Shown here one piece after another: positions 1-64,000 of a DNA stretch of 64,000 nt. The DNA is from Candidatus Woesearchaeota archaeon. Lineage in GTDB: Archaea; Nanobdellota; Nanobdellia; Woesearchaeales; JACPBO01. A model generated the notes under the pieces. The model searched no databases and was not told the DNA's origin. It saw only the letters and a list, made by a program, of their open reading frames with translations. The stretch spans positions 62,001 through 126,000 of the forward strand of contig JAUSCS010000013.1 in the NCBI GenBank assembly GCA_030651135.1, in the 5' to 3' direction. Position 1 is the stretch's first letter. Each line of letters starts with the position of its first letter. Made by a program: the position numbers and the translations under genes.

Positions 1-1042
1 TGTAGATGTCGTTCCTGGCTAAATCAACCAGCATGCTATGCTCAGCTAATTCCTTGGGGTCAGTTATTAGTTTTTGCCTTGCATGGAAATCTTCTAAAGC
101 ATTTGCGCCTCTTTTGATTGTTCCTGCTATCGGCCTTATTTCAATTTTAGCGCCATCTACTTTTATGTGAAGCTCAGGAGAAGCCCCATATAAATATTCG
201 TCATCTGCAAAATCGAAGAAGTAACAGTATGGCGATGGGTTTATAATGCGCAGCTCTGCATAAGACTCCAAAGGATGCCTTTGCAAGGACACGCCATAAC
301 TGCGCGAGATAACGCACTGCATAAGACGGCCGTTTTTTATCTCATCAACTATTATTTTAACCAAGTCGCCGTACTCATTGAAGCTCATATCTTCATATTC
401 AACAAAAGGCAGCGGCTTAAAATCCATAATTGCAGCGCTAAATAATCTGTCTTTCTTGCCATCGATTTCTAGCTGAAAATGTTCTGCTGACTCTTTCTTG
501 CCATCAAAATGTAGTATATTTGAAGGCAGGAATAGCTTGAAGTCATCACTTCCTCCTTTTGAGAACCTATCCCCAAAATTCTCAAAATTTCTTGCGAAAT
601 CGTATGTGAAAGCCCCATACAGCCCTGCAAATCCATATTGGATGTCTTTGAACTTTGAAAGCACAGTTCTGATTGCGTAGCTGATATTTGGCTGCCTGAT
701 TCTTTCGAATTCCGTCAAGTTTGGATCAAATGTCCTCTCCACTATTCCTTCAATACTGTTTTCTGTTATTTTTACGTTGGCTGCATATGGGAAGTCTTCT
801 TTGCTGAAATAACGCAACATGGCTCTGCCCACTTCACTCAATGCTTCTATCTTGAAGTGCTCGTTTTTGCCTGACAGCTTCAATGCCTGCGTTGCCGCAA
901 CAAGGTTATTCCTTGCATATGCAGGATTTCCTGATCTCGATTCCATCAACAAAGATGGATGTCTGCCTGTATTCACAACTCTTTTATAGACCTCAAAAGG
1001 GTCCTCGTATTTTAACGGTAAAATATTTTCTTTGATTTTCAT
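1..1042 (-). CDS. trpE: Anthranilate synthase component I, 3' end outside window
   Basis: Chorismate-binding enzyme that makes anthranilate from chorismate with glutamine-derived ammonia, the first step of tryptophan synthesis. I translated it by hand from the ATG at 1042; about 347 residues are visible and the C-terminus lies beyond the left edge. Diagnostic pieces are HPSLLMES near the N-terminus (the Trp feedback motif region), PIAGTIKRG, and ELAEHSMLVDLARND near the edge. The start is supported by GGAGG about 8 nt upstream. A tRNA-Trp ends only 25 nt upstream on the same strand, so the two may share a transcript. PabB is the closest alternative; the Trp-type N-terminal motif and this context favour TrpE. 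Confidence 0.9.
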   Translation of the reverse strand, partial: MKIKENILPLKYEDPFEVYKRVVNTGRHPSLLMESRSGNPAYARNNLVAATQALKLSGKNEHFKIEALSEVGRAMLRYFSKEDFPYAANVKITENSIEGIVERTFDPNLTEFERIRQPNISYAIRTVLSKFKDIQYGFAGLYGAFTYDFARNFENFGDRFSKGGSDDFKLFLPSNILHFDGKKESAEHFQLEIDGKKDRLFSAAIMDFKPLPFVEYEDMSFNEYGDLVKIIVDEIKNGRLMQCVISRSYGVSLQRHPLESYAELRIINPSPYCYFFDFADDEYLYGASPELHIKVDGAKIEIRPIAGTIKRGANALEDFHARQKLITDPKELAEHSMLVDLARNDIY

Positions 1043-1067
1043 TTTCTTTTCCTCCATTAATTTTATA

Positions 1068-1141
1068 TGGGGACGTTGGGATTTGAACCCAAATTTACCG
1101 GTCTGGAGCCGGCAGTGATAGCCAAGTTATACTACGTCCCC
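1068..1141 (-). tRNA. tRNA-Trp (CCA), no intron
   Basis: A 7-bp acceptor stem pairs GGGGACG with CGTCCCC. The anticodon stem GCCGG/CCGGT carries the loop CTCCAGA with anticodon CCA, and the T-arm contains TTCAAAT. The discriminator is A at 1068. No intron is present, although many archaeal tRNA-Trp genes have one. The D-stem is weak. It lies directly upstream of trpE on the same strand. Confidence 0.92.
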
Positions 1142-1305
1142 AAGAAGCAAACTCGGCGTGAAATGCAGAAAATTAGCGCCAATGCAAAATTAAAAAGACA
1201 GCGATACAAGAAGAAATAATTTTGTTTATAGTTATATCTAAGAAAAAGTCCTTAACTCCACCGACAATCACTCTTATAAGTCATATGAATTGGGAATATG
1301 AGCTA

Positions 1306-1749
1306 CTATTTAAATATTTCTTTTACAACCGCCAACGAGTTCTCTTTTTTCTTCGGGAACACTGCAAGGCTGATTCTTATATGGTAGCAGTTTCCAGAAT
1401 CTGTTATGCAGAATTCATCATTAAACAGCTTTTCTTTGTCCAGCCTTATGAAAAAGTTCAGATCATCATCAGTTCTTGGCTCTGCCTGCTGTATTAAAAG
1501 CTCTTTCTGATCTTGCGTTAATTTGGAATTCAGAAATTCCAGAAATCCGTTAATGTGCCTGTCTTTGGTTAATGTTATTTCAAATATTTTTATTGTTTTA
1601 TCATTAAAGCCAGAAGCATTCTGCTTGTTCAATGCTATTTTTTCTTCTTCAAGGTTAAAAGGGACTAAAGAGATAAGTTTGTTTAAGATCTTCTCAGAGT
1701 CTTCTTCTTTTGCGAATACGCTTATTTTGACTGAGTTTGCGAGTTTCAT
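1306..1749 (-). CDS. COG1325-type RNA-binding protein (predicted exosome-associated)
   Basis: Protein of 147 residues resembling the archaeal COG1325 family of small RNA-binding proteins predicted to associate with exosome/RNA processing. Recognisable stretches are VKISVFAKEEDSEKI at the start, EITLTKDRHINGFLEFL in the middle and DEFCITDSGNCYHIRISLAVFP near the end. I take the ATG at 1749; the preceding TTG codon would add one residue. The start lies about 25 nt from a TATA-like box shared with the divergent gene, which suggests a leaderless mRNA. The assignment rests on motif recall; the biochemical role of the family is not well established. Confidence 0.7.
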   Translation of the reverse strand: MKLANSVKISVFAKEEDSEKILNKLISLVPFNLEEEKIALNKQNASGFNDKTIKIFEITLTKDRHINGFLEFLNSKLTQDQKELLIQQAEPRTDDDLNFFIRLDKEKLFNDEFCITDSGNCYHIRISLAVFPKKKENSLAVVKEIFK

Positions 1750-1766
1750 CAATATTGAAAAACAGC

Positions 1767-1779
1767 ATATATTTAAATA
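1767..1779. promoter_or_regulatory. Shared symmetric TATA box of a divergent gene pair
   Basis: The palindromic ATTTAAAT core (1771-1778) is centred about 26 nt from both the leftward start codon at 1749 and the rightward start codon at 1801. No Shine-Dalgarno sequence precedes either gene, so one TATA box may drive two leaderless transcripts in opposite directions. Confidence 0.6.
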
Positions 1780-1800
1780 ACTTTACACTTTTCACAGCTT

Positions 1801-2700
1801 ATGAAGCACAATTTAAAAATAACATTATTGCTTGTCTTGTTTTTCTTCCTTGCTCAGATCATTGGCCTGGCAATTATGAATCAGTATGTTCATGTCCAGC
1901 AGACAAGCTACTTTAATGAAACATTGAACGAAACTGTAATCATAAAAAACATAACTTTGAAAGAGCTACCGGCAGGCATTGAAAGGCCTGAGATTGAGCC
2001 GAATGTATCTATTATTTACATAGGCTCAGCAATCCTGGTTGGAACGATTATCCTGCTTGTACTGATAAAATTCAAAAAGACAAACTTGTGGAAGCTGTGG
2101 TTTTTCTTCTCTGTACTGCTGACATTGACAGTTGCATTTACAGCTTTCATGGATGCCTGGCTGGCATTCTTATTAAGCCTTGTTTTGTCAATATTCAAGG
2201 TTTACAGGCCAAATATTTACATCCATAACCTGACAGAGCTTTTCATCTACGGCGGAATAGCCGCAATATTTGTTCCGATAATGAATCTTTTTGCTGTTTT
2301 CATTCTGCTGATCCTCATCTCGCTTTATGACATGTTTGCAGTCTGGCAGAGCAAGCACATGATAACAATGGCAAATTTCCAGACAGAGTCAAAATTGTTT
2401 GCAGGACTGTCTATTCCTTATAACAGGATAAAAGAAGCTAAAAAAACCGAAAATATAAAAGGCGAAGCTAAGAAGCTGAAGATGGCAATTCTTGGTGGAG
2501 GCGATATTGCATTCCCATTATTGTTCGCAGGTGTTTTATTGCAAAACTTTTCTTTTTTAAAGGTCTTAATAATCCCGGTTGTTGTGTCAATAGCGTTATT
2601 CCTGCTTTTTGTATTTGCGAAGAAAGACAGATTTTATCCTGCAATGCCGTTCTTAACAGCAGGCTGCTTATTAGGATATTTTATAATTTGGTTAATATAA
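1801..2700 (+). CDS. Presenilin-like A22 intramembrane aspartyl protease
   Basis: A 299-residue polytopic membrane protein of the presenilin/signal peptide peptidase homologue (PSH) family, which cuts substrates inside the membrane. The three family signatures are present: YD within SLYDMFAVW (Y176-D177), GxGD as LGGGDIAFP (G232-D235) and a PAL-like PAMPFL at 280-285. The two aspartates D177 and D235 are the expected catalytic pair. About nine hydrophobic segments are visible, with an N-terminal signal-anchor and an extracytoplasmic insert at residues 30-70. PAL reads PAM, a tolerated variant in archaeal homologues as far as I recall. It overlaps the convergent MBL gene by 9 nt at the 3' end. 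Confidence 0.9.
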   Translation: MKHNLKITLLLVLFFFLAQIIGLAIMNQYVHVQQTSYFNETLNETVIIKNITLKELPAGIERPEIEPNVSIIYIGSAILVGTIILLVLIKFKKTNLWKLWFFFSVLLTLTVAFTAFMDAWLAFLLSLVLSIFKVYRPNIYIHNLTELFIYGGIAAIFVPIMNLFAVFILLILISLYDMFAVWQSKHMITMANFQTESKLFAGLSIPYNRIKEAKKTENIKGEAKKLKMAILGGGDIAFPLLFAGVLLQNFSFLKVLIIPVVVSIALFLLFVFAKKDRFYPAMPFLTAGCLLGYFIIWLI

Positions 2701-3504
2701 ATTCAATGTTTTCTGCCTGTTTGTCGCAGAATAAGAAACAGGATCAACAGACAATCCGTCAGTCGCTGCTATGACCTGAACATTGGTCTTTCTCTGCAGC
2801 TCCCTTGCCTCGTACATTGGATCAGCCTTGATCATCTTTGCGCCAAAGTGCGTTATTATGACTAATTTTGGCATGACTTTTTCCACAATCTTTACAGCGC
2901 CGTCTATGCTTAGCCTTCCAGGCTCTTCCACTCCTGAAGGATTTTGGACATTGATTATGAGCACATTGGAGCCTTTGCACTGCTCTATGATGTCTTTTGA
3001 GAATTCTGTATCTGAAATATAAGACAAAACAAATTTTCGGGTGAAGAATTTATAGCCAAGAGCTTCAGGGTCAGAATGCTTCAGCCTTATCGGCTTTATT
3101 TCAATGTCCTCTATTGCAACTTTCGTTTCCCTCTCCAATACGATAAATCTTTCAAGGCAGCTCTTATGAAACTCAGTAAGTGGGGTTGTTATTCCTTCTG
3201 CGCCATTGATCAGCGTTTTATTGCAGACCAGGACTCCTTTTTTGTCCAATCCCGAATATGTCATTGCAGATATCACTGCATTTATGTCATTGCAATGGTT
3301 AATATGAGCATGAGAAACAAGCACAGCAGTATTGTCCCTTACATTGATGCCGTACTGCGCTGCTGCCAGTAATGTTCCTGGCCCAGGATCAATATGGAAC
3401 TGAAAATCCTCCAATTGAAGAATTATGCCGCCAGATCCCCTGATCTGCTTTCCATATACCAAGCTTTCGCCTGCTGTTCCAAGGAATATTATGTTGTATG
3501 GCAT
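2692..3504 (-). CDS. Metallo-beta-lactamase-fold hydrolase with HxHxNH variant
   Basis: A 270-residue protein with the MBL fold. The N-terminal strand IIFLGTAGES is followed by the metal motif SHAHINH (H65, H67, H70). The usual HxHxDH aspartate is asparagine here (N69). Other likely metal ligands are H143 (LKHSD), D165 (YISDTE) and H219 (ITHFG). The family includes phosphodiesterase, tRNase Z-like and lactonase-like hydrolases; the substrate cannot be told. The Asp-to-Asn change suggests altered metal binding at site 2 or a one-metal enzyme. It converges on the presenilin gene with a 9-nt overlap. Confidence 0.8.
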   Translation of the reverse strand: MPYNIIFLGTAGESLVYGKQIRGSGGIILQLEDFQFHIDPGPGTLLAAAQYGINVRDNTAVLVSHAHINHCNDINAVISAMTYSGLDKKGVLVCNKTLINGAEGITTPLTEFHKSCLERFIVLERETKVAIEDIEIKPIRLKHSDPEALGYKFFTRKFVLSYISDTEFSKDIIEQCKGSNVLIINVQNPSGVEEPGRLSIDGAVKIVEKVMPKLVIITHFGAKMIKADPMYEARELQRKTNVQVIAATDGLSVDPVSYSATNRQKTLNLY

Positions 3505-3565
3505 TATGACCCCAAATAGAGCTAATAGGCAATAAGTTTATTAATTTTTCTATTATACTCATCTT

Positions 3566-4333
3566 ATGATCAGGAACAGCTTCATCTTTCTTCCAAAAAT
3601 AAGCAGCCAAAAAGAGGCCTCATTGTGGAAAGCTGGCATTAAAACATGGGATGACTTCCTGAATGCAAAAAGGGTTCCGGGCATTGCAGGCTATAAAAAA
3701 GTTTATTTTGACAGGCAGCTTTTGAAAGCAAAGGCAAACCTTTACAGCCTTAATTCAGTGTTTTTTGATGAAGTGCTGCCGAGAACAGAGCATTGGCGGC
3801 TTTATGAGTTCTTTAAGGATGAAACATGCTTTCTTGACATCGAAACAACTGGTCTGAGCAATTACTCACATTTAACTTTGATCGGGCTGTATGATGGAAT
3901 TAACACAAAAACCATGATAAATGGCATAAACCTTGATGTTAATGCATTGAAAGAGGAATTTAAAAAATACAAATTGATTGTAACCTTTAATGGGGCAACT
4001 TTTGATCTTCCATTCATAAAAAAAAGATTTCCGGGCTTAGTCCCCGCTATCCCTCACTTTGATCTTAGGCACGCATGCAGCAAGATAGGCCTGAAAGGCG
4101 GCTTAAAGGAAATTGAAAAACAGCTCGGAATAAAGAGAAAGAATCCTATTGTTGAGAAGTTTTATGGCGGCGATGCTGCTATGCTGTGGAGGATGTTCAA
4201 GGCAACTGGAGACGAATATTATTTAAACCTATTAGTAGAGTACAACGAAGAAGACATAATAAATTTAAAGGCAATAGCAGATCATACATACAAGAGGCTG
4301 AAGGAAAAATGCATGGAAAGTATAAATTTATGA
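3566..4333 (+). CDS. YprB-like RNase H-fold exonuclease
   Basis: A 255-residue protein of the COG3359 (YprB) ribonuclease H-like exonuclease family. Exo motifs are FLDIETTG (D91, E93), FNGATFDLPF (D147) and YNEEDIINL near residues 226-234, as in DEDD-type 3'-5' exonucleases. FDLRHACSKIGLKGGLK is the family-typical segment between motifs II and III. The N-terminal 75 residues may be a helix-hairpin-helix-like region, with WDDFLNAKRVPGI resembling DNA-binding HhH repeats. It is translationally coupled to the next gene by an ATGA overlap. The natural substrate is unknown. Confidence 0.8.
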   Translation: MIRNSFIFLPKISSQKEASLWKAGIKTWDDFLNAKRVPGIAGYKKVYFDRQLLKAKANLYSLNSVFFDEVLPRTEHWRLYEFFKDETCFLDIETTGLSNYSHLTLIGLYDGINTKTMINGINLDVNALKEEFKKYKLIVTFNGATFDLPFIKKRFPGLVPAIPHFDLRHACSKIGLKGGLKEIEKQLGIKRKNPIVEKFYGGDAAMLWRMFKATGDEYYLNLLVEYNEEDIINLKAIADHTYKRLKEKCMESINL

Positions 4334-4980
4334 TTAAAAAGGGCATTTTTATTTTTTTGATATTGTCTTTTCCTATTTTACTAATGTTGTCTGTAACAAT
4401 TTATACAATAAATGACAAAAAGTTTATTTTGAATGAATTTGAAAAATACAATATAAACGTCGAGAACAAAGAGAAGATTGTCGGCCAGATTCTTGATTAT
4501 TTCAAAAATGATAAAAGGGACCTGGATGTCTATGGCTTTGGCCTGAAAGAAATATCGCACATGAGGGATGTTAAATTAGTCATTTTAAAAACAAGGTATT
4601 TCTTTTATGTTTTACTGGCGATTAATATTTTACTGCTGTTTTTAAGTTATCTGTATTATGCAGAATACAAAAAGGAGAAAACAAAAATTATCTTTAAAAG
4701 ATTTTTGAACTATCTTTTTTACGGAAGCCTTTCAACAATGGCTTTGATCTTGCTTTTATTTTTATCCTCTTTCATTAATTTTGAATTTTTATTTTCATTG
4801 TTCCACAAAACCTTTTTTCCGCAGGGCAATTACGCCTTTGCATCAGGGCTTTTGATAACATTGTTCCCTGAAGAATTCTGGATCGATGCATTGGTCAGAA
4901 TCTGCACAATCAGCTTTATTATTTCTTTGGCTGTTTTTTTAGCGGTGTTTTTATTAAAAATCTTAAAATTTAAAAAATAA
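4330..4980 (+). CDS. DUF1461 / TIGR01906 integral membrane protein
   Basis: A 216-residue membrane protein with four hydrophobic segments: an N-terminal one, one near residue 90, one near 130 and a C-terminal one. It matches the DUF1461 (TIGR01906) architecture: a soluble extracellular loop with a helix-rich region after the first membrane segment, then a second loop containing FFPQGNYAF. I choose the ATG at 4330, which overlaps the preceding TGA as ATGA; the longer upstream frame only reads through the nuclease gene. The function is unknown. Confidence 0.7.
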   Translation: MIKKGIFIFLILSFPILLMLSVTIYTINDKKFILNEFEKYNINVENKEKIVGQILDYFKNDKRDLDVYGFGLKEISHMRDVKLVILKTRYFFYVLLAINILLLFLSYLYYAEYKKEKTKIIFKRFLNYLFYGSLSTMALILLLFLSSFINFEFLFSLFHKTFFPQGNYAFASGLLITLFPEEFWIDALVRICTISFIISLAVFLAVFLLKILKFKK

Positions 4981-4986
4981 AACCCG

Positions 4987-5388
4987 TTACTTCAACTTAG
5001 AGCTTTTATAAATCTCTTCCTTATACGGCTTCAGCCTTACAATGTCTGCAAGAATTCCCCTCTTTTTCAGCTCTTTTTTCAGATCTTCTGTAAAGAAATA
5101 CTGGTCATATCCGAGCGCTATCACATCCGGCTTTATCTTTTCTATTATTTCATATTTGTCATTTCCCAAACTGCCCAACATCGCTTCATCAACATAGGGC
5201 AGCTTTTTGATGTTCTTCAGCCTTCTTTCCTCATTGTTCTCGGGGAATCTTCCTTTCAGCGCTTTTACAGTAAGATCCCGCGCCACAACAACAACTAATT
5301 TGTCAGCATGCTTCTTTGCCTGCTTCAGGAAGTTCATATGCCCGGGATGGACAATGTCAAATGTTCCGAAAACAAGGACAGTGATCAT
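4987..5388 (-). CDS. ribL: Archaeal FAD synthetase
   Basis: A 133-residue cytidylyltransferase-fold protein that adenylates FMN to FAD. The nucleotide-binding motif GTFDIVHPGH (HxGH at residues 14-17) is followed by the RibL-typical segments NNEERRLKNIKKLPYVDEA and KIKPDVIALGYDQ. Length agrees with archaeal RibL (about 140-150 residues) and not with bifunctional bacterial RibF. No Shine-Dalgarno sequence precedes the ATG; an AT-rich TATA-like stretch lies just upstream. The nearest alternative is glycerol-3-phosphate cytidylyltransferase; the GYDQ and LKKR features favour RibL. Confidence 0.88.
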   Translation of the reverse strand: MITVLVFGTFDIVHPGHMNFLKQAKKHADKLVVVVARDLTVKALKGRFPENNEERRLKNIKKLPYVDEAMLGSLGNDKYEIIEKIKPDVIALGYDQYFFTEDLKKELKKRGILADIVRLKPYKEEIYKSSKLK

Positions 5389-5478
5389 AATATGTTGATT
5401 TATTATTTATTATATAATTCTTTTGTTTGTTTTTGTTTTGATATTAGATGTAACTTTTTGGTAGTTAAAATAGAAAGA

Positions 5479-5487
5479 TTTTTATAG
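5479..5487 (+). promoter_or_regulatory. TATA box of metzincin gene
   Basis: TTTTTATAG lies about 27 nt before the ATG at 5510, the spacing expected for a leaderless archaeal transcript. Confidence 0.5.
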
Positions 5488-5509
5488 AAGCTGTTGTATA
5501 GCTCACAGA

Positions 5510-6460
5510 ATGAAAACTTTGAATTTGGACTGCATAACCAGAAGGGAGTTTTTAAGAATCGCTTCCGGATTTTGTTTAGGTGCAGGGCTGTCAAATCTTA
5601 ATATATTGGCGGATGCTTTCTCTATTAACAGGCGCAGAAAAAAAGTGAGATTTGATGTATATGTGGAGCCAATGAAAGATGATTTTTTCCATGAAAATAG
5701 AAAAGAAATATTCGGCCTTGTAAGGGATTTCTACAATAAAATCGATGTTGATCTGGATTTTGTTTTTCATGATGAACAGGAGCAAATAAGCAAAAAAGAC
5801 CTTAACCATGAGGATCATTTTGCATTGCTTTATGTTAATGAAGAGGAATTTGCCAACAGGTCATTCCAGTACCATTTGGACTATAATCCCGGGTTTAAAA
5901 CTGATTTTGAAAAATTTACCGGAATGGTGGATGAAGAATTATCAGGAGGATCAGAAAGCACAAAGAGATTTATAGAGGGGGAAAAGGAAAAATTCAAAAG
6001 AACTTTGATAGGTACTTTACAGGAAGACTGCGGTGTAGCGCATCCAGAAGAATCTACAATTTATATGCACACCTCGAATTCATTCAGGCAGACAAATGAC
6101 GGGATTATAAAAGGCGGAAAACTTAATGATGGTGCAGTAAAAGGAATTTTTTTGCCGCTTTATGCTTCTTATGTCTGCCATGAAATAGGCCATTTGTTTG
6201 CTTTGTGGCACTCGCATCAATTTCTGAATGATCCTGTTGAAGAGTATAATGCTGATATGCCAAATCTTATGAGCTATAAATACCCAAAAATTCCCGTATC
6301 TGCTAAAAGCCCTATTGGCATGACTTTGAATGATTACCAAATAGGGCTGATACATGATTACTTGGCAAAGGGGAAAACTTATCAGCTTTTTAAGAAAGCA
6401 GACTTTAATTATGTAAAATACCATTTAAGCAAAGAATTTCTTGAACAGATACTGAAATAA
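5510..6460 (+). CDS. Tat-exported metzincin-type zinc metalloprotease
   Basis: A 316-residue protein with a twin-arginine signal (TRREFL at residues 10-15, a hydrophobic stretch to 34, a possible ADA cleavage site at 34-36). The zinc motif HEIGHLFALWH places ligands at H224, H228 and H234 with catalytic E225, and NLMSY (252-256) supplies a Met-turn at M254. HExxHxxxxxH plus Met-turn defines metzincins; the usual Gly after the second His is Ala. The mature protein should fold in the cytoplasm and act outside the cell. Its substrate is unknown. It is flanked by RibL and EF-2 and transcribed alone. Confidence 0.8.
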   Translation: MKTLNLDCITRREFLRIASGFCLGAGLSNLNILADAFSINRRRKKVRFDVYVEPMKDDFFHENRKEIFGLVRDFYNKIDVDLDFVFHDEQEQISKKDLNHEDHFALLYVNEEEFANRSFQYHLDYNPGFKTDFEKFTGMVDEELSGGSESTKRFIEGEKEKFKRTLIGTLQEDCGVAHPEESTIYMHTSNSFRQTNDGIIKGGKLNDGAVKGIFLPLYASYVCHEIGHLFALWHSHQFLNDPVEEYNADMPNLMSYKYPKIPVSAKSPIGMTLNDYQIGLIHDYLAKGKTYQLFKKADFNYVKYHLSKEFLEQILK

Positions 6461-6473
6461 ATGAATCTGCAAA

Positions 6474-8669
6474 TTACGCGCCTAGCTGCCCTTCTGTCAA
6501 TCCTTTTCTCTCAACGATCTTCTTTATTATGATCGCCTGCAGCTCTGCAGGAACTGGCTCGAACATTTGATCTATGAGAGAAGAAACTCCCCTGCCGCTT
6601 GTTGCGCTTCTGAGATCAGATGCCCAGCCGAGCAATTCAGCCACCGGCATCTTTGCTTTTGCAACAAACATTGTTCCTTGCTGGTTCATTTCAAACAATT
6701 GGCCTCTTTTCCTTGAAACAAGCTTTGAAATCTCTCCCATATATTCTGCAGGGCCTTCAATAAGCAAAACTTGCAATGGCTCAAGCAAAACAGGCTTTGC
6801 ATACATCATTGCCCCTCTTATGCCTTCTCTTACAGCAGGATAAACCTGAGCAGGACCTCTGTGAATAGCATCTTCGTGCAGCTTTACATCAGTCAATGTT
6901 ACCTTTATTTTGTTGCATGGCTCTCTGCATAAAGGGCCTGCTCTCATAACATCTTCAAAAGCATCTATTATAAGTTCCATAACCTCCAGTAAATGAACCT
7001 CGCCCCTGGTTATTTCAAGCAGCATATTGTCTTTATAGATATCCTTGACTCTTCTTGAAATTTTGCTTTCCATTCCCCTGATTTCCAAGTTCTTCCACAG
7101 CTCTTCATCCTTTTTCTTTATTCTCATTTCAGGAAGAATTCCCTCAACTGCTGCTTTGTAGATTTCATCATTAAGCGGCTCAACAATGAACATGAATTTA
7201 TTGTGCTTATTGGGAGTTTTGCCCTCAATTTCAGGAGATAGTTTTGTGATAGACTCCCGGTAAACAACTATTGGCGGCGATGTCTTGACATCAACGCCTT
7301 TCTCTGTTTTTATTCTGCCTTCTATGATTTCGAGATGAAGCTCGCCCATGCCGGACATCAGATGCTCACCGGTTTCTTCATTGATTTCTATTTTAATAGA
7401 AGGATCTTCTTTTGCAACTTTCCTGAGAACTTCAACAAGCTTTGGAAGGTCCATTGGCTTTGCAGCTTCTATTGCTTTTGTGATTACTGGCTCAAATATG
7501 TGCTTTAATTCAGTGAAAACCTGCTCTGGCTCAACTGTTATTGTTTCGCCTGCATTTCCAACAACCCCTGCAATTGCCAGCACGTTTCCTGCTGGAACTT
7601 CCTCCATCTGCTCTGTCTTAATGCCATTGTACATCAGAACTTGCTGTATTCTCTGATACTGCTTTGCATCATTGAGATAAACTTCCATTCCGTTTTTAAT
7701 TGTGCCTGAAAATAATCTTCCCGCAGATATTTCTTTCCCTGATTTAGAATCAATCACAATTCTTGTTATGACAAAAGCAACTTTTCCATTTGGGTTGCAG
7801 CTTATGATATCTTTTCCAAATTCAGATTCGGGGTCGCCATGCCATATTTTTGGAATCCTGTATTTTTGGGCTTCAAGCGGATTAGGAAGGTGCTTTATGA
7901 CCATATCAAGAACAACTTCGTGCAATGGTGCGTTCTCCCATACCCATTTTTTCCTTTCCTCTCCAGCCAGCTCATAAATCTTAAGAATATCCTTGAAGCC
8001 TATATTTTTCTTCTTCATAAACGGAACAGACATAGCCCAGTTATCCCTTGCTGAGCCAAATGCAACGCTTCCGTCCATGATATCAACCTGGAATTTCTTC
8101 TTGAATTCAGGCTCTGCTATTTCATCTATCAGCACATTGAAATCCTTGAAAATCTTCATGAACCTTTCCTGCATCTGCTCCGGAGTAAACTGGAGCTCTT
8201 TTATCAGCCTGTCAACCTTGTTTATAAAAAGAAGCGGCTTTACTCTCTCCCTTAATGCCTGCTTTATGACAGTTTCTGTCTGCGGCATTATGCCTTCGCA
8301 GGCGCAAACTAGAACAATGGTTCCATCAATTGCGCGCATTGCCCTTGTAACATTTCCGCTGAAATCAATATGTCCCGGAGTGTCAATCAGGTTAATCAGA
8401 TATTCTTTGCCTTCAAATTCATGCACCATTGAAACATTTGCAGCATCAACTGTAAGCAATCTGTCCTGCTCGTCCTTATGCTGCCACGTCTCCATTCCGG
8501 CATCTAAGCTTCCGGCATTTTTTTCAGCCATCAGGCCAGCAGCTGCAAGAAGATTGTCTGTAAAAGCAGTTTTTCCGTGGTGTATGTGCGCAGAGGTGCA
8601 GATATTTCTAATCTGTGTCTGCGCCTTCATCAGTCTCCTTAATCTGTCTAATCTTGTTTCAGCTGCCAT
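6474..8669 (-). CDS. fusA: Translation elongation factor EF-2
   Basis: A 731-residue GTPase that drives ribosomal translocation. The P-loop is AHIHHGKT (residues 27-34), with DTPGHIDFSG, NKVDR and the C-terminal EF-2 domains. The diphthamide target is H603 in DAIHRGPAQ. MSGMGELHLEI marks domain III. It is the last gene of the cluster L7Ae-S28e-L24e-ndk-EF2, lying 2 nt after ndk. The start MAAETRLDRL fits family length. No diphthamide synthesis gene is in the window. Confidence 0.97.
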   Translation of the reverse strand: MAAETRLDRLRRLMKAQTQIRNICTSAHIHHGKTAFTDNLLAAAGLMAEKNAGSLDAGMETWQHKDEQDRLLTVDAANVSMVHEFEGKEYLINLIDTPGHIDFSGNVTRAMRAIDGTIVLVCACEGIMPQTETVIKQALRERVKPLLFINKVDRLIKELQFTPEQMQERFMKIFKDFNVLIDEIAEPEFKKKFQVDIMDGSVAFGSARDNWAMSVPFMKKKNIGFKDILKIYELAGEERKKWVWENAPLHEVVLDMVIKHLPNPLEAQKYRIPKIWHGDPESEFGKDIISCNPNGKVAFVITRIVIDSKSGKEISAGRLFSGTIKNGMEVYLNDAKQYQRIQQVLMYNGIKTEQMEEVPAGNVLAIAGVVGNAGETITVEPEQVFTELKHIFEPVITKAIEAAKPMDLPKLVEVLRKVAKEDPSIKIEINEETGEHLMSGMGELHLEIIEGRIKTEKGVDVKTSPPIVVYRESITKLSPEIEGKTPNKHNKFMFIVEPLNDEIYKAAVEGILPEMRIKKKDEELWKNLEIRGMESKISRRVKDIYKDNMLLEITRGEVHLLEVMELIIDAFEDVMRAGPLCREPCNKIKVTLTDVKLHEDAIHRGPAQVYPAVREGIRGAMMYAKPVLLEPLQVLLIEGPAEYMGEISKLVSRKRGQLFEMNQQGTMFVAKAKMPVAELLGWASDLRSATSGRGVSSLIDQMFEPVPAELQAIIIKKIVERKGLTEGQLGA

Positions 8670-8671
8670 TT

Positions 8672-9151
8672 TTAGAAAACATGAATTTCATGCACTGTCT
8701 TGTAGCTGTGCAGCTCTTCTGCCTTGAACCACAGCTCTATCTCTTTTTTTGCCTCTTCTTTTGAAGATGACGCGTGTATAAGATTCTTTATTGAAATTCC
8801 TTTCTTGTCCGTGTACTCGTAAGAATGATGCGCAAAATCGCCCCTTATAGTTCCAGGCAGCGCTGTTCTCGGCTCTGTAGCGCCGACTAATTTTCTTGCA
8901 ATCTCAACTGCATGCAGTCCTTCTAAAACCATTGCAATTACCGGGCCTGATGTGATGAAATCTTCCAGCCCTTTGTAGAATGGCTTCTTGATATGGGCTT
9001 CATAATGCTTCTTTGAAAAATCCTTGCTCATCCAAATCATTTTCATTCCGACAATTTTCAGACCTGCATTTTCAAATCTATCTATAATTTCGCCAGTGAT
9101 GCACCTTTGCACAGCATCAGGCTTCATCATTATGAATGTTCTTTCGATCAT
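8672..9151 (-). CDS. ndk: Nucleoside diphosphate kinase
   Basis: A 159-residue enzyme that transfers the gamma-phosphate of ATP to other NDPs through a phosphohistidine, H126 in NLIHASSS. The N-terminal [16 protein letters not shown] and [16 protein letters not shown] are standard family segments. Its start overlaps the stop of L24e by 4 nt and its end is 2 nt from EF-2, so it is translated from the ribosomal-protein operon. Confidence 0.96.
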
Positions 9152-9333
9152 TTTTTACCCTCTTTCAGCCTTTTATGCTCAGCTGTCCATTTTAATTTTC
9201 TTGGATTTCTATTTAAATTTAAATTCCTCTCGCATTTTGACGAGCAGAAATAAAGCAGGCTACCGTCATTCTTCACAAGCATTTTTCCTGTTCCGGGCTT
9301 CAGTAAATTGCTGCAGAATATGCATTTTGCCAT
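9148..9333 (-). CDS. rpl24e: 50S ribosomal protein L24e
   Basis: A 61-residue zinc-ribbon ribosomal protein with CIFCSNLL and CSSKCERN cysteine pairs (treble-clef zinc site), followed by the basic tail [12 protein letters not shown]. It sits between S28e and ndk as in many archaea and overlaps ndk by 4 nt. Confidence 0.95.
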
Positions 9334-9334
9334 T

Positions 9335-9670
9335 TTATTTCCTTCCGCTCTGCGTAAGCCTCTGCGCTTCTATCTCTGTTTCCCTCAGCATTAAAATGTC
9401 GCCTATTCTTATTGGGCCTTTGACATTTCTTCTCAAAGTTTTGTTTTGATCCCTGCCTTCCAGCACCTTGCACCTGATCTGTGTTGCTTCTCCTCTTGTC
9501 CCTGTTCTTCCTATGACCTCTTCGACTCTTGCAGGAGTGGCTTGTGTAAAGCTAATCACGCCTTTTTTTTCTTCCTCGCCTTTCTGTGGCCTTTGCGGCG
9601 CTGCTTCTTTCTTGCCGTCTTTGCCATCTGTTTTAAGATGCTTTGTAACATCAGTTTGCGGTTTAGCCAT
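9335..9670 (-). CDS. rps28e: 30S ribosomal protein S28e with N-terminal extension
   Basis: The last 65 or so residues are the S28e OB-fold protein ([38 protein letters not shown]). About 45 charged low-complexity residues precede it, an extension absent from typical 70-residue S28e. The start is supported by AAGGA upstream of the ATG. The tail could be an unstructured rRNA-contacting arm. Confidence 0.93.
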
Positions 9671-9679
9671 TTTATTTCC

Positions 9680-10018
9680 TTATCTTGAACTGTTTATTAT
9701 TTCCTTTACCAACTCTTTTGCTTCGCCTTCATTTACTATTGCAACGCTGACTGTCGGAACATCCAACCCTGCAGCTGCGCCAAGCTCTTCTCTTGATGTG
9801 ACTTTAATGCACGCAATGTTCTTTTCCTTGCAAAGCAATGGAATGTGCATTACAATTTCGGGCGGGCTTACATCTGCTGCAATTGCAACCAACTTTGCTG
9901 TTCCTCTCTCTATTGCCTTTGTAACCTCATTTGTTCCTTTCTTGATCTTTCCAGTTGTTTTAGCGAGCTCTATAGCCTCGTAAACCTTTTCTATTGTTTC
10001 CTTTGATATATCAGCCAT
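9680..10018 (-). CDS. rpl7ae: Ribosomal protein L7Ae, also a box C/D and K-turn binder
   Basis: A 112-residue K-turn-binding protein used in the 50S subunit, C/D and H/ACA RNPs and RNase [20 protein letters not shown] and [20 protein letters not shown] are family hallmarks, with [18 protein letters not shown] near the end. I choose the ATG at 10018 because GGAGGT lies 5 nt upstream; a TTG four codons earlier overlaps that Shine-Dalgarno. It is the first gene of the L7Ae-S28e-L24e-ndk-EF2 operon. Confidence 0.95.
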
Positions 10019-10128
10019 TTTGACCTCCAAGCTTGATCAATTCAATTATCAGAGAACAATGATTTGTTCCCTCATTCAGGCAATGACGCCTTCATTAATC
10101 ATTGGTATTATCCAGAAAAATGGGTTTG

Positions 10129-10136
10129 TTTATAAA
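10129..10136 (-). promoter_or_regulatory. Candidate TATA box of the L7Ae operon
   Basis: TTTATAAA on the minus strand lies about 110 nt upstream of the L7Ae start. With a start site about 25 nt downstream this leaves a leader of roughly 85 nt, consistent with the strong Shine-Dalgarno used by L7Ae. Confidence 0.4.
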
Positions 10137-10139
10137 GTT

Positions 10140-10310
10140 TGTTGTTTTATTTTAGTTGCTTTTATAATTTTCGTAGGGCAAAAGTTATAGCACGAGGGGG
10201 TTATTTCTGAACGACTAAACGAACTAGGGGGTGGGGCGGATGAAACGAAAATGTAAAACATACAGTTTAAAAGCCAAACATTAATAAATACTCAATATTC
10301 TACTGCATGT
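10140..10310. other. Intergenic stretch upstream of the R-M pair
   Basis: No gene is visible. It holds a locally G-rich, base-skewed stretch (about 10190-10245, with two GGGGG runs and a repeated AAACGAA-type word) unlike the surrounding AT-rich spacers, then a TATA-like TTAATAAATA at 10281-10290 about 25 nt before the methyltransferase ATG. The skew fits the left border of an acquired segment, or an undetected small RNA. Confidence 0.35.
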
Positions 10311-11114
10311 ATGAAAGGGGGAATTTTCTTTAATCACAAAAAACTGAAAATCATCTGTGAAGATGTGCTCTCAACAGATAAAATTCCTGATGAAAGTGTT
10401 GATTTAATTGTTACATCACCGCCATATAATGTTGATATTAAGTATAATTCTCATGATGATAAGATCACTTATGAAAAATATTTAGAATTTAGTCATAAAT
10501 GGTTATCTAAATGTTTTAAGTGGTTGAAAGATGATGGAAGACTATGTCTTAATATTCCCTTAGATAAAAACAAAGATGGCCAACAAAGTGTTGGTGCAGA
10601 TTTTACAACAATAGCTAAAAAAATAGGATATAAATATCATTCTACCATAATATGGAATGAAGGAAATATTTCACGAAGAACTGCTTGGGGCTCTTGGTTA
10701 AGTGCATCTGCCCCTTATGTGATAGCACCAGTAGAACTTATTATCATTTTATATAAGAAAGACTGGAAAAAGAACGAGAAAAAAGAATCGGATATAACTA
10801 GACAAGAATTTATGGATTGGACTAATGGTCTATGGACTTTTCCCGGTCAAAGCAAAAAAGGAGCCGGTGGTCATCCTGCACCTTTCCCTGTTGAATTACC
10901 GAGAAGATGCATTAAATTATTCAGTTTTGTTGGTGATGTCGTATTAGACCCGTTTATGGGGAGCGGTTCAACATTAATAGCCGCAACTTTAAATAACAGA
11001 AAATCAATCGGTATTGATATTGATGAAGAATACTGTAATTTAGCAAAAAAAAGAATCATCAATGAAGCAAATCTTTTGGAAAAAAAACTAAACGAGAGGG
11101 CTATTGAAGTATAA
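10311..11114 (+). CDS. Type II DNA methyltransferase, beta class, probably N4-cytosine
   Basis: A 267-residue AdoMet-dependent DNA methyltransferase. TSPPYN (residues 35-40) is motif IV, and its TSPPY form is typical of N4-cytosine enzymes. DPFMGSGST near residue 215-223 is motif I. Motif IV before motif I defines the beta class. SRRTAWGSWLSASAP is a segment shared with N4-C methylases, as I recall. It is followed after 11 nt by an HNH-nuclease gene, making a restriction-modification unit. Recognition sequence cannot be read from the protein. N6-adenine specificity is less likely but possible. Confidence 0.88.
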   Translation: MKGGIFFNHKKLKIICEDVLSTDKIPDESVDLIVTSPPYNVDIKYNSHDDKITYEKYLEFSHKWLSKCFKWLKDDGRLCLNIPLDKNKDGQQSVGADFTTIAKKIGYKYHSTIIWNEGNISRRTAWGSWLSASAPYVIAPVELIIILYKKDWKKNEKKESDITRQEFMDWTNGLWTFPGQSKKGAGGHPAPFPVELPRRCIKLFSFVGDVVLDPFMGSGSTLIAATLNNRKSIGIDIDEEYCNLAKKRIINEANLLEKKLNERAIEV

Positions 11115-11125
11115 ATGCGATAAAT

Positions 11126-11719
11126 ATGGCAAAAGATACAGAAGAAACAACACAATCCGATATGATTATGGAGTATTTTAAGAAAAATCCAAACAGGGAT
11201 ATATCACATCCTGAAGTTGTAGATTGGGTTACTGCTGAATATCTAAAACGAACTGGAAAGGTATTCAGAGATCCCGATAGGGGAATTCGTAAACTGCATC
11301 AAGTTGGTTACTTAAAGAAAATCAAAAAAGGGATATACAGATATGATCCTAAAAATATAAATATTAGAGAATTAGATGATTTTAGTCCTGCTGTGAGGGA
11401 AGCCATCTTCAAAAAAGATGGTTACAAATGTGTTCTTTGTGGAAGAGGAAAAAATGAAGGTTTTGAACTTCATGCAGACCATATAAAACCTAAAGATTTT
11501 GGAGGAGAAGCAACACTAGAAAATGGCCAAACACTTTGTAGTCAGCATAACTTTCTTAAGAAAAACTTTAAACAAACCGAAACTGGCAAGAGATTCTTCA
11601 TTCGCTTGTATGAGTTATCCAAAAAAGAGAATAATCAGCCATTACTGCAATTTTGTGCTCAAATTTTAGAAGTCTTTGAAAAGAATAATATTAACGGACA
11701 TATTGTATGGAAGAAATAG
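11126..11719 (+). CDS. HNH-family restriction endonuclease, partner of the methyltransferase
   Basis: A 197-residue protein. Residues 1-75 look like a winged-helix domain (MIMEYFKKNPNRDISHPEVV, then GIRKLHQVGYLKKIKKGIYRY). The HNH nuclease follows at about 107-148: CVLCGRG, HADHIKP, a downstream Asn, and CSQHN, with two CxxC-type pairs for structural zinc. The C-terminal 50 residues are helical. Position right after a methyltransferase and the wHTH-HNH layout suggest a type II restriction enzyme that cuts the site the methyltransferase protects. It could also be a modification-dependent HNH nuclease. Confidence 0.8.
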   Translation: MAKDTEETTQSDMIMEYFKKNPNRDISHPEVVDWVTAEYLKRTGKVFRDPDRGIRKLHQVGYLKKIKKGIYRYDPKNINIRELDDFSPAVREAIFKKDGYKCVLCGRGKNEGFELHADHIKPKDFGGEATLENGQTLCSQHNFLKKNFKQTETGKRFFIRLYELSKKENNQPLLQFCAQILEVFEKNNINGHIVWKK

Positions 11720-11883
11720 GATAACAACAAAATGTTTCTCCTTAATTATTGTTCTTGAGTTGTCGCTTCGCTTTTTTGATTAAACAACTGCCACTAAAAT
11801 TAACACTGCCTAAACTGGAAATTGGGTCGCTTGCGCCAAATCTCCACAACATTTTTATACCAATAACCAATTTAATCTTTAAA

Positions 11884-12537
11884 ATGGAGCTCACAAAAGA
11901 TCAATCAGATGCTATGCAGGAGAAGATCAGCAAGATGTCTCCAGAGGAGCAGCGGGAATTCCAGAAGCAGCAGTGCGTATTCTGCCATATAATTATCGGA
12001 AAAGTGCAGTCAAAGAAGATCTATGAAGATGACAAATGCATTGCAGTGCTTGACATCAATCCTGCCAATCCGGGGCATATGCTTGTTCTGCCGAAAGAGC
12101 ATTATTCCATAATGCCGCAGATCCCTGAAGAAGAAATAGGATATCTTTTCAAGGTTGCCAAGGCATTATCACAGGCCAGCCTGAAGGCATTGCAGAGCCA
12201 TGGCACAACAATATTTGTTGCAAATGGCGTTGCAGCAGGCCAGAAAGCGCAGCATTTCATGATCCATGTTATTCCAAGGGTTGAAAATGACGGAGTTGGA
12301 TTGGAAATTCCTCACAACAGAATAAGCGAGGATGACCTGAATAAAGTAAGAAAGATATTAGCTGAAAAACTCGGCGCAGTGGAAGCAGAAATTGTAGAAG
12401 AGCCTAAAAAAGAAGAGAAGCCAAAAGAAACAAAAACTGAAAAGAGAAAAGAGCCTAAAAAAGAAAAACCAACTAAAAAATCAGATGAGAATTCAGATCT
12501 CGATCTCATAACAAACTTATTGAGCGGTGGAAAATGA
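11884..12537 (+). CDS. HIT-domain protein with Met at the nucleophile position
   Basis: A 217-residue histidine-triad protein. The N-terminus has CVFC, part of a zinc site in many HIT proteins, then DDKCIAVLDINPANPGHMLVLPKEH. The catalytic HxHxH motif reads QHFMIHVIPR, so the middle His, normally the AMP-accepting nucleophile, is Met. About 70 C-terminal residues are a Lys/Glu-rich low-complexity tail ending in LDLITNLLSGGK. I choose the ATG at 11884 (MELTKDQ), not the longer upstream frame. It overlaps a paralogue by 4 nt. Confidence 0.85.
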   Translation: MELTKDQSDAMQEKISKMSPEEQREFQKQQCVFCHIIIGKVQSKKIYEDDKCIAVLDINPANPGHMLVLPKEHYSIMPQIPEEEIGYLFKVAKALSQASLKALQSHGTTIFVANGVAAGQKAQHFMIHVIPRVENDGVGLEIPHNRISEDDLNKVRKILAEKLGAVEAEIVEEPKKEEKPKETKTEKRKEPKKEKPTKKSDENSDLDLITNLLSGGK

Positions 12538-13073
12538 TGGACAACTGCCCTTTCTGCGCAATAATCGAAGGAAAAGCCGCTTCGAAGAAGATCTATGAGG
12601 ATGAAAGTATAATCGCAATCCTCGACTTAAATCCAGCAAATGTAGGCCATGTCCTTGTCATGCCGAAAGAGCATTATCCGATAATTGAGCAGGTTCCTGA
12701 TCCTCTTGTTGATGCATTGTTTAAAATTGCAAACAGGATATCCATGACTGTGTTTGATGCATTAAAAGTAGAAGGGACAAATATCATTGTAACGAACGGA
12801 ATTGCAGCAGGCCAGAAGGCAGCGCATTTCATGGTGCATGTAATTCCAAGGATGCAGAACGATGGCATTAACCTGAACTGGAAGCCGAAACAATTAAGCG
12901 AAGAAGAAATGTCAACAGTTGAGCTTAAGCTCAAGGAGCAGGCTAAAAATATCGGCGAGTTTGAAAGGGAAAAGCCAAAGCCGATTGTGATTGAAGACAA
13001 AACTGAGAAGATTCCTGAAAAGATCGGGAAAGAGGAGAATTACCTGATAAAGCAACTGGAGAGAATACCTTAA
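12534..13073 (+). CDS. Second HIT-domain protein, same Met substitution
   Basis: A 179-residue paralogue of the preceding gene, starting inside its stop codon (ATGATG). It shares CPFCAIIEGK, SIIAILDLNPANVGHVLVMP and AGQKAAHFMVHVIPR. The middle residue of the His triad is again Met. The C-terminal 50 residues differ from the first paralogue and are also charged. The tandem arrangement suggests a hetero- or homodimeric pair that may bind nucleotides without classic hydrolase chemistry. Confidence 0.85.
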   Translation: MMDNCPFCAIIEGKAASKKIYEDESIIAILDLNPANVGHVLVMPKEHYPIIEQVPDPLVDALFKIANRISMTVFDALKVEGTNIIVTNGIAAGQKAAHFMVHVIPRMQNDGINLNWKPKQLSEEEMSTVELKLKEQAKNIGEFEREKPKPIVIEDKTEKIPEKIGKEENYLIKQLERIP

Positions 13074-13125
13074 TTATTTTCATTAAGAGTTATATTTGTT
13101 ATAAAAGTTATAAAAAACAGAAAAG

Positions 13126-13135
13126 TTTAAATATA
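13126..13135 (+). promoter_or_regulatory. TATA box of VapBC-like pair
   Basis: TTTAAATATA lies about 38 nt before the antitoxin ATG, and AGGTGA sits 8 nt before that ATG as its ribosome-binding site. Confidence 0.5.
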
Positions 13136-13167
13136 GGTTCTGGCTTTCTTATTGAAGGTGATTTCAA

Positions 13168-13413
13168 ATGGATGTCTGCATAAAAAACATAAATGATGAA
13201 GATTGGCTGGCATTTAAGTCAGAATCTGCAAAGCATGGTATGAAAATGGGGGAGTTTTTTTCAAAAATGGTAGATGAGCATAAAGATATGTGCAATAAAA
13301 GCAACTGGAAAAACCTGCTGCATGGAGAAAAAACACTATCAGATGATGATGTTAAAAATATTAAAAAAGCAATGAAAGGCTTCAGGAAAGGGTTTGACTT
13401 CAGGAAATTATAA
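13168..13413 (+). CDS. vapB: VapB-like antitoxin
   Basis: An 81-residue protein directly before a PIN-domain toxin. MDVCIKNINDEDWLAFKSES and KHGMKMGEFFSKMVDEH resemble the N-terminal strand and two helices of archaeal ribbon-helix-helix VapB antitoxins. The C-terminus is basic and probably wraps the toxin. It stops 1 nt before the toxin start. The role comes mainly from context. Confidence 0.75.
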   Translation: MDVCIKNINDEDWLAFKSESAKHGMKMGEFFSKMVDEHKDMCNKSNWKNLLHGEKTLSDDDVKNIKKAMKGFRKGFDFRKL

Positions 13414-13414
13414 A

Positions 13415-13807
13415 ATGGCTTTTGTTTTGGATTCAAACATCTATATTGAACTAGAGAGGAAGAATAAGAAGATTATTGATGAACTTTCAAAATTAAAAGA
13501 GCCAGAAATAGTTTGCATCACTGCCCCTTCTTATTCCGAAGTCTATTATGGGCTGTTAGCTGGTAAAAAAAGCGAATCAAAAAAAGAGCTGGATAACCTA
13601 AATAGTTTCTATTTGCTGAATACTACTGCGAATAGCTCAAGACTGTTTTCTGAAATCAAATACGGACTAGAAAAAAGTGGAAAGATGATTCCTTTATTTG
13701 ACATCCTTATAGCATCAATCGCTATTGATAATGGAATGACCTTATTGACAACTGACGAACATTTTGAGCAGATTCCTGGTTTGAAAATTATTTTGCTAGT
13801 GCTTTAA
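13415..13807 (+). CDS. vapC: PIN-domain RNase toxin, VapC-like
   Basis: A 130-residue PIN nuclease. Four acidic residues expected at the metal site are visible: D6 (FVLDSNIYIE), E42 (PSYSEVYYGL), D96 (PLFDILIASIA) and D114 (LLTTDEHF). VapC toxins cut tRNA or rRNA and are silenced by the paired antitoxin. I choose the ATG at 13415, 1 nt after the antitoxin stop; the longer frame only reads back through the antitoxin gene. Confidence 0.9.
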   Translation: MAFVLDSNIYIELERKNKKIIDELSKLKEPEIVCITAPSYSEVYYGLLAGKKSESKKELDNLNSFYLLNTTANSSRLFSEIKYGLEKSGKMIPLFDILIASIAIDNGMTLLTTDEHFEQIPGLKIILLVL

Positions 13808-13827
13808 TTGTTTTTTATTTTTCAATT

Positions 13828-14145
13828 TTAGATAGATTGCTCTTTCTTTTCAAACAATCCTGGCCCCATCACATAAACCTTTATTCCTTTTTTATTTTCC
13901 TTTTCCCCATACCCTAAGCTGGTCATATTAAACCTTCCACCATCATGATCTCCGTCATAAAAAACCTCTCCCGTGTATGGATTTATTGCTTTTATAGTAA
14001 CGTTTTTATTATGTATTTTTAATTGGTTATAGATCCTATTATAATCTACATTTTCAAATCTTTCTTTTTCTTCATCTGTCAGCTTTTGCTCTGCTTTGGT
14101 CATTTCCCTGAACTTAAGCAAATATGATTCTGTTGTTTTATTCAT
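13828..14145 (-). CDS. Hypothetical protein downstream of PHP phosphoesterase
   Basis: A 105-residue acidic/basic soluble protein with no family I recognise. Residues 1-45 are helical and charged, then a glycine-rich segment INPYTGEVFYDGDHDGGRF that could be a beta-hairpin. Its start overlaps the end of the PHP gene by 8 nt, so the two are translationally coupled. Confidence 0.6.
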   Translation of the reverse strand: MNKTTESYLLKFREMTKAEQKLTDEEKERFENVDYNRIYNQLKIHNKNVTIKAINPYTGEVFYDGDHDGGRFNMTSLGYGEKENKKGIKVYVMGPGLFEKKEQSI

Positions 14146-15064
14146 TTTCTGCCTCTTTTACAGTTCCAAACGGGAAAAATTTCAAACATTCTTTTAGGTT
14201 TAAATAATTCAGATAAGTTTTGAAATTTCCTGAAGAAACTAAATCTTTAACAGCATCTGCGTGATTCATTCCGTTTTGTTTAAGCTCAATTTCATACACT
14301 TTTTCATCAAAAGTTATTCCGCTTAAGCCATACAGGTATAATTTATGGGCATCTCCTGAAGTTATAAGAGGAATTTTAAACTGCTTGGCATCCGATTCTG
14401 ACCTTGCTGCAGAATAGATTTGGACTAGCGATTCAGTTCCGTTTTTTTCAATAGCAATAGCGCCTCTTTTTATTGCCTGCTCAATGGCTCTTTTTCCATG
14501 AAAGCCAAGCCCCTCCCAAAAATATGGGTGATTAATTACAGCATAGCCGCCCATGTCAAGCGCTCTGTCAATTGCTTCATCGGGGGTACTTTTTTTATTC
14601 GGCAGTTTGCCTTTATAGCCATGAATTCCAAGCTCTCCCTTGTCTGTCCAGTATTCAATTGACCTCAAAAGAACAAGCTGCCTGCCCTGTGAATGGATCA
14701 CAAGAGACCTTCCATCGCTGTTCACATCCAATTCGTACTTGTTTTCAATGTTAAGCTTATATCTGCCTTCTTTTAACTGATCAAATGCTTCAGAATTTCC
14801 ATGGTCAGTAAGCGACCATATTGGAATCTTTTCCTTAAACAACAATTTAACTATATCATCCAAATCATCGCCGTCAGATAAATGCGAATGGGAGTGATTT
14901 TCAAACCGCAGGCCATCTTTGGGCTTTTGTGTTATGCCGAAGAATTGGCGGCCTAAGAATTTGCCGAATTCCCCGGACAGAAGGCCTTCTTTGGCAAAAT
15001 TACGCAGAATATAACCGAGATGCTCGTTGCTCGCTATTCCTTTTATTGTTTTAACGATGGCCAT
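14138..15064 (-). CDS. PHP-domain metal-dependent phosphoesterase
   Basis: A 308-residue protein with the PHP signatures: motif I HSHSHLSDG, motif II LTDHGN, motif III NHPYFW and motif IV GDAHK. These histidines and aspartates bind the metal cluster used for phosphoester hydrolysis. The N-terminal 55 residues precede the catalytic domain and are helical. Known relatives include histidinol phosphatase, nucleoside 3',5'-bisphosphate phosphatase and the polymerase PHP domain; no neighbour indicates which substrate applies. Confidence 0.85.
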   Translation of the reverse strand: MAIVKTIKGIASNEHLGYILRNFAKEGLLSGEFGKFLGRQFFGITQKPKDGLRFENHSHSHLSDGDDLDDIVKLLFKEKIPIWSLTDHGNSEAFDQLKEGRYKLNIENKYELDVNSDGRSLVIHSQGRQLVLLRSIEYWTDKGELGIHGYKGKLPNKKSTPDEAIDRALDMGGYAVINHPYFWEGLGFHGKRAIEQAIKRGAIAIEKNGTESLVQIYSAARSESDAKQFKIPLITSGDAHKLYLYGLSGITFDEKVYEIELKQNGMNHADAVKDLVSSGNFKTYLNYLNLKECLKFFPFGTVKEAENE

Positions 15065-15079
15065 AGAAATCTATTCCAT

Positions 15080-15841
15080 TCAACTGTTGTTCATTAATTT
15101 ATTTAAATCTACTTTATAATCCTTGTTTTTGAAGTTTAAGGATGCTGTAGATATTCCGCCGCCTGTTGTATCAATAGCCAAGTATGCAAACTCAGTCATC
15201 TGAAATGTCCCGCCAATTTCTTCAACTTTCTTAATAGGCGTGCTTCTTCCTGAATCAATCAATACAAGAAGAGGAATCTCAATGTGTACTGCGTGGCTGA
15301 CAATAGTTCCAAGGTCTTTTTTATCATTAACCAATTTCTTAATATTATCGACAATACCCTCTCTGGAACGCGTATATATGGACACATATTGCTCAATAGG
15401 TTTTCCCAGATGCTCTGTTGCCATGGGATTTGCCAGCCAATAATCGATATTGCCGGCAGAACCTTCTTTTTTATATACTTCTAAGTTGACACCATTATCT
15501 ACAATGTTAAATCTTGAATCCTCTGAAATTTCAATAGGCGAAAGATCATAATTTGCTAAATCTTCCTGTGTTTTAGGCGGGTTCATGCCTTCGCGCGGCT
15601 GCATATTAAATGCTCCAACCAAAAATGTTTTTCCGCACAAGTTCGTCCTATTCGTATCGGTGTGCCTGAAGAATGCTTTTTCCGGAGTTATGCCGTTTTC
15701 TCTTATCATTTCATAGAATGAACTACCCACTTTATAAGTGTCAGTAATAGCTTCAGGAAAGAGCTCATCCTTGCTGCCTCCCTCTGGTTTCTGAGGTGCT
15801 TTTCCATGCCTTCCCAGAAACAATAACTTTCGTGTTGCCAT
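15080..15841 (-). CDS. Histidine phosphatase superfamily protein
   Basis: A 253-residue protein with LFLGRHGKA (the RHG phosphohistidine motif, residues 8-16), FFRHTDTNRT carrying another conserved Arg/His, and VSHAVHIEI supplying the second catalytic His. It fits the histidine phosphatase (phosphoglycerate mutase-like) fold. No sugar or protein substrate can be inferred. It is 16 nt upstream of the PHP gene on the same strand, so two phosphatase-type genes may form one operon. Confidence 0.75.
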   Translation of the reverse strand: MATRKLLFLGRHGKAPQKPEGGSKDELFPEAITDTYKVGSSFYEMIRENGITPEKAFFRHTDTNRTNLCGKTFLVGAFNMQPREGMNPPKTQEDLANYDLSPIEISEDSRFNIVDNGVNLEVYKKEGSAGNIDYWLANPMATEHLGKPIEQYVSIYTRSREGIVDNIKKLVNDKKDLGTIVSHAVHIEIPLLVLIDSGRSTPIKKVEEIGGTFQMTEFAYLAIDTTGGGISTASLNFKNKDYKVDLNKLMNNS

Positions 15842-15902
15842 ATGATCTGTGGCAATTAACTACTATATAAATCTTTCTATTTTGTTACCACTATGAAGTA
15901 AT

Positions 15903-16763
15903 TTAAATAATCATCAAAATCACATTCCCCCAAATCAATGTAACAATAAACGCAATCAAAAAGCTCGGCACAAATGGGATCCCGTCTTTAACCAGTATCT
16001 TCCTGACCTTGCCTTTTTTATAAAGACCAATCAATTTCTTAATCTGCTTCTTCTCAATGCCGAGATCTTTTGGCCCGGCAACATACTTTCCATCAACATG
16101 AATGTCCTTGACAATCCAGTCGCCTTCTGTAAGCTGCATCGGAGTTACATGCTTCAGCATTGCGATCTTCTCAACTGACTTTATGAAAGTAAACAGATAA
16201 ACAACAATGATCATGACAAAGACAATCACAAGAATAAGCAGCTTCAGTATCGGACTGGGAACAAAGAACACAGATACAAGCAGCACAAGGCTGATTATCA
16301 GAACAGCCCTTCTCCACAGCATAAAGCTTTTTTCAAGCATGAAATCCTTGAATACCTTTACAAAATTCTTCTTGTTCCTGAATGCAAGGATGCAGCTCCA
16401 TACAACGCCGTATAATGCGCCGATAAAAAGTATATTGATCAGGAAAGAGATCATAAATGTGCTCAGCTTGAAATCCAGGCCAATTAGCGCACCAAGTCCG
16501 ATAAGCATCTTGCTGTCTCCGCCACCCCACTGGCCTGTATAAAACATAAGATATGCCAATGCGAGGAACACAAGAAAACCAAAAACGCCATACAATAAAA
16601 TCCAGACATCCCATGCTGCCAATGCCCATATAAGCCTTATTCCAAGGCCAGCAGCAACAAGCGAGTAATTGAGCCAGTCAGGCACTTCCCTCGTCTTAAT
16701 GTCTGTGATGGATCCTATTAAAAGCGCTATAACGCATATCGCGATTATCAAAAAATAAGCCAT
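15903..16763 (-). CDS. A24-family prepilin/preflagellin peptidase
   Basis: A 286-residue membrane aspartyl protease that removes class III signal peptides of pilins or archaellins. The catalytic aspartates are D21 in SITDIKTREVPDWLNY and D83 in GQWGGGDSKML. About seven membrane spans are visible, followed by a cytoplasmic segment TPMQLTEGDWIVKDIHVDG. No pilin or archaellin gene occurs nearby. The divergent gene is the cis-prenyltransferase-like protein; two TATA-like boxes fall between them. Confidence 0.88.
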   Translation of the reverse strand: MAYFLIIAICVIALLIGSITDIKTREVPDWLNYSLVAAGLGIRLIWALAAWDVWILLYGVFGFLVFLALAYLMFYTGQWGGGDSKMLIGLGALIGLDFKLSTFMISFLINILFIGALYGVVWSCILAFRNKKNFVKVFKDFMLEKSFMLWRRAVLIISLVLLVSVFFVPSPILKLLILVIVFVMIIVVYLFTFIKSVEKIAMLKHVTPMQLTEGDWIVKDIHVDGKYVAGPKDLGIEKKQIKKLIGLYKKGKVRKILVKDGIPFVPSFLIAFIVTLIWGNVILMII

Positions 16764-16815
16764 TTCTGGATTTTAAACAAAAACGTTTATAAATCTTTTC
16801 GTTTTTATAGTGGAA

Positions 16816-17502
16816 ATGTTTAAGATCGGGGGCAGTAAAAAGAGTCTTCCAAAGCACATCGCCATAACAGTTGAGGATGTTGCAAAAGACAAGACAATAG
16901 AAGAGCTTTACAGGCTGAAGTTCAGGAAAATAGAGGAGTTCATCAGCCTGGCCATAAGGCTGAATGTGCGCATTGTAACATTCTACCTTACTCCGCTGAG
17001 CGCAGAGAAGCTTGATAGCTTTCCGTCAATAGTTGATGCTATTGTGGATTTTTTTGACGCGCTTTCAAAAAGCAAGGCGCTGGCAGAGAGCAAAATCAGG
17101 GTTTCTGTTCTTGGCAAATGGTATGATCTTCCAGACAGGGCTGTTGAAAAAATCAAGAAGATAATAGATGAAACTCACGATTACAATGATTTCTTCGTCA
17201 ATTTCTGCGTAAATTACGACGGCCAGCAGGAAATCGTTGATGCTGTAAGAATAATAGGCAGGATGATAAAGGCAGGAAGGCTCGATCCTGATGTCATAAC
17301 AAAGCCGCTGATAAAGGAAAATATCTACACTTCCTATTTTGTGCCGCCGGAGCTGATCATCAAAAACGGAAGAAAAGAACTCAACAGCTTCCTGCTGTGG
17401 GATTCTGCGCATTCCCTGATTTATTTTACAGACAAGTTCTTCCTTGACTTAAACAAGACCGATTTGATAAAAGCAATAGGGTTCTATACTCGCGGACAAT
17501 AG
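16816..17502 (+). CDS. cis-Prenyltransferase-like protein lacking the catalytic loop
   Basis: A 228-residue protein of the undecaprenyl diphosphate synthase fold. The C-terminal half is clear: FCVNYDGQQEIVDAVR and NSFLLWDSAHSLIYFTDKFF match the family. The N-terminal part starts PKHIAITVEDVAKDK where catalytic members read PKHVAxxMDGNxRW, so the catalytic Asp and the phosphate-binding Gly-Asn-x-Arg loop are missing. It may be the non-catalytic partner of a heteromeric enzyme making the polyprenyl glycan carrier. I choose the ATG at 16816; a GTG two codons earlier is possible. A TATA-like box lies just upstream. Confidence 0.75.
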   Translation: MFKIGGSKKSLPKHIAITVEDVAKDKTIEELYRLKFRKIEEFISLAIRLNVRIVTFYLTPLSAEKLDSFPSIVDAIVDFFDALSKSKALAESKIRVSVLGKWYDLPDRAVEKIKKIIDETHDYNDFFVNFCVNYDGQQEIVDAVRIIGRMIKAGRLDPDVITKPLIKENIYTSYFVPPELIIKNGRKELNSFLLWDSAHSLIYFTDKFFLDLNKTDLIKAIGFYTRGQ

Positions 17503-17629
17503 TTAATTAGAAACATTTTGTGTTTCTAATTTGCTCAGAAATGCAAAAGCATTTCTGACATTTATACAAATAGTTGTCCGCTCGTAATAAGCAAATGACA
17601 TTTTTGTATAAAAATTTGTGTCATTTGCT
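17492..17629. repeat. Nested-hairpin element A between convergent genes
   Basis: GCGGACAA (17492-17499) pairs with TTGTCCGC (17574-17581). Inside are an 11-bp hairpin (17505-17515 with 17521-17531) and a 10-bp hairpin (17535-17544 with 17549-17558). Next to it is an 11-bp hairpin, AGCAAATGACA (17590-17600) with its complement at 17619-17629, extended inward by a T5/A5 stem. It starts inside the last codons of the cis-prenyltransferase-like gene and ends 12 nt from the stop of the opposing gene, so it may serve as a two-way terminator. Confidence 0.75.
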
Positions 17630-17641
17630 ATATCAGAAGAA

Positions 17642-18133
17642 TTAATTTCTTGATTCTCTCAAGATGTCTTTGCAGGAATCTAAGAGGCAAATGAGAAAAA
17701 AAACAGATATTGCTATACCTGCCATGGCAATAGCCTTGCCCGTGTAAGGGTCAATCTCCCGCTTAAATCCAGACTGATAGTTATTGCCTCCAAATTTTAT
17801 TCTGGATCTGATTATTCCGTATTCCTGCGGCAGGGTGGTTTTTTCTCCCCTGATCCCGTTGATTACATTCTCTATACTATCTACGCCGCCATAAAAAAAT
17901 CCTTCTGCACTGTCTTTTATTGCCGCCAGCACAGGCACATTCATATCCCTGTCACCATTGACGCATTCATTTATCGTATGATGTATAAGTTTAGACGGTA
18001 TTTCACATACGCCGAACCATAAATTTGCAGCTTTGTATTCTGCTTTTTCAGCATGTGCGTCATTGCACAAAAGATAAAGGCCTATGCCCAGGCCGAACAG
18101 GCATGGCAGGGATTTTTTAAAGAGCTTATACAT
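17642..18133 (-). CDS. Hypothetical secreted, C-terminally anchored protein
   Basis: A 163-residue protein with an N-terminal hydrophobic signal-like segment (LPCLFGLGIGLYLLC, then DAHA), a soluble domain of about 100 residues with two Cys (FGVCEIPSK, NECVNGDRD), and a C-terminal membrane span AIAMAGIAISVFFLICLL with a short basic tail. I do not recognise the domain. The ATG at 18133 is preferred because GAGGTG lies 6 nt upstream; the GTG three codons earlier is part of that site. It is transcribed alone from the divergent region. Confidence 0.65.
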   Translation of the reverse strand: MYKLFKKSLPCLFGLGIGLYLLCNDAHAEKAEYKAANLWFGVCEIPSKLIHHTINECVNGDRDMNVPVLAAIKDSAEGFFYGGVDSIENVINGIRGEKTTLPQEYGIIRSRIKFGGNNYQSGFKREIDPYTGKAIAMAGIAISVFFLICLLDSCKDILRESRN

Positions 18134-18201
18134 ATTCGTCACCTCTTTTTAAGATTCAGCATATTTGGCGTTAAGTATATTTAAATATTTGCATAAAAAT
18201 G

Positions 18202-18270
18202 TCAGAATTTTCCATCCAGTCTTTGACTGGTGGCGGAAAGCCAACATTTTTCGTATGTTGAAAATTCTGA
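18202..18270. repeat. Nested-hairpin element B1
   Basis: An 11-bp perfect closing stem (TCAGAATTTTC at 18202-18212 with GAAAATTCTGA at 18260-18270) encloses three hairpins: CCAGTC/GACTGG (18216-18230), TGGC/GCCA (18231-18243) and CAACAT/ATGTTG (18242-18260). The fold resembles a small cloverleaf. It lies between divergently transcribed genes, followed by the palindrome GCATGC and element B2. Confidence 0.7.
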
Positions 18271-18276
18271 GCATGC

Positions 18277-18341
18277 TCAAAAACCACCTGATGCTGCAAA
18301 CAGCAGCGACATGCCACCCATCTGTGATGGGTGGTTTTTGA
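18277..18341. repeat. Nested-hairpin element B2 with alternative terminator-like hairpin
   Basis: A 12-bp perfect closing stem (TCAAAAACCACC at 18277-18288 with GGTGGTTTTTGA at 18330-18341) encloses TGCTG/CAGCA (18292-18305). A mutually exclusive 9-bp hairpin, CCACCCATC/GATGGGTGG (18314-18334), ends in T5 like an intrinsic terminator. The element sits just before the TATA-like TTTTTTAAATAG of L21e. Confidence 0.7.
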
Positions 18342-18379
18342 CAGAAAGTTTTTTAAATAGGCTGGCTTTCTCCAGCATT

Positions 18380-18673
18380 ATGACCAAAAGAATAGGCTCG
18401 TCAAGAAAAAAAACAAGGAATGAGTTCAAAAAAGGCGCTAGAGAGCGCGGAAAAATAAGCTTAACCAGATTTTTTGCCAACTTTAAAAATGGCGAGAAAG
18501 TCGTGCTTTTGCCAGAGCCTGCTTACCAAAAAGGACTTTTTTTCCCGAGGTTCATAGGGAAGGTAGGCACAATAACTGAGAAGATCAAGAACTGCTACAA
18601 CGTGCTGATACAGGACAGGGGAAAGAAAAAAGTTTTATTAGTGCATCCGATTCATCTTAAAAAGGTGGAATAA
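18380..18673 (+). CDS. rpl21e: 50S ribosomal protein L21e
   Basis: A 97-residue ribosomal protein: MTKRIGSSRKKTRNEFKK, then GKISLTRFFANFKNGEKVVL and PRFIGKVGTITEKIKNCYNV are L21e landmarks. I choose the ATG at 18380; the longer frame would read through the hairpin element. Its stop overlaps the rpoF start by one base (TAATG). L21e-rpoF-DUF655 is a widely conserved archaeal order. Confidence 0.95.
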   Translation: MTKRIGSSRKKTRNEFKKGARERGKISLTRFFANFKNGEKVVLLPEPAYQKGLFFPRFIGKVGTITEKIKNCYNVLIQDRGKKKVLLVHPIHLKKVE

Positions 18674-19014
18674 TGAAGCCAGTAATAATAAGCGAAACTC
18701 CAATGAGAATATCTGAAGTAAAGGAAGATCTGAAGAGAATAAAGAAAAGAGACGGGGAATTGAACTTCAGGGCGGCAAAAACCGAGGAATATCTAGGGCA
18801 TTACGCCAGCTTAGACGAAGAAAAAAGCAAGGAATTGTTTGACAAAATCAGCAAGCTGAACATACCCAGGATGAAGGATGTCCATATCTGCAAGATACTT
18901 GACCTGATGCCGAAGAATGCTGAAGATGTAAAAACAATTCTGCAGGGATATACAATAACTGTAAAGGTTGAAAACATAAAAAAAATTTCAGATATAATTA
19001 ATGAGTTTTCCTGA
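18673..19014 (+). CDS. rpoF: RNA polymerase subunit F (Rpb4-like)
   Basis: A 113-residue subunit of the RNA polymerase stalk, partner of subunit E (Rpb7-like). The HRDC-like helical pattern SKELFDKISKLNIPRMKDVH followed by CKILDLMPKNAEDVKTIL fits archaeal RpoF, and location between L21e and DUF655 is diagnostic. Subunit E is not in the window. Confidence 0.88.
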   Translation: MKPVIISETPMRISEVKEDLKRIKKRDGELNFRAAKTEEYLGHYASLDEEKSKELFDKISKLNIPRMKDVHICKILDLMPKNAEDVKTILQGYTITVKVENIKKISDIINEFS

Positions 19015-19068
19015 TTTCTAAGTAAAGTTTATATATAAGGATAATCAAGATAAAACTAAGAGGGTGGA

Positions 19069-19632
19069 ATGGATCAGCAAAAAACAAAGGAAGAATGGGT
19101 AGTGGTGCTTGATTTTTTGCCGAATGGCTATCCTTTTGACACAAGGCCAAGCCATCTAAAGACGCCAATAGTTCAGGCAATAGGCAAAGAGCACTTCACT
19201 TTGCTAGAGCTGGTGCCGAAGAAAGGCATCACCTTGTCTCCAATTGAAGAGGTTTATATTGGAGAAGCTAAAAGGGACAAGATTCATCACATCCTGGGAA
19301 AGCTGTCCATGACAAAGCTTACAGGCACTGCAAAATCTGAGCTGGACTATTTTGTGCAGGATATTGTCCATAAAAATGAGGCCAAGTTTGTAGATTTCTT
19401 TAATAAATCGCAGCCCCTGACAACAAGGATGCATCAGCTTGAACTACTGCCTGGATTGGGAAAGAAGCATATGTGGGAGATATTGGGGCAGAGAGATGAA
19501 GCTCCGTTTAAAAGCTTTGAAGACATAAAGAAAAGGGTGAAGCTGATGCCGAATCCTGAAAGAGTTGTCATCAAAAGGATCCTTCTTGAACTGGAAGGCA
19601 ATGAAAAGCATTATGTTTTTGTAGAGCGGTAA
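19069..19632 (+). CDS. DUF655 protein with helix-hairpin-helix
   Basis: A 187-residue archaeal DUF655 protein. VVVLDFLPNGYPFDTRP and ELVPKKGITLSPIEEVYIG form the N-terminal OB-like part, and LLPGLGKKHMWEILGQR is a helix-hairpin-helix typical of nucleic-acid binding. It follows rpoF as in most archaea and is thought to act on RNA or DNA, but no activity is established. It overlaps the convergent kinase-like gene by 22 nt. Confidence 0.9.
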   Translation: MDQQKTKEEWVVVLDFLPNGYPFDTRPSHLKTPIVQAIGKEHFTLLELVPKKGITLSPIEEVYIGEAKRDKIHHILGKLSMTKLTGTAKSELDYFVQDIVHKNEAKFVDFFNKSQPLTTRMHQLELLPGLGKKHMWEILGQRDEAPFKSFEDIKKRVKLMPNPERVVIKRILLELEGNEKHYVFVER

Positions 19633-20246
19633 TTGGTTGCTTTGATTATTTCTTTTGCTATTGCAGGATAATACTCCAGACCGAATGTATCACTATCGTA
19701 AACAACATCAGCTAATCCGCGCGTGGCATCAATTTCGAAGTGGGCATTTGTCTGTTTAATCTGTTCTTCAAGCAAAGATTTATTTTCAGGATCAATTCCC
19801 TTTCTGTCATGCAGCCTTCGCTGTACTTGAGTTTCAAATCTGCAATTTAAAGCCACGATATATAAGCCCCGCTCTTTAAGATATTTTACAGTTGAAGCTC
19901 TTACAGCATTATCAACTACATTTTGCACGCCAGGAATAACCAAACGTAAAATCAACTCTGCCAATATAGTATCGCCATAAATATCAAAAACTTTTTTGCC
20001 GATATCATCCATTTCCTGTCTTGAGAACTTTTTGCACTCTATGCTTCCATTTTTAAAGATAGTTTCAATATAATCTGCTTTAGGCAATGAGAGCAAATCA
20101 GAATCCGATGCAATTAAAGTCAGCGGAATGCCTGCGCCATACCTGTGCATATAAATAGGGTTAATAGCAGGATTCTCTTTCTTTAGGGCTGTTCCAAGTG
20201 TTGTTTTCCCAGAGCCCATTCCGCCGATTAATACTATGTTTTTCAT
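19611..20246 (-). CDS. P-loop nucleotide kinase-like protein
   Basis: A 211-residue protein with an N-terminal Walker A motif GGMGSGKTT (residues 8-16). VQRRLHDRKG may be the LID region, and the general layout resembles dephospho-CoA kinase, adenylate kinase or AAA_18 proteins. The substrate cannot be told. The upstream gene on the same strand (20270-20815) is an orphan, so the two may act together. Its 3' end overlaps DUF655. Confidence 0.6.
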   Translation of the reverse strand: MKNIVLIGGMGSGKTTLGTALKKENPAINPIYMHRYGAGIPLTLIASDSDLLSLPKADYIETIFKNGSIECKKFSRQEMDDIGKKVFDIYGDTILAELILRLVIPGVQNVVDNAVRASTVKYLKERGLYIVALNCRFETQVQRRLHDRKGIDPENKSLLEEQIKQTNAHFEIDATRGLADVVYDSDTFGLEYYPAIAKEIIKATNYRSTKT

Positions 20247-20269
20247 AAAGCCTCATAATACGCAGTATT

Positions 20270-20815
20270 TCATTGCTGACCTTTCCAACAATATCTTCTA
20301 TCCAATATAACTGCAAAATGAGGAGATAAAAATCTGTACGTATCATTTACACAACCTCTTTTAGCAGGTTCTCCATCTTCCTGAAGATAAAGTTCTGCTC
20401 CACCCAGTCTTATTTTTGAAGTATTGAATGTAGCTTTAACTCTTTCAACAAAATCCTTCTCTGATGGTTGAATAGGAATAGGATTCACATATCCTGTTTG
20501 ATAAATAATTCTTGGACCTTGTGGTTGTAATCCTTGTAACCATCTTGTTGAAACTGGCAAGCGCACATCTTCAAATCCCATCAATATTGGGGATTTACAA
20601 CTTCTCACTAACTGATCTCTTTTGTTTTCATACTTTGGATTTTTTTTATCATTAATATAAGCTTTAGGATGAAAAGGATGTACCAATACAATAAGTTCTT
20701 CACTAATGAGATTGCTGATATCTGTTCCAGGCAATATCAAAAATCCACTTCTGAGAGTAACTAATTCTGGTTGTTCTACACCCTTATTTATTAATTCAAA
20801 AAGTTTATCTGACAT
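20270..20815 (-). CDS. Uncharacterised soluble protein
   Basis: A 181-residue protein without a family I recognise. It has short hydrophobic strands (ELIVLVHPFHPKAYI, PILMGFEDVRLPVS, PRIIYQTGYVNPIPI) suggesting an alpha/beta fold, and a His-rich loop VHPFHPK. It lies 23 nt upstream of the P-loop protein on the same strand, probably cotranscribed. Base composition is slightly more AT-rich than the ribosomal genes around it. Confidence 0.55.
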   Translation of the reverse strand: MSDKLFELINKGVEQPELVTLRSGFLILPGTDISNLISEELIVLVHPFHPKAYINDKKNPKYENKRDQLVRSCKSPILMGFEDVRLPVSTRWLQGLQPQGPRIIYQTGYVNPIPIQPSEKDFVERVKATFNTSKIRLGGAELYLQEDGEPAKRGCVNDTYRFLSPHFAVILDRRYCWKGQQ

Positions 20816-20884
20816 AATAAATTTTGATATTTTTTAAGCTTTATAAATCTTTCTATTTTTAACTACTTACAAGTAAAAAAGAAT

Positions 20885-21484
20885 TTATCTGCTGCTGTCT
20901 GACTGCCTTTCAACTTCAAACTTCTTTGCGATCGCGCCGGAAGCCTGGTTTTTCTGATATGCAAAGATGATCTCATCAGCAAGCGCATCTACAATATGCT
21001 TTTTGGAATTGAATGACTTTTGAAATGAGCTCTGGGTCATGTAGCGCAATGCAATATCAACCCTTCTCTGCGGCGCGCAGTCTGTCGCTTTCGGATATCT
21101 TGCTCCGCCGTATTCGATTGTGATGATCTCTTCTCTGGGAGCTGCATTTTCAATTGCCTTTACAAAAACTTTCAGCGGATTCTCTTTCAGTTTCCTTTCA
21201 ACAATCTTGAATGCCTCTTTTACAATATGGTAGGCGTTGCTTGCCTTGCCGGTCATATGGTAGCTCGTCCTTAAATGCTTCTTGCTTTTATGGCCCGGAA
21301 TCATTAATTTGTTTATCAGCCTTTCAACAATAAAAGTTTTTGACTTGTGGAATTTTTGGCCTACATAGCGCGCCCCGGTCTTAGGCACAATTTTCGGCTC
21401 AATTGTAATGTAATCAACCAGCCCAATATCTTCTACTTTTATCCCTTCTGCGCCCCAGATATTAAATGCTTTTACATTGCTCAT
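20885..21484 (-). CDS. rps7: 30S ribosomal protein S7
   Basis: A 199-residue ribosomal protein that nucleates the 30S head. [35 protein letters not shown] and [16 protein letters not shown] are S7 landmarks. Its start overlaps S12 by 4 nt. In this genome S12-S7 ends the RNA polymerase gene string, while EF-2 is in another operon. Confidence 0.96.
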
Positions 21485-21918
21485 TTTCTAGCCTTCTCTA
21501 TCTTGCCTTTCAATAAGGCAATCAAGCTTTGATCATTAACCTTTATTACTCTCCATCTGACTCCTGGAAGGTCGCCATAAGAACGGCCCATTCTGCCGCC
21601 TATGCATTCAATGATAACTTCATCATGCTCATCAATCAGTTTTTGAGCGCCATCACCTGGCATAAATGCTGTTACCTGCCTTCCGTTTTTTATAAGCTGC
21701 ACTCTGCAGCACTTCCTCATTGCTGAATTTGGCTGCTTCGCCTCAAGCTGCACTTTCTCCAGAACTATTCCTCGCGCCTGTGAAGAGCCTTCCAATGGGT
21801 CAGACTTCTCCTTAAGCTTAAGTGTCCTTCTGACGTAAAGCCTCTCCTTCCATCTGCTTTTATGCCTTCTTCTCATCAGCTTTTTAGCAGCGTTTAACCC
21901 TTGTGACTTGCTTGCCAT
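21481..21918 (-). CDS. rps12: 30S ribosomal protein S12
   Basis: A 145-residue decoding-centre protein. [20 protein letters not shown] (with the conserved PNSA loop) and [25 protein letters not shown] identify it. A TATA box 30 nt upstream suggests its own leaderless promoter between nusA and S12. Confidence 0.97.
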
Positions 21919-21944
21919 GTTATTAAAATAAGATTTTTGGTTTG

Positions 21945-21952
21945 TTTATAAA
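21945..21952 (-). promoter_or_regulatory. TATA box of S12-S7
   Basis: TTTATAAA on the minus strand lies about 30 nt upstream of the S12 ATG and just beyond the nusA stop codon, so S12-S7 can be transcribed separately from the RNA polymerase operon. Confidence 0.55.
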
Positions 21953-21962
21953 CGTTTTTATT

Positions 21963-22385
21963 TTAAACCACCTTTATTCCCTCAATCTCAAAATACCTCT
22001 TTGCAACATTCTCATAAGCACGCAGATTCTGGGCATTTCTCCCTATAAGCAGCCCCTTGGTTTTTCCATCCTGTCCGGCTATTGTGACAATTTTATTCTC
22101 CTCTTTTATCTCTCTTGCAGCCAACGGATATATCAGATTTCTGACAAACTGCAGCAGATCATTATTGAACTCAACAATCCTTATCCTCTTATTCAAAACA
22201 TTTTCAAGCCTTTTGACATTGACTCCGTTTTTTCCGATTGCCTTTCCGATCTCGCCTTCTTCAACAACAAACAAAAGCCTGCTTTCCTCATCAACAACAT
22301 CCTTTAATTTAGCCTGGGTTATAGTTTCGAACAGAGAGATGAACTTCATCAGGCTAATATCGTATTTTATCCTATTCACTTTCAA
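21963..22385 (-). CDS. nusA: NusA-like transcription factor (KH domains only)
   Basis: A 140-residue protein carrying two KH domains of NusA and lacking the bacterial N-terminal and S1 domains. GEIGKAIGKNGVNVKRLENVL and KGLLIGRNAQNLRAYENVA are the GxxG-type loops. It is encoded after rpoA2 and L30e, its standard archaeal place. Its start overlaps L30e by 4 nt. Confidence 0.92.
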   Translation of the reverse strand: MKVNRIKYDISLMKFISLFETITQAKLKDVVDEESRLLFVVEEGEIGKAIGKNGVNVKRLENVLNKRIRIVEFNNDLLQFVRNLIYPLAAREIKEENKIVTIAGQDGKTKGLLIGRNAQNLRAYENVAKRYFEIEGIKVV

Positions 22386-22648
22386 CCCTTAACAACTGCA
22401 ATAACTGATGCCTGGAATGGCCTCTTGCACAGCATCCCCAGCTCTTCATTGGTCTGCCTTAGCTCAATGCAGTTTGCTCCTGAAAGGCTGCAGTATTTCT
22501 TAATGTCTTTTTTTACGCCATCCGGGCAGTTTGAAGATATAAAGATTTTTTCAGCCTTCTTATTCTTCAGAAGCTTGATAGCCCTTTCGCTGCCTATAAT
22601 GAGCTTCTTGCTCTTCGCTAATTTTTTGATTTCTTCTTCTGCTTCCAT
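22382..22648 (-). CDS. rpl30e: 50S ribosomal protein L30e
   Basis: An 88-residue L7Ae-fold ribosomal protein. KKLIIGSERAIKLLKNKKAE and ISSNCPDGVKKDIKKYCSLS match L30e, and the place between rpoA2 and nusA confirms it. It lies 9 nt downstream of rpoA2. Confidence 0.93.
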   Translation of the reverse strand: MEAEEEIKKLAKSKKLIIGSERAIKLLKNKKAEKIFISSNCPDGVKKDIKKYCSLSGANCIELRQTNEELGMLCKRPFQASVIAVVKG

Positions 22649-22657
22649 TTTAACCCC

Positions 22658-23788
22658 TTATTTTGTTTTCGTTACCAAGCCGGGCAGTCCTGTTCCGATT
22701 GGCACAGGCTGGTTCAGCATTACATTCTCAACAACTGAATTCAACTCATCCACTTCTCCACATATAGATGCGCCAATCATGTGCTTTATTGGAGTTTCGA
22801 ATGATGCCCTTGCCAATACAGATGCCTTCTCTTTCACAATTCCATATCTTGTAATGCCTCTTATCTTGCCGGATGTGCACATCGTATCAGCAACAAGCAT
22901 TATGTGCCTTATATCTATATCCAGCACTTGGCTCTCCATGACCTTGAATACCTCATTGATTATTGCCTGCCTTGCAGCTTCTATTCCCAAAATCTCGGAA
23001 ATCTCAAAAATATCATTTGATATTGTCTTTGTTTCATCAACATAATCCAGCTCAAACACCTTTTCGAGATTTGTGCCTGCCGTTATTATTATGAACTCAT
23101 CTCCTCTTTTTACAGGAAGAACTTGCGAAATGCCCTTTATGCCCTTTATATAAACTTTCTTTAATTTTTCCTTAAGCTTGTACAGGTCATTAAGGTTTTC
23201 TTCCTTTCCTTTTGGCTTTACAGCAACTTCTTCGCCCTTAACTTTAACAGTGTGGCCTTTGACAGATTCTAGTGCCTTTGCAACAGCATTGGCAGTTGTG
23301 TCAATTTCATTCATCTTTTCTTTATCCAGCCTGATATCAAGCGACATATCGGCAATATTTATTGAAATCTCTTTGGTTATCTCCCATAATTCTGTTTCCT
23401 TTATTGACAAAGCAATCTTTCTTATATCCTTGCCTTTTGAATAAGGCTCTTTAAGGTGGATCTCCATCATCGGCGTTGAGATTTCTTTTCTTCCGTCGAA
23501 GATTTCAATTATTCTTGGCAGCCCCATTGTGACATTCATCTCAGCAACGCCTGCAAAATGGAATGTATTCAATGTCATCTGCGTTCCTGGCTCGCCTATG
23601 CTTTCAGCGCTTATCAAGCCAACGCTGTCTCCCGGCTCTACTTGCGCATTGATGTATTCATTGTAAACAGATTCAATTATCTCTTTCATCTTTCCTTTGT
23701 TTAAGCCTTTCGGCATATTCTCTTTTATTTCTTCAATTATCTTTTTCGGCATCTTATCTTCATAATCTTTCAGTAAATCTTCAACCAT
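22658..23788 (-). CDS. rpoA2: RNA polymerase subunit A''
   Basis: A 376-residue C-terminal part of the beta'-like subunit. [20 protein letters not shown] includes part of the bridge/trigger region, [20 protein letters not shown] the trigger-loop neighbourhood, and [19 protein letters not shown] the C-terminal conserved block. It is separated from A' by a single base. Confidence 0.97.
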
Positions 23789-23789
23789 T

Positions 23790-26462
23790 TTATTCTCCCA
23801 TCAGCTCAATGATTTTTTTAACATTTATTATGCCTTTTTCAGATTTCGAAACATCAACATTATCCTCGCCATAGCTGAATTGTATTATTCTGCCTCCGGC
23901 ATCCCTTACTGTGCCGTCATATTCTGCTTTAAGGTCTTGCATGGCGTTTGCCAGCCTTCTGTAAAGATAGCCTGATTTTGGAGTTCTCAGCGCAGTGTCC
24001 ATTAGTGAATCGCGGCCAGTCATTGCGCCAAAGAAGAATTCGCTTGGCGATAAGCCTGATTTAAAGCTGTTCTTGATAAATCCCCTGGCAGCCGGGCCGT
24101 AATCATCCCTTTTAAAGCAGCTTAAAGTTCTCCCCATATATCCTTTTCCGATTCTTCTGCCGCGCATAGCCTGCTGGCCGACAATAGCAGCCATTTGCGC
24201 CATGTTGATTATGTTGCCTCTTGCACCTGAAGCAGCCATAATTGAAGTGTGCGCTTTCTTGTTTATGAACTCTGAAACTATTGTTCCAGCTGTGCTTCTT
24301 GTTCTGTTAAGCAGCTCAAGTATTTTCAATTCAAGGGTTTCAAGCATTGTTTTTCCAGGGAAGGTTTCAAGTTTTTGCTCGTGATAATTCTGTATCAGAT
24401 TCTGCACCTCTTCTTCAGAAGTAGCCAGCGTTTCCCTTATCTTTTTCTTTGCTTCTTCTGGAAGATCAGTGTCAGAAATTGCAGTTGAAAAGCCATAGCT
24501 AAGCAAAACTTCAATGCCGAGCCTGAACATCTTGCCCAGCAATTCAAGCGCATAATCGGCGCCGTATTGCTTATGGAGATTTCTAAGCAATAGCCCGGAT
24601 CCCTCGCCTAAATTTGCGCCATCCATGACGCCTTTTATAAGTTTGCCCTTCCTTATCAGGATATCTTTGTTGCCGTCAATATCAGAAGCTTTCGCCCTGC
24701 CAACATAATTAAAGTCATGCGGCAATAAGACAGAGAAAATTTCCTTGCCATCAACCTCATTTTTGTCAGGCAGCCTTGAGAAATCAAAAACACCCGCGCT
24801 TGAAAGCAGATTAACAGCTTCATTTCTTTTTAATTTTAATTCCCTTGTCAGCAGATAATTTCCAACAATGGCATCCTGAATGCAGCTGATTATGCTTAAC
24901 CCGTTTCTGGGTGATATCAGCTGTGTCTGGACCTGCATCAATATTTCAGCTTCAGCTCTTGCTTCTTCTGTCTGGGGAATGTGCAGATTCATTTCATCCC
25001 CGTCAAAATCAGCATTGTAAGGTGCGCATACCGCAGGATTCAGCCTGAATGTTCTTCCGCCCAGCACTTTTACCTTGTGGCACATCATCGACATCCTGTG
25101 CAGGCTTGGCTGTCTGTTGAATATAGCAACATCGCCGTCCATTAAATGCCTCTCAACAATATATCCCGGCTGCAGCTCTTCTACCAGCTGCTCTCTTGTT
25201 TCATCAGTTATTTTTTTCTTTTTTCCATCAGGCCTTACAATGTAATTTGCGCCAGGGTATTTATTTGGCCCATTTTGAACAAACTTCACAACATATTCTT
25301 TGTTCCAGTCCCTCAATGTTTCAGGGACAGTGAGCTTCATCGCAACAATTAGTGGAATTCCGACTTCATTAAGGTCAAGCATCGGATCAGGGCTTATAAC
25401 TGTTCTTGCACAAAAGTTTGTCCTCTTGCCGGCAAGATTATGCCTTATCCTCCCTTCCTTGCTTTTTATCCTCTCAGAAATTGTTTTCAACGGCTGGCCG
25501 CTCCTATGCCTTGCAGGCGGCAGCTGGGCAACGTCATTATCAAAGAAAGTTGTAATGTGGTACTGAAGCAGATCCCATAAATCCTCTATTATTATTTCAG
25601 GCGCTCCTGCATTTATATTTTCAAACAGCCTTTGGTTGATTCTTACTATATCGCCGAGCTTGTGCGTCAGGTCATCCTCGCTTCTCTCGCCAGATTCCAA
25701 TGTAATAGACGGTCTCATTGTGACAGGAGGAATCGACAAAACAGTCAGCACCATCCATTCAGGCCTTGCAAATTCATGCTTTAATCCAAACAATCTGATG
25801 TCTTCATCAGGTATTTTTTCCAGCCTTGTTCTGACCTCAATTGGGCTTAGTCTTTTTTCTTCTTCAAGGAAAGTTGTTGGTTTTTCAACTATTATCTTTT
25901 TCCACTTCGCATTGCAATGAGGGCATTTCTTGACATTTTTCACATATGTTACAATGCTTTTTATCAGGGCTTTTGCTTGATATGTGCCTTTTTCTTTCTC
26001 GACTTTTTCAATATCAGCAAGCGCCTTCTCAATTTTTGCTTTTGGAAGCATTATTCTGCCGCATTCCCTGCACGTTCCCCTTAAGATATCAGTTATGTGG
26101 CTGACAAACTCTATATGTATCACAGGGCGCGCAAGCTCTATATAGCCAAAATGCCCGATGCACTCTTTCAGCTTTGAGCCGCAGGTCTTGCACCTTAATC
26201 CGGGGTCAATTACGCCGAGCCTTATGTCCATCAGGCCGCCGTCAACAGGATAGCCTTCTTTATCATAAAGCTCCGGAGTCACGATCTTGACAGAAGCCAT
26301 CTTCTTTATCATCTTGGGGCTTAGCATTCCAAATAATATATTCTTTACTTGTTTGTATACGTGAATTTCCTGCTCTTCAATCACTGCTTCTTTTTCAGCA
26401 GCTTTCTTTTCTGTCTCTTCAGTTATTCCGACTTCATTTTCTTTATTTTTTTCTTCAGCCAT
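23790..26462 (-). CDS. rpoA1: RNA polymerase subunit A'
   Basis: An 890-residue N-terminal part of the beta'-like subunit. The catalytic [10 protein letters not shown] motif binds the two magnesium ions; [10 protein letters not shown] and [20 protein letters not shown] precede it. N-terminal zinc sites are [16 protein letters not shown] and CRECGRI. It ends near [15 protein letters not shown] and a short A'' boundary. About 25 Glu/Lys-rich residues extend the N-terminus. Confidence 0.98.
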
Positions 26463-26475
26463 TTTTGTTTTTTAT

Positions 26476-28281
26476 TCAATATTTATTTTTTAAAATCAAT
26501 TTCGGATAAATTCCAAGCGACTTCATTTCATCCATTAATAGCTTGAAAGCGTAGCTTAATTCAATAAAGCTGATTTCTGTGTTCTCCCCGCATATGGGAC
26601 AGAAGCTTTTATTCTTGTACTCGTCATGGATTGCGAGCAATCCGCACTCTTCGCAGACTGGAACTATTGTTTTGTCAGAATCAAATCTCTCTTTCAGCAG
26701 CAATGATGCGCCATGGGCAACAAATGTATCTTTCTCCATTTCTCCCAATCTTAAGCCGCCTTCTTTTGCCCTTCCTTCTGTAGGCTGCCTTGTAAGCAAT
26801 TGCACAGGGCCGCGAGCGCGCGCATGAAGCTTGTTGGCCACCATATGTTTCAGCTTCATATAATACATGTCGCCGACAAAAATCTTTGATTCAAATGCCT
26901 CTCCTGTTATGCCGTTGTACATTGTTTCAGTGCCATTCTCTCTAAAGCCAAGTGAAAGCAGTTCTTTTCTTAAAGTATCCTCTGTTTCAACATTGAATGT
27001 TGTTCCATCTATATAGCGCCCGTTTAAAGCTCCGACCTTGCCGCCAATCATCTCAATTAGATGGCTGATTGTCATTCTTGACGGGATTCCGTGAGGATTG
27101 AACAATAAATCAGGAATAATGCCTGAAGCGCTGAAAGGCATATCTTCTGCAGGAACAATCAGGCCTATAACGCCTTTTTGTCCATGCCTGCTTGTAAATT
27201 TGTCGCCTATTTCCGGGATTCTCTGGTCGCGAAGCCTTACCTGCACTAATTTGTTTCCTTCTTCATTTTCTGTTATTAAAACGAAATCAACTGCGCCTTC
27301 CTCGCCATGCTTTAAGCTGACCGAGCTCTCTCTCCTTGTTGATGAAGCTAGATTGTATTCGTCCAGGCTGCTCAAAAATCTTGGCGGGCTTGTCTTTCCA
27401 ATCATAACATCGCCTTCCCTGATATAAGCTTCTGGGAAGATTATTCCGTCTCCCTCTAAAAACCTGTAATCTTTCTCGCTTTTATAGCCTTTAACATCTT
27501 TGTCAGGAACAGAAACTTCATCAATTAAGCCGCCGCTATACCTCAACTCTTCAGCAATTGCCGGCCTGAAATAAGTGCTTCTTCCCAAGCCGCGCTCTAT
27601 GGATGCCTTATTCATTACAATTGCATCTTCCATGTTATAGCCTTTGAAGCTCGATATTGCAACTACAAGATTTTGTCCAGAAGGATGCTCATCATAATTG
27701 GAGGCAGCATACATCATCGTGGTAACAACAGGCCTTTGTGCGCTGTGCAGAATATTGACATCCATATCTATTCTCAGTGAAAAGTTTGCTGCATACAATC
27801 CAATAGCCTGCTTTTGGTTTTTTGAGCCCATGTTAAGCCTGGCTGAAGGGCAGAAATTGCCATAAGGAACAAGAGAAGTTGCTAAGCCAAGAGCTGCCAA
27901 AGGCGAAATCTCAAGATGCGTATGCTCCTTTGTTATTTCATTCTCAAAGAAAGCCACTAATGCATTTTCTTCTTCCAGCGCATCAATATTTTCAATAATG
28001 CCCTGCTGGATAAGGTCGTTCCAGCTTAACTCGCCTTTTTGCAATTGCTGTATGTGCTTTTCAGTCAGTAAAGGCTCGCCATTTCTTACAACAATCAAGG
28101 GTCTTCTGACTCTGCCGCGGTTATTTTCTACAAAAATAGACTCGCTCTGCCTGTCATAATAAACATTAACATTGCTTGAAACCTTGCCCTTTCTTCTTTC
28201 GGTTTTTATCCTGTCTGAAAAGTCAGCTGCATTTTCAGCTGTTCCGAGAAATTTCCCGTTTAAGTAAACTTCTCCTGCCAT
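26476..28281 (-). CDS. rpoB1: RNA polymerase subunit B'
   Basis: A 601-residue C-terminal half of the beta-like subunit. GYNMEDAIVMNKASIERG, DKFTSRHGQKGVIG, ARGPVQLLTRQPTEGRAK and the zinc site CEECGLLAIHDEYKNKSFCPIC are all present. The subunit is split from B'', as in many Euryarchaeota and several DPANN archaea. Confidence 0.98.
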   Translation of the reverse strand: MAGEVYLNGKFLGTAENAADFSDRIKTERRKGKVSSNVNVYYDRQSESIFVENNRGRVRRPLIVVRNGEPLLTEKHIQQLQKGELSWNDLIQQGIIENIDALEEENALVAFFENEITKEHTHLEISPLAALGLATSLVPYGNFCPSARLNMGSKNQKQAIGLYAANFSLRIDMDVNILHSAQRPVVTTMMYAASNYDEHPSGQNLVVAISSFKGYNMEDAIVMNKASIERGLGRSTYFRPAIAEELRYSGGLIDEVSVPDKDVKGYKSEKDYRFLEGDGIIFPEAYIREGDVMIGKTSPPRFLSSLDEYNLASSTRRESSVSLKHGEEGAVDFVLITENEEGNKLVQVRLRDQRIPEIGDKFTSRHGQKGVIGLIVPAEDMPFSASGIIPDLLFNPHGIPSRMTISHLIEMIGGKVGALNGRYIDGTTFNVETEDTLRKELLSLGFRENGTETMYNGITGEAFESKIFVGDMYYMKLKHMVANKLHARARGPVQLLTRQPTEGRAKEGGLRLGEMEKDTFVAHGASLLLKERFDSDKTIVPVCEECGLLAIHDEYKNKSFCPICGENTEISFIELSYAFKLLMDEMKSLGIYPKLILKNKY

Positions 28282-28282
28282 T

Positions 28283-29767
28283 TTATCTCACACTCTTGAG
28301 CCCAAATGACTTTAGCTGCTTCAAAAGCTCATTTTCATCTTCATTTTTGGTAACGCTGGCCATCAGCGCAAGATTTTTCCTCAACCCTATATTTGTTCCT
28401 TCAGGTGTTTCAATCGGGCATAGCCTTCCAAGATGCGTGCTATGGAGCTCCCTGGCCTCAAAATTTTCTTGCGATGCGCTTAACGGGCTGACAACACGCT
28501 GTAGATGGCTCATTGTATCGAGAAAATTTATTCTTTGTATGCGCTGGCTTATTCCTTTTCTTGAGCCAATCCATGAGCCAGTCGCCATGCTGCTGTAAAG
28601 CCTCTGTGTCAGCAGCTTGTTCCTTATCAATGACCTTAACGGAGGAAATTTGCCTCTTTTCACATGACGATGGAAATTGTAAAGCAGGTCGCTTATCAGC
28701 ACTTTCAAGTCAACCCTGAAAAGGTCTGCCAGCGAATCGCCGCTCAGCTTCAGTCTTTTATTTGAATAATTATCCTTATCGTCAAGAGGAAGCTCGCCAG
28801 TTGAAACCTGGATGAATTTTTTCAGCATCTTGCACAGGTTGTATGCCTTGTAAATCCTGTCTTCTCTTTTTATCCCGAGATGCGGCAAAAAGAATTTGTC
28901 AATTATCTCATACATCCTTTCAAGCCTTATCTCTTTGGACTGGGTGATGCCGATTTTCTTTGCAATATAATCAGCTGCATCCTCTTCTGTTTTTATGTCA
29001 ACAAACTCATAGAGGTTGATAAGAACCTGGTCATATTGTTTTTCCTGGCTCACAAATTTCATGATATCTTCGTCCTTTGTCAAGCCAAGCGCTTTCATGA
29101 TTATTATTAAAGGCACTCTCTTAACTCTCGTGAAAGTCAAATAAAAAAGTCCATCTTTCAGATGCTCCAGCTTATGCGGAATCTTGTATGAGCCATATTC
29201 TGAGAACATTTTTCCTATAAATTCACTCACCCCAAGATTATCCCTTTCGACCATTAGTTTGTTGGCAGCTAAATCTTCCACCTTGATTATCACTTTTTCA
29301 GTGCCGTTTATGACGAAGTATCCGCCGGGATCATTTGGATCTTCGCCTTTTTCAACAAGCTCATCCTTCGACAGCTTATATAGGTTGCAGAATTTGCTCT
29401 TCAGCATAACTGGAATGGAAGCGATCTGCGTCGGGAAGTTTTCCCTCTGCACGCCATTGATATGCGAGCTTATCTCAATGAAGCATGGGGCGGCATAAGT
29501 CATATTTCTCAGCCTGGCTTCCATTGGGAAGATTTTGTTGGTGCTGCCGTCAGCCTCTGTTATCTTTGGCTTTTCTATCCATATCTTGTCAAGCCTTATC
29601 TTGTATTCCTCAACATTTGAAGGTATGATTGTGGGCTCGATAAGCTTATTTTCCTCGATTATGACCTGCAGCTCTTTTTCCATAAAATTATCAAAGCTTT
29701 CAATATCAGAATCTATAAAACTCTGCTCTGAAAAATACTTGTTTATCAGCGCAGCTCTATTCAGCAT
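28283..29767 (-). CDS. rpoB2: RNA polymerase subunit B''
   Basis: A 494-residue N-terminal half of the beta-like subunit ending in RLCPIETPEGTNIGLRKNLA, where the split falls. GGYFVINGTEKVIIKVEDLA is a standard block. I choose the ATG at 29767, with GGGGTG 6 nt upstream; a GTG three codons earlier overlaps that site. Either start lies inside the end of rpoH. Confidence 0.96.
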   Translation of the reverse strand: MLNRAALINKYFSEQSFIDSDIESFDNFMEKELQVIIEENKLIEPTIIPSNVEEYKIRLDKIWIEKPKITEADGSTNKIFPMEARLRNMTYAAPCFIEISSHINGVQRENFPTQIASIPVMLKSKFCNLYKLSKDELVEKGEDPNDPGGYFVINGTEKVIIKVEDLAANKLMVERDNLGVSEFIGKMFSEYGSYKIPHKLEHLKDGLFYLTFTRVKRVPLIIIMKALGLTKDEDIMKFVSQEKQYDQVLINLYEFVDIKTEEDAADYIAKKIGITQSKEIRLERMYEIIDKFFLPHLGIKREDRIYKAYNLCKMLKKFIQVSTGELPLDDKDNYSNKRLKLSGDSLADLFRVDLKVLISDLLYNFHRHVKRGKFPPLRSLIRNKLLTQRLYSSMATGSWIGSRKGISQRIQRINFLDTMSHLQRVVSPLSASQENFEARELHSTHLGRLCPIETPEGTNIGLRKNLALMASVTKNEDENELLKQLKSFGLKSVR

Positions 29768-29993
29768 CTGCCACACCCCTGTAAAACATGGTCTCGCCTG
29801 TTGTGACGCTTTCTCTGGTCACCATTATAACATCGCCCGCTTTTGCATCTAAATGCTTTATAGCAGGGTCGTTCTTCATTATTTTCGGCAGCTCTTTCAT
29901 AGAAATATTATATTTCTTGAACAGCTCTTCTTTCTGCTTTTCACTGAGTTTGGAGTGTTTTGGAACTAATGCGTGCTTTGTCTCTTTGCTCAT
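29757..29993 (-). CDS. rpoH: RNA polymerase subunit H (Rpb5 C-terminal domain)
   Basis: A 78-residue assembly subunit. HALVPKHSKLSEKQKEELFK, MKELPKIMKNDPAIKHLDAK and GDVIMVTRESVTTGET are diagnostic. It is the first protein gene of the RNA polymerase operon and starts only 23 nt after tRNA-Lys, so tRNA-Asp, tRNA-Lys and the operon may be one transcript. Confidence 0.96.
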   Translation of the reverse strand: MSKETKHALVPKHSKLSEKQKEELFKKYNISMKELPKIMKNDPAIKHLDAKAGDVIMVTRESVTTGETMFYRGVADAE

Positions 29994-30016
29994 TTACTTA
30001 TTCCTCCGAATATTAA

Positions 30017-30146
30017 CGGGCCGGACGAGATTCGAACTCGCGACCACCGCATTTCTGCGTTGTTTAAAAGTGCGGTGCTCTAAATGCCCATGAGTGGCTT
30101 CCAATAAGGATGCCCAACTCGCATTTCCAGGCTGAGCTACCGGCCC
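30017..30146 (-). tRNA. tRNA-Lys (TTT) with D-loop and anticodon-loop insertions
   Basis: The 7-bp acceptor stem is GGGCCGG/CCGGCCC, T-arm GCGAG-TTCGAAT-CTCGT, anticodon stem CCGCA/TGCGG with loop CTTTTAA, anticodon TTT, discriminator G. The gene is 130 nt, about 56 nt too long. Roughly 44 extra nt lie in the D-loop, flanked by AGCCTGG and GAGC and able to fold by AAATGC/GCATTT into a stem. Another 12 nt follow the anticodon. Both are best read as introns. Exact splice points are not resolved. Confidence 0.85.
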
Positions 30147-30149
30147 AAC

Positions 30150-30235
30150 CGCCCTGGCCGGGACTTTCAATTGCTTTTTGAACCCGGGTTATAGCCGTGA
30201 CAGGGCTAAGTGCTAGGCCGCTGCACTACCAGGGC
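30150..30235 (-). tRNA. tRNA-Asp (GTC) with 13-nt T-loop insertion
   Basis: The acceptor stem is GCCCTGG/CCAGGGC, the anticodon stem TAGCC/GGCTA with loop CTGTCAC (anticodon GTC), and the discriminator is G as expected for Asp. The T-stem CCGGG/CCCGG encloses 20 nt rather than 7. The extra 13 nt are bounded by TTCAA and TTGAA, which pair, followed by AGT: a bulge-helix-loop shape. Removal would give the normal loop TTCAAGT. It lies 3 nt upstream of tRNA-Lys. Confidence 0.88.
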
Positions 30236-30339
30236 ATTAGCGTGAAATAAACAAATCTTCCCATAAACATAGCTTACGCAAGTATAGCAACGTCTATAGA
30301 AAGATAAGTATTGTCATATTGTTGGGGAAAATGCGACCC

Positions 30340-30347
30340 TTTATAAA
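30340..30347 (-). promoter_or_regulatory. Candidate TATA box of the tRNA-Asp/tRNA-Lys/RNA polymerase transcript
   Basis: TTTATAAA lies about 105 nt upstream of tRNA-Asp on the minus strand. Other AT-rich TATA-like runs occur at 30405-30435. The rest of the 30236-30450 spacer holds no gene that I can see. Confidence 0.4.
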
Positions 30348-30450
30348 GATTGCGGTTTTTTGGATTTTTAGCGCATAATCCATAGGGTACACGCACACAT
30401 ATACCGCAGTATATAAATTTTTATATATATGTTATACTTATAAGAAATCT

Positions 30451-30541
30451 GTAAGTGGACTAACCCAGTAAAATCTTTACGTATGTAAAGTATCCAGCGC
30501 GTATGCGTGTAATTGGTTTGGAAAAGTTACTCTCCACTTAC
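30451..30541. repeat. Nested-hairpin element C
   Basis: A 9-bp closing stem, GTAAGTGGA (30451-30459) with TCCACTTAC (30533-30541), encloses CTTTAC/GTAAAG around GTAT (30475-30490), a short CGC/GCG hairpin also with GTAT as loop (30498-30507), and AACC/GGTT (30462-30465 with 30515-30518). It lies 10 nt beyond the stop codon of the leftward gene at 30552, where a terminator is expected. Confidence 0.6.
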
Positions 30542-30551
30542 ATTATTTTAT

Positions 30552-31076
30552 TCATTCTAGTTCTTTCCACTTTTCGCAAATCATTTTATAAGTTATCTTA
30601 ATTGGATTCAAAGGGATCCCTTCTTGTTGCCTTGTAGCAGATCTTAGTGCTCTCTTTCTATAGGAATTTGCAATATTATCCGCATATGATTTTAGTTTCT
30701 TTTTACCGGTTAGTTCTCTTAATTCATATAGACTAATTATTTCCTTTCTGGAGTATACATCATTTTTCTGAAACAACAAATTTAAATATTTTTTGACACG
30801 TGTAAAATCTTCATCACCACAAATAACGAGAACATCAAACAAATCTAAATCATCTTTAATGAGGCAATATATGTAAAGTGCATATAGCTTTCCATAATCC
30901 TTGCCCACACCCAAGTCTCTTTCCAATTCTTTTTTTAGCTTTAAGCTTAATCCTGCACCTTTATGGAGGTTCGATCCGATTATTTTATATGCAATTCCTG
31001 TCTTTTTTCTTTCGTATAATTTGCTGCTAGTATCTATGTGCATTATTCTTTTATCGTTTATTTCGTTTGCGTCCAT
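30552..31076 (-). CDS. Uncharacterised protein
   Basis: A 174-residue protein of unknown family. The N-terminus MHIDTSSKLYERKKTGIAYK has an Asp on a predicted first strand followed by a polar hairpin, a pattern seen in RNase H-fold proteins such as DUF3800; DLFDVLVICGDEDFTRVKKY would be a later strand with acidic residues. The C-terminal 60 residues are basic and helical. This fold is only a guess. It stands alone between tRNA genes, a common site for acquired genes. Confidence 0.55.
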   Translation of the reverse strand: MDANEINDKRIMHIDTSSKLYERKKTGIAYKIIGSNLHKGAGLSLKLKKELERDLGVGKDYGKLYALYIYCLIKDDLDLFDVLVICGDEDFTRVKKYLNLLFQKNDVYSRKEIISLYELRELTGKKKLKSYADNIANSYRKRALRSATRQQEGIPLNPIKITYKMICEKWKELE

Positions 31077-31120
31077 TCTTAGTCATCTAAGGTTTAGCTA
31101 CTCGTCAAAAATAAATTAAA

Positions 31121-31265
31121 TCCCCACCGCCGGATTTCCAAGCGATTTCTTCGCATACTTGAACCAGCAACATCACGGTCACAGCTGGTCATATCTCATT
31201 CCAGTCATTATGACAAATCAATATGACATCTACAGCCGTGCACTCTGCCATTGAGTTAGGTGGGG
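31121..31265 (-). tRNA. tRNA-Tyr (GTA) with anticodon-loop and T-loop introns
   Basis: The acceptor stem is CCCCACC/GGTGGGG with the archaeal Tyr identity pair C1:G72 and discriminator A. D-stem ACTC/GAGT and anticodon stem CACGG/CCGTG with loop CTGTAGA give anticodon GTA. The gene is 145 nt against 72 expected. A 50-nt insertion follows the anticodon and folds by GTCATAT/ATATGAC. A 23-nt insertion interrupts the T-loop between TTCAA and AT, inside the stem GCTGG/CCGGC, and folds by GCGA/TCGC. Both must be removed for a normal tRNA. Confidence 0.87.
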
Positions 31266-31352
31266 ATTAAGAAAAGTATTTTGTTATTTGTTTATAAAGA
31301 TTATTGTTTTTAAATTGTTTTAGAGATATGATGGCATAGAGAAACTAAAATT

Positions 31353-32792
31353 CTATTGTCCTATCGTCGTGCTGTTCGATCTCGTAAAGTACTCTTTTCC
31401 CGACATGTCCCTGAACTTCACAGCAGATGACTTCAAGCTAAAGCCTCCGATCACAGAAAGCTTTGATTTGATCTTATAAGTTATGATCCTTTCCTCGTTC
31501 TTGTCAAGTGTGTCAAGCTCCCATTTCAATATTGTTCCTTTTTTTGTGTCATACAAAATCTTGCTCGGAGCTAATGTCCCTAAATAATGCTCTTTCATCA
31601 CTTCTGCAATATTCGAGACGCGGTCAATAACTCTTACATCATCAAATATTTTATTGCTCCTGTTCCTGACACTTATTATAACTTTTAATTCTGAAATTCC
31701 GCCTTCTTCTGTTGCGACAACAACTGCTCTCTTCCTTGAAACAATCGGGCTTCTGAAGATGTAATATGCAATTACGGCAATTATTATTAATACTATGATG
31801 CTCCAGAATGGCCTGTAAGTTGTTACAACCCTTACTGTTGCTTTGTCCTGCGAGTCTAAAGTTAAGCTCCATTCAAGATATTTAACGCCATCTTCGCTGA
31901 CAGCTTTTGCTTTCGGGCTTGTTGCAGTGAACAGCCAGTAGAAAAGATGGGTTTTAACCTTGAAGTTTTCTGTCTTCGCTACATTGCCCTCATTTGTGAC
32001 AGTATACCGATCAACAGTTTTTAAAAATTGTTTTTTAGCTTCTTTTTCAGAAGCGAAAGTCGAATATTCTATAATGTCATAAATTTGTTTCTGCACTTCT
32101 ATTTCTGCGCCTTTCCATATCAAAGTTACTTTCAGCTCGTCTGTTTTTGGCGCGGTATAAGGGTCTATTGCAAATGCATATTTCAGAGATCTTTGCTCAA
32201 GCGGATTCAATGTGATTATGTCCTCTTTGTTCATTGCATCAGAAGATATTTTTACAGTCAAATCAGAAAGATTAAGCCTGTTCCTGTTTTTCAAGTTGAG
32301 CGTAACAACAACATTCTGCGTTGGATCAACATGCTTCGGCTCAATATCTATGTCTACAATTGAAACTGCCGGCATATACTGGTCCTGCCTGCTGCTGCCT
32401 GAACTGAGATAAATGCTGATTATTTCTTCTACAGACTCCTTTGTCTTGTCGGATGTTATCTTCAGCTTTATCGGATAAACCCAGCCAACAGGCAGATCAC
32501 TGAATGGGTTCAAAGAAATGTTAATAGTTGCAGTCTGCTTTGCATTCACATCAACGCCGCTGATCCAGTCTTTAGGCGGGTCTGTCATTGCATTCCATGA
32601 TTCAATGCTTGAAAACCTGTATGTGTCTGCTGTTTCGCCGAGATTTGTTATGTTTATAAGAAAATTAGCGCTTTCCTCTATAAGGATCCTGTTATTTACA
32701 GCAGCAGTCTTTACAGTGAATGATGCTGCATAAGCTAATGACGAGAACATCAACGCCAGAACAAACACCAAAAAGATTTTGCTGAGTTTCAT
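31353..32792 (-). CDS. Membrane-anchored surface protein with Ig-like repeats
   Basis: A 479-residue protein with a signal peptide (residues 1-22, ending AYA-AS), two or three beta-sandwich domains of the kind seen in CARDB/NPCBM-associated surface proteins (NFLINITNLGETADTYRF, NVVVTLNLKNRNRLNLSDLT), one membrane span near residues 332-350 (IIVLIIIAVIAYYIF), and a second beta-rich domain (VIISVRNRSNKIFDDVRVID) on the other side. The layout suggests a cell-envelope protein. No partner genes are adjacent. Function is inferred only from architecture. Confidence 0.7.
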   Translation of the reverse strand: MKLSKIFLVFVLALMFSSLAYAASFTVKTAAVNNRILIEESANFLINITNLGETADTYRFSSIESWNAMTDPPKDWISGVDVNAKQTATINISLNPFSDLPVGWVYPIKLKITSDKTKESVEEIISIYLSSGSSRQDQYMPAVSIVDIDIEPKHVDPTQNVVVTLNLKNRNRLNLSDLTVKISSDAMNKEDIITLNPLEQRSLKYAFAIDPYTAPKTDELKVTLIWKGAEIEVQKQIYDIIEYSTFASEKEAKKQFLKTVDRYTVTNEGNVAKTENFKVKTHLFYWLFTATSPKAKAVSEDGVKYLEWSLTLDSQDKATVRVVTTYRPFWSIIVLIIIAVIAYYIFRSPIVSRKRAVVVATEEGGISELKVIISVRNRSNKIFDDVRVIDRVSNIAEVMKEHYLGTLAPSKILYDTKKGTILKWELDTLDKNEERIITYKIKSKLSVIGGFSLKSSAVKFRDMSGKEYFTRSNSTTIGQ

Positions 32793-32914
32793 CTTTAATC
32801 CTCTTTTAATGAGTAATTTGACAACTAATCTTTTTCATTCAAAACATATATATAAATATTTGCTTTTTTGGGGATTTTTATATGTTATGATAAATTTTGA
32901 TAAAGAACATTGAC

Positions 32915-33163
32915 AAAAAAACACCACCACTGACGCAGATGCGACAGGGGTTGCCCCTCAAGTTTTTAGCAAAAACTTGGCAAAAACATATGAGGCATAA
33001 AGCCTCATGCCACGACCAGATTGTTTTGAATGCTAGTCGTGGCGTGGAGTTTCATGCTCCACATTGCGTGCCAACTGAGCGTAACCAGTTGCGGGATGCC
33101 GCATAGGGCAAAGCGAACGTAGTGAGCTTTGACCGTCTGCTGTCAGTTGTGGTGGTGTTTTTT
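32915..33163. repeat. Nested-hairpin element D, about 250 nt
   Basis: A 15-bp closing stem, AAAAAACACCACCAC (up to 32930) with GTGGTGGTGTTTTTT (33149-33163), is continued by TGACGCAGA pairing with TCTGC-T-GTCA. Inside are at least six hairpins: AGGGG/CCCCT (32946-32958), CAAGTTTTT/AAAAACTTG (32959-32979), ATGAGGC/GCCTCAT (32990-33008), GCCACGAC/GTCGTGGC (33009-33043), GTGGAG/CTCCAC (33044-33062), and further stems to 33131. It lies 31 nt past the 3' end of tRNA-Pro. Its first 44 nt match element E. Confidence 0.85.
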
Positions 33164-33194
33164 CAGATATTGCAAAATCACTTAAACGTTTGGA

Positions 33195-33267
33195 TGGGGC
33201 TGCCGTGATTTGAACACGGGCCGCTACCACCCCAAGGTAGAATTCTACCAAGCTATACTACAGCCCC
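33195..33267 (-). tRNA. tRNA-Pro (GGG), no intron
   Basis: Acceptor stem GGGGCTG/CAGCCCC, anticodon stem CTACC/GGTAG with loop TTGGGGT (anticodon GGG), T-loop TTCAAAT and discriminator A. The length of 73 nt is normal and neither D- nor T-loop is interrupted. Confidence 0.92.
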
Positions 33268-33290
33268 TTGAACAGGCAGGAAAGCAGTAA

Positions 33291-33303
33291 GATTTAAATA
33301 TAT
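33291..33303 (+). promoter_or_regulatory. TATA box of the 33324 gene
   Basis: An AT-rich TTTAAATATATT box is centred about 27 nt before the ATG at 33324, the leaderless spacing seen across this window. Confidence 0.5.
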
Positions 33304-33323
33304 TATGATAATTCTCTAAGTTT

Positions 33324-33563
33324 ATGGCAGAAGAAGTTCAAAAGAATGCGGATGGCAAAAAACATGCGGGTATTGCTGAGATGATAGCATGCATAGAGCT
33401 TACAAAGGTGCATCAAAGATTATTAAAAGATATTTCAGTGGCAACTGAATTTTCCATCTTTGTAATAAATGAAGCGAAAAGGGAATTGCCAGAGGTTGTT
33501 CAAGAATTAGGAGAGCTTAAAAAACAATACCATGAATTAACTGGAAAGAGATATTGCAGCTAG
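33324..33563 (+). CDS. Small hypothetical helical protein
   Basis: A 79-residue, mostly helical protein without recognisable family. Residues 15-45 (IAEMIACIELTKVHQRLLKD) form an amphipathic helix and the C-terminal half is a charged coiled-coil-like helix ending RYCS. Support comes from the well-placed TATA box and ATG start. Confidence 0.55.
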   Translation: MAEEVQKNADGKKHAGIAEMIACIELTKVHQRLLKDISVATEFSIFVINEAKRELPEVVQELGELKKQYHELTGKRYCS

Positions 33564-33595
33564 CGTGCACAAAAACTTTCTTACCATTTAGCTTA

Positions 33596-35662
33596 TTAAC
33601 TGACGTAACTCTCATGCCCTTCCTTCCTGATCCTTATAACATTGTCCACAAAGCTCTCGATCTTGCTCTCATGCGAAACAATGATCGCCTGCTTCACATT
33701 CAGCTGATCCAGCACATCCCTGATCTTGTCAAGCTGGGTTTCGCTGAATCCGTCAGTTGGCTCATCAAGTATTATCAGGTCTTTTGTCCTTATCTGCGAT
33801 ATCAGATCATTAATGACTTTGTTCAATGCAAGCCTGTATGCAAGAGCAAGCGAAGTCTTCTCCCCGCCGCTTAAATTCTCTATTACTGTTTCATAGCCGT
33901 TCTGCACAATAACCGGCTTGAAAACATCATCAAGCCTTACGCTTAATGTTTCATCTTCAATCAGCACATTAAACCAGTTCTGGAACAATTCATTGAACTC
34001 ATGATAAACAGATGTCATGACATGCTTCTCCATCACATTCATAAGGTTCTGGAAGCCTTCCTGCAGCCATTCCTGCAGATCTCTTAAATAAGCAAGCTTT
34101 TCTTTTGCTTTTTCTTTCCTGCCTATTTCTTCATCAATGGCCTTTATTAATTTCAGAATATTTTCTTTATCCCTTAATAAAGAGTTATTTTCCAATTCAG
34201 CTTCCCTCTCTTTTCCGGCAATTGCATCAAGCTCTTTTCTGAATTTTAAATATTCTTTTTCTGCATCGCCGAACTTTGAAATTTCATCTTCTAATTCAGA
34301 TTTTTTGACATTAAGGCTGCCGATCTCTTTTTTTATCTCCTCGCATTCATTAAAAAGCTTGTTTTTAAGCTTGTTTTTTTCTTCCAGATCCCTGAGCTTC
34401 AGCAAAATCAAATTCAATTCGCTTTTCTGCTCAATGAGCAGCTTGTGCTCTTTCTTCAGTTCATCCAATTTTTTCCTTGCTTCCCCACCCTGCTCTAAAA
34501 ATAATTTCAGCTTTTCATCATTGCCTTTTATTTTTCCGTCTTCTTCAAGAAGAATCTTCATTTTATGGCTATGCTCAACTTTCTGCATGCACAGCGGGCA
34601 TTCATCCATTTTAGAAAACTTTACTTTGATTTCATTTGAGCTTTTAATGCTCGATTTCAGGTCATTTATCCTCGCATCAATCTCAGAAAATGTGTTCTCC
34701 ATGAAATCAATTGAATTTTCCAGGTCTTCAATTTTTTTATTCGCATCACCAATATTCGCGTCTTTTTTGCCTTTTAATTCAGCCTCAAGCTTTTCAATTC
34801 TTTTCTCAATATCTTTTATTTCAGCCTTATTCCTTTCATTTAAATTTGCCTTGTTCAGAATATTTATCCTGCAAACTTCAAATTCTCTTTTCAGATTACT
34901 CAATTTTTTAATATCTGCTTCTATTTTTTCAATGTCTTTCTTTTTGTTTTTTAATTCTGCTTTTATTTCATTGATCCTCGGCTTTATTTCATCGATTTTT
35001 ATTTCAATTTCTTTTAAATCGTGCTCTCTTTCTTTCTTCTGTGAATTTTTTTCCTCTAAATCAGCAATGAAGCCATCTATCTCTTTCCTTTTTTCCTTGA
35101 GCTCCCTTATATAAATCTCAGAATTCTCCCTTATTCTCTTGTATTTGTCAATCCCGAAAACCCTTCTTAAAGTGTCTAGCCTTGCCTCATCTTCTTCAAA
35201 GAGGATCTGCTTCATCTCTTCCTGCGGCGTGTAAACAGTATACCTATAAACAAGCGACTTGCTTTTCGCCACTAATTCAGAAGGGTAGCCTAGCAGAGCA
35301 AGGATTTCTGTTTTTAATTCGCTAGCCATGCCTTCTTTCTTCCGTCCATCTATTATTATGTAACCGCTTTCCTGCCCAATGTTGTCGCCTGATGCCCTTT
35401 TCAAATTCCTCTTGATCACTATCTCCTTGCCATCAATGTAAAACTTTAATTCAACGCTTCCTTCCTTTTTTCCATGCCTCAGCAATGAATTTCCTGTAAG
35501 CAAAGGCCGCATTATGCCGAAGAGCGCGAACTCTATTGCCAGTAAAATCGTAGTTTTTCCGCTTCCAATATCGCCGCTTAAAAGAACTGATCCTTCAGGG
35601 AAAATTACCTCTTCATCTACATAGCTTCTTATATTGCTTAGCCTGATTGACTTGAGAATCAT
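33596..35662 (-). CDS. rad50: Rad50-type SMC ATPase
   Basis: A 688-residue double-strand-break repair ATPase. Walker A is GDIGSGKTT (residues 30-38). Two long coiled-coil arms flank the zinc hook CPLC (C355, C358). The signature NLSGGEKTSLALAYRLAL and Walker B DLIILDEPTDG are near the C-terminus. It is shorter than typical Rad50 (about 850 or more) because of short arms. I choose the ATG at 35662 (MILKSIRLSNIRSY). The usual neighbour mre11 is not in the window, so the complex must be assembled from distant genes. Confidence 0.92.
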   Translation of the reverse strand: MILKSIRLSNIRSYVDEEVIFPEGSVLLSGDIGSGKTTILLAIEFALFGIMRPLLTGNSLLRHGKKEGSVELKFYIDGKEIVIKRNLKRASGDNIGQESGYIIIDGRKKEGMASELKTEILALLGYPSELVAKSKSLVYRYTVYTPQEEMKQILFEEDEARLDTLRRVFGIDKYKRIRENSEIYIRELKEKRKEIDGFIADLEEKNSQKKEREHDLKEIEIKIDEIKPRINEIKAELKNKKKDIEKIEADIKKLSNLKREFEVCRINILNKANLNERNKAEIKDIEKRIEKLEAELKGKKDANIGDANKKIEDLENSIDFMENTFSEIDARINDLKSSIKSSNEIKVKFSKMDECPLCMQKVEHSHKMKILLEEDGKIKGNDEKLKLFLEQGGEARKKLDELKKEHKLLIEQKSELNLILLKLRDLEEKNKLKNKLFNECEEIKKEIGSLNVKKSELEDEISKFGDAEKEYLKFRKELDAIAGKEREAELENNSLLRDKENILKLIKAIDEEIGRKEKAKEKLAYLRDLQEWLQEGFQNLMNVMEKHVMTSVYHEFNELFQNWFNVLIEDETLSVRLDDVFKPVIVQNGYETVIENLSGGEKTSLALAYRLALNKVINDLISQIRTKDLIILDEPTDGFSETQLDKIRDVLDQLNVKQAIIVSHESKIESFVDNVIRIRKEGHESYVS

Positions 35663-35731
35663 TTTGCCCCAAAACAGCATAATTGCTCGTAAGTTTAAAA
35701 TGTTTTCTATTTTTAAGCCTAAATCCGAAAA

Positions 35732-35742
35732 GTTTAAATATC
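35732..35742 (+). promoter_or_regulatory. TATA box of sepF
   Basis: AGTTTAAATAT lies about 63 nt upstream of the sepF ATG. The leader carries GGAGGAG just before the start codon, so sepF, unlike many genes here, is translated from a leadered mRNA. Confidence 0.5.
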
Positions 35743-35800
35743 GGCATAGTATTTTGGTGAATAACATAATTTACAGTCAACTAAATACGAGGAGGAGAAG

Positions 35801-36211
35801 ATGGCAGGGTTTTTTTCGAATTTAAAAAGAAAATTGGGTGGTTCTGATGAGGATTTTCCTGAGGAAACTGAGGAAGAATATGTTGAGCTTGACACTGGCG
35901 CTGGCGCTGACATAAAGACTAAGATCACAGTAAGACCTTTTGTCATCGATGATTTTGCCGATATCAAAGAAGTTCTTGATTCATTAAGGGAAGGCGGCAC
36001 AATTGCATTGGTAAACATAAGGCCCTTGAAAGAGAAGGATCTTGTGGAATTAAAAAGAGCAATAAACAAGCTAAAGAAGACATGCGATGCAATCGAGGGC
36101 GACATTGCAGGGTTCGGCGATGACTATATTGTTGTAACGCCGTCATTTGCAAAGATCTACAGGACAAAAGCGACTGCTGATGTTGCTGAAGAGCCTGAAG
36201 GGGAAGAATAA
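35801..36211 (+). CDS. sepF: SepF, cell-division membrane anchor for FtsZ
   Basis: A 136-residue archaeal SepF. The N-terminal amphipathic helix MAGFFSNLKRKLG targets the membrane, an acidic linker follows, and the SepF core contains KITVRPFVIDDFADIKEV, GGTIALVNIRPLKEKDL and DAIEGDIAGFGDDYIVVTP. SepF recruits FtsZ filaments to the membrane during division. A strong ribosome-binding site precedes it. No ftsZ gene is nearby. Confidence 0.92.
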   Translation: MAGFFSNLKRKLGGSDEDFPEETEEEYVELDTGAGADIKTKITVRPFVIDDFADIKEVLDSLREGGTIALVNIRPLKEKDLVELKRAINKLKKTCDAIEGDIAGFGDDYIVVTPSFAKIYRTKATADVAEEPEGEE

Positions 36212-36267
36212 GGTTATTTTAGGCTTTTAAGCAGCAAACTAAAATTTAAGTAATCTGGCGGAATAAA

Positions 36268-36639
36268 ATGGAAAGCAGGTCACTATTTAATCGACTTGAT
36301 CGTTTTAGTTTTTCAAAGTATTTGATAGCGTTTGGGTTTATTGTGATGTCCGCAGCTTTCTACATGGCCCTGGTTTCTGGGCCTGCTAAGGCTAAAGAAC
36401 TATATGCGCAAGTAAATTACAGAGCTTCGCTTATCTCGAAATTGAGCCCTTATGTAGAACTGACTGATAATGCGCCTGGAATCAGTTTCAAAGATCAGGT
36501 GGATCTTGCAGTAAAATGTGATATTCCCACGTTTGAAGTTATGGAAGGAAAACCCATTAATTTTGATGCCATTCCAACTTCAAAATTAGAAAATGCTGTT
36601 GCGGCATATGAATCAAAACAGATTTCTTCTTTAGAATAA
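36268..36639 (+). CDS. Hypothetical single-pass membrane protein
   Basis: A 123-residue protein with a basic N-terminus, one hydrophobic segment (YLIAFGFIVMSAAFYMALV, about residues 18-36) and an extracytoplasmic domain of about 85 residues. The segment could be a signal peptide or anchor. No family is recognised. It follows sepF by 56 nt on the same strand and could be cotranscribed with it. Confidence 0.5.
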   Translation: MESRSLFNRLDRFSFSKYLIAFGFIVMSAAFYMALVSGPAKAKELYAQVNYRASLISKLSPYVELTDNAPGISFKDQVDLAVKCDIPTFEVMEGKPINFDAIPTSKLENAVAAYESKQISSLE

Positions 36640-36675
36640 ATTTTTTTCTTTCTTTGCAACTTTAATCCTAAAATG

Positions 36676-37506
36676 CTAAAATAAATCATTTTTCAATGTT
36701 TTTACCATTGCCTGATATGATTCGGGCTTAGGGCATTCTCCAGCTACCCTTACTGATTTAAGAGTATGCCTATCCTCACCCCATACCGTTGTACCGGCTT
36801 TTGATTGTGCACGAAGATACATTTTAAAGTCCAACTTGGCAATATCTTCCAATATTTTCTTTTCTGCATCTGGTGAAACATCCTTACTTAAAGAAATGTT
36901 TAAGTCATACCTGGGATAAAAACAAAGCTTAGCCAGACAATCAACTGATTCTATTATGCCTAAAAGTCTGCAATGTATTTTTTCTATGATGTCTCTGTCT
37001 TCTTTTGAAAAATTATCAAAATAAATAAGTTTTACATCCAAATGTTCAAAGAATAATTCAACCCGCTTTTGAATTCCACTTCTATCGAGAGAAGGGGCTC
37101 CGATACTCAGCCTGTTAATATTGTAATCCAGGCTTATTGGTGCGCTGTCTAATACATCTGCAAAAGAGCCTCCTTCGCTCTTACTTGCTATTTTCAAATC
37201 ATAAAAAAACTTATCAAAACCATTTATACTTATGTCTTCAGTATTCTTTAATTTGCATCCAAGATACGTTCTGTCTTCATAAAAGCGGCATTCATAATGT
37301 TTGCCCATATTTTTGCCTATTTTTTCAATCATATCTTGAAAACCAGTTATAAGGGCTGATTTAGTTATTATCAAGTCCTCTTCTGTATCAAAATCTCTTA
37401 TGGATTTAACAGGGATAAGGTCTCCAGATGATTTAATCCCTATCGCGATAATTATATCGTTGCATCTTTCCAAAATCAAATCATCGATCATATAGTCATA
37501 GTCCAT
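36676..37506 (-). CDS. Uncharacterised protein
   Basis: A 276-residue soluble alpha/beta protein that I cannot assign. The N-terminal YDYMIDDLILERCNDIIIAI and the central DYNINRLSIGAPSLDRSGIQ are the best-ordered segments. Alternation of charged strands and helices suggests two domains of about 130 residues. It stands alone. Intergenic sequence before it (37507-37712) contains a GTTATTT...AAATAAC hairpin and the promoter of the next gene. Confidence 0.55.
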   Translation of the reverse strand: MDYDYMIDDLILERCNDIIIAIGIKSSGDLIPVKSIRDFDTEEDLIITKSALITGFQDMIEKIGKNMGKHYECRFYEDRTYLGCKLKNTEDISINGFDKFFYDLKIASKSEGGSFADVLDSAPISLDYNINRLSIGAPSLDRSGIQKRVELFFEHLDVKLIYFDNFSKEDRDIIEKIHCRLLGIIESVDCLAKLCFYPRYDLNISLSKDVSPDAEKKILEDIAKLDFKMYLRAQSKAGTTVWGEDRHTLKSVRVAGECPKPESYQAMVKTLKNDLF

Positions 37507-37682
37507 TTTACTTTTACCTGCATCAATTAACCTTTAAAGGAAATGGGGTTTTGCAAAAATACCTTTTATTACCCGTGATAATTGAGAATAGTTTAAAAAG
37601 TTATTTATTTGATTTAAACAAATAACAACCAAGAAATTTTAAATAAACATTAGAGAATTTTGAAGTTAAAATAAATAGAAAC

Positions 37683-37692
37683 TTTTATAAAC
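37683..37692 (+). promoter_or_regulatory. TATA box of ZPR1-like gene
   Basis: TTTTATAAAC is centred about 25 nt before the ATG at 37713, giving a leaderless transcript. Confidence 0.5.
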
Positions 37693-37712
37693 TTATAATA
37701 AAATAAATTCTT

Positions 37713-38234
37713 ATGGACAAATTAGAAAAACAGACATGCCCGATATGCGGCACCAATAACCTGACTCTTACTGAAGATGAAAGGGAAGTCCCATACTTCG
37801 GAAAGGTTTTTATTTTTGCAATGGTTTGCAGCTCCTGCAAATACCATAAAGCAGATGTTGAATGCGCAGAAAAGAAAGATCCTGCGCGCTACACTCTTGA
37901 AATAACTTCTGAAAACGATATGAAGATAAGAGTTGTGAAAAGCTCTGAGGCAACTGTTAAAGTTCCATATATAGGGTCAATCGAGCCTGGGCCTGATTCC
38001 AATGGGGATGTTACAAATGTCGAAGGGATCCTGACAAGGTTCAAGGATCAGATTGAAAGCCTGAAGAATTATGCTGAAGATGACGAAGATAAAAAAAAGG
38101 CAAAGAATCTGCTGAAGAAGCTTACAAGAATAATGTGGGGGCAGGAAAAGGCTGTGCTGACTGTTGAAGATCCTACTGGAAACAGCGCAATTATTTCTGA
38201 GAAAGCAAAAATAACCAAGCTAAAGCAGGATTAG
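37713..38234 (+). CDS. ZPR1-type zinc finger protein
   Basis: A 173-residue archaeal ZPR1-like protein. It has one zinc finger, CPICGTNNLTLTEDE paired with CSSCKYHKADVEC, followed by the beta-barrel-like A-domain (TLEITSENDMKIRVVKSSEA, VPYIGSIEPGPDSNG). Eukaryotic ZPR1 carries two such modules and acts as an EF-1A chaperone; single-module archaeal forms may act likewise, which is inference. Confidence 0.88.
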   Translation: MDKLEKQTCPICGTNNLTLTEDEREVPYFGKVFIFAMVCSSCKYHKADVECAEKKDPARYTLEITSENDMKIRVVKSSEATVKVPYIGSIEPGPDSNGDVTNVEGILTRFKDQIESLKNYAEDDEDKKKAKNLLKKLTRIMWGQEKAVLTVEDPTGNSAIISEKAKITKLKQD

Positions 38235-38274
38235 CTGTATTTTTGCTGCCGAATTTCGTACATCTCTCTCAAAA

Positions 38275-38284
38275 TATTTATAAA
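38275..38284 (+). promoter_or_regulatory. TATA box of PEP carboxykinase gene
   Basis: TATTTATAAA is centred about 33 nt before the GTG start at 38313; no ribosome-binding site precedes the start, so the transcript is probably leaderless. Confidence 0.5.
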
Positions 38285-38312
38285 GGGCTGCAAAATAAAA
38301 ACAGCGGTCAAC

Positions 38313-40175
38313 GTGAATATCAACAAAGCTATTCTGGATGAAAAGAATCTTGCAAAACTGCAGGCATTGAATAACAGCCGTGTTCTCGAAATAGTTGAAG
38401 AATATATTACTTTATGCAGGCCAAGAAAGGTTACTGTGCTTGCTGATTCAGAAGAAGATGCCCGATATGCCAGAGAACTGACAATAAAGAATAAAGAAGA
38501 AGCACATCTTTCAATGAAAGGCCACACAATTCATTTTGACGGCTTTTATGATCAGGGCAGGGATAAGAAAAACACAAGAGTTTTATTGCCGAAAAGCGCA
38601 AAAGCAAGCAAATTTCTCGAGTGGAAAGACAGGGATGAAGGGCTAAATGAAGTGATGGGCTTTCTTGACGGAATTATGGAAGGCAAGGAGATGTTTGTAT
38701 GTTTTTTCTGCCTTGGCCCAAACAATTCAAGATTTTCAATTCCTGCATTGCAATTGACAGATTCGGCATATGTTGTGCATAGCGAGGCAATTCTTTACAG
38801 GCAGGGATATGATGAATTCAAAAGGCTGGAAGGATCAGGAAATTTTTTCTATTTCATCCATTCTGCCGGCGAGCTGGATGAGAGGGGCAATTCAAAAAAT
38901 ATTGATAAAAGAAGGATATACATGGACCTCCAGGAGAATAGGGTGCTGACAGTTAACAACCAATACGCAGGAAATAGTGTTGGCCTAAAAAAGCTTGCTT
39001 TAAGATTGGGAATAAATAAAGCCAGCCAGGAAGATTGGCTGTGCGAGCATATGTTCGTTGTGGGAGTTCATCCATCTGGCAAGAGCAGAGTATCATATTT
39101 CACAGGGGCTTTTCCTTCAGCATGCGGCAAGACTTCCACTGCGATGATAGCCGGGCAGACAATAATTGGCGACGATATAGCATACATCAAATCAGGAGAT
39201 GATGGGCAAGCCTATGCTGTCAATGTTGAACAGGGGCTTTTTGGCATCATACAGGATATAAACCCTACAGATGATCCTGTGATTTACAAAGTGCTGACAA
39301 CGCCCCGAGAATTAATCTTTTCAAATGTTCTTGTTGTTGATGGCGTTCCTTACTGGCTTGGAATGGGAAAAGAATTGCCAAAAACAGGAATTAATTTTTC
39401 TGGAGATTGGTATGAAAGCAAAAAAGATAAAGATGGAAATGCAATAGACCCTGCGCATAAGAATGCAAGATACACAATAAGGATTAAAGAGCTGGATAAT
39501 GCTGATCCCAAATCTGATAGCCCGAATGGAGTTCCGATTTCAGGATTTATTTACGGCGGCCGCGATTCGGATACAACTGTGCCTGTATTTGAATCATTAA
39601 GCTGGAGCCATGGCGTTTATGTTGGAGCTGTAGTTGAATCTGAAACAACAACTGCAACAATCGGCAAAGTTGGAGTGAGAACTCATGACCCAATGGCCAA
39701 TATCGACTTCCTGGTTGTTCCTCTGGGGCTTTACATAAAAAACCACCTTGCTTTTGGCGACAGATTAGACAAACAGCCAAGGATTTTTCATACAAATTAT
39801 TTTCTGAAAGAGAATGGAAACTTCCTTAATTCAAAGCTTGACAAGAAAGTCTGGCTGATGTGGATGGAAGGCAAGGTCAATAATGAATTTGAAGCCATTG
39901 AAACGCCCGTTGGCTTTATTCCAAAATATGAAGATCTAAAAAAGTTATTCATGGAACTTTTTAATAAAGAATACAGCGAAGGAGAATATGAGAGGCAATT
40001 TACAATCAGAACTGCAAAATTATTGGAAAAGCTTGGCAGAATGGAAAAAGTGTACAAAGAAGAGAATGATCTCCCGCAAGTATTCTTAGAGCATCTCCAT
40101 CAGGAACAGAAAAGATTGATGGAAGCAAAAGAGAAGTTCGGAAAAGAAAATATATCGCCTTTTGAGTTTGAGTAA
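38313..40175 (+). CDS. pckG: Phosphoenolpyruvate carboxykinase (GTP)
   Basis: A 620-residue enzyme converting oxaloacetate and GTP to PEP, CO2 and GDP, the entry to gluconeogenesis. FPSACGKTS (near residue 268) is the kinase loop, and IGDDIAYIK follows as the metal-binding motif. FFCLGPNNSRFSIPALQLTD and NARYTIRIKEL are family segments. The start is GTG with a TATA box 30 nt upstream. Transaldolase at 42586 also points to sugar synthesis rather than classical sugar import. Confidence 0.94.
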   Translation: MNINKAILDEKNLAKLQALNNSRVLEIVEEYITLCRPRKVTVLADSEEDARYARELTIKNKEEAHLSMKGHTIHFDGFYDQGRDKKNTRVLLPKSAKASKFLEWKDRDEGLNEVMGFLDGIMEGKEMFVCFFCLGPNNSRFSIPALQLTDSAYVVHSEAILYRQGYDEFKRLEGSGNFFYFIHSAGELDERGNSKNIDKRRIYMDLQENRVLTVNNQYAGNSVGLKKLALRLGINKASQEDWLCEHMFVVGVHPSGKSRVSYFTGAFPSACGKTSTAMIAGQTIIGDDIAYIKSGDDGQAYAVNVEQGLFGIIQDINPTDDPVIYKVLTTPRELIFSNVLVVDGVPYWLGMGKELPKTGINFSGDWYESKKDKDGNAIDPAHKNARYTIRIKELDNADPKSDSPNGVPISGFIYGGRDSDTTVPVFESLSWSHGVYVGAVVESETTTATIGKVGVRTHDPMANIDFLVVPLGLYIKNHLAFGDRLDKQPRIFHTNYFLKENGNFLNSKLDKKVWLMWMEGKVNNEFEAIETPVGFIPKYEDLKKLFMELFNKEYSEGEYERQFTIRTAKLLEKLGRMEKVYKEENDLPQVFLEHLHQEQKRLMEAKEKFGKENISPFEFE

Positions 40176-40179
40176 ATAA

Positions 40180-40377
40180 TTATTTCTCTTCTTCAACCTT
40201 TATCGCTGCCTTCGGGCACTGGACAACGCAGGCATTGCAGGCAATGCATTCCTTTTCTTTCAGAACAAACGCTTTATTCTTTTCATCCTTGCCGAAAACT
40301 TCCATAGGGCATATTTCAATGCATTTCAGGCAGTCATCGCATTTCTCAGCGCTTATTGTTACTGTTATTTTTGGCAT
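40180..40377 (-). CDS. Ferredoxin with two 4Fe-4S clusters
   Basis: A 65-residue ferredoxin with two complete CxxCxxCxxxCP motifs, CDDCLKCIEICP and CIACNACVVQCP. It lies 1 nt after L31e on the same strand, so it is expressed with the ribosomal genes. In many archaea that position is held by eIF6. The electron partner is unknown. Confidence 0.93.
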   Translation of the reverse strand: MPKITVTISAEKCDDCLKCIEICPMEVFGKDEKNKAFVLKEKECIACNACVVQCPKAAIKVEEEK

Positions 40378-40378
40378 C

Positions 40379-40879
40379 TTACTTGATCGCGTTTGTTTCC
40401 TTGCTTTTAACAGCCTTAGATTTAGCTTCTTTTGGGACTTTAAGAGGCTCTTTTTTTAGCTCTTTTAATTCCTCTTTTTCTATTTGAACATCTTTTGGAA
40501 TTTCATTTGGCTTTTCATCTTTCTTTATTGCTTCTTTTTCTTCTGCTTTAACTTCTTTTTTTACTTCTGCTTTCTTTACTTCAACTTTTTTCTCAACAGG
40601 AGCTCCTGCCAATTCTGCAAAAACCACGCCTTTGTCATCTTTCTTGACATCAACTTTTATGTGATGCGGAACATTCTTGATGCCGTGCTTCCAAATCTCA
40701 AGATTTGCGTATTTTCCGATTTTAACTTGATCTGACTTCATATGCTTCTTCAGGAAATCTCTAAGGACATTGACTGCTTTTTTAGCCCTTTTATGCCTTG
40801 GGCTGAATTGAACTCTCCTTCTAAGCGGAACATTATACGTTCTTTCAAGGATTATTTTTGTTTCTTCTTTTTTTGCCAT
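40379..40879 (-). CDS. rpl31e: 50S ribosomal protein L31e with charged C-terminal extension
   Basis: Residues 1-90 are L31e (ERTYNVPLRRRVQFSPRHKR, KAVNVLRDFLKKHMKSDQV, ANLEIWKHGIKNVPHHIKV). About 75 Lys/Glu-rich residues follow, a low-complexity tail not found in standard L31e. It is 1 nt after the L39e stop. The tail resembles those on S28e and the HIT protein in this window. Confidence 0.93.
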   Translation of the reverse strand: MAKKEETKIILERTYNVPLRRRVQFSPRHKRAKKAVNVLRDFLKKHMKSDQVKIGKYANLEIWKHGIKNVPHHIKVDVKKDDKGVVFAELAGAPVEKKVEVKKAEVKKEVKAEEKEAIKKDEKPNEIPKDVQIEKEELKELKKEPLKVPKEAKSKAVKSKETNAIK

Positions 40880-40880
40880 T

Positions 40881-41054
40881 TTATGCTTTCGTCTTTATTC
40901 TTCTCCAGCTTCTTTTGACAGCAGTATGCCTGCCTGGATGCACTTTTCTTCCTTTTCCGTAAATCTTTGGCACTGTCCAAAATGGCGCCCATCTTGTCTG
41001 TCTGTGCAATTTTGCCAATCTTTTCTTTCTGCTTGGATGCTTGTATCTTGCCAT
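40881..41054 (-). CDS. rpl39e: 50S ribosomal protein L39e
   Basis: I translated this 57-residue gene by hand. MARYKHPSRKKRLAKLHRQT, RWAPFWTVPKIYGKGRKVHP and the basic end RRIKTKA match L39e, which lines the peptide exit tunnel. It sits between PDCD5 (1 nt away) and L31e (1 nt away), the conserved archaeal order. Confidence 0.95.
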   Translation of the reverse strand: MARYKHPSRKKRLAKLHRQTRWAPFWTVPKIYGKGRKVHPGRHTAVKRSWRRIKTKA

Positions 41055-41055
41055 T

Positions 41056-41376
41056 TTACTTGAACCTTATTTTTGTTTCGTGCTTTTTGTCCATCATCAT
41101 CAAAATCTCTTTCAGCTGCTTATCGTCAATTGTTTTTATGTTCTGCGCCTGTATTGCATTTGCAACCACTACAAGCAGCTGGACTGCTTTTTCCAGATGC
41201 GCTGTCTTCAAATTTCCATAGCGCTGCAGTGCCTCTTTTGTAAGCGCTCTTCTTACAATCTCTTCAAGCTGCTGTATCTGCGCCTTAAGCTGATTTTCTT
41301 CCTCAGCCTGTTTTTGCGCCTGCTGCTGCAATGATCCTATTTTTCTTTTTCTTATTTCTTCAAGCCCATTGTCCAT
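41056..41376 (-). CDS. PDCD5/TFAR19-family DNA-binding protein
   Basis: A 106-residue three-helix protein of the archaeal PDCD5 family. LEEIRKRKIGSLQQQAQKQA and QLEEIVRRALTKEALQRYGN are typical, and its place between S19e and L39e is conserved. Archaeal members bind DNA; their cellular role is not settled. Confidence 0.92.
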   Translation of the reverse strand: MDNGLEEIRKRKIGSLQQQAQKQAEEENQLKAQIQQLEEIVRRALTKEALQRYGNLKTAHLEKAVQLLVVVANAIQAQNIKTIDDKQLKEILMMMDKKHETKIRFK

Positions 41377-41387
41377 TTTAAGGATTT

Positions 41388-41894
41388 TTATTTTTCTGTT
41401 TTATCTGATTCTTTAGGCTGTTCTGTTATTTTTTCTTTGTGAGCTTCAACAGGCTTTTCTTCGGCTGCCTTTCCGCCAATCATAATTGCAATCTTATTCA
41501 AAAACTCCTTTCCTTCTTTGGTTATTACTCTGCCTTTATGAAGCCCTTTTTTTTCTTCCTTAGCAAACCCTGCTTTTGTGAGCTGCTGCAGTATCTTTCT
41601 TAGGATGTTTCCTGAACCTTTGTAAAAATGCTCCGGCTTATGCCCCCTGTTCTTTTTTCCGCCGTATAAAGTCCTTAGCTTTGCTACGCCGATCGGGCCT
41701 TTTAAATAGATCTTTCTGAGCACAGATGCCGCCCTCACATACCACCAGTCAGGGTTTATAGGAGGCCTTTCTTTGTGTATGCCTGTCTTTACAAATATTG
41801 CCCATTCCGGCGGCTGCATAGCTTGAACTTTCTTAAGCTCTTCGCTAGCCTTCTCGATTAATTTTTGTGAGTCTACCTCAAATATTGTTGCCAT
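41388..41894 (-). CDS. rps19e: 30S ribosomal protein S19e with charged tail
   Basis: A 168-residue protein. WAIFVKTGIHKERPPINPDW, WYVRAASVLRKIYLKGPIGV and HFYKGSGNILRKILQQLTKA are S19e landmarks. A short Lys/Glu tail follows. I prefer the ATG at 41894 (MATIFEV) since family members start there; another ATG three codons upstream is in frame. Confidence 0.94.
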   Translation of the reverse strand: MATIFEVDSQKLIEKASEELKKVQAMQPPEWAIFVKTGIHKERPPINPDWWYVRAASVLRKIYLKGPIGVAKLRTLYGGKKNRGHKPEHFYKGSGNILRKILQQLTKAGFAKEEKKGLHKGRVITKEGKEFLNKIAIMIGGKAAEEKPVEAHKEKITEQPKESDKTEK

Positions 41895-41989
41895 TTTAAC
41901 CATAAACTGTATTTCACACCTTGCGGTGTTAGATCAGCTAATTATTAGCTTAGAACAAGGAAATAGGCGATTATTTAAAAAGATATCGT

Positions 41990-42133
41990 TTATTCCTTAT
42001 AAACTTCTCCGCATTCAGGGCATTTATAGGCTGTAGCACCCATCTTTTTCATCTGCGTATTGCATTTTCCGCAGTAATAAATAGTTTCAACAACCACTTC
42101 TCTTTCATCAAGCTGCGGATCAAGTTCTCCCAT
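41990..42133 (-). CDS. Small zinc-ribbon protein
   Basis: A 47-residue protein starting MGELDPQLDEREVV, with one zinc ribbon built from CGKC and CPECGEVY. The ATG at 42133 has GGGGTAA just upstream; the longer frame lacks support. Many small archaeal zinc ribbons act in transcription or translation, but none is identified here. Confidence 0.65.
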   Translation of the reverse strand: MGELDPQLDEREVVVETIYYCGKCNTQMKKMGATAYKCPECGEVYKE

Positions 42134-42279
42134 TTTTACCCCAACAAAATTATGTATATGACAATATGACAATATATATTCCCGCATATATAAATTTTTG
42201 GTATATGGCGCATAAATCACCGATATGTTTTTATATTAGTGTCTTTTTTAAAGTGGTAACAATCAGCGGGGTGGGATTT

Positions 42280-42579
42280 ATGACAACCGATGAATTTAAA
42301 CTGTCTGAAATTGGGGCTGCATTAGTGGAGCTTATTTGGCTTGAAGGGTTGGAAAAAATATCTTACAGTGCTCCTGTTAAAAGTTTTAAGGAAACACTGC
42401 CTCCTAATTTGCCATCTAATTATATAGCTGACGGTTTATTGGAATTGAGAAAAGCTGATTTTCTGCTCTTTGTTCCTAGACAAGGATTATTTAAGGACAA
42501 CTCATACTATGAAGTGAACCAAAACAAAATTAATGACTATCTTTTCAAGCCTCAAGAACAAAAGAATTCAAAACCTTGA
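42280..42579 (+). CDS. Hypothetical protein, possibly winged helix
   Basis: A 99-residue protein starting MTTDEFKLSEIGAALVELIW. Its three-helix N-terminus and a terminal beta-hairpin (ADFLLFVPRQGLFKDNSYYE) would fit a winged-helix domain, but this is a guess. The ATG at 42280 is preceded by GGGGTGGG, a plausible ribosome-binding site. Confidence 0.55.
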   Translation: MTTDEFKLSEIGAALVELIWLEGLEKISYSAPVKSFKETLPPNLPSNYIADGLLELRKADFLLFVPRQGLFKDNSYYEVNQNKINDYLFKPQEQKNSKP

Positions 42580-42585
42580 GTGTTT

Positions 42586-43446
42586 TTATTTAATCAACGC
42601 ATTCCAATCATTTGAGAATCTTTCAATGCCTTTGTCAGTTAATTGGTGCGATATATTGAAGTCAGGCCAATTCTTTTTAAGATCAATGTTTTGGTAGGCA
42701 ATTTCTTTAAGGCCATTAGATTTGCATATGTAATCATTAGGCATCGGCATGCCTATTTCTGACCATTCTTTTAATAGTTTATAGGGTGCGGTAACAATAT
42801 CAGAACCAAGGTGCAATGCGCATAAAAGGTGTTCGATATTTCTGACACTTGCAGTAAGCACCTCTACATGTTTATCGCCATTCTTATACATTTCCAAAAT
42901 ATTTTTTATCAAACCCATCCCGTTTTCACCAATATCATCAAGCCTGCCAATAAATGGTGACACAAAGACATTGCCTTTTGAAGCGCCTTTTGTCGCAGCG
43001 TACACAGCAGAAGCCTGCTCTTGCGAAAAGCAAAGCGTCATATTGACGCGCATGTTTTCTTTTATTGACTGCTCAGCAGCCTTCAGCCCTTCTCTTGTTA
43101 TTGGCAGCTTTATGTGGGCGTTTGGAATCCATTCGTACATTTCACTTGCTTCTTTGATCATTTCGCTGCTTGATATATCTGCATCAGCATACACTTCAAT
43201 GGAAACAGAGCCAGAAGGAATTAGTCTTGAAATCTCATCTACAACTTCATGATAGAAGGCATATATTTCTTCTTTAGCGAATTTTTCGCCTTTTTCAAAG
43301 CGCTCGCGAGCAATTGGATTTTTAGAAATTAATGTAGGATTTGTAGTCTGGCCGTCAAGAAAGCCCAAAATACCCATGATTTGCCTGGTTTCATTTGGAT
43401 CTCCGCTGTCCAAAAATATTTTTGTTCTTAAATTTTCAGGTTTCAT
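42586..43446 (-). CDS. Transaldolase-family enzyme
   Basis: A 286-residue TIM-barrel enzyme of the transaldolase/fructose-6-phosphate aldolase family. FLDSGDPNETRQIMGILGFLDGQ and TTNPTLISKNP are the N-terminal signature, the Schiff-base lysine is in HIKLPITREG, and MTLCFSQEQASAVYAATKGA is the next strand. It transfers a dihydroxyacetone unit between sugar phosphates, supplying pentose or erythrose phosphates. It overlaps the coiled-coil gene by 4 nt. Full transaldolase versus the shorter aldolase cannot be settled by eye. Confidence 0.88.
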   Translation of the reverse strand: MKPENLRTKIFLDSGDPNETRQIMGILGFLDGQTTNPTLISKNPIARERFEKGEKFAKEEIYAFYHEVVDEISRLIPSGSVSIEVYADADISSSEMIKEASEMYEWIPNAHIKLPITREGLKAAEQSIKENMRVNMTLCFSQEQASAVYAATKGASKGNVFVSPFIGRLDDIGENGMGLIKNILEMYKNGDKHVEVLTASVRNIEHLLCALHLGSDIVTAPYKLLKEWSEIGMPMPNDYICKSNGLKEIAYQNIDLKKNWPDFNISHQLTDKGIERFSNDWNALIK

Positions 43447-43901
43447 TTTTTTCCAAAATAAAATATTTTGTCAACAGCAACCTCATCCGGGGAGAAATGA
43501 ACTTCCTGGCCTTTTATGGTCTGCTTCATATTTCTCTTTGGCTCGATTCTTGTTTCCTGCTCTGGTTTTTCAGCAGTTTTTTCATGCTGTTTAACTTCAA
43601 TATCTCTGTTCAGTGAAGCTACATCCTGCCTTAATTTTTCAATGTCATCAACAATGCTGCTCAGCTTTGCATTTAAATTGTTGATCTCCTTTTCCATCTT
43701 CTGGTTGTACTCGTTCATTCTGCTTCTTAGAAATGTGAATCCTTCATCGTCTGGTTTTACTTCTTCCTTTATCTCCTCGCCCTCTGATCCGCCGACTATT
43801 CTTTTAGCCTGCTCATAGGCGTCTTCAGCAGATTCAGCAGTGCCTGTTCTTAGAAGCTCTTTTGCAAGATTGTTTATTTTATTTACGATTTCGAAGTCCA
43901 T
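43443..43901 (-). CDS. Coiled-coil hypothetical protein
   Basis: A 152-residue protein. The N-terminal helix MDFEIVNKINNLAKELLRTG with EDAYEQAKRIVGG is followed by a long coiled coil (about residues 60-105, ending LRQDVASLNRDIEVKQ) and a conserved-looking end, SPDEVAVDKIFYFGKK. It is translationally coupled to the transaldolase gene. No function is apparent. Confidence 0.6.
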   Translation of the reverse strand: MDFEIVNKINNLAKELLRTGTAESAEDAYEQAKRIVGGSEGEEIKEEVKPDDEGFTFLRSRMNEYNQKMEKEINNLNAKLSSIVDDIEKLRQDVASLNRDIEVKQHEKTAEKPEQETRIEPKRNMKQTIKGQEVHFSPDEVAVDKIFYFGKK

Positions 43902-43935
43902 GATTAAAAAGTAATGCAGAGTTATTTAAATGTTT

Positions 43936-44427
43936 TTATTTTATTTCTTTCCCAAGAACATATGCCTTTTCATTAGGCCTGTAATGGCTTGCAAGCTCTC
44001 CTTCTATTTTGAAGCCGTTCTTTTTGTAGAATTCTAAATCAGCCTCATTTTCAGACAACGCTGCTTCGATTTTTGCAGTTTTTATTTTGCCGTCTTTGAT
44101 GTGTTTTCTTATTTTCGAGTCTAGAAAATCCATGATCTCCTTTTTAACCTTCTCATCCTTTCCGACAAGATGATTGTATTTGAATCTTATGTGCTTATTG
44201 TTGATAGTTTTCTCCTCTATCTTCAGCAAAGCCCCGCCAATAACTTTGTTTTTATCATATGCAAAGAAAACCCCTCCTAGCTCAGAATTTTCTTTGTCTT
44301 TTCTGTCTAAATATTTTTTTACTTCTTCCAGGGATTTATAGAATACATTATGCGCAGGATATGCCTTTTTGCATAAGAGCAAAAATTCACTAACATCTTC
44401 TTTTTGATACCTTTTAAATTCAATCAT
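43936..44427 (-). CDS. GNAT-family N-acetyltransferase-like protein
   Basis: A 163-residue protein with a GNAT layout: IEFKRYQKEDVSEFLLLCKK at the start, GGVFFAYDKNKVIGGALLKI as the central strands and DLEFYKKNGFKIEGELASHY as the C-terminal motif B. The acetyl-CoA loop is not obvious, so activity is uncertain. ATG at 44427 has AAGGTGG upstream; a GTG three codons earlier overlaps it. Confidence 0.7.
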   Translation of the reverse strand: MIEFKRYQKEDVSEFLLLCKKAYPAHNVFYKSLEEVKKYLDRKDKENSELGGVFFAYDKNKVIGGALLKIEEKTINNKHIRFKYNHLVGKDEKVKKEIMDFLDSKIRKHIKDGKIKTAKIEAALSENEADLEFYKKNGFKIEGELASHYRPNEKAYVLGKEIK

Positions 44428-44525
44428 ATCAACCACCTTTCAATATTTAAGTATGGCTTTAAGGCTTATAAACTCTTCGCTTTTATGATTACGAAACTCG
44501 TTGAATTGCACAGAAAGAGTTATAA

Positions 44526-45704
44526 ATGATGAAATTTGCCTTTGTTAAAATGCTGGCAAAACGCGCTCTTAACATCGCACCATCTGCAACCTTGGCAATA
44601 GATGCAAAGGCAAAGCAGCTCAAGAAAAATGGCGAGGACATAGTTGTTTTCGGAGCTGGACAGCCGGATTTTTCCACTCCAGACAATATAAAGCAGGCTG
44701 CGATAAAGGCAATAAATGATAATTTTACAGGCTACACTCCTTCCGGCGGCATAATTGAATTAAAGCAGGCAGTTGCTGCAAAATTAAAAAGAGACAATAA
44801 TTTGACTTATGATCCTTCTGAAATACTGATAAGCTGCGGCGGAAAGCATACATTGCATAATATCATGCAGGTTCTGTTAAACAAAGGCGATAAAGTAATT
44901 CTTCCAACTCCTTACTGGGTAAGCTATGAAGAGCAGATTAAATTAGCAGAAGCAAAGCCCATTTTTGTAAAAACAGACAAAAAATTCAAGATAACAGCTG
45001 ATAAAATTGCAGAAAAAATAAATAAAAAAACAAAATTAATCATTTTAACTTCTCCGAGCAATCCAACCGGAGCAGTAATTGACGAGGAAGAATTAGTTAA
45101 GATAGCAGATTTAGCTATAAAAAATAACATTTATGTGATTTCAGACGAGGTTTATGAATTTTTTATTTATGATGGGAAAAAACAGTTTTCAATTGCATCT
45201 TTGAATGATCAAATAAAAGCTCTTACAATAACAGTTAATGCTGTTTCAAAAACATATTCAATGACGGGCTGGCGAATAGGCTATTGCGCCGGGCCGAAAG
45301 AAATAATAAATGCAATGGACAATTTACAGAGCCATACAACATCAAATCCAACTTCAATTGCGCAGAAAGCTGCATTGGAAGCATTGAACGGGCCGCAGGA
45401 TTCTGTTAAAATAATGGTTGATGAGTTTGACAAAAGAAGAAAGTACATGACAGAAAGATTAAACCAAATAAAAGGGATCAGCTGCAGCCTTCCTGAAGGC
45501 GCTTTTTACTGCTTCCCGGATATAAGCAAAACAAAATTAGGCTCAATAGACTTTTCAAACAGATTGTTGGACGAAGCAAAGGTTGCAGTTGTGCCTGGAA
45601 TTGCATTTGGATCAGACAAGCATGCAAGGCTGAGCTATGCAACTTCAATGGATGACATAAAGAAAGGGATGGACAGGATAGAAGAGTTCTGCAATAAATT
45701 GTAA
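44526..45704 (+). CDS. Class I/II PLP-dependent aminotransferase, aspartate type
   Basis: A 392-residue aminotransferase. The PLP lysine is in VSKTYSMTGWRIGY; TSPSNPTGAVIDEEEL, the N-terminal GAGQPDFSTPDNI, and YVISDEVYEFFIYDG are family motifs. It resembles aspartate aminotransferases of the AspC-Ib type and likely makes aspartate or aromatic amino acids from 2-oxoacids. Substrate range cannot be narrowed. It stands alone with a promoter 55 nt upstream. Confidence 0.9.
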   Translation: MMKFAFVKMLAKRALNIAPSATLAIDAKAKQLKKNGEDIVVFGAGQPDFSTPDNIKQAAIKAINDNFTGYTPSGGIIELKQAVAAKLKRDNNLTYDPSEILISCGGKHTLHNIMQVLLNKGDKVILPTPYWVSYEEQIKLAEAKPIFVKTDKKFKITADKIAEKINKKTKLIILTSPSNPTGAVIDEEELVKIADLAIKNNIYVISDEVYEFFIYDGKKQFSIASLNDQIKALTITVNAVSKTYSMTGWRIGYCAGPKEIINAMDNLQSHTTSNPTSIAQKAALEALNGPQDSVKIMVDEFDKRRKYMTERLNQIKGISCSLPEGAFYCFPDISKTKLGSIDFSNRLLDEAKVAVVPGIAFGSDKHARLSYATSMDDIKKGMDRIEEFCNKL

Positions 45705-45714
45705 TCAGTGGTTC

Positions 45715-46314
45715 TTAATAATTCTTATTATCAAGAATCAAATCATCGCCAAATCCTTCAAAAGAATTGTTTAAAGGCAAGTATGGTTTTGCGAATAATC
45801 GAAGAGTGACTCCTTCTGACTCGACTTTTGTTTTTCTCGAGAACCCTCTTGCAAGAACTAATCTTGTTGAACTTTGATTCAGCCATGGCTCTTCAGGAAT
45901 TGCGCAAATAACACCCGGCACTTTTTCTCCCCTGATCATATGCTCCCAGGCATCGCTTAAACGAGCAGCCAAAGTAAGCGGGTAATCTGGATGTAAAAAG
46001 AGCTGGTCAATATAAACAGCATTTTTATCAAATGCCTTAAGGCTGTTGTGAATGGAATCCTCTTTGCTTTCAAATTCAGGAATGTAGGATAAACTGTATG
46101 CCAGTACATAGCCAACCAGCCTGCCTTCAGATTTTTCCATAACCAATGAAAATGGCATTCTTGCCCTTGCTGCAATATCATCATAGCTCAGGTGATACTC
46201 ATAAAACCCCCTTTTAGGCGCACTTCTATCAAGATTTTGTTTTGAGACTTGCGCTCTTATAAAATGCTCATAAATCTGTTCAGCATCAGCAGCTTTTGGC
46301 ATTCGGATTATCAT
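45715..46314 (-). CDS. GNAT-like acetyltransferase
   Basis: A 199-residue protein with the acetyltransferase pattern: IRMPKAADAEQIYEHFIRAQ, SLVMEKSEGRLVGYVLAYSL, then YIDQLFLHPDYPLTLAARLSD where the acetyl-CoA loop should be, and SSTRLVLARGFSRKT at the C-terminal side. The canonical Q/RxxGxG/A is replaced by PLTLAARL. Identity is likely only at the fold level. Confidence 0.6.
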   Translation of the reverse strand: MIIRMPKAADAEQIYEHFIRAQVSKQNLDRSAPKRGFYEYHLSYDDIAARARMPFSLVMEKSEGRLVGYVLAYSLSYIPEFESKEDSIHNSLKAFDKNAVYIDQLFLHPDYPLTLAARLSDAWEHMIRGEKVPGVICAIPEEPWLNQSSTRLVLARGFSRKTKVESEGVTLRLFAKPYLPLNNSFEGFGDDLILDNKNY

Positions 46315-46418
46315 ATCAGGCAGAAATCATTATTTATTTATAAATATTTACAAATCACTATTGCAATTGCATTTTATACATATATTTGACACACTAAAAA
46401 CAAAACAGGTTCGGTAGC

Positions 46419-46428
46419 TTTATAAATA
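46419..46428 (+). promoter_or_regulatory. TATA box of Cys-repeat membrane protein
   Basis: TTTATAAATAAG is centred about 27 nt before the ATG at 46451, giving a leaderless transcript. Confidence 0.5.
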
Positions 46429-46450
46429 AGCTTTAATTAATATTATCATT

Positions 46451-47485
46451 ATGTTAAGTAAAACCTCAAAAATCCTTTTAGGGGTGTATGCTTTTTTGTT
46501 ACTGGTAATCTTACTCACCTTTTCAGATGACTTCGGAACTTTTTTACTTCTTGGAACAGGAGTATTTACTTTAATTATGTCGATATTTGTTGTGAAAGAC
46601 ATAAAAAAATTAAAAAATTCTTTAGCTTCAAGAATTTTGAGTGTTGTGTTAATTGGCTTAATTTTGTATTCAGCAATTATGCTTTTTTATGGTTTGGGAA
46701 ATATCGGCATTGGCGATAAAGGGTTTCTCTTTGCATTTACTTCGTTGATTTATTTGGTTTTTTCAGGATTATCTATAATAATAGGGGTCATTTTAGTTAT
46801 CATGAGTAAAAATCAAAATGTTCGAAACAATCCTAACAAAATTTTATCAATAATTCTACTGGCAGTTTTAATACCCTTATTTTATAGCACAGCTGTATCT
46901 GGAATGGCAAGATTAACAAATAACCCGGGATTCTGCACGATGCACATTGAAATAAAAGAGAATTCTTTTATTTTTAGGGAAAGAAGTAAGGATTCTTGTA
47001 TTCTTAGAGTTGCTTTGGATACTTCAAATGTTGCTTATTGCAACCAAATAAAGGATACTTATGCAGATGTATTAAACTCACAAAAAAACAGCTGCATTCT
47101 CAATATTGCGAGAGATTTAGGAGATGCTAACATTTGTTATCAAATAACAAATGATGAGGAGAAACAAGGAAGATGTATCGAAAATATTGCTGAAAAATTA
47201 GGAGACCTTGCATTATGTGAAGCACCCGGCGTCATTAATAAAGATTCATGTTATTATGGAATTGCAAGAGAAAGTAATAATGGAAATCCAGAACTCTGCA
47301 ATTATATTAAAGATAATGAAGCAAGATACCATTGTTATAGCATAATTGCTATAGATAAAAGAGACACAAGTATTTGTGAAAAGTATTTTCCTTCAAACGA
47401 AGTTTTAATACAAGAGGGAGTAAATCCTGCTTACTATTCTAAGGAAGAATGCATTAAGGATGCTGCTAAGGGTGCTTTCAATTAA
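46451..47485 (+). CDS. Membrane protein with extracytoplasmic Cys-repeat domain
   Basis: A 344-residue protein. Residues 1-155 hold five hydrophobic spans. The following domain (about 160-344) consists of five or so repeats of the form SC-3-IA-8-C-xxI-8/10-C: SCILRVALDTSNVAYC, SCILNIARDLGDANIC, RCIENIAEKLGDLALC, SCYYGIARESNNGNPELC and HCYSIIAIDKRDTSIC. Twelve or more cysteines at regular spacing suggest a disulfide-tied solenoid outside the cell. The family is unknown to me. It overlaps the convergent HTH-CBS gene by 4 nt. Confidence 0.75.
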   Translation: MLSKTSKILLGVYAFLLLVILLTFSDDFGTFLLLGTGVFTLIMSIFVVKDIKKLKNSLASRILSVVLIGLILYSAIMLFYGLGNIGIGDKGFLFAFTSLIYLVFSGLSIIIGVILVIMSKNQNVRNNPNKILSIILLAVLIPLFYSTAVSGMARLTNNPGFCTMHIEIKENSFIFRERSKDSCILRVALDTSNVAYCNQIKDTYADVLNSQKNSCILNIARDLGDANICYQITNDEEKQGRCIENIAEKLGDLALCEAPGVINKDSCYYGIARESNNGNPELCNYIKDNEARYHCYSIIAIDKRDTSICEKYFPSNEVLIQEGVNPAYYSKEECIKDAAKGAFN

Positions 47486-48021
47486 ACTTTCTTCAACAAA
47501 TCCGCCTTTGTTATCAGCCCTTCTAACTTGCCTTTGTCGGCAACAAGTATGATCGGATAATGCTTCAGCAGATCACTTACCAGGCCCATTGATGAGTTTT
47601 TTGATATTATCGGCGGCGTTTCCTCCATTATGTCTTTTAATTCCAGCGATGCAATGTCCTTGCCTATGTTGTTTATTATTGTCGCTTCTGAAACAATGCC
47701 GACAACATTATTCCGCTCTACAATCGGAACCTGCGATATTGCATGCTTTCTCATCAGCTTTATCGCCTCATCAACCTTGTCATTGGGCTTTAAGGAAATT
47801 ATCTTTTTAATCATGAGCTGCTCTGCCTTTGGATCTTTTTCCTCTTTAAAGGAAGTCAGCACTTCAAAAAGCTTCTTTGTTTTTGTGTAAGAAGGCTCGA
47901 TTAATCTTGCTTCGAGCTTTGCGATGAAGCTCTGCGATACATTGGCCAGCTTAGCGAGATCTGACTGCGTTATCCCGAGCTTCTTTCTCAGCAGCCTTAT
48001 TTCTTCAAGTTCATGCGGCAT
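47482..48021 (-). CDS. HTH-CBS transcriptional regulator
   Basis: A 179-residue regulator. Residues 5-55 are an XRE-type helix-turn-helix (LRKKLGITQSDLAKLANVSQ, SFIAKLEARLIEPSYTKTKK). Two CBS domains follow (about 68-120 and 125-179), which bind adenosyl compounds such as AMP, ATP or SAM. The same fusion is widespread in archaea. The gene is divergent from metK, and two inverted repeats lie between the two promoters. A role in sensing adenosyl-ligand levels and controlling metK is inferred from this arrangement. Confidence 0.88.
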   Translation of the reverse strand: MPHELEEIRLLRKKLGITQSDLAKLANVSQSFIAKLEARLIEPSYTKTKKLFEVLTSFKEEKDPKAEQLMIKKIISLKPNDKVDEAIKLMRKHAISQVPIVERNNVVGIVSEATIINNIGKDIASLELKDIMEETPPIISKNSSMGLVSDLLKHYPIILVADKGKLEGLITKADLLKKV

Positions 48022-48041
48022 AAAAGCTATAAATCATAACC

Positions 48042-48053
48042 TATATTTAAATT
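48042..48053 (-). promoter_or_regulatory. TATA box of HTH-CBS regulator
   Basis: TTTAAATATAG on the minus strand is about 25 nt upstream of the ATG at 48021, leaderless spacing. Confidence 0.5.
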
Positions 48054-48054
48054 T

Positions 48055-48086
48055 ATTCCTATTGGAATATTATTTTCAATAATATT
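48055..48086. promoter_or_regulatory. Two inverted repeats, likely operator sites, between regulator and metK
   Basis: ATTCC-TATT-GGAAT (48055-48068) and AATATTATT-TTC-AATAATATT (48066-48086) overlap each other and lie between the two divergent TATA boxes. The second abuts the metK TATA-like ATTTATAAATAA (48084-48095). A dimeric HTH protein bound here could block both promoters. Confidence 0.5.
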
Positions 48087-48197
48087 TATAAATAAGAATA
48101 AATGAGGGCATGGTATGTTTGTTTATTTAAGGGTGGAATTACATGTCTAGTTTTCTTTTCTTTAGTTTAAAACACAACGAAACAAGGAGGAATTAAA

Positions 48198-49412
48198 ATG
48201 GCAAAAACATATTTTGTAACAAGCGAAAGCGTGACAGAAGGCCATCCGGATAAGATCTGCGACCAGGTAAGCGATGCGATAGTCGACAATCTGTTTGCGC
48301 AGGATCCTATGTCGAGAGTGGCAGTTGAAACAATGACAACAACGGGATTAGTAATATGCGCAGGCGAAGTCACAACAAGAGGATATGCAGATGTGCAGAA
48401 GATTGTGAGAGCTACACTGAAGGACATAGGGTATACAGATCCGCAATTCGGAATTGACTGCGAGGATGCTGGCGTTTTGGTTTCAATCCACGGCCAAAGC
48501 GCGAATATTTCACAGGGAGTTACAGAAGGAGCAGACCATGAGCAGGGAGCAGGTGATCAGGGAATGATGTACGGCTTTGCATGCAATGAAACTCCTGAGC
48601 TGATGCCTTTGCCGATAATTCTGGCTCATAAACTGACAAGAAGAATGGCCGAAGTCAGAAAAAATGGTGAGATAAAACATATCGGGCCGGATGGGAAATC
48701 GCAGGTAAGTGTTGAGTATGAAGATGGGAAGCCAAAAAGAATAGATGCGGTTGTTATTGCGCAGCAGCACAAAAAGGACATTTCAGAAGATGAACTAAAG
48801 AAAGAAATCCTTGAAAAAGTTGTAAAGCCTGTATGCGGCTATATGATGGATGCCAAGACAAAAGTCCATATCAATGCAACAGGCGTATTCGTGATTGGAG
48901 GCCCTGAAGGTGATACAGGAGTTACAGGAAGAAAGATAATTGTTGATTCTTACGGCGGAGTCGGCCGTCATGGCGGCGGCGCTTTCAGCGGAAAAGACCC
49001 AACCAAAGTTGACAGAAGCGGGGCTTATGTCTGCAGATATGTTGCAAAAAACATTGTTGCAGCAGGCCTGGCTGACAAGTGCGAAGTTGCTTTAAGCTAT
49101 GCAATCGGAGTTGCAGAGCCCACATCAATAAATGTTGACTGCTTTGGCACAAACAAGATTCCTGAAGATAAGATAAATGAGCTTGTAAGGAAACATTTTA
49201 ATTTAAAGCCGCGCGGCATAATTGAAAGCTTAAAGCTGAGAAACCCGATCTACAGGGAAACAGCAAATTACGGCCATTTCGGAAGAGAGCCTGTTGTGAA
49301 AGACGTGAAGATCGACATCAACGGAAGAACAACTGTGTTTGAGAACATTGAATTCTTCACATGGGAGAAGACTGACAAAGCAGAGATACTAAAGAAAGAA
49401 GCCGGGCTGTAA
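48198..49412 (+). CDS. metK: S-adenosylmethionine synthetase, bacterial type
   Basis: A 404-residue enzyme making SAM from methionine and [31 protein letters not shown] and [20 protein letters not shown] are hallmark motifs. It is the bacterial MetK family, not the divergent archaeal MAT family (COG1812) that most archaea use, which suggests transfer from bacteria. Translation starts from a strong AAGGAGG. The leader, about 80-90 nt from the TATA box, has no recognisable SAM riboswitch. Confidence 0.95.
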
Positions 49413-49414
49413 GT

Positions 49415-50128
49415 TTATTTTATTTTTTTCTTTTTTGTAAAGTCCTCAACTTTAACTATATCGCCTGTTTTTATTCTTTCTTCCATCATCTTTTCTCCGA
49501 TCTTCATGGTTTTCCTGATAACATCTTCAGGAATTTCAATTTTGAAGTCATTCTTTAATTCATATAAAAAATCAAATAAATAAACCGGGAAAATATAGTC
49601 TCCTATTTCAGTCTGGTGCACGCTTTCCTTCATTATGACATTCCAATCAATATTGAATTTTTCTATTAATGAAGCAGCATCATCCCTATCTTTCTCCCTT
49701 TCAGTTGCGCATTTGAGCATTATTATGTCTTCAGGCGAAATTATTTTTATAATTAAATTGCCAAATTCGTGGGTTTCTTTGACTCTGCTCAATATTGAAT
49801 CGGATATTTTCAGGCTTATGACCTCATTTAAGAACAGATTAAATCTTGTATCTCTGCCTTCCATCATTATTGGCTTGTTTTTTGCGATTTCATAATGCGG
49901 GAATATGATTTTTACATTCTTTTTTTCATTAAAGCCTATTTCGTATAAGGCGATCTTTACCAGCTCAAATGGTTTTTTATTTAAAAAAACCAAATCTACA
50001 TCCTTTGTTTCTGTTTTTGCTCCGTAAAACATCATTGCAGAGCCGCCAATAGCCAGGCATTCAGCTTTTTCATCAAGCTTTGCTCCTAAAAGATTGAATA
50101 ATTCATTTTGCCCGGTTATGTTGATCAT
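49415..50128 (-). CDS. Nucleotidyltransferase-fold protein, AbiEii/DUF6036-like
   Basis: A 237-residue protein. The motif IGGSAMMFYGAKTETKDVDLVF has the GSx...DxD pattern of the polymerase-beta nucleotidyltransferase fold used by AbiEii and MNT toxins. SPEDIIMLKCATEREKDRDD is the C-terminal helical motif found in these families. Its start overlaps the upstream HTH gene by 4 nt. The pair resembles an AbiE-like toxin-antitoxin; the toxin role is inferred from arrangement. Confidence 0.75.
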   Translation of the reverse strand: MINITGQNELFNLLGAKLDEKAECLAIGGSAMMFYGAKTETKDVDLVFLNKKPFELVKIALYEIGFNEKKNVKIIFPHYEIAKNKPIMMEGRDTRFNLFLNEVISLKISDSILSRVKETHEFGNLIIKIISPEDIIMLKCATEREKDRDDAASLIEKFNIDWNVIMKESVHQTEIGDYIFPVYLFDFLYELKNDFKIEIPEDVIRKTMKIGEKMMEERIKTGDIVKVEDFTKKKKIK

Positions 50129-50751
50129 TCTCTATACGCCTCTAAATCTGCTTTGTTAAAAGGAATGAAAATGCCCCAATTTTTCTCAATGTCCTTGAAA
50201 TCTGACGACCTTATCCCTTTTATGATGTGCTTGTCTTTGGTTTTTCCTTTAAGCAATGCATTCCTTGTTCTTTCATCTATTTTCTTCACCCTGATTGTTT
50301 TTCTTGCAACATCATATAAGGCTCCTATTTTTCTTGTCATTTGCTCTTTTTTTGCAAATTCCAGCAATTTTGGCCAGCTCTTTATTCTATTGAACAAGCC
50401 CAAAGCAGCCAGGATTGTCCTGAAATCGCCCTCTTTAACTGCCCTCACTATCGCTTCTTCAACTGTAAGCTCATGATCATGAATCCTGTATTGCTGCGCA
50501 GTGAACAGCTTGACCTTTGAATTCTCATTTATTATATCATACAGCCCTTTGAATCCAGTTTCAGGCTTTTTTATTGTTCTGATCCTGTACATTCTTATTT
50601 TCCTTCCCCCATAGCCGGTTTCAACCAGGCCTTTTTTCCTTAGCTTCCAAATCGTGTTTATGGCGGTTCTTTTAGATACATTCAGCCTTTTGGCTGCTGT
50701 GCCTATTGTCTGCAGTCCTTCAAGCATTTTTGCTGTTTTAGTTAGATCCAT
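50125..50751 (-). CDS. Winged-helix protein, candidate antitoxin/regulator of the nucleotidyltransferase
   Basis: A 208-residue protein with a DNA-binding N-terminus: LQTIGTAAKRLNVSKRTAIN then LRKKGLVETGYGGRKIRMYR, a classic winged helix. The remainder contains FKGLYDIINENSKVKLFTAQ and AIVRAVKEGDFRTILAALGL. It is coupled to the nucleotidyltransferase gene by a 4-nt overlap. By analogy with AbiEi it would repress the operon and neutralise its partner. Confidence 0.7.
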   Translation of the reverse strand: MDLTKTAKMLEGLQTIGTAAKRLNVSKRTAINTIWKLRKKGLVETGYGGRKIRMYRIRTIKKPETGFKGLYDIINENSKVKLFTAQQYRIHDHELTVEEAIVRAVKEGDFRTILAALGLFNRIKSWPKLLEFAKKEQMTRKIGALYDVARKTIRVKKIDERTRNALLKGKTKDKHIIKGIRSSDFKDIEKNWGIFIPFNKADLEAYRE

Positions 50752-50815
50752 TTACATCACTTTTTTTATTATTTTGAGTGATGTATGAGAATTAATATTT
50801 AAAGGTTACTGTTTT

Positions 50816-53800
50816 TTACTTATACTCATCCCAGCTCTTCACTTTCAGCTCTTCAACCTTTGTCCTTGCTATCGCTTCCACAAACCTTTTTGCGATCTGC
50901 AGATTGGTGATCAGAGGAACATCAAAATCAACTGCCTTCCTTCTTATTAAATAATCATTGTCAAGCTCTTCTTTTTCAATGCTTTTCGGGATATTTATGA
51001 CAAGATCTATCTTCCCATCAGTTATATAGCTGAGAGTATTCGGCTCTTTCTTTTCCAACGGCCAGTATAAAACTTCTGCATCCAGCCCGTTGGATTTCAT
51101 AAACTCGGCTGTTCCTTCTGTTGCATAAAACTTGAAGCCCATTTTTGCAAGAATCTTTTTGCTTTCCAATAACTCCGCTTTTGCATATACGGGGCCGGTT
51201 GACAATAAAATGTTTTTCTTCGGCAATTTAAAGCCAACTGAAATAAGGCTTTTTAAAAACGCTTCATTAAAATCATCTCCCAGACAGGCAACTTCGCCGG
51301 TAGAAGCCATCTCAACACCCAAGACAGGATCAGACCCCTTCAGCCTTGTGAATGAAAACATTGGCGCTTTAACTCCAACATAATCAAGATCAAACGCTGA
51401 CTTGTCTATTTTAGGCACATTCTTGCCCATCATAAGCTTTGTTGCGATATCAATGAAATTTATCTTAAAAACTTTTGAAACGAATGGAAAGCTTCTTGAA
51501 GCCCTTAAATTGCATTCAATAACCTTGACATCATTGTCTTTTGCTATGAACTGGATGTTGAATGGCCCGGTTATTTTCAATGCTTCTGCAATCTTCCTTG
51601 TTATTATTTTGATCCTTCTCATCGTCTCCAGATAAGTTCTTTGCGGCGGCAGCACCATGGTTGCATCGCCTGAATGAACTCCTGCATTTTCAACATGCTC
51701 TGAAATTGCATAGCAGAATAATTCACCATTATTTGCAACAGCATCTATTTCTATTTCTTTTGCATCTGTTATGAATTTGCTTATCACAACAGGGTGCTCC
51801 TTGTTTACAGATGATGCTTTCTTCAAATATTCTTCCAGCTCATTCTCATTTAAGACAACGCTCATTGCAGCGCCGCTTAAAACATAGCTTGGCCTTACAA
51901 GAACAGGATAACTAACTTTTTTTGCAAATGCTTTTGCATCAGTTAAAGAAGTGAGTTCGTTCCATTCCGGCTGATCAATTGAAAGCGTATCAAGCAATTT
52001 AGAAAATTTATGCCTGTCTTCTGAATTGTCTATATTTAAAGGAGATGTGCCGAGTATTTTAACGCCGACATTGTGGCATTTCAAGGCAAGGTTATTGGGA
52101 ATCTGGCCGCCCATTGAAATTATTACGCCGAGCGGAGCTTCTTTTTCATAAATATCAAGAACTCTTTCAAAGCTAAGCTCGTCAAAATATAATTTATCGC
52201 AGATATCATAATCCGTGCTTACAGTTTCAGGATTGTAATTGATCATTATTGTATTGTATTTCAAGTTTCTCAATGTCAAAACAGCATTAACGCAGCACCA
52301 GTCAAACTCAACTGAAGAGCCTATCCTGTAAGCTCCGCCGCCTAAAACTATGACCTGGTTTTTTTCATTGAAATCAATATCATCTTCATTGCCATTGTAA
52401 GTCAAATACAGGTAATTTGTTTTTGCAGGGTATTCTGCTGCTAAAGTATCTATCTGCTTTACATAAGGCACTATGCCTTGTTTTTTTCTTAATTTTCTAA
52501 CTGCTAATTCATCGCTTTTTGTAAGGATTGCTATCTGCTTGTCAGAAAACCCTTTTTGCTTTGCTTCTTTTAGTAATGATTGTGAGATTTTTTCAAGTTC
52601 ATATTTCATTACTTCTTTTTCCAGTTCAACAATGTTTTTAATTTTATACAAAAACCATTTGTCAATTTTAGAGAGATCGTGTATTTTATCTATCGAATGC
52701 CCTTTTTTAATTGCTTCTGCTATTGCAAAAACCCTCTGGTCAGTAGGATTTTTAAGCTCTTTATCCAGATTGTTCAGCTCTATCTCATTTGCAACTATGC
52801 CTTCCATACCGATTCCGAGCATCCTTATTGCCTTCTGCAGCGTTTCCTCAAAATTCCTGCCAATTGCCATGATCTCGCCGACTGATTTCATTTCAGTGCC
52901 TATCTCTTTCTTGACCATTTTGAATTTCTGCAGATCCCATCTTGGTATTTTGACAACAATATAATCAAGCGCAGGCTCAAAGCATGCCATTGTTTTTTTT
53001 GTTATCATATTCTGCAATTCTGTAAGGGAATAGCCTAATGCCAGTTTTGCAGCTATAAACGCCAGAGGATAGCCTGTTGCTTTTGAAGCAAGAGCAGAGC
53101 TTCTTGAAAGCCTTGCATTGACCTCAATTATCCTGTATTCTTCAGAGTCAGGGGCAAGAGCATACTGTATGTTGCACTCTCCGACAATGCCTAAATGCCT
53201 TATAACTTTTATTGCTGCATCTCTTAACATATGATATTCTGAATTTGTCAGCGTTTGAGAAGGAGCAACAACAATGCTTTCTCCTGTATGAATTCCCATT
53301 GGATCAAAATTCTCCATATTGCAGACTGTAATGCAGTTGTCATACTGGTCTCTTACAACTTCATACTCGATTTCCTTCCACCCTTCAAGATATTCTTCTA
53401 CTAAAATTTGCTTTGTAAAGGAAAATGCTTTTTTTGCCCTTTCTGACAGTTCTTCTTCACTGTAAGAAACTCCGGATCCTAAGCCGCCTAAAGCATAAGC
53501 AATTCTTATCATCACAGGATAGCCGATTTTCTTTGCAGCTTTTAATGCGTCTTCTACATTGCTGGCAGCCGCGCTTCTCGGCACTTTAAGCCCTGCTTCA
53601 ACTATTTTCTTAACAAACAATTCCCTGTCTTCTGTGTTCTTTATAGCATCTACCGGGGTTCCTAAAACTTTAACATTATATTTCTTTAGAATGCCTTTAT
53701 CATGAAGCTCGACTCCAACATTTAATGCTGTCTGGCCTCCGAAGCTGAGCAGGATTGCATCTGGCTTTTCTTTTTCTATTATTTTTTCAACAAAATATAC

Positions 53801-54001
53801 ATCTATTGGCAGAAAATATATTTTGTCTGCAAGATTTTCAGATGTTTGTATTGTAGCAATGTTTGGATTGACAAGAACTGTTTTGATCCCTTCTTCCTTT
53901 AACGCCTTTATGCACTGGCTTCCTGAATAGTCGAATTCTCCGGCCTGGCCTATTCTGATTGCTCCTGATCCCAATATCAAAACTTTTTTTGGCTTGATCA
54001 T
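50816..54001 (-). CDS. carB: Carbamoyl-phosphate synthase large subunit
   Basis: A 1061-residue enzyme joining bicarbonate, ammonia and two ATP into carbamoyl phosphate for arginine and pyrimidines. Duplicated ATP-grasp halves are clear: [20 protein letters not shown] and [20 protein letters not shown] in the first, [20 protein letters not shown] and [18 protein letters not shown] in the second. The C-terminal MGS-like allosteric domain ends [16 protein letters not shown]. It overlaps carA by 4 nt. Confidence 0.97.
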
Positions 54002-55071
54002 TTTAGCATCTCCAGAAACTTGTCAAATAAAAATCCTGTGTCTACTGGGCCGGGCGCTGCTTCTGGGTGGAACTGAATTGACATAAATGGTTTGGCTGAA
54101 TGTTTTATTCCTTCATTTGTGTTGTCATTCACATTGACAAACCAGGGCTTCCATTCATTTGGCAAAGTTTTAATGTCGACAGCATAGCCGTGATTCTGCG
54201 ATGTGATAAAACACCTTTTTGTTCCGATTTCCAGGCATGGCTGATTCTGAGATCTATGCCCGTATTTCAGCTTATAAGTATCGCCGCCTGCTGCTAAAGC
54301 CAATATCTGATTTCCTAAACAGATGCCAAATGTTGGAATATTGCTTTCCAATGCTTTTTTTACATTTGCAATTGTTTCTTTTGCCATTTTAGGGTTGCCT
54401 GGGCCATTGGAAATAAGCAATGCATCAAATTCAAGCTTTAAAAAATCATAATCCCACGGAACCCTGATCACAGTGATGTTTCTTTTCAACAGGCTTCTTA
54501 TGATGTTGTTTTTTATTCCGCAGTCTATAACAACAACTTTTGTTTTTCCTTTTTCATATGTAATCGGCTCTTTGATGCTTACTTCTGCAACCAAGTTTCT
54601 TTTGTTCGGGTCTTCAAGCTCAATGTCATTATTGCCATATATGATTTTGCCGAGCATTGTTCCTTTTTCCCTTAGTTTTTTTGTCAATTCCCTTGTGTCA
54701 ATGCCTTGGATTGCCGGAATATTGTTTTCTTTTAGCCAGTCTGAAAGGGATTTCTTTGCATTCCAGTGAGAATAGTTTTCGCTGTAATTCGAGACAATCA
54801 AGCCGGAAATCTGTATTTTGCCTGATTCAAAATATTTCAATAAATTATCTTCTGTTTCATTTCCAGGAACGCCGTAATTGCCGATCAACGGGTATGTAAG
54901 AACTAATATCTGGCCCCTGTAGGAAGGATCAGTCAGAGTTTCAGGATAGCCGACCATTCCTGTGTTGAATACAACTTCTCCTGCAGCGCTTTTTTCAGAT
55001 CCGAAGGAAGAGCCGCAGAAAACAGAGCCATCTTCAAGAACAAGCTTTATATCGCCCCCTTTTGATTGCAT
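53998..55071 (-). CDS. carA: Carbamoyl-phosphate synthase small subunit
   Basis: A 357-residue glutamine amidotransferase subunit. The N-terminal domain has [20 protein letters not shown] and [20 protein letters not shown]. The class I amidotransferase triad is in [16 protein letters not shown] (Cys) and [11 protein letters not shown] (His, Glu). It hands ammonia to CarB, encoded next. Confidence 0.96.
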
Positions 55072-55130
55072 ATTAAAAAAATAAAAGAATTAACCCAGTT
55101 TATAAGCTTTTTTGTTGTGGAGAATATATG

Positions 55131-55844
55131 TCATACAAGCCCGGTTGTTTCGTCAAAGCCGTGCATCAGGTTAAAATTCTGCACTGCCTGGCCTGCTCCT
55201 CCTTTGATCAGGTTGTCTAATGCAGAGATAATAATTACTTTGTTGCCGTATGCGCAGGGCTTTATATCGCAAAAAATAGTTGAAACTATTCCTTTATATG
55301 CTGTGTCTATTCTCTGCGGCACGAATAATGAATTTTCCAAGCCCAATGCTTTTTCGATCTCAACAATCTGCGGATGCACATTTCCTTCTTTATATATTTT
55401 AAAATTATCCTCTTTCTGCACTTCAAGCCCAGCTCCTGAAATGCCGCTTGTTGAGGCTATGTGAACATCAGAGATTTTTTCTTTTATCGGGGCTAATGCC
55501 AATATAATTGAAGTTGCGTAGCAGCCAGGATTCGCAACCTTTTGTGCAGCCTTTATCTTGTCCTTGTTCAATTCAGACAGGCCATAAGCCCAGCCATCAT
55601 CAAGCCTGTGGTCAATGCTCAGGTCTATCAGCTTCTTTCCATTCAGTTCTGGCAGATAATTTCCGCTTTCCCCATAAGGCAGCGCAAGAAAAACAAGCTC
55701 AGCATCTGACAAGCTTCCTGTGATGCCTTCTTTCCTGCTCTCTGTATAGACTATCTCTGCATAAGGATGCTTGCTCAAAATCTCAGCTAAAGGCTTTCCA
55801 AGCTTTCCGGTATGGCCGATTATGCCGATTTTTATTTTAGTCAT
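55131..55844 (-). CDS. argC: N-acetyl-gamma-glutamyl-phosphate reductase, compact form
   Basis: A 237-residue version of ArgC (usually about 310-350). The Rossmann start KIGIIGHTGKLGKPLAEIL, the catalytic C108 in NPGCYATSIILALAPI, the HPQI histidine H157 and the end VSALDNLxKGxAGQAVQN-type block (here IISALDNLIKGGAGQAVQNF, finishing HGFDETTGL) are all present. The segment between VPQRIDTAYKGIV and the C-terminal block is much shorter than in standard ArgC, about 80 residues missing, with no frame disturbance. It overlaps the kinase-synthase gene by 4 nt. LysY is an alternative. Confidence 0.88.
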   Translation of the reverse strand: MTKIKIGIIGHTGKLGKPLAEILSKHPYAEIVYTESRKEGITGSLSDAELVFLALPYGESGNYLPELNGKKLIDLSIDHRLDDGWAYGLSELNKDKIKAAQKVANPGCYATSIILALAPIKEKISDVHIASTSGISGAGLEVQKEDNFKIYKEGNVHPQIVEIEKALGLENSLFVPQRIDTAYKGIVSTIFCDIKPCAYGNKVIIISALDNLIKGGAGQAVQNFNLMHGFDETTGLV

Positions 55845-57193
55845 TTTGCCACCAATGTCTCTTTTTTGTTCAAAGCATACTCAATTATGTCATGCAGCTC
55901 ATCTTTAGGGCCGCCTATCCAGAATACAATGAATGGCTTGCTGTAATAGCAGCCGCTTTCACTGTTTTCTTCTATTTTTTTCTTGTACATCTCTTTTTTA
56001 TCATTATCAACCTTGCATCGCCAGAACAATCCTGATTTTTTTGAAAATTTGCCGGTATTTTTCAGCTTTAACAGTTCTAAGAATATCTTTGATCCAAGCC
56101 CGTTTCCCTCTACATTTTTATTGACAGCAAACTTATCCATATAAGCCCAGCCTTTATGATCTTCAATTATTGCTGCTCCATCGTAATCTTCTTCAAGAAC
56201 AACATGCGTAATGGGCTCTGCACCAAAATAGCTCTCAATTAATTTCTTGCCTTTAAAGGCAGATTCAATAAGCTGAGTAAGCTTATCTTTATCAATTCCA
56301 TTTATGCCATCATCATATGTAAGCGTATTATAACCATAAATGATCTTTGTTCCTGATCCCTTGTAGCTGAACAATTCTGACCACAGATCTTTCAATAAGG
56401 GCGATATAATCTGAACGCTATTTTTGTTTCCTAGCTTTTCAAGCAGGCTTTTTGCTTCATTGAGCTTTTTCAGCATCCCCCCGCTTACAACGCCTTCATC
56501 TGCAAGTTTTTGGTAATCATCAATTATGCTTATTTTTTCTATAAGCTTCCCATCTTTATCCAAAACACCACCTGTATTGGTTATGGATATGTATTTGTGC
56601 GGCTTCAGCGCCATTACAAGAGCTTTTGTTGCTGTATCTGCATTTATATTGTAAATTTGGTTTCCATCATACCCAAGCGGAACCAATAATGGCACAGCTT
56701 TGCTTTCGCATGCCTTTTTGATAAGCTCTGTGTTTACGCCAACAACATCGCCAACATAGCCCAAGCTGTCATTTGATTTTTTAGCAGCAAATATCGGCTC
56801 ATTTGTAAGGTCAGCAAGATTGAGTCCGTATTCTTTTGATAAAGAAAAAATTTTGCCCTTCAATTCACTAACTACTTCCGTTATTATGCCCAATGTCTTA
56901 AAATCAGTAACCCTGTTGCCGCCAATGAATTTTGATTCAATTCCCTCTTCTTTTAATTTTTTATTAAGCGGCTTACCCCAGCCAAATAAGACTATGGGGC
57001 ATAGCTTCAGATATTGCAGCACGCTTATGCTCATGATTATTTCTTCGAGCGAATTTTCAATGCAATCGCCGCTTACCTTTATGACTGCAAATTTAGATGG
57101 CTCTAGCTGCTGGTATTTGCACAGATAGCTCTCGAATTCCTTGCCTCCGATGCTGCTTGTTAAATATCCAATCATATCTGTCATATTTTTCAT
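55841..57193 (-). CDS. Bifunctional N-acetylglutamate kinase / N-acetylglutamate synthase
   Basis: A 450-residue fusion. Residues 35-285 are an amino-acid-kinase domain (KFAVIKVSGDCIENSLEEI, GYVGDVVGVNTELIKKACES, YNINADTATKALVMALK). Residues 305-440 are a GNAT domain of the NAT type (YMDKFAVNKNVEGNGLGSKI, SGLFWRCKVDNDKKEMYK), as in vertebrate NAGS, yeast ARG5,6 relatives and some bacteria. One polypeptide can acetylate glutamate and phosphorylate the product, feeding the adjacent ArgC. The ATG at 57193 is preferred to a TTG three codons earlier. Confidence 0.87.
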   Translation of the reverse strand: MKNMTDMIGYLTSSIGGKEFESYLCKYQQLEPSKFAVIKVSGDCIENSLEEIIMSISVLQYLKLCPIVLFGWGKPLNKKLKEEGIESKFIGGNRVTDFKTLGIITEVVSELKGKIFSLSKEYGLNLADLTNEPIFAAKKSNDSLGYVGDVVGVNTELIKKACESKAVPLLVPLGYDGNQIYNINADTATKALVMALKPHKYISITNTGGVLDKDGKLIEKISIIDDYQKLADEGVVSGGMLKKLNEAKSLLEKLGNKNSVQIISPLLKDLWSELFSYKGSGTKIIYGYNTLTYDDGINGIDKDKLTQLIESAFKGKKLIESYFGAEPITHVVLEEDYDGAAIIEDHKGWAYMDKFAVNKNVEGNGLGSKIFLELLKLKNTGKFSKKSGLFWRCKVDNDKKEMYKKKIEENSESGCYYSKPFIVFWIGGPKDELHDIIEYALNKKETLVAK

Positions 57194-57273
57194 GTATTGC
57201 AAAAACCTATATTCTTTTATAAAGTTATCGTCCTATTTAAAACAAAATAAACATTAATGTCCGAAACAAAACA

Positions 57274-57283
57274 TTTATAAATA
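57274..57283 (+). promoter_or_regulatory. TATA box of the ACT-domain gene
   Basis: TTTATAAATA is centred about 24 nt before the ATG at 57303, leaderless spacing. Confidence 0.5.
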
Positions 57284-57302
57284 AGCGAATAATTCTGCCT
57301 TT

Positions 57303-57926
57303 ATGGCCAATATAACGAAGATTACGGAAGATTACATAAAGAACAGCCCGTTCATCAAGCAGGCCCTTAAGAATAATCTTGTCAATTATTCCAAATTGGC
57401 CAGATTGATAGCCAAAGAGAAAAACATTAAGAATTTTGACGCTATTTTGGTTGCATGCAGGCGGTATTATCACAAATTAAAAAAATCTGCTTATTCGCCT
57501 CCGATAATTGACCTGTTGAAAGGCAGCAAGCTGTCTATAAGGGATAAGATCATTGTTGTGATTCTTGAACCGGATACGTTTTTTAAGGAAATACTGCAGC
57601 TCCAGAAGGAAGTGGAAGATAAAAATGAAATAATGCATGTTATCAGGGGGGCAAATGCGATAACGCTGATAACAACAGAGGATTTTTTAAGCGACATAGA
57701 ACGAAAGTTTAAGCATAAGATACTGAAAGTATCCAAAGATCTCGTTGAAATCATGATGAAAAGCTCAGTTAAAATGGAATCCATCCCCGGAGTAATGGGC
57801 TATATTTATTCTTTATTTGGCGAGAACAGCATAAACATCCTTGAAACAATGTCCTGCTGGACTGATACGATCTTTACGATTAAGAAGGAAGATCTTCCGA
57901 AGACGATGGAGATATTGAGCTTTTAA
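57303..57926 (+). CDS. ACT-domain regulatory protein
   Basis: A 207-residue protein. The C-terminal part, SIPGVMGYIYSLFGENSINI followed by LETMSCWTDTIFTIKKEDLP, is an aspartokinase-like ACT domain that binds amino acids. An N-terminal helical domain carries VNYSKLARLIAKEKNIKNFD, resembling a DNA-binding or helical regulatory module. Archaeal genes of this layout are uncharacterised. It is divergent from the arginine gene cluster, so amino-acid-dependent control of that cluster is possible. Confidence 0.75.
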   Translation: MANITKITEDYIKNSPFIKQALKNNLVNYSKLARLIAKEKNIKNFDAILVACRRYYHKLKKSAYSPPIIDLLKGSKLSIRDKIIVVILEPDTFFKEILQLQKEVEDKNEIMHVIRGANAITLITTEDFLSDIERKFKHKILKVSKDLVEIMMKSSVKMESIPGVMGYIYSLFGENSINILETMSCWTDTIFTIKKEDLPKTMEILSF

Positions 57927-57980
57927 TTCATAGCGCAGAAATCGTATGAAGAAAAAGAATAAAGGGCAAGAATTGTAGTT

Positions 57981-58205
57981 TTATCTATTTCTTATAGATT
58001 GATAAACTTTTTCACCTACTTCATAAAGTACTTTTCCAGTCATAGCTCCTAATGTGATGTATAAGGTATTTTTGTCTTTAATTTTATCGACAAATGTTTC
58101 TGGTCCACCTATTGCAGTTATTCCTGAGTAAATAGGATAAAATATGACTCCAAAACCTAAAGCATCTATTACAATTTCTTGTAAGCTTTTTCTTTCTTGC
58201 GTCAT
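57981..58205 (-). CDS. Small hypothetical protein, weakly membrane-like
   Basis: A 74-residue protein starting MTQERKSLQEIVIDALGFGV with a moderately hydrophobic stretch to residue 32 (VIFYPIYSGITAIGG) and a glycine-containing second half. GGAGGT lies 7 nt upstream of the ATG, a strong ribosome-binding site. No family is recognised. Confidence 0.6.
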   Translation of the reverse strand: MTQERKSLQEIVIDALGFGVIFYPIYSGITAIGGPETFVDKIKDKNTLYITLGAMTGKVLYEVGEKVYQSIRNR

Positions 58206-58330
58206 TTTATTTACCTCCTAACATATGTAAGATAGAACTACTATTTAAATCTTTCGGTTTTATAGTCTTTTAGAAGTAGTGACAATTATTGTCAAATCCG
58301 TTAAATTTGCCCTGTAATGACTGAGATCAC

Positions 58331-58465
58331 CTATTCGCTCTTTGCAGCCTGGTAATTGCACTTCTCATTAGGGCATTTGTAGATATCATAATTTGTTTCG
58401 CCAACCTTATAGCTGGACTTCTTCACAAGATCTGACTTGCACAAAGGGCATTTCTTGGCTACCAT
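58331..58465 (-). CDS. 44-residue zinc-ribbon protein
   Basis: I translated this by hand: MVAKKCPLCKSDLVKKSSY, then VGETNYDIYKCPNEKCNYQA and a short end. CPLC and CPNEKC make a zinc ribbon. There is no clear ribosome-binding site. The regular Cys spacing and intact frame support a real gene, one of several tiny zinc ribbons in this genome. Confidence 0.65.
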   Translation of the reverse strand: MVAKKCPLCKSDLVKKSSYKVGETNYDIYKCPNEKCNYQAAKSE

Positions 58466-58503
58466 ATTGCGCTTATTAATTCAAAGAAATATAAAACTTT
58501 CTA

Positions 58504-58875
58504 TTATTTCAGCGATCTTGCCAGTTTTTTATGATGGGTTTCCTGCGCTGTAAGCTTTCCGAATATTTTCTTCAGCCTGGCTTCTTTAGTCCTGTTATTC
58601 TCATACTCGTAAATTGCCCTCATTCCCTCTTCCTCTTTAACTGCCCTTTCAATGGCTGCTTTCAGCGCTTTTGCTGAAGAGCTCCTGCACAGCCTGCAAA
58701 GCTCCTCTGCAACAATCCTTAAATGCGTCATCGAACCAAAGAGCAGCTCATTTACAAGCTTGTAGTTCTTGCCATAATTTAAGTCATCAATGTTATCAAC
58801 ATAGAAGTTAATCGCATTTATCTCTGTTTTGATATCCTGCTTTAAAACCCTTATAAGATCCTTTTTTGTGTACAT
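58504..58875 (-). CDS. Ferritin-like diiron protein
   Basis: A 123-residue four-helix protein. IKTEINAINFYVDNIDD, MTHLRIVAEELCRLC, EEGMRAIYEYENNRT and QETHHKKLARSL place Glu and His residues as in rubrerythrin/ferritin-like diiron folds. The exact ligand set (EExxH pairs) is incomplete by eye, so diiron binding is likely but not certain. A role in peroxide or iron handling is inferred. Confidence 0.65.
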   Translation of the reverse strand: MYTKKDLIRVLKQDIKTEINAINFYVDNIDDLNYGKNYKLVNELLFGSMTHLRIVAEELCRLCRSSSAKALKAAIERAVKEEEGMRAIYEYENNRTKEARLKKIFGKLTAQETHHKKLARSLK

Positions 58876-58916
58876 AAGATGAACCAGTGAAGCGTGCTTT
58901 TTAAACTTTTCTTTTT

Positions 58917-59537
58917 TCAGTATTCCACTCCCCTTCTTCCTACAACTCCGCTCTGCATCGGATGCTTCAATTCATCCATCACAGTAACAAGATCTGCAAT
59001 GTCAATTATCTCTTTCGGCGCATTCCTTCCTGTCAGGACAAGCTCTACATTGGATGGCTTGTTTTTTATCAGCTCCAGAACAGCATCCACATTCACCAAT
59101 CCCTTGTCCATACAGTTGTTTATCTCGTCGAGAACAACAAGATCATAATCGCCTGAATTGACAACGCCTTTCGTATGCTCAAATGCCTCTATTGCGAGCA
59201 TTTTCTGCTCGCTGTCATCAAGAAAGCACTCCCTGCACTCCCCGCAGTCAACATCTTCCCTTATATAATTCAGATGCGGAAATCCGTTTGCTCCTTCAAG
59301 CTTCAGCTGCTTCTTCTCTTTCACGCAGTGCTTCCCAAACTGCTTTATCTTGAGCTGCGGCAGAAAATTAGTAGCTGCTATGAATTCGCCTGTATAAGCT
59401 CCTCCTTTAAGAAACTGCACAATATAAACTTTTAAATTCTGCCCAACAGCCCTCAACGCAATGCCTAATGCAATGCTTGTCTTCCCTTTTCCATTTCCTG
59501 TGTAAACCTGGACCAGTCCAAGCCTGTTTGTTGGCAT
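58917..59537 (-). CDS. cobA: Cob(I)alamin adenosyltransferase, CobA/BtuR type
   Basis: A 206-residue P-loop enzyme that transfers the adenosyl group of ATP to cobalamin. GLVQVYTGNGKGKTSIALGI (Walker A), VVNSGDYDLVVLDEINNCMD (Walker B region) and VELVLTGRNAPKEIIDIADL are hallmark segments. DCGECRECFLD adds a CxxC pair not found in E. coli BtuR. The next gene upstream is a B12-dependent ribonucleotide reductase, the likely user of the product. Confidence 0.95.
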   Translation of the reverse strand: MPTNRLGLVQVYTGNGKGKTSIALGIALRAVGQNLKVYIVQFLKGGAYTGEFIAATNFLPQLKIKQFGKHCVKEKKQLKLEGANGFPHLNYIREDVDCGECRECFLDDSEQKMLAIEAFEHTKGVVNSGDYDLVVLDEINNCMDKGLVNVDAVLELIKNKPSNVELVLTGRNAPKEIIDIADLVTVMDELKHPMQSGVVGRRGVEY

Positions 59538-59577
59538 TGTGTATTAAGTAAAGTTGCTAATGAATAATCCCATCATA

Positions 59578-59689
59578 GAAAAACACCACCACAACTGGCA
59601 GCAGACGGACATTTTCTCACAAAAATGTCCTGCGAGCCACCCCGTAAGGGACAACCCCCGTCTCGCCTGCGCCAGTGGTGGTGTTTTTC
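59578..59689 (-). repeat. Nested-hairpin element E
   Basis: A 15-bp perfect closing stem, GAAAAACACCACCAC (59578-59592) with its complement at 59675-59689, is continued by ACTGGC/GCCAGT and GCAG/CTGC. Inside are a 9-bp hairpin GGACATTTT/AAAATGTCC (59607-59630) and a GCGAG/CTCGC stem (59632-59666) around CCC-GTAA-GGG. Read on the minus strand, its first 44 nt (59688 down to 59645) match the first 44 nt of element D at 37 positions without a gap, and it also resembles element F. It lies 40 nt upstream of the adenosyltransferase start. Confidence 0.85.
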
Positions 59690-59696
59690 CTCGAAT

Positions 59697-59803
59697 AAAA
59701 AATCCAGCCATGGTGCCTACGAGGGAGGGGTTGCTCCCTACGGGAAACCCGAGTAGGACAAAACTTGTTTTGTCCGTAGGCACCATGGTTGGCTGGATTT
59801 TTT
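59697..59803 (+). repeat. Nested-hairpin element F
   Basis: A 25-bp closing stem (59697-59721 with 59775-59803, one 4-nt bulge, ends AAAAAATCCAGCC and GGCTGGATTTTTT) encloses three hairpins: AGGGAG/CTCCCT (59722-59739), CGGG-AAA-CCCG (59741-59751) and GGACAAAAC/GTTTTGTCC (59756-59775). The shape is a long-stemmed cloverleaf. It begins 7 nt after element E, in the opposite orientation, and ends 39 nt past the stop of the ribonucleotide reductase gene. Confidence 0.87.
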
Positions 59804-59842
59804 GGTTTATCGCGACAATAATATTCGAAATTTAATTTGTTC

Positions 59843-62029
59843 TTATAAGCTACAAATTGAATATCCGCATTGCGGGCATGATGAGCAGCCCTCTTCGATC
59901 TTCATCTTGCTGCCGCACTCAGGGCATTTCTCTAAAAACTTGCCTTTCTTCTTTCCGTCCTCTTCTTTTTTTGTTATCTCTATGTTCAGCACTTGATTTT
60001 CCCTGCTTCCATCCCTATAAACTGTAATGCCCTTGCAGCCGAGCTTGTAAGCAGTGAGGTAAACTGTTTTTACATCTTCAGTTGTCGCCCAATTCGGGAA
60101 ATTAACTGTCTTGCTCACAGCATTGTCTACGTGCTCCTGGAAAGCGGCCTGCATATTGACGTGCCACTCAGGCCTTATGTCATGGCTTACAACAAATATT
60201 CTTCTTCCCTCTTCAGGAATCTCCTTGACGTCATGTATTGATCCTTTATTGGCAATGCTTTTCATCAGCTCCTCGCTGTAAAACCCTTCTTTCTTTGCAT
60301 AATTCTCAAAATGCGCATTCACATAAACCAGTTCCCTGTTGTCCATCACCCTTTTAACAAAGGATATTGCAAACAATGGCTCCACTCCCGAGCTGCAGTC
60401 AGCTATCATGCTTAATGTTCCGGTTGGCGCGATTGTTGTGACAGTAGCATTCCTCATTGTCTTGTATTTTGAAGCCCAGATGCTGTCCTTGAAGTTAGGG
60501 AAAGATCCTCTTTTTTTGCCCAATTCTTCAGACATTTTTCTTGCTTCATCACATACAAACTTCATTATATTTTTTCCTGTCTCAACGCCGTCTTTTGAAT
60601 TATAGGCGAAGTTCAGCTGGAAAAGCATGTCAGCAAACCCCATGACACCCAATCCGATTTTCCTGTTGGCTTTTGTCATGTCTTCGATTTTCTTTAATGG
60701 GAATCTGTTCATATCAATAACATTGTCAAGGAAATGCACAGCTTTTTTTACAGTTTCCCTTAATGCGTCATAGTTTATTTTTTCATTTTCAACAAATTTG
60801 CCGAGATTTATGCTGCCGAGGTTGCACGATTCGTAAGGCAATAATGGCTGCTCACCGCAAGGATTAGTGCTTTCAACCTCACCGATTTTTGGCGTCGGAT
60901 TAGCCCTGTTGATTTCATCAATGAAAATTATTCCAGGTTCGCCGTTCTTCCACGCCATCAAAACAATCAGATCAAAAACATTTCTTGCAGGCAGCCTTTT
61001 GACAACAGAATTGTCATGAGGGCTTATTAATTCATATTCCTCATCCTTTTCAACAGCCTTCATGAACTTGTCAGTCAATGCAACAGAGATGTTGAAGTTA
61101 TTCAGTGCATTCAGTTTTTCTTTGGAAGTTATAAAGTCAATAATGTCGGGATGGTCAACCCTTAAAATAGCCATGTTAGCTCCGCGACGTTTTCCGCCCT
61201 GCTTTATAACCTCTGTTGTAACATCAAATACGCGCATGAAAGACAATGGCCCGGATGCAACTCCTTTGGTTGACATTACAAGATCGTTTCTCGGCCTTAA
61301 TCTTGAAAATGAAAATCCTGTTCCGCCGCCGGATTTATGGATCACGGCAGTATTCTTTACAGTCTCAAATATTTCTTCAATAGAATCGCCGACAGGAAGA
61401 ACGAAGCATGCAGATAATTGCTGCAATTTTGTTCCAGCGTTCATCAATGTCGGTGAATTCGGCAAAAATTCAAGATTTGACATCATCTGAAAGAATTCTT
61501 CCTCTGTTTTGCTTAGCTCTGCATCTTTATCATAAAGCTTGTCTGCCTGCGCAACATTCTTTGCAACCCTTCTGAACAATTCATCTGGAGTTTCTATTAA
61601 AGCGCCGCTTTTGTCTTTCAATAAATAGCGCTCCTTAAGAACCTGCAATGCATTGACAGAAAGCTTTGTTTCAACTTCCTTGCCCATTATCATTGACTTC
61701 GCTTCCCTAAGCTCTTTATGCTTCTGCCTGTAGAGAATGTATGCCTTTGCAGTCTGCGCATGGCCCTGCTCAATAAGAACTTTTTCTACAATGTCCTGCA
61801 CTTCCTCAACATGGGGAATTCTTTTGCCATCGTACTGGTCATCAAGAACATTGACAACTTCATCAGCAAGCTTTTCAGCTGTTGCGCGATCCTCTCCGCC
61901 AACAGACTGCGCTGCCTTGAAGACTGCTGTTATGATCTTCGTCTTGTCAAAATCAACTGTACTGCCGTCTCTCTTTATTATCTTTGTTACTTTCTTAGAA
62001 ACTGCCTTGCTATCATCCTCTTGCTTCAT
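59843..62029 (-). CDS. nrdJ: Adenosylcobalamin-dependent (class II) ribonucleotide reductase
   Basis: A 728-residue enzyme reducing ribonucleotides to deoxyribonucleotides. An ATP-cone (KIIKRDGSTVDFDKTKIITA) leads. The barrel has LEFLPNSPTLMNAGTKLQQL with the SACF cysteine, STNPCGEQPLLPYESCNLGS and APTGTLSMIADCSSGVEPLF. The C-terminus ends in a zinc ribbon (CPECGSKMKIEEGC, CPQCGYSIC). No small radical subunit or activase is needed, and the cobalamin adenosyltransferase gene follows. The ATG at 62029 with GAGGGGG upstream is preferred to a TTG earlier. Confidence 0.95.
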   Translation of the reverse strand: MKQEDDSKAVSKKVTKIIKRDGSTVDFDKTKIITAVFKAAQSVGGEDRATAEKLADEVVNVLDDQYDGKRIPHVEEVQDIVEKVLIEQGHAQTAKAYILYRQKHKELREAKSMIMGKEVETKLSVNALQVLKERYLLKDKSGALIETPDELFRRVAKNVAQADKLYDKDAELSKTEEEFFQMMSNLEFLPNSPTLMNAGTKLQQLSACFVLPVGDSIEEIFETVKNTAVIHKSGGGTGFSFSRLRPRNDLVMSTKGVASGPLSFMRVFDVTTEVIKQGGKRRGANMAILRVDHPDIIDFITSKEKLNALNNFNISVALTDKFMKAVEKDEEYELISPHDNSVVKRLPARNVFDLIVLMAWKNGEPGIIFIDEINRANPTPKIGEVESTNPCGEQPLLPYESCNLGSINLGKFVENEKINYDALRETVKKAVHFLDNVIDMNRFPLKKIEDMTKANRKIGLGVMGFADMLFQLNFAYNSKDGVETGKNIMKFVCDEARKMSEELGKKRGSFPNFKDSIWASKYKTMRNATVTTIAPTGTLSMIADCSSGVEPLFAISFVKRVMDNRELVYVNAHFENYAKKEGFYSEELMKSIANKGSIHDVKEIPEEGRRIFVVSHDIRPEWHVNMQAAFQEHVDNAVSKTVNFPNWATTEDVKTVYLTAYKLGCKGITVYRDGSRENQVLNIEITKKEEDGKKKGKFLEKCPECGSKMKIEEGCSSCPQCGYSICSL

Positions 62030-62168
62030 CTTTCCCCCTCTTTTCAAGTGATTTACTGGTATTTATTAATGATCTCTTACAAAAACCAACATCAAGCCAT
62101 ATTTAAAGTTTTGTGCTTTGAATAATATATATCGCAAAAATAACTTTGAATGATTTAAATTAAATTGC

Positions 62169-62241
62169 TTATTCTCCTTCAAACTCTACCAGATTGAAAA
62201 CCTTGTAATTATTTTCCAGTAATTTGTTCTTTCTTTTCAAT
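62169..62241. repeat. Displaced second copy of the apt 3' end (direct repeat L)
   Basis: These 73 nt match 63068-63140 at all but about seven positions. On the minus strand, in the apt frame, they still encode KNKLLENNYKVFNLVEFEGE followed by TAA. Differences are mostly silent. They also encode the last residues of the DinD-like protein in another frame. Confidence 0.9.
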
Positions 62242-63066
62242 CCTTTTTCTTTTGTCTTTTTCCGTTGCAGAAAGGTAATTCTCACCTGAAATGATTGATC
62301 TGCCTATCTTTCTTTCAGCATCCTTCCTGGCGTTGCCCGCAACCTCTCCGCCTTCTTTTGCAGAATCTTTGCATTCTGGAAAACCCTCATCATCTTTATT
62401 TCTTGTAATTTCAGTAGTAACCCTCTCGCCAAGCATTGTAAAGATAAGCTCCAGATCATTCATATGATCCCTAAGATTCTCTTTTTTCAGCCCTTTGAGC
62501 TTTTGATATTCGCCTGGCGTCATTCCAAAAGTTGCTTTTGAGATCTCTGCCGTTAAAATAGCAAATTCCCTGTCAGCTTCCACCCCTCTTTTCTTCCATT
62601 CATCTGTGAGTTCGTCTCTTATAGCAATTCCCCTTACTCTTTTTTCAATCCAATCATCAGAATAGCCTTTAGCTTTGTAGATTTCCTTCATTCGTTTCTG
62701 GGCAAGCTCTGGGTTCTCTATTTCCTGCACTCGTTCATAGCCTGCCTTTGCTAACCAAAGCTTAAACGGCTCTGCTTTTTTAGAAGGGATTGACTGGATT
62801 AAGCGGAATATTGTCTGCGTATTTGCGCAGTCACCCTCATAGAACTTGCCATCAGATGCAGGTAATTTCAGTTGGTTACAATTTGTAACCACCTCACTGC
62901 CCTCCTCCTTCAATCTGTGTTTAAGCACTTTCCAATAGTTTCTTGGATCTTCACTTTCAGCTAAAATGCCTATAATATCAACTACGGAAAACCACCATTC
63001 ATCATTATGCCAGATTCTTCTTATCTGCTTTCCTTGGAATACAACTAATGCGTTATTTTCTTCCAA
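62209..63066 (-). CDS. DinD-like Bro-N domain protein, acquired
   Basis: A 285-residue protein of the DinD/Bro-N family. The N-terminal Bro-N domain contains IRRIWHNDEWWFSVVDIIGIL; later segments AIRDELTDEWKKRGVEADRE, KATFGMTPGEYQKLKGLKKE and ENLRDHMNDLELIFTMLGER match the DinD C-terminal region, ending with GGEVAGNARKDAERKIGRSI. DinD-type proteins are mainly bacterial and phage-linked. I propose the TTG at 63066 (1 nt after the apt stop), with AAGGGG inside the apt end as its ribosome-binding site; there is no ATG near. The gene sits exactly between two copies of the apt end. Confidence 0.85.
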   Translation of the reverse strand: MEENNALVVFQGKQIRRIWHNDEWWFSVVDIIGILAESEDPRNYWKVLKHRLKEEGSEVVTNCNQLKLPASDGKFYEGDCANTQTIFRLIQSIPSKKAEPFKLWLAKAGYERVQEIENPELAQKRMKEIYKAKGYSDDWIEKRVRGIAIRDELTDEWKKRGVEADREFAILTAEISKATFGMTPGEYQKLKGLKKENLRDHMNDLELIFTMLGERVTTEITRNKDDEGFPECKDSAKEGGEVAGNARKDAERKIGRSIISGENYLSATEKDKRKRIEKKEQITGK

Positions 63067-63067
63067 T

Positions 63068-63140
63068 TTATTCCCCTTCAAACTCCACCAGATTGAAAAC
63101 CTTGTAATTGTTTTCCAGCAATTTGTTCTTGCCTTTCAAT
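63068..63140. repeat. Functional 3' end of apt (direct repeat R)
   Basis: This copy supplies the current C-terminus and stop codon of apt. With 62169-62241 it brackets the DinD-like gene, the pattern left when an element integrates at a gene 3' end and restores it. Confidence 0.9.
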
Positions 63141-63598
63141 TCAGGAAGATCAACAATGAAGGCGCACTCTACGATCTTTCCTCCGAGCTTTTCGATTAAT
63201 TTGCATGCTGCAAGAGCTGTACCCCCGGTAGCAATCAGATCGTCTATAAGCAGCACATTATCGCCTTCTTTTATTGCGTCTTTGTGCATTTCAATTGTGT
63301 CAGTGCTGTATTCTGTGTCATAAGTCAGCCTTTCAACCTCTGCAGGCAGCTTTCCTTTCTTCCTTATCGGAACAAATCCGACGCCAAGCTGATGCGCAAC
63401 TGCGCCGCCAAGAATAAATCCTCTGCTTTCAATCCCGGCAACAACATCTATTTTGGCATCTTTATATCTTTCAACAAATTCTTTGATCACATCTTTTAAT
63501 CCCTGGGCATCTTTCAGCAGTGTTGTAATGTCCCTGAACATAACGCCCTGCTTAGGCCAATGCGGAATTGTGCGGATTTTTGATTTAATATTGTCCAT
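63068..63598 (-). CDS. apt: Adenine phosphoribosyltransferase
   Basis: A 176-residue purine-salvage enzyme making AMP from adenine and PRPP. FRDITTLLKDAQGLKDVIKE, VAGIESRGFILGGAVAHQLG and the PRPP loop LLIDDLIATGGTALAACK are standard. I choose ATG 63598 (MDNIKSKIRTIPHWP) rather than an in-frame start seven codons earlier, because Apt family members begin there. It overlaps the upstream gene by 14 nt. Confidence 0.94.
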   Translation of the reverse strand: MDNIKSKIRTIPHWPKQGVMFRDITTLLKDAQGLKDVIKEFVERYKDAKIDVVAGIESRGFILGGAVAHQLGVGFVPIRKKGKLPAEVERLTYDTEYSTDTIEMHKDAIKEGDNVLLIDDLIATGGTALAACKLIEKLGGKIVECAFIVDLPELKGKNKLLENNYKVFNLVEFEGE

Positions 63599-63923
63599 AA
63601 CGCTCACACTCTTCATCATTCGGTGGTTCTTTGAGTTCGATCCTTCTTTCTATGCTTTTGAGTTTTTTATTCATTATTTCTTCAGATTTTTTATTAGAAG
63701 GGAAGGAATAAACATCATCATGTTCTTTTCTTAGAATGCAATAAACACCCCCTGCTTCCGGCGGCTCATCTGTTCTCACGATAAGTGAATTGTCAACAGT
63801 AATTATCAACATATGACTAAATTCTGACTTTAAGTCAGAAGAGATTTCATCAACGGACAGCGGAATAGTAAAAGATGTTGGTTTGATGCTGATTTCTTTC
63901 TCAATGCATTCTTCAACAGTCAT
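63585..63923 (-). CDS. Hypothetical protein upstream of apt
   Basis: A 112-residue soluble protein with no family I recognise. It has a short beta-rich middle (HMLIITVDNSLIVRTDEPPE then GGVYCILRKEHDDVYSFPSN) and a charged helical end. AAGGTGAG lies 6 nt upstream of the ATG. Its end overlaps apt, so it is probably part of the same operon. Confidence 0.6.
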   Translation of the reverse strand: MTVEECIEKEISIKPTSFTIPLSVDEISSDLKSEFSHMLIITVDNSLIVRTDEPPEAGGVYCILRKEHDDVYSFPSNKKSEEIMNKKLKSIERRIELKEPPNDEECERYGQY

Positions 63924-63927
63924 TTTC

Positions 63928-64000
63928 TCACCTTATTTTGGGTATTGTTTTCAACAGCAATTTTTTTACGTTCTCAACATTTTTTTCAAAAACCTTCAAT
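63928..64000 (-). CDS. C-terminal end of a gene truncated by the window edge
   Basis: An open frame of 23 residues ends VKKLLLKTIPKIR at a TGA (63928-63930). That stop overlaps the ribosome-binding site of the next gene, a typical operon junction. The product cannot be identified from this short piece. Confidence 0.5.
   Translation of the reverse strand, partial: LKVFEKNVENVKKLLLKTIPKIR

Follow-up and report, generated by a model that had tools for sequence, protein, structure and literature searches.

An apparently undescribed family of folded intergenic repeats in Woesearchaeota and related Nanoarchaeota, probably mobile DNA

The window analysed here is a stretch of 64,000 nucleotides on contig C13 of a 1.4-Mb DPANN genome (G000), assigned to Candidatus Woesearchaeota. 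Three blocks in it, D, E and F, lie between genes and are closed by perfectly complementary arms, at the places given by an earlier, sequence-only reading. A tRNA-Pro gene is found directly upstream of D, and E and F together form one head-to-head composite between two minus-strand genes; their opposite orientation had been noticed earlier, as a property of two separate blocks. The features are as follows, motifs and tags being read from the sequence.

32915..33163, plus strand: element D, 249 nt, a long variant with its P2 arm enlarged by an insert of ~150 nt that carries further hairpins
32916..32930, plus strand: 5' arm of the D outer stem, complementary to the 3' arm at 15 of 15 positions
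33149..33163, plus strand: 3' arm of the D outer stem, pairing with 32916..32930
33103..33137, plus strand: ATAG tag, hairpin P3 and CGTC tag of D, the tags tallied over 51 copies
59578..59689, minus strand: element E, a standard 112-nt unit of the AAAAACACCACCAC subfamily, covariance model score 97.7 bits
59578-59592 and 59675-59689, minus strand: closing arms of E, perfectly complementary
59604..59633, minus strand: GCAG tag, hairpin P3 and CGTC tag of E
59697..59803, plus strand: element F, a standard 107-nt unit of the AAAATCCAGCCA subfamily, covariance model score 100.7 bits
59697-59710 and 59790-59803, plus strand: closing arms of F, perfectly complementary
59727..59733, plus strand: conserved GGGGTTG motif of P2 in F, supported by column conservation across copies
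59753..59778, plus strand: GTAG tag, hairpin P3 and CGTA tag of F, in line with the tag tally

Direct comparison of D with E gave 37 identical positions among 44 ungapped ones, as first reported. Folded as RNA, the blocks were far more stable than expected by chance (z = -8.7 for D, -7.2 for E and -7.8 for F), and no shuffled control equalled them. The same held for E and F folded as single-stranded DNA of either strand (z = -7.6 to -10.0; no shuffle as stable). In all three blocks the G+C stems are closed by A-tract/T-tract arms, giving a U-tract on either strand. No terminal inverted repeats (TIRs) are evident for D, E or F.

A plain DNA search with E alone retrieved more than ten further places in G000 (best E = 2e-14). 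Fifteen G000 units follow one plan, and the common structure was traced manually on them. An outer stem is followed by a short bulge on the 3' side, an inner stem and a junction of two arms, P2 and P3. P2 comprises a conserved GGGNNG followed by CCC-TAC-GGG (in general form GGGNNG..CC..TNCGG), with tandem G.A/A.G in many copies. P3 is a hairpin of variable length. Among 51 distinct copies it is tagged on the 5' side by GTAG (31), GCAG (9) or ATAG (6), and on the 3' side by CGTC (36) or CGTA (12). The nested-hairpin plan ascribed to the three blocks is real, and is now refined to outer stem, inner stem, three-way junction and a GTAG/CGTC-tagged hairpin, with D as an enlarged variant. Adjacent pairs lie in the order minus-then-plus (about 25 pairs counted by eye, no exception seen), so that their 5' arms meet and are often common to both units.

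A covariance model was built from ten G000 units, E and F among them. Searched against the G000 assembly it gave 17 strong matches, while D (at G000:C13:95064-95163) and a paralogue of D were matched weakly because P2 is enlarged in both. Further hairpins, set into P2 or next to the core, were also seen at L310/L346 (G242:C29), L057 and L064, as in D, as if elements nest. Two other repeats were observed on the contig of the window. A dispersed repeat of ~150 nt at window positions 18197-18343 (G000:C13:80197-80343), non-coding by eye and unrelated in sequence to D, E and F, is commoner, G000 having about 30 copies, complete or incomplete, at 73-98% identity. Outside the window, G000:C13:142377-144164 holds a tandem array of six similar blocks at 315-bp spacing.

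Matches to the model came from 15 of 40 relatives and, across the order, from 95 of 288 genomes, in dozens of families. The highest copy counts were 40 in G004 and 25 in G006, and many near-complete genomes had none. The 288-genome run scored 12 candidates per genome, and its copy counts are therefore lower bounds. With about 20 copies in the 1.4-Mb genome and many more beyond it, D, E and F belong to one repeat family, as had been proposed. The P2-plus-tag pattern alone, searched in 85,000 species genomes, gave 60 stretches, 57 of them in DPANN records and nearly all of these in Woesearchaeota or Nanoarchaeota; viral contigs gave no match to the P2 pattern. Of the other three, one lies in a Thioploca bin and two elsewhere (Pirellulales and Acidimicrobiia). 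The full model fits the DPANN stretches, a few of them in part or at low score, as well as the Thioploca one; it does not match the Pirellulales and Acidimicrobiia loci, which were taken as chance. The Thioploca stretch (L179, 1976-2090), on a contig of 4.2 kb in the Thioploca sp. bin, scores 86 bits as a complete member of the family; it is most simply explained as a misplaced archaeal contig, otherwise as a cross-domain transfer. In Rfam no family scored above its gathering score, the only matches being tRNAs and others at chance level, and no description of the family was found in the literature searched, which took in few subscription journals. As far as these sources reach, the earlier statement that no named archaeal element has this plan holds, and the family is real and apparently undescribed.

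Copies of the family differ in presence between close relatives. D differs from its paralogue at G000:C6:531139 at about 8 of 247 positions (~97% identity), and the similarity ends at the outer stems, the two being alike only from stem to stem. G001, a congener of G000 at ~88% identity, lacks D and the units at C13:151107, C6:16761, C6:68839 and C6:301921 at the orthologous places. Five further units are present in G001 and absent from G000, which brings the presence/absence units to ten; the E/F pair and the pair at C10:146558 are common to both genomes at the orthologous place. The polymorphic stretches take in 5-50 nt of flank and flanking direct repeats in G000 and G001 are no commoner than chance, so that single cases may be losses. 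A 12-bp candidate target-site duplication (TSD) at G000 C6:16761 (GCTTTCGGTTTT) stands alone and was not generalised; in G154, G148, G107 and G004, TSDs were likewise not above chance. A different TIR candidate, TGTWAAGTRAAMTTTT, occurs beside three GCAC-type units of G000. One orthologous site holds a GCAC-type pair in G000 (C6:664203) and a CCAG-type single unit in G001 (C5:91238); with different subfamilies at one place, some sites look like repeat targets.

Clear marks of insertion were found in another genus, g171, represented by G242 and G252. There the family core and its outer stems are embedded in units of 183-341 bp that have GCTTCATCCAAAAATT at one end and its complement at the other; these 16-bp TIRs are also written GCTTCATCC. 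Allowing at most one mismatch, the GCTTCATCCAAAAATT motif gave 52 matches, mostly in inverted pairs, compared with 3 for the reversed control. Seven units are flanked by exact 9-bp direct repeats at a fixed offset one base outside the TIRs (TGTTAATTT, CAAACTAAT, TTAGTATTA, GAAAAAGTA, CAAAAGGAA, TCAACATTA and TAGATTTAC); three more show an 8/9 match, and in the others none is visible. A target duplication of fixed length is the footprint of a staggered cut, as made by DDE transposases. One 112-bp unit, L339, lacks the core yet has the ends, the arms and a perfect TSD; transposition in g171 may therefore not require the core. No long g171 unit with a transposase was found, and other family copies in G242 and G252 are without such TIRs. 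An apparent solo arm remnant was seen at one G252 site. At L262 ~980-1190 (G242:C5) a tRNA gene has its 3' end (AATCCCAGCAGCCACCC) duplicated ~120 nt downstream, adjoining a family copy, in a manner that resembles attachment-site duplication. The MITE-like character first suggested for the blocks is supported by copy number, by presence/absence between congeners and by TIRs with 9-bp TSDs in this genus. Empty sites are found between congeners, and TSDs in G242/G252, with G000/G001 at chance level.

The fold itself shows strong covariation. In an alignment of the P2-pattern stretches, fitted to the covariance model, two-sided changes occurred in 30 of 34 pairs (520 cells compared with 152 in shuffles), and the signal was lost when the pairing partners were slid. 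The outcome named earlier as refuting the family, a lack of both additional copies and covarying stems, was thus not obtained. The stretches had been picked by P2 sequence, and the outer stem, P1 and P3 found there are therefore independent confirmation. With three special pairs left out, the outer stem, inner stem and P3 were Watson-Crick in 90% of cells, G-U in 2.7% and A-C in 1.4%. By comparison, G-U made up 9.7% in the stems of 19 tRNAs, taken from G000 and from the loci of the aligned copies. Pairing is thus kept with little use of a pair that RNA permits and DNA forbids. This is indirect evidence: such a composition would follow from correction between the arms of a DNA palindrome or from selection acting on folded DNA, while more G-U would be expected under an RNA constraint.

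These figures bear on the suggestion that the family is an amplified structured non-coding or cis-regulatory RNA, its fold selected in RNA and its copies regulating neighbouring transcripts or acting in trans. The strong covariation, the conserved loop motifs, the conserved tandem G.A pairs in P2 and a slight excess of G-U over A-C (36 compared with 19), as expected from an RNA strand, all agree with it. Nevertheless, G-U lies far below the tRNA level, Rfam holds no match, and presence/absence between congeners would be out of keeping with such a role. Nor is there a fixed polarity: at 43 sites with called neighbours on both sides, taken from simple ORF calls rather than curated genes, 27 gene pairs were co-directional, 14 divergent and 2 convergent. 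Among 104 neighbour genes no Pfam assignment recurred more than twice, the neighbours being unrelated single genes. Of the structured RNA proposed earlier, the covarying fold stands, and an RNA role is unlikely on the count of G-U pairs, orientation and neighbours. The family behaves as mobile DNA rather than as a regulatory RNA or a terminator.

Mobility raises the matter of the enzyme. G000 has a single Y1 (IS200-like) transposase gene, L028 (G000:C6:161234-161614), within an IS200-like unit with its own ends, unlike those of the D/E/F family, and not between family copies. No Y1_Tnp match was found in G001, G004, G034, G027 or G037, each with 10-40 copies, and RAYT/Y1 (PF01797) was rejected as resident mobiliser, as its presence does not track copy number. 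An autonomous copy with its arms split by a gene was sought on the three large G000 contigs; none was found. TIR-like sites 803 bp apart at L326 proved to be a broken unit beside an unrelated gene, and the few IS1595 (PF12762) and DDE_Tnp_1 (PF01609) genes in eight genomes have ends unlike the TIRs. No autonomous relative with matching ends was found in the genomes and transposase families searched; these covered a part of the IS families, and the result is compatible with a MITE.

A REP/BIME system, in which GTAG/CGTC-tagged palindromes are moved by a RAYT (Y1, HUH) transposase, is considered improbable. The GTAG and CGTC tags at P3 (31 and 36 of 51), the exclusively head-to-head dimers and the one Y1 gene of G000 speak for it, the same tags and dimer bias defining REP superfamilies (PMC3733652). 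The five Y1-free genomes with 10-40 copies and the separate IS200-like unit of the G000 gene speak against it. A 9-bp TSD does not fit Y1 transposase chemistry, and the g171 units are at odds with it on this count too. Bidirectional transcription terminators or insulators without mobility, which would explain the U-tract on either strand of D, E and F and recall the elaborate terminator considered at first, are very improbable, since 2 of the 43 sites lie between convergent genes compared with 14 between divergent ones, and GCAC-type and G034-type copies have no U-tract.

The blocks are probably copies of a lineage-specific, non-autonomous family of mobile DNA that is found in Woesearchaeota and their relatives among the Nanoarchaeota and works in the manner of MITEs or REP/BIMEs. 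The copies are dispersed, share a covarying fold, have their boundaries at the outer stems and vary in presence between congeners, and in g171 they were inserted with TIRs and TSDs. Each unit is a long palindrome whose outer stem, bulge and inner stem close a three-way junction with P2 and P3 as its other arms, P3 being tagged 5' by (G)TAG and 3' by CGT(C/A). Such units may be mobilised by a transposase acting in trans, which most hosts have lost or never carried. The core may persist because, as a cruciform or single-stranded hairpin, it has a role as folded DNA in mobilisation or replication; TIRs and outer stems, by contrast, would turn over between lineages. Pairs such as E/F would arise as head-to-head dimers with 5' arms common or abutting. 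The core may serve as a folded recognition site, or be a passenger whose presence aids survival. Counting against mobile DNA are the transposase that was not found and the flanking repeats at chance level in G000/G001 and four other genomes, as well as fold conservation over an order, which is more than MITEs usually show.

A bolder and more tentative form of the mobile-DNA reading holds that an undescribed archaeal enzyme, acting on folded DNA, recognises the three-way-junction core and its GTAG/CGTC-tagged hairpin. The core would then be the real mobilised or mobilising module, conserved across the order, with TIRs and outer stems exchanged, and the g171 MITE would have arisen when a DDE transposon captured the core.

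Although DPANN genomes are small and regarded as streamlined, the family occurs in a third of the genomes sampled from the order, some of which have 20-40 copies. It offers a way to study repeat dynamics in Woesearchaeota, and an example of a mobile element conserved in its folded interior, not its termini. With the covariance model, the polymorphic sites and the TIR/TSD units in hand, the reason for this conservation is now testable.

Among known systems, integron attC sites are also imperfect palindromes able to fold as single-stranded DNA, but the D, E and F arms are by eye without RYYYAAC/GTTRRRY boxes, and the copies are scattered rather than set in cassette arrays. The subterminal hairpins of IS200/IS605 share a folded hairpin with a tetranucleotide at its foot; here, in contrast, no transposase gene lies between copies and the whole unit is closed by a long stem. 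ERIC is an enterobacterial intergenic repeat of ~127 bp, also palindromic, dispersed and structured; its host group differs, and the two are set apart by description rather than by sequence. We know of no ERIC three-way junction with a tagged hairpin.

Closer likenesses are found with REPs and MITEs. REP superfamilies carry GTAG or CGTC tags and form head-to-head dimers; CGTC REPs have no known transposase, and some REPs lie inside larger palindromes (PMC3733652). A survey of bacterial and archaeal REPs published in 2025 makes no mention of Woesearchaeota, DPANN or Nanoarchaeota (PMC12306157). Like REP/BIMEs, the present family consists of extragenic palindromes with GTAG 5' and CGTC 3' of P3, in head-to-head dimers. 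It differs in its units of ~110-250 nt with a three-way junction, compared with a single REP hairpin of 20-40 bp. In addition, a single hairpin bears both tags, several genomes with many copies have no RAYT, and one genus shows a TSD. As in MITEs, the copies are short, non-coding, dispersed and intergenic, and in g171 they have a 16-bp TIR and a 9-bp TSD. Unlike in MITEs, it is the folded interior rather than the termini that is conserved; other lineages have different TIRs or none, and no parent IS was found. The family falls outside the REP/RAYT definition, and only in g171 does it show a TIR and TSD like those of a MITE; in the way it works, it is like a MITE or a REP.
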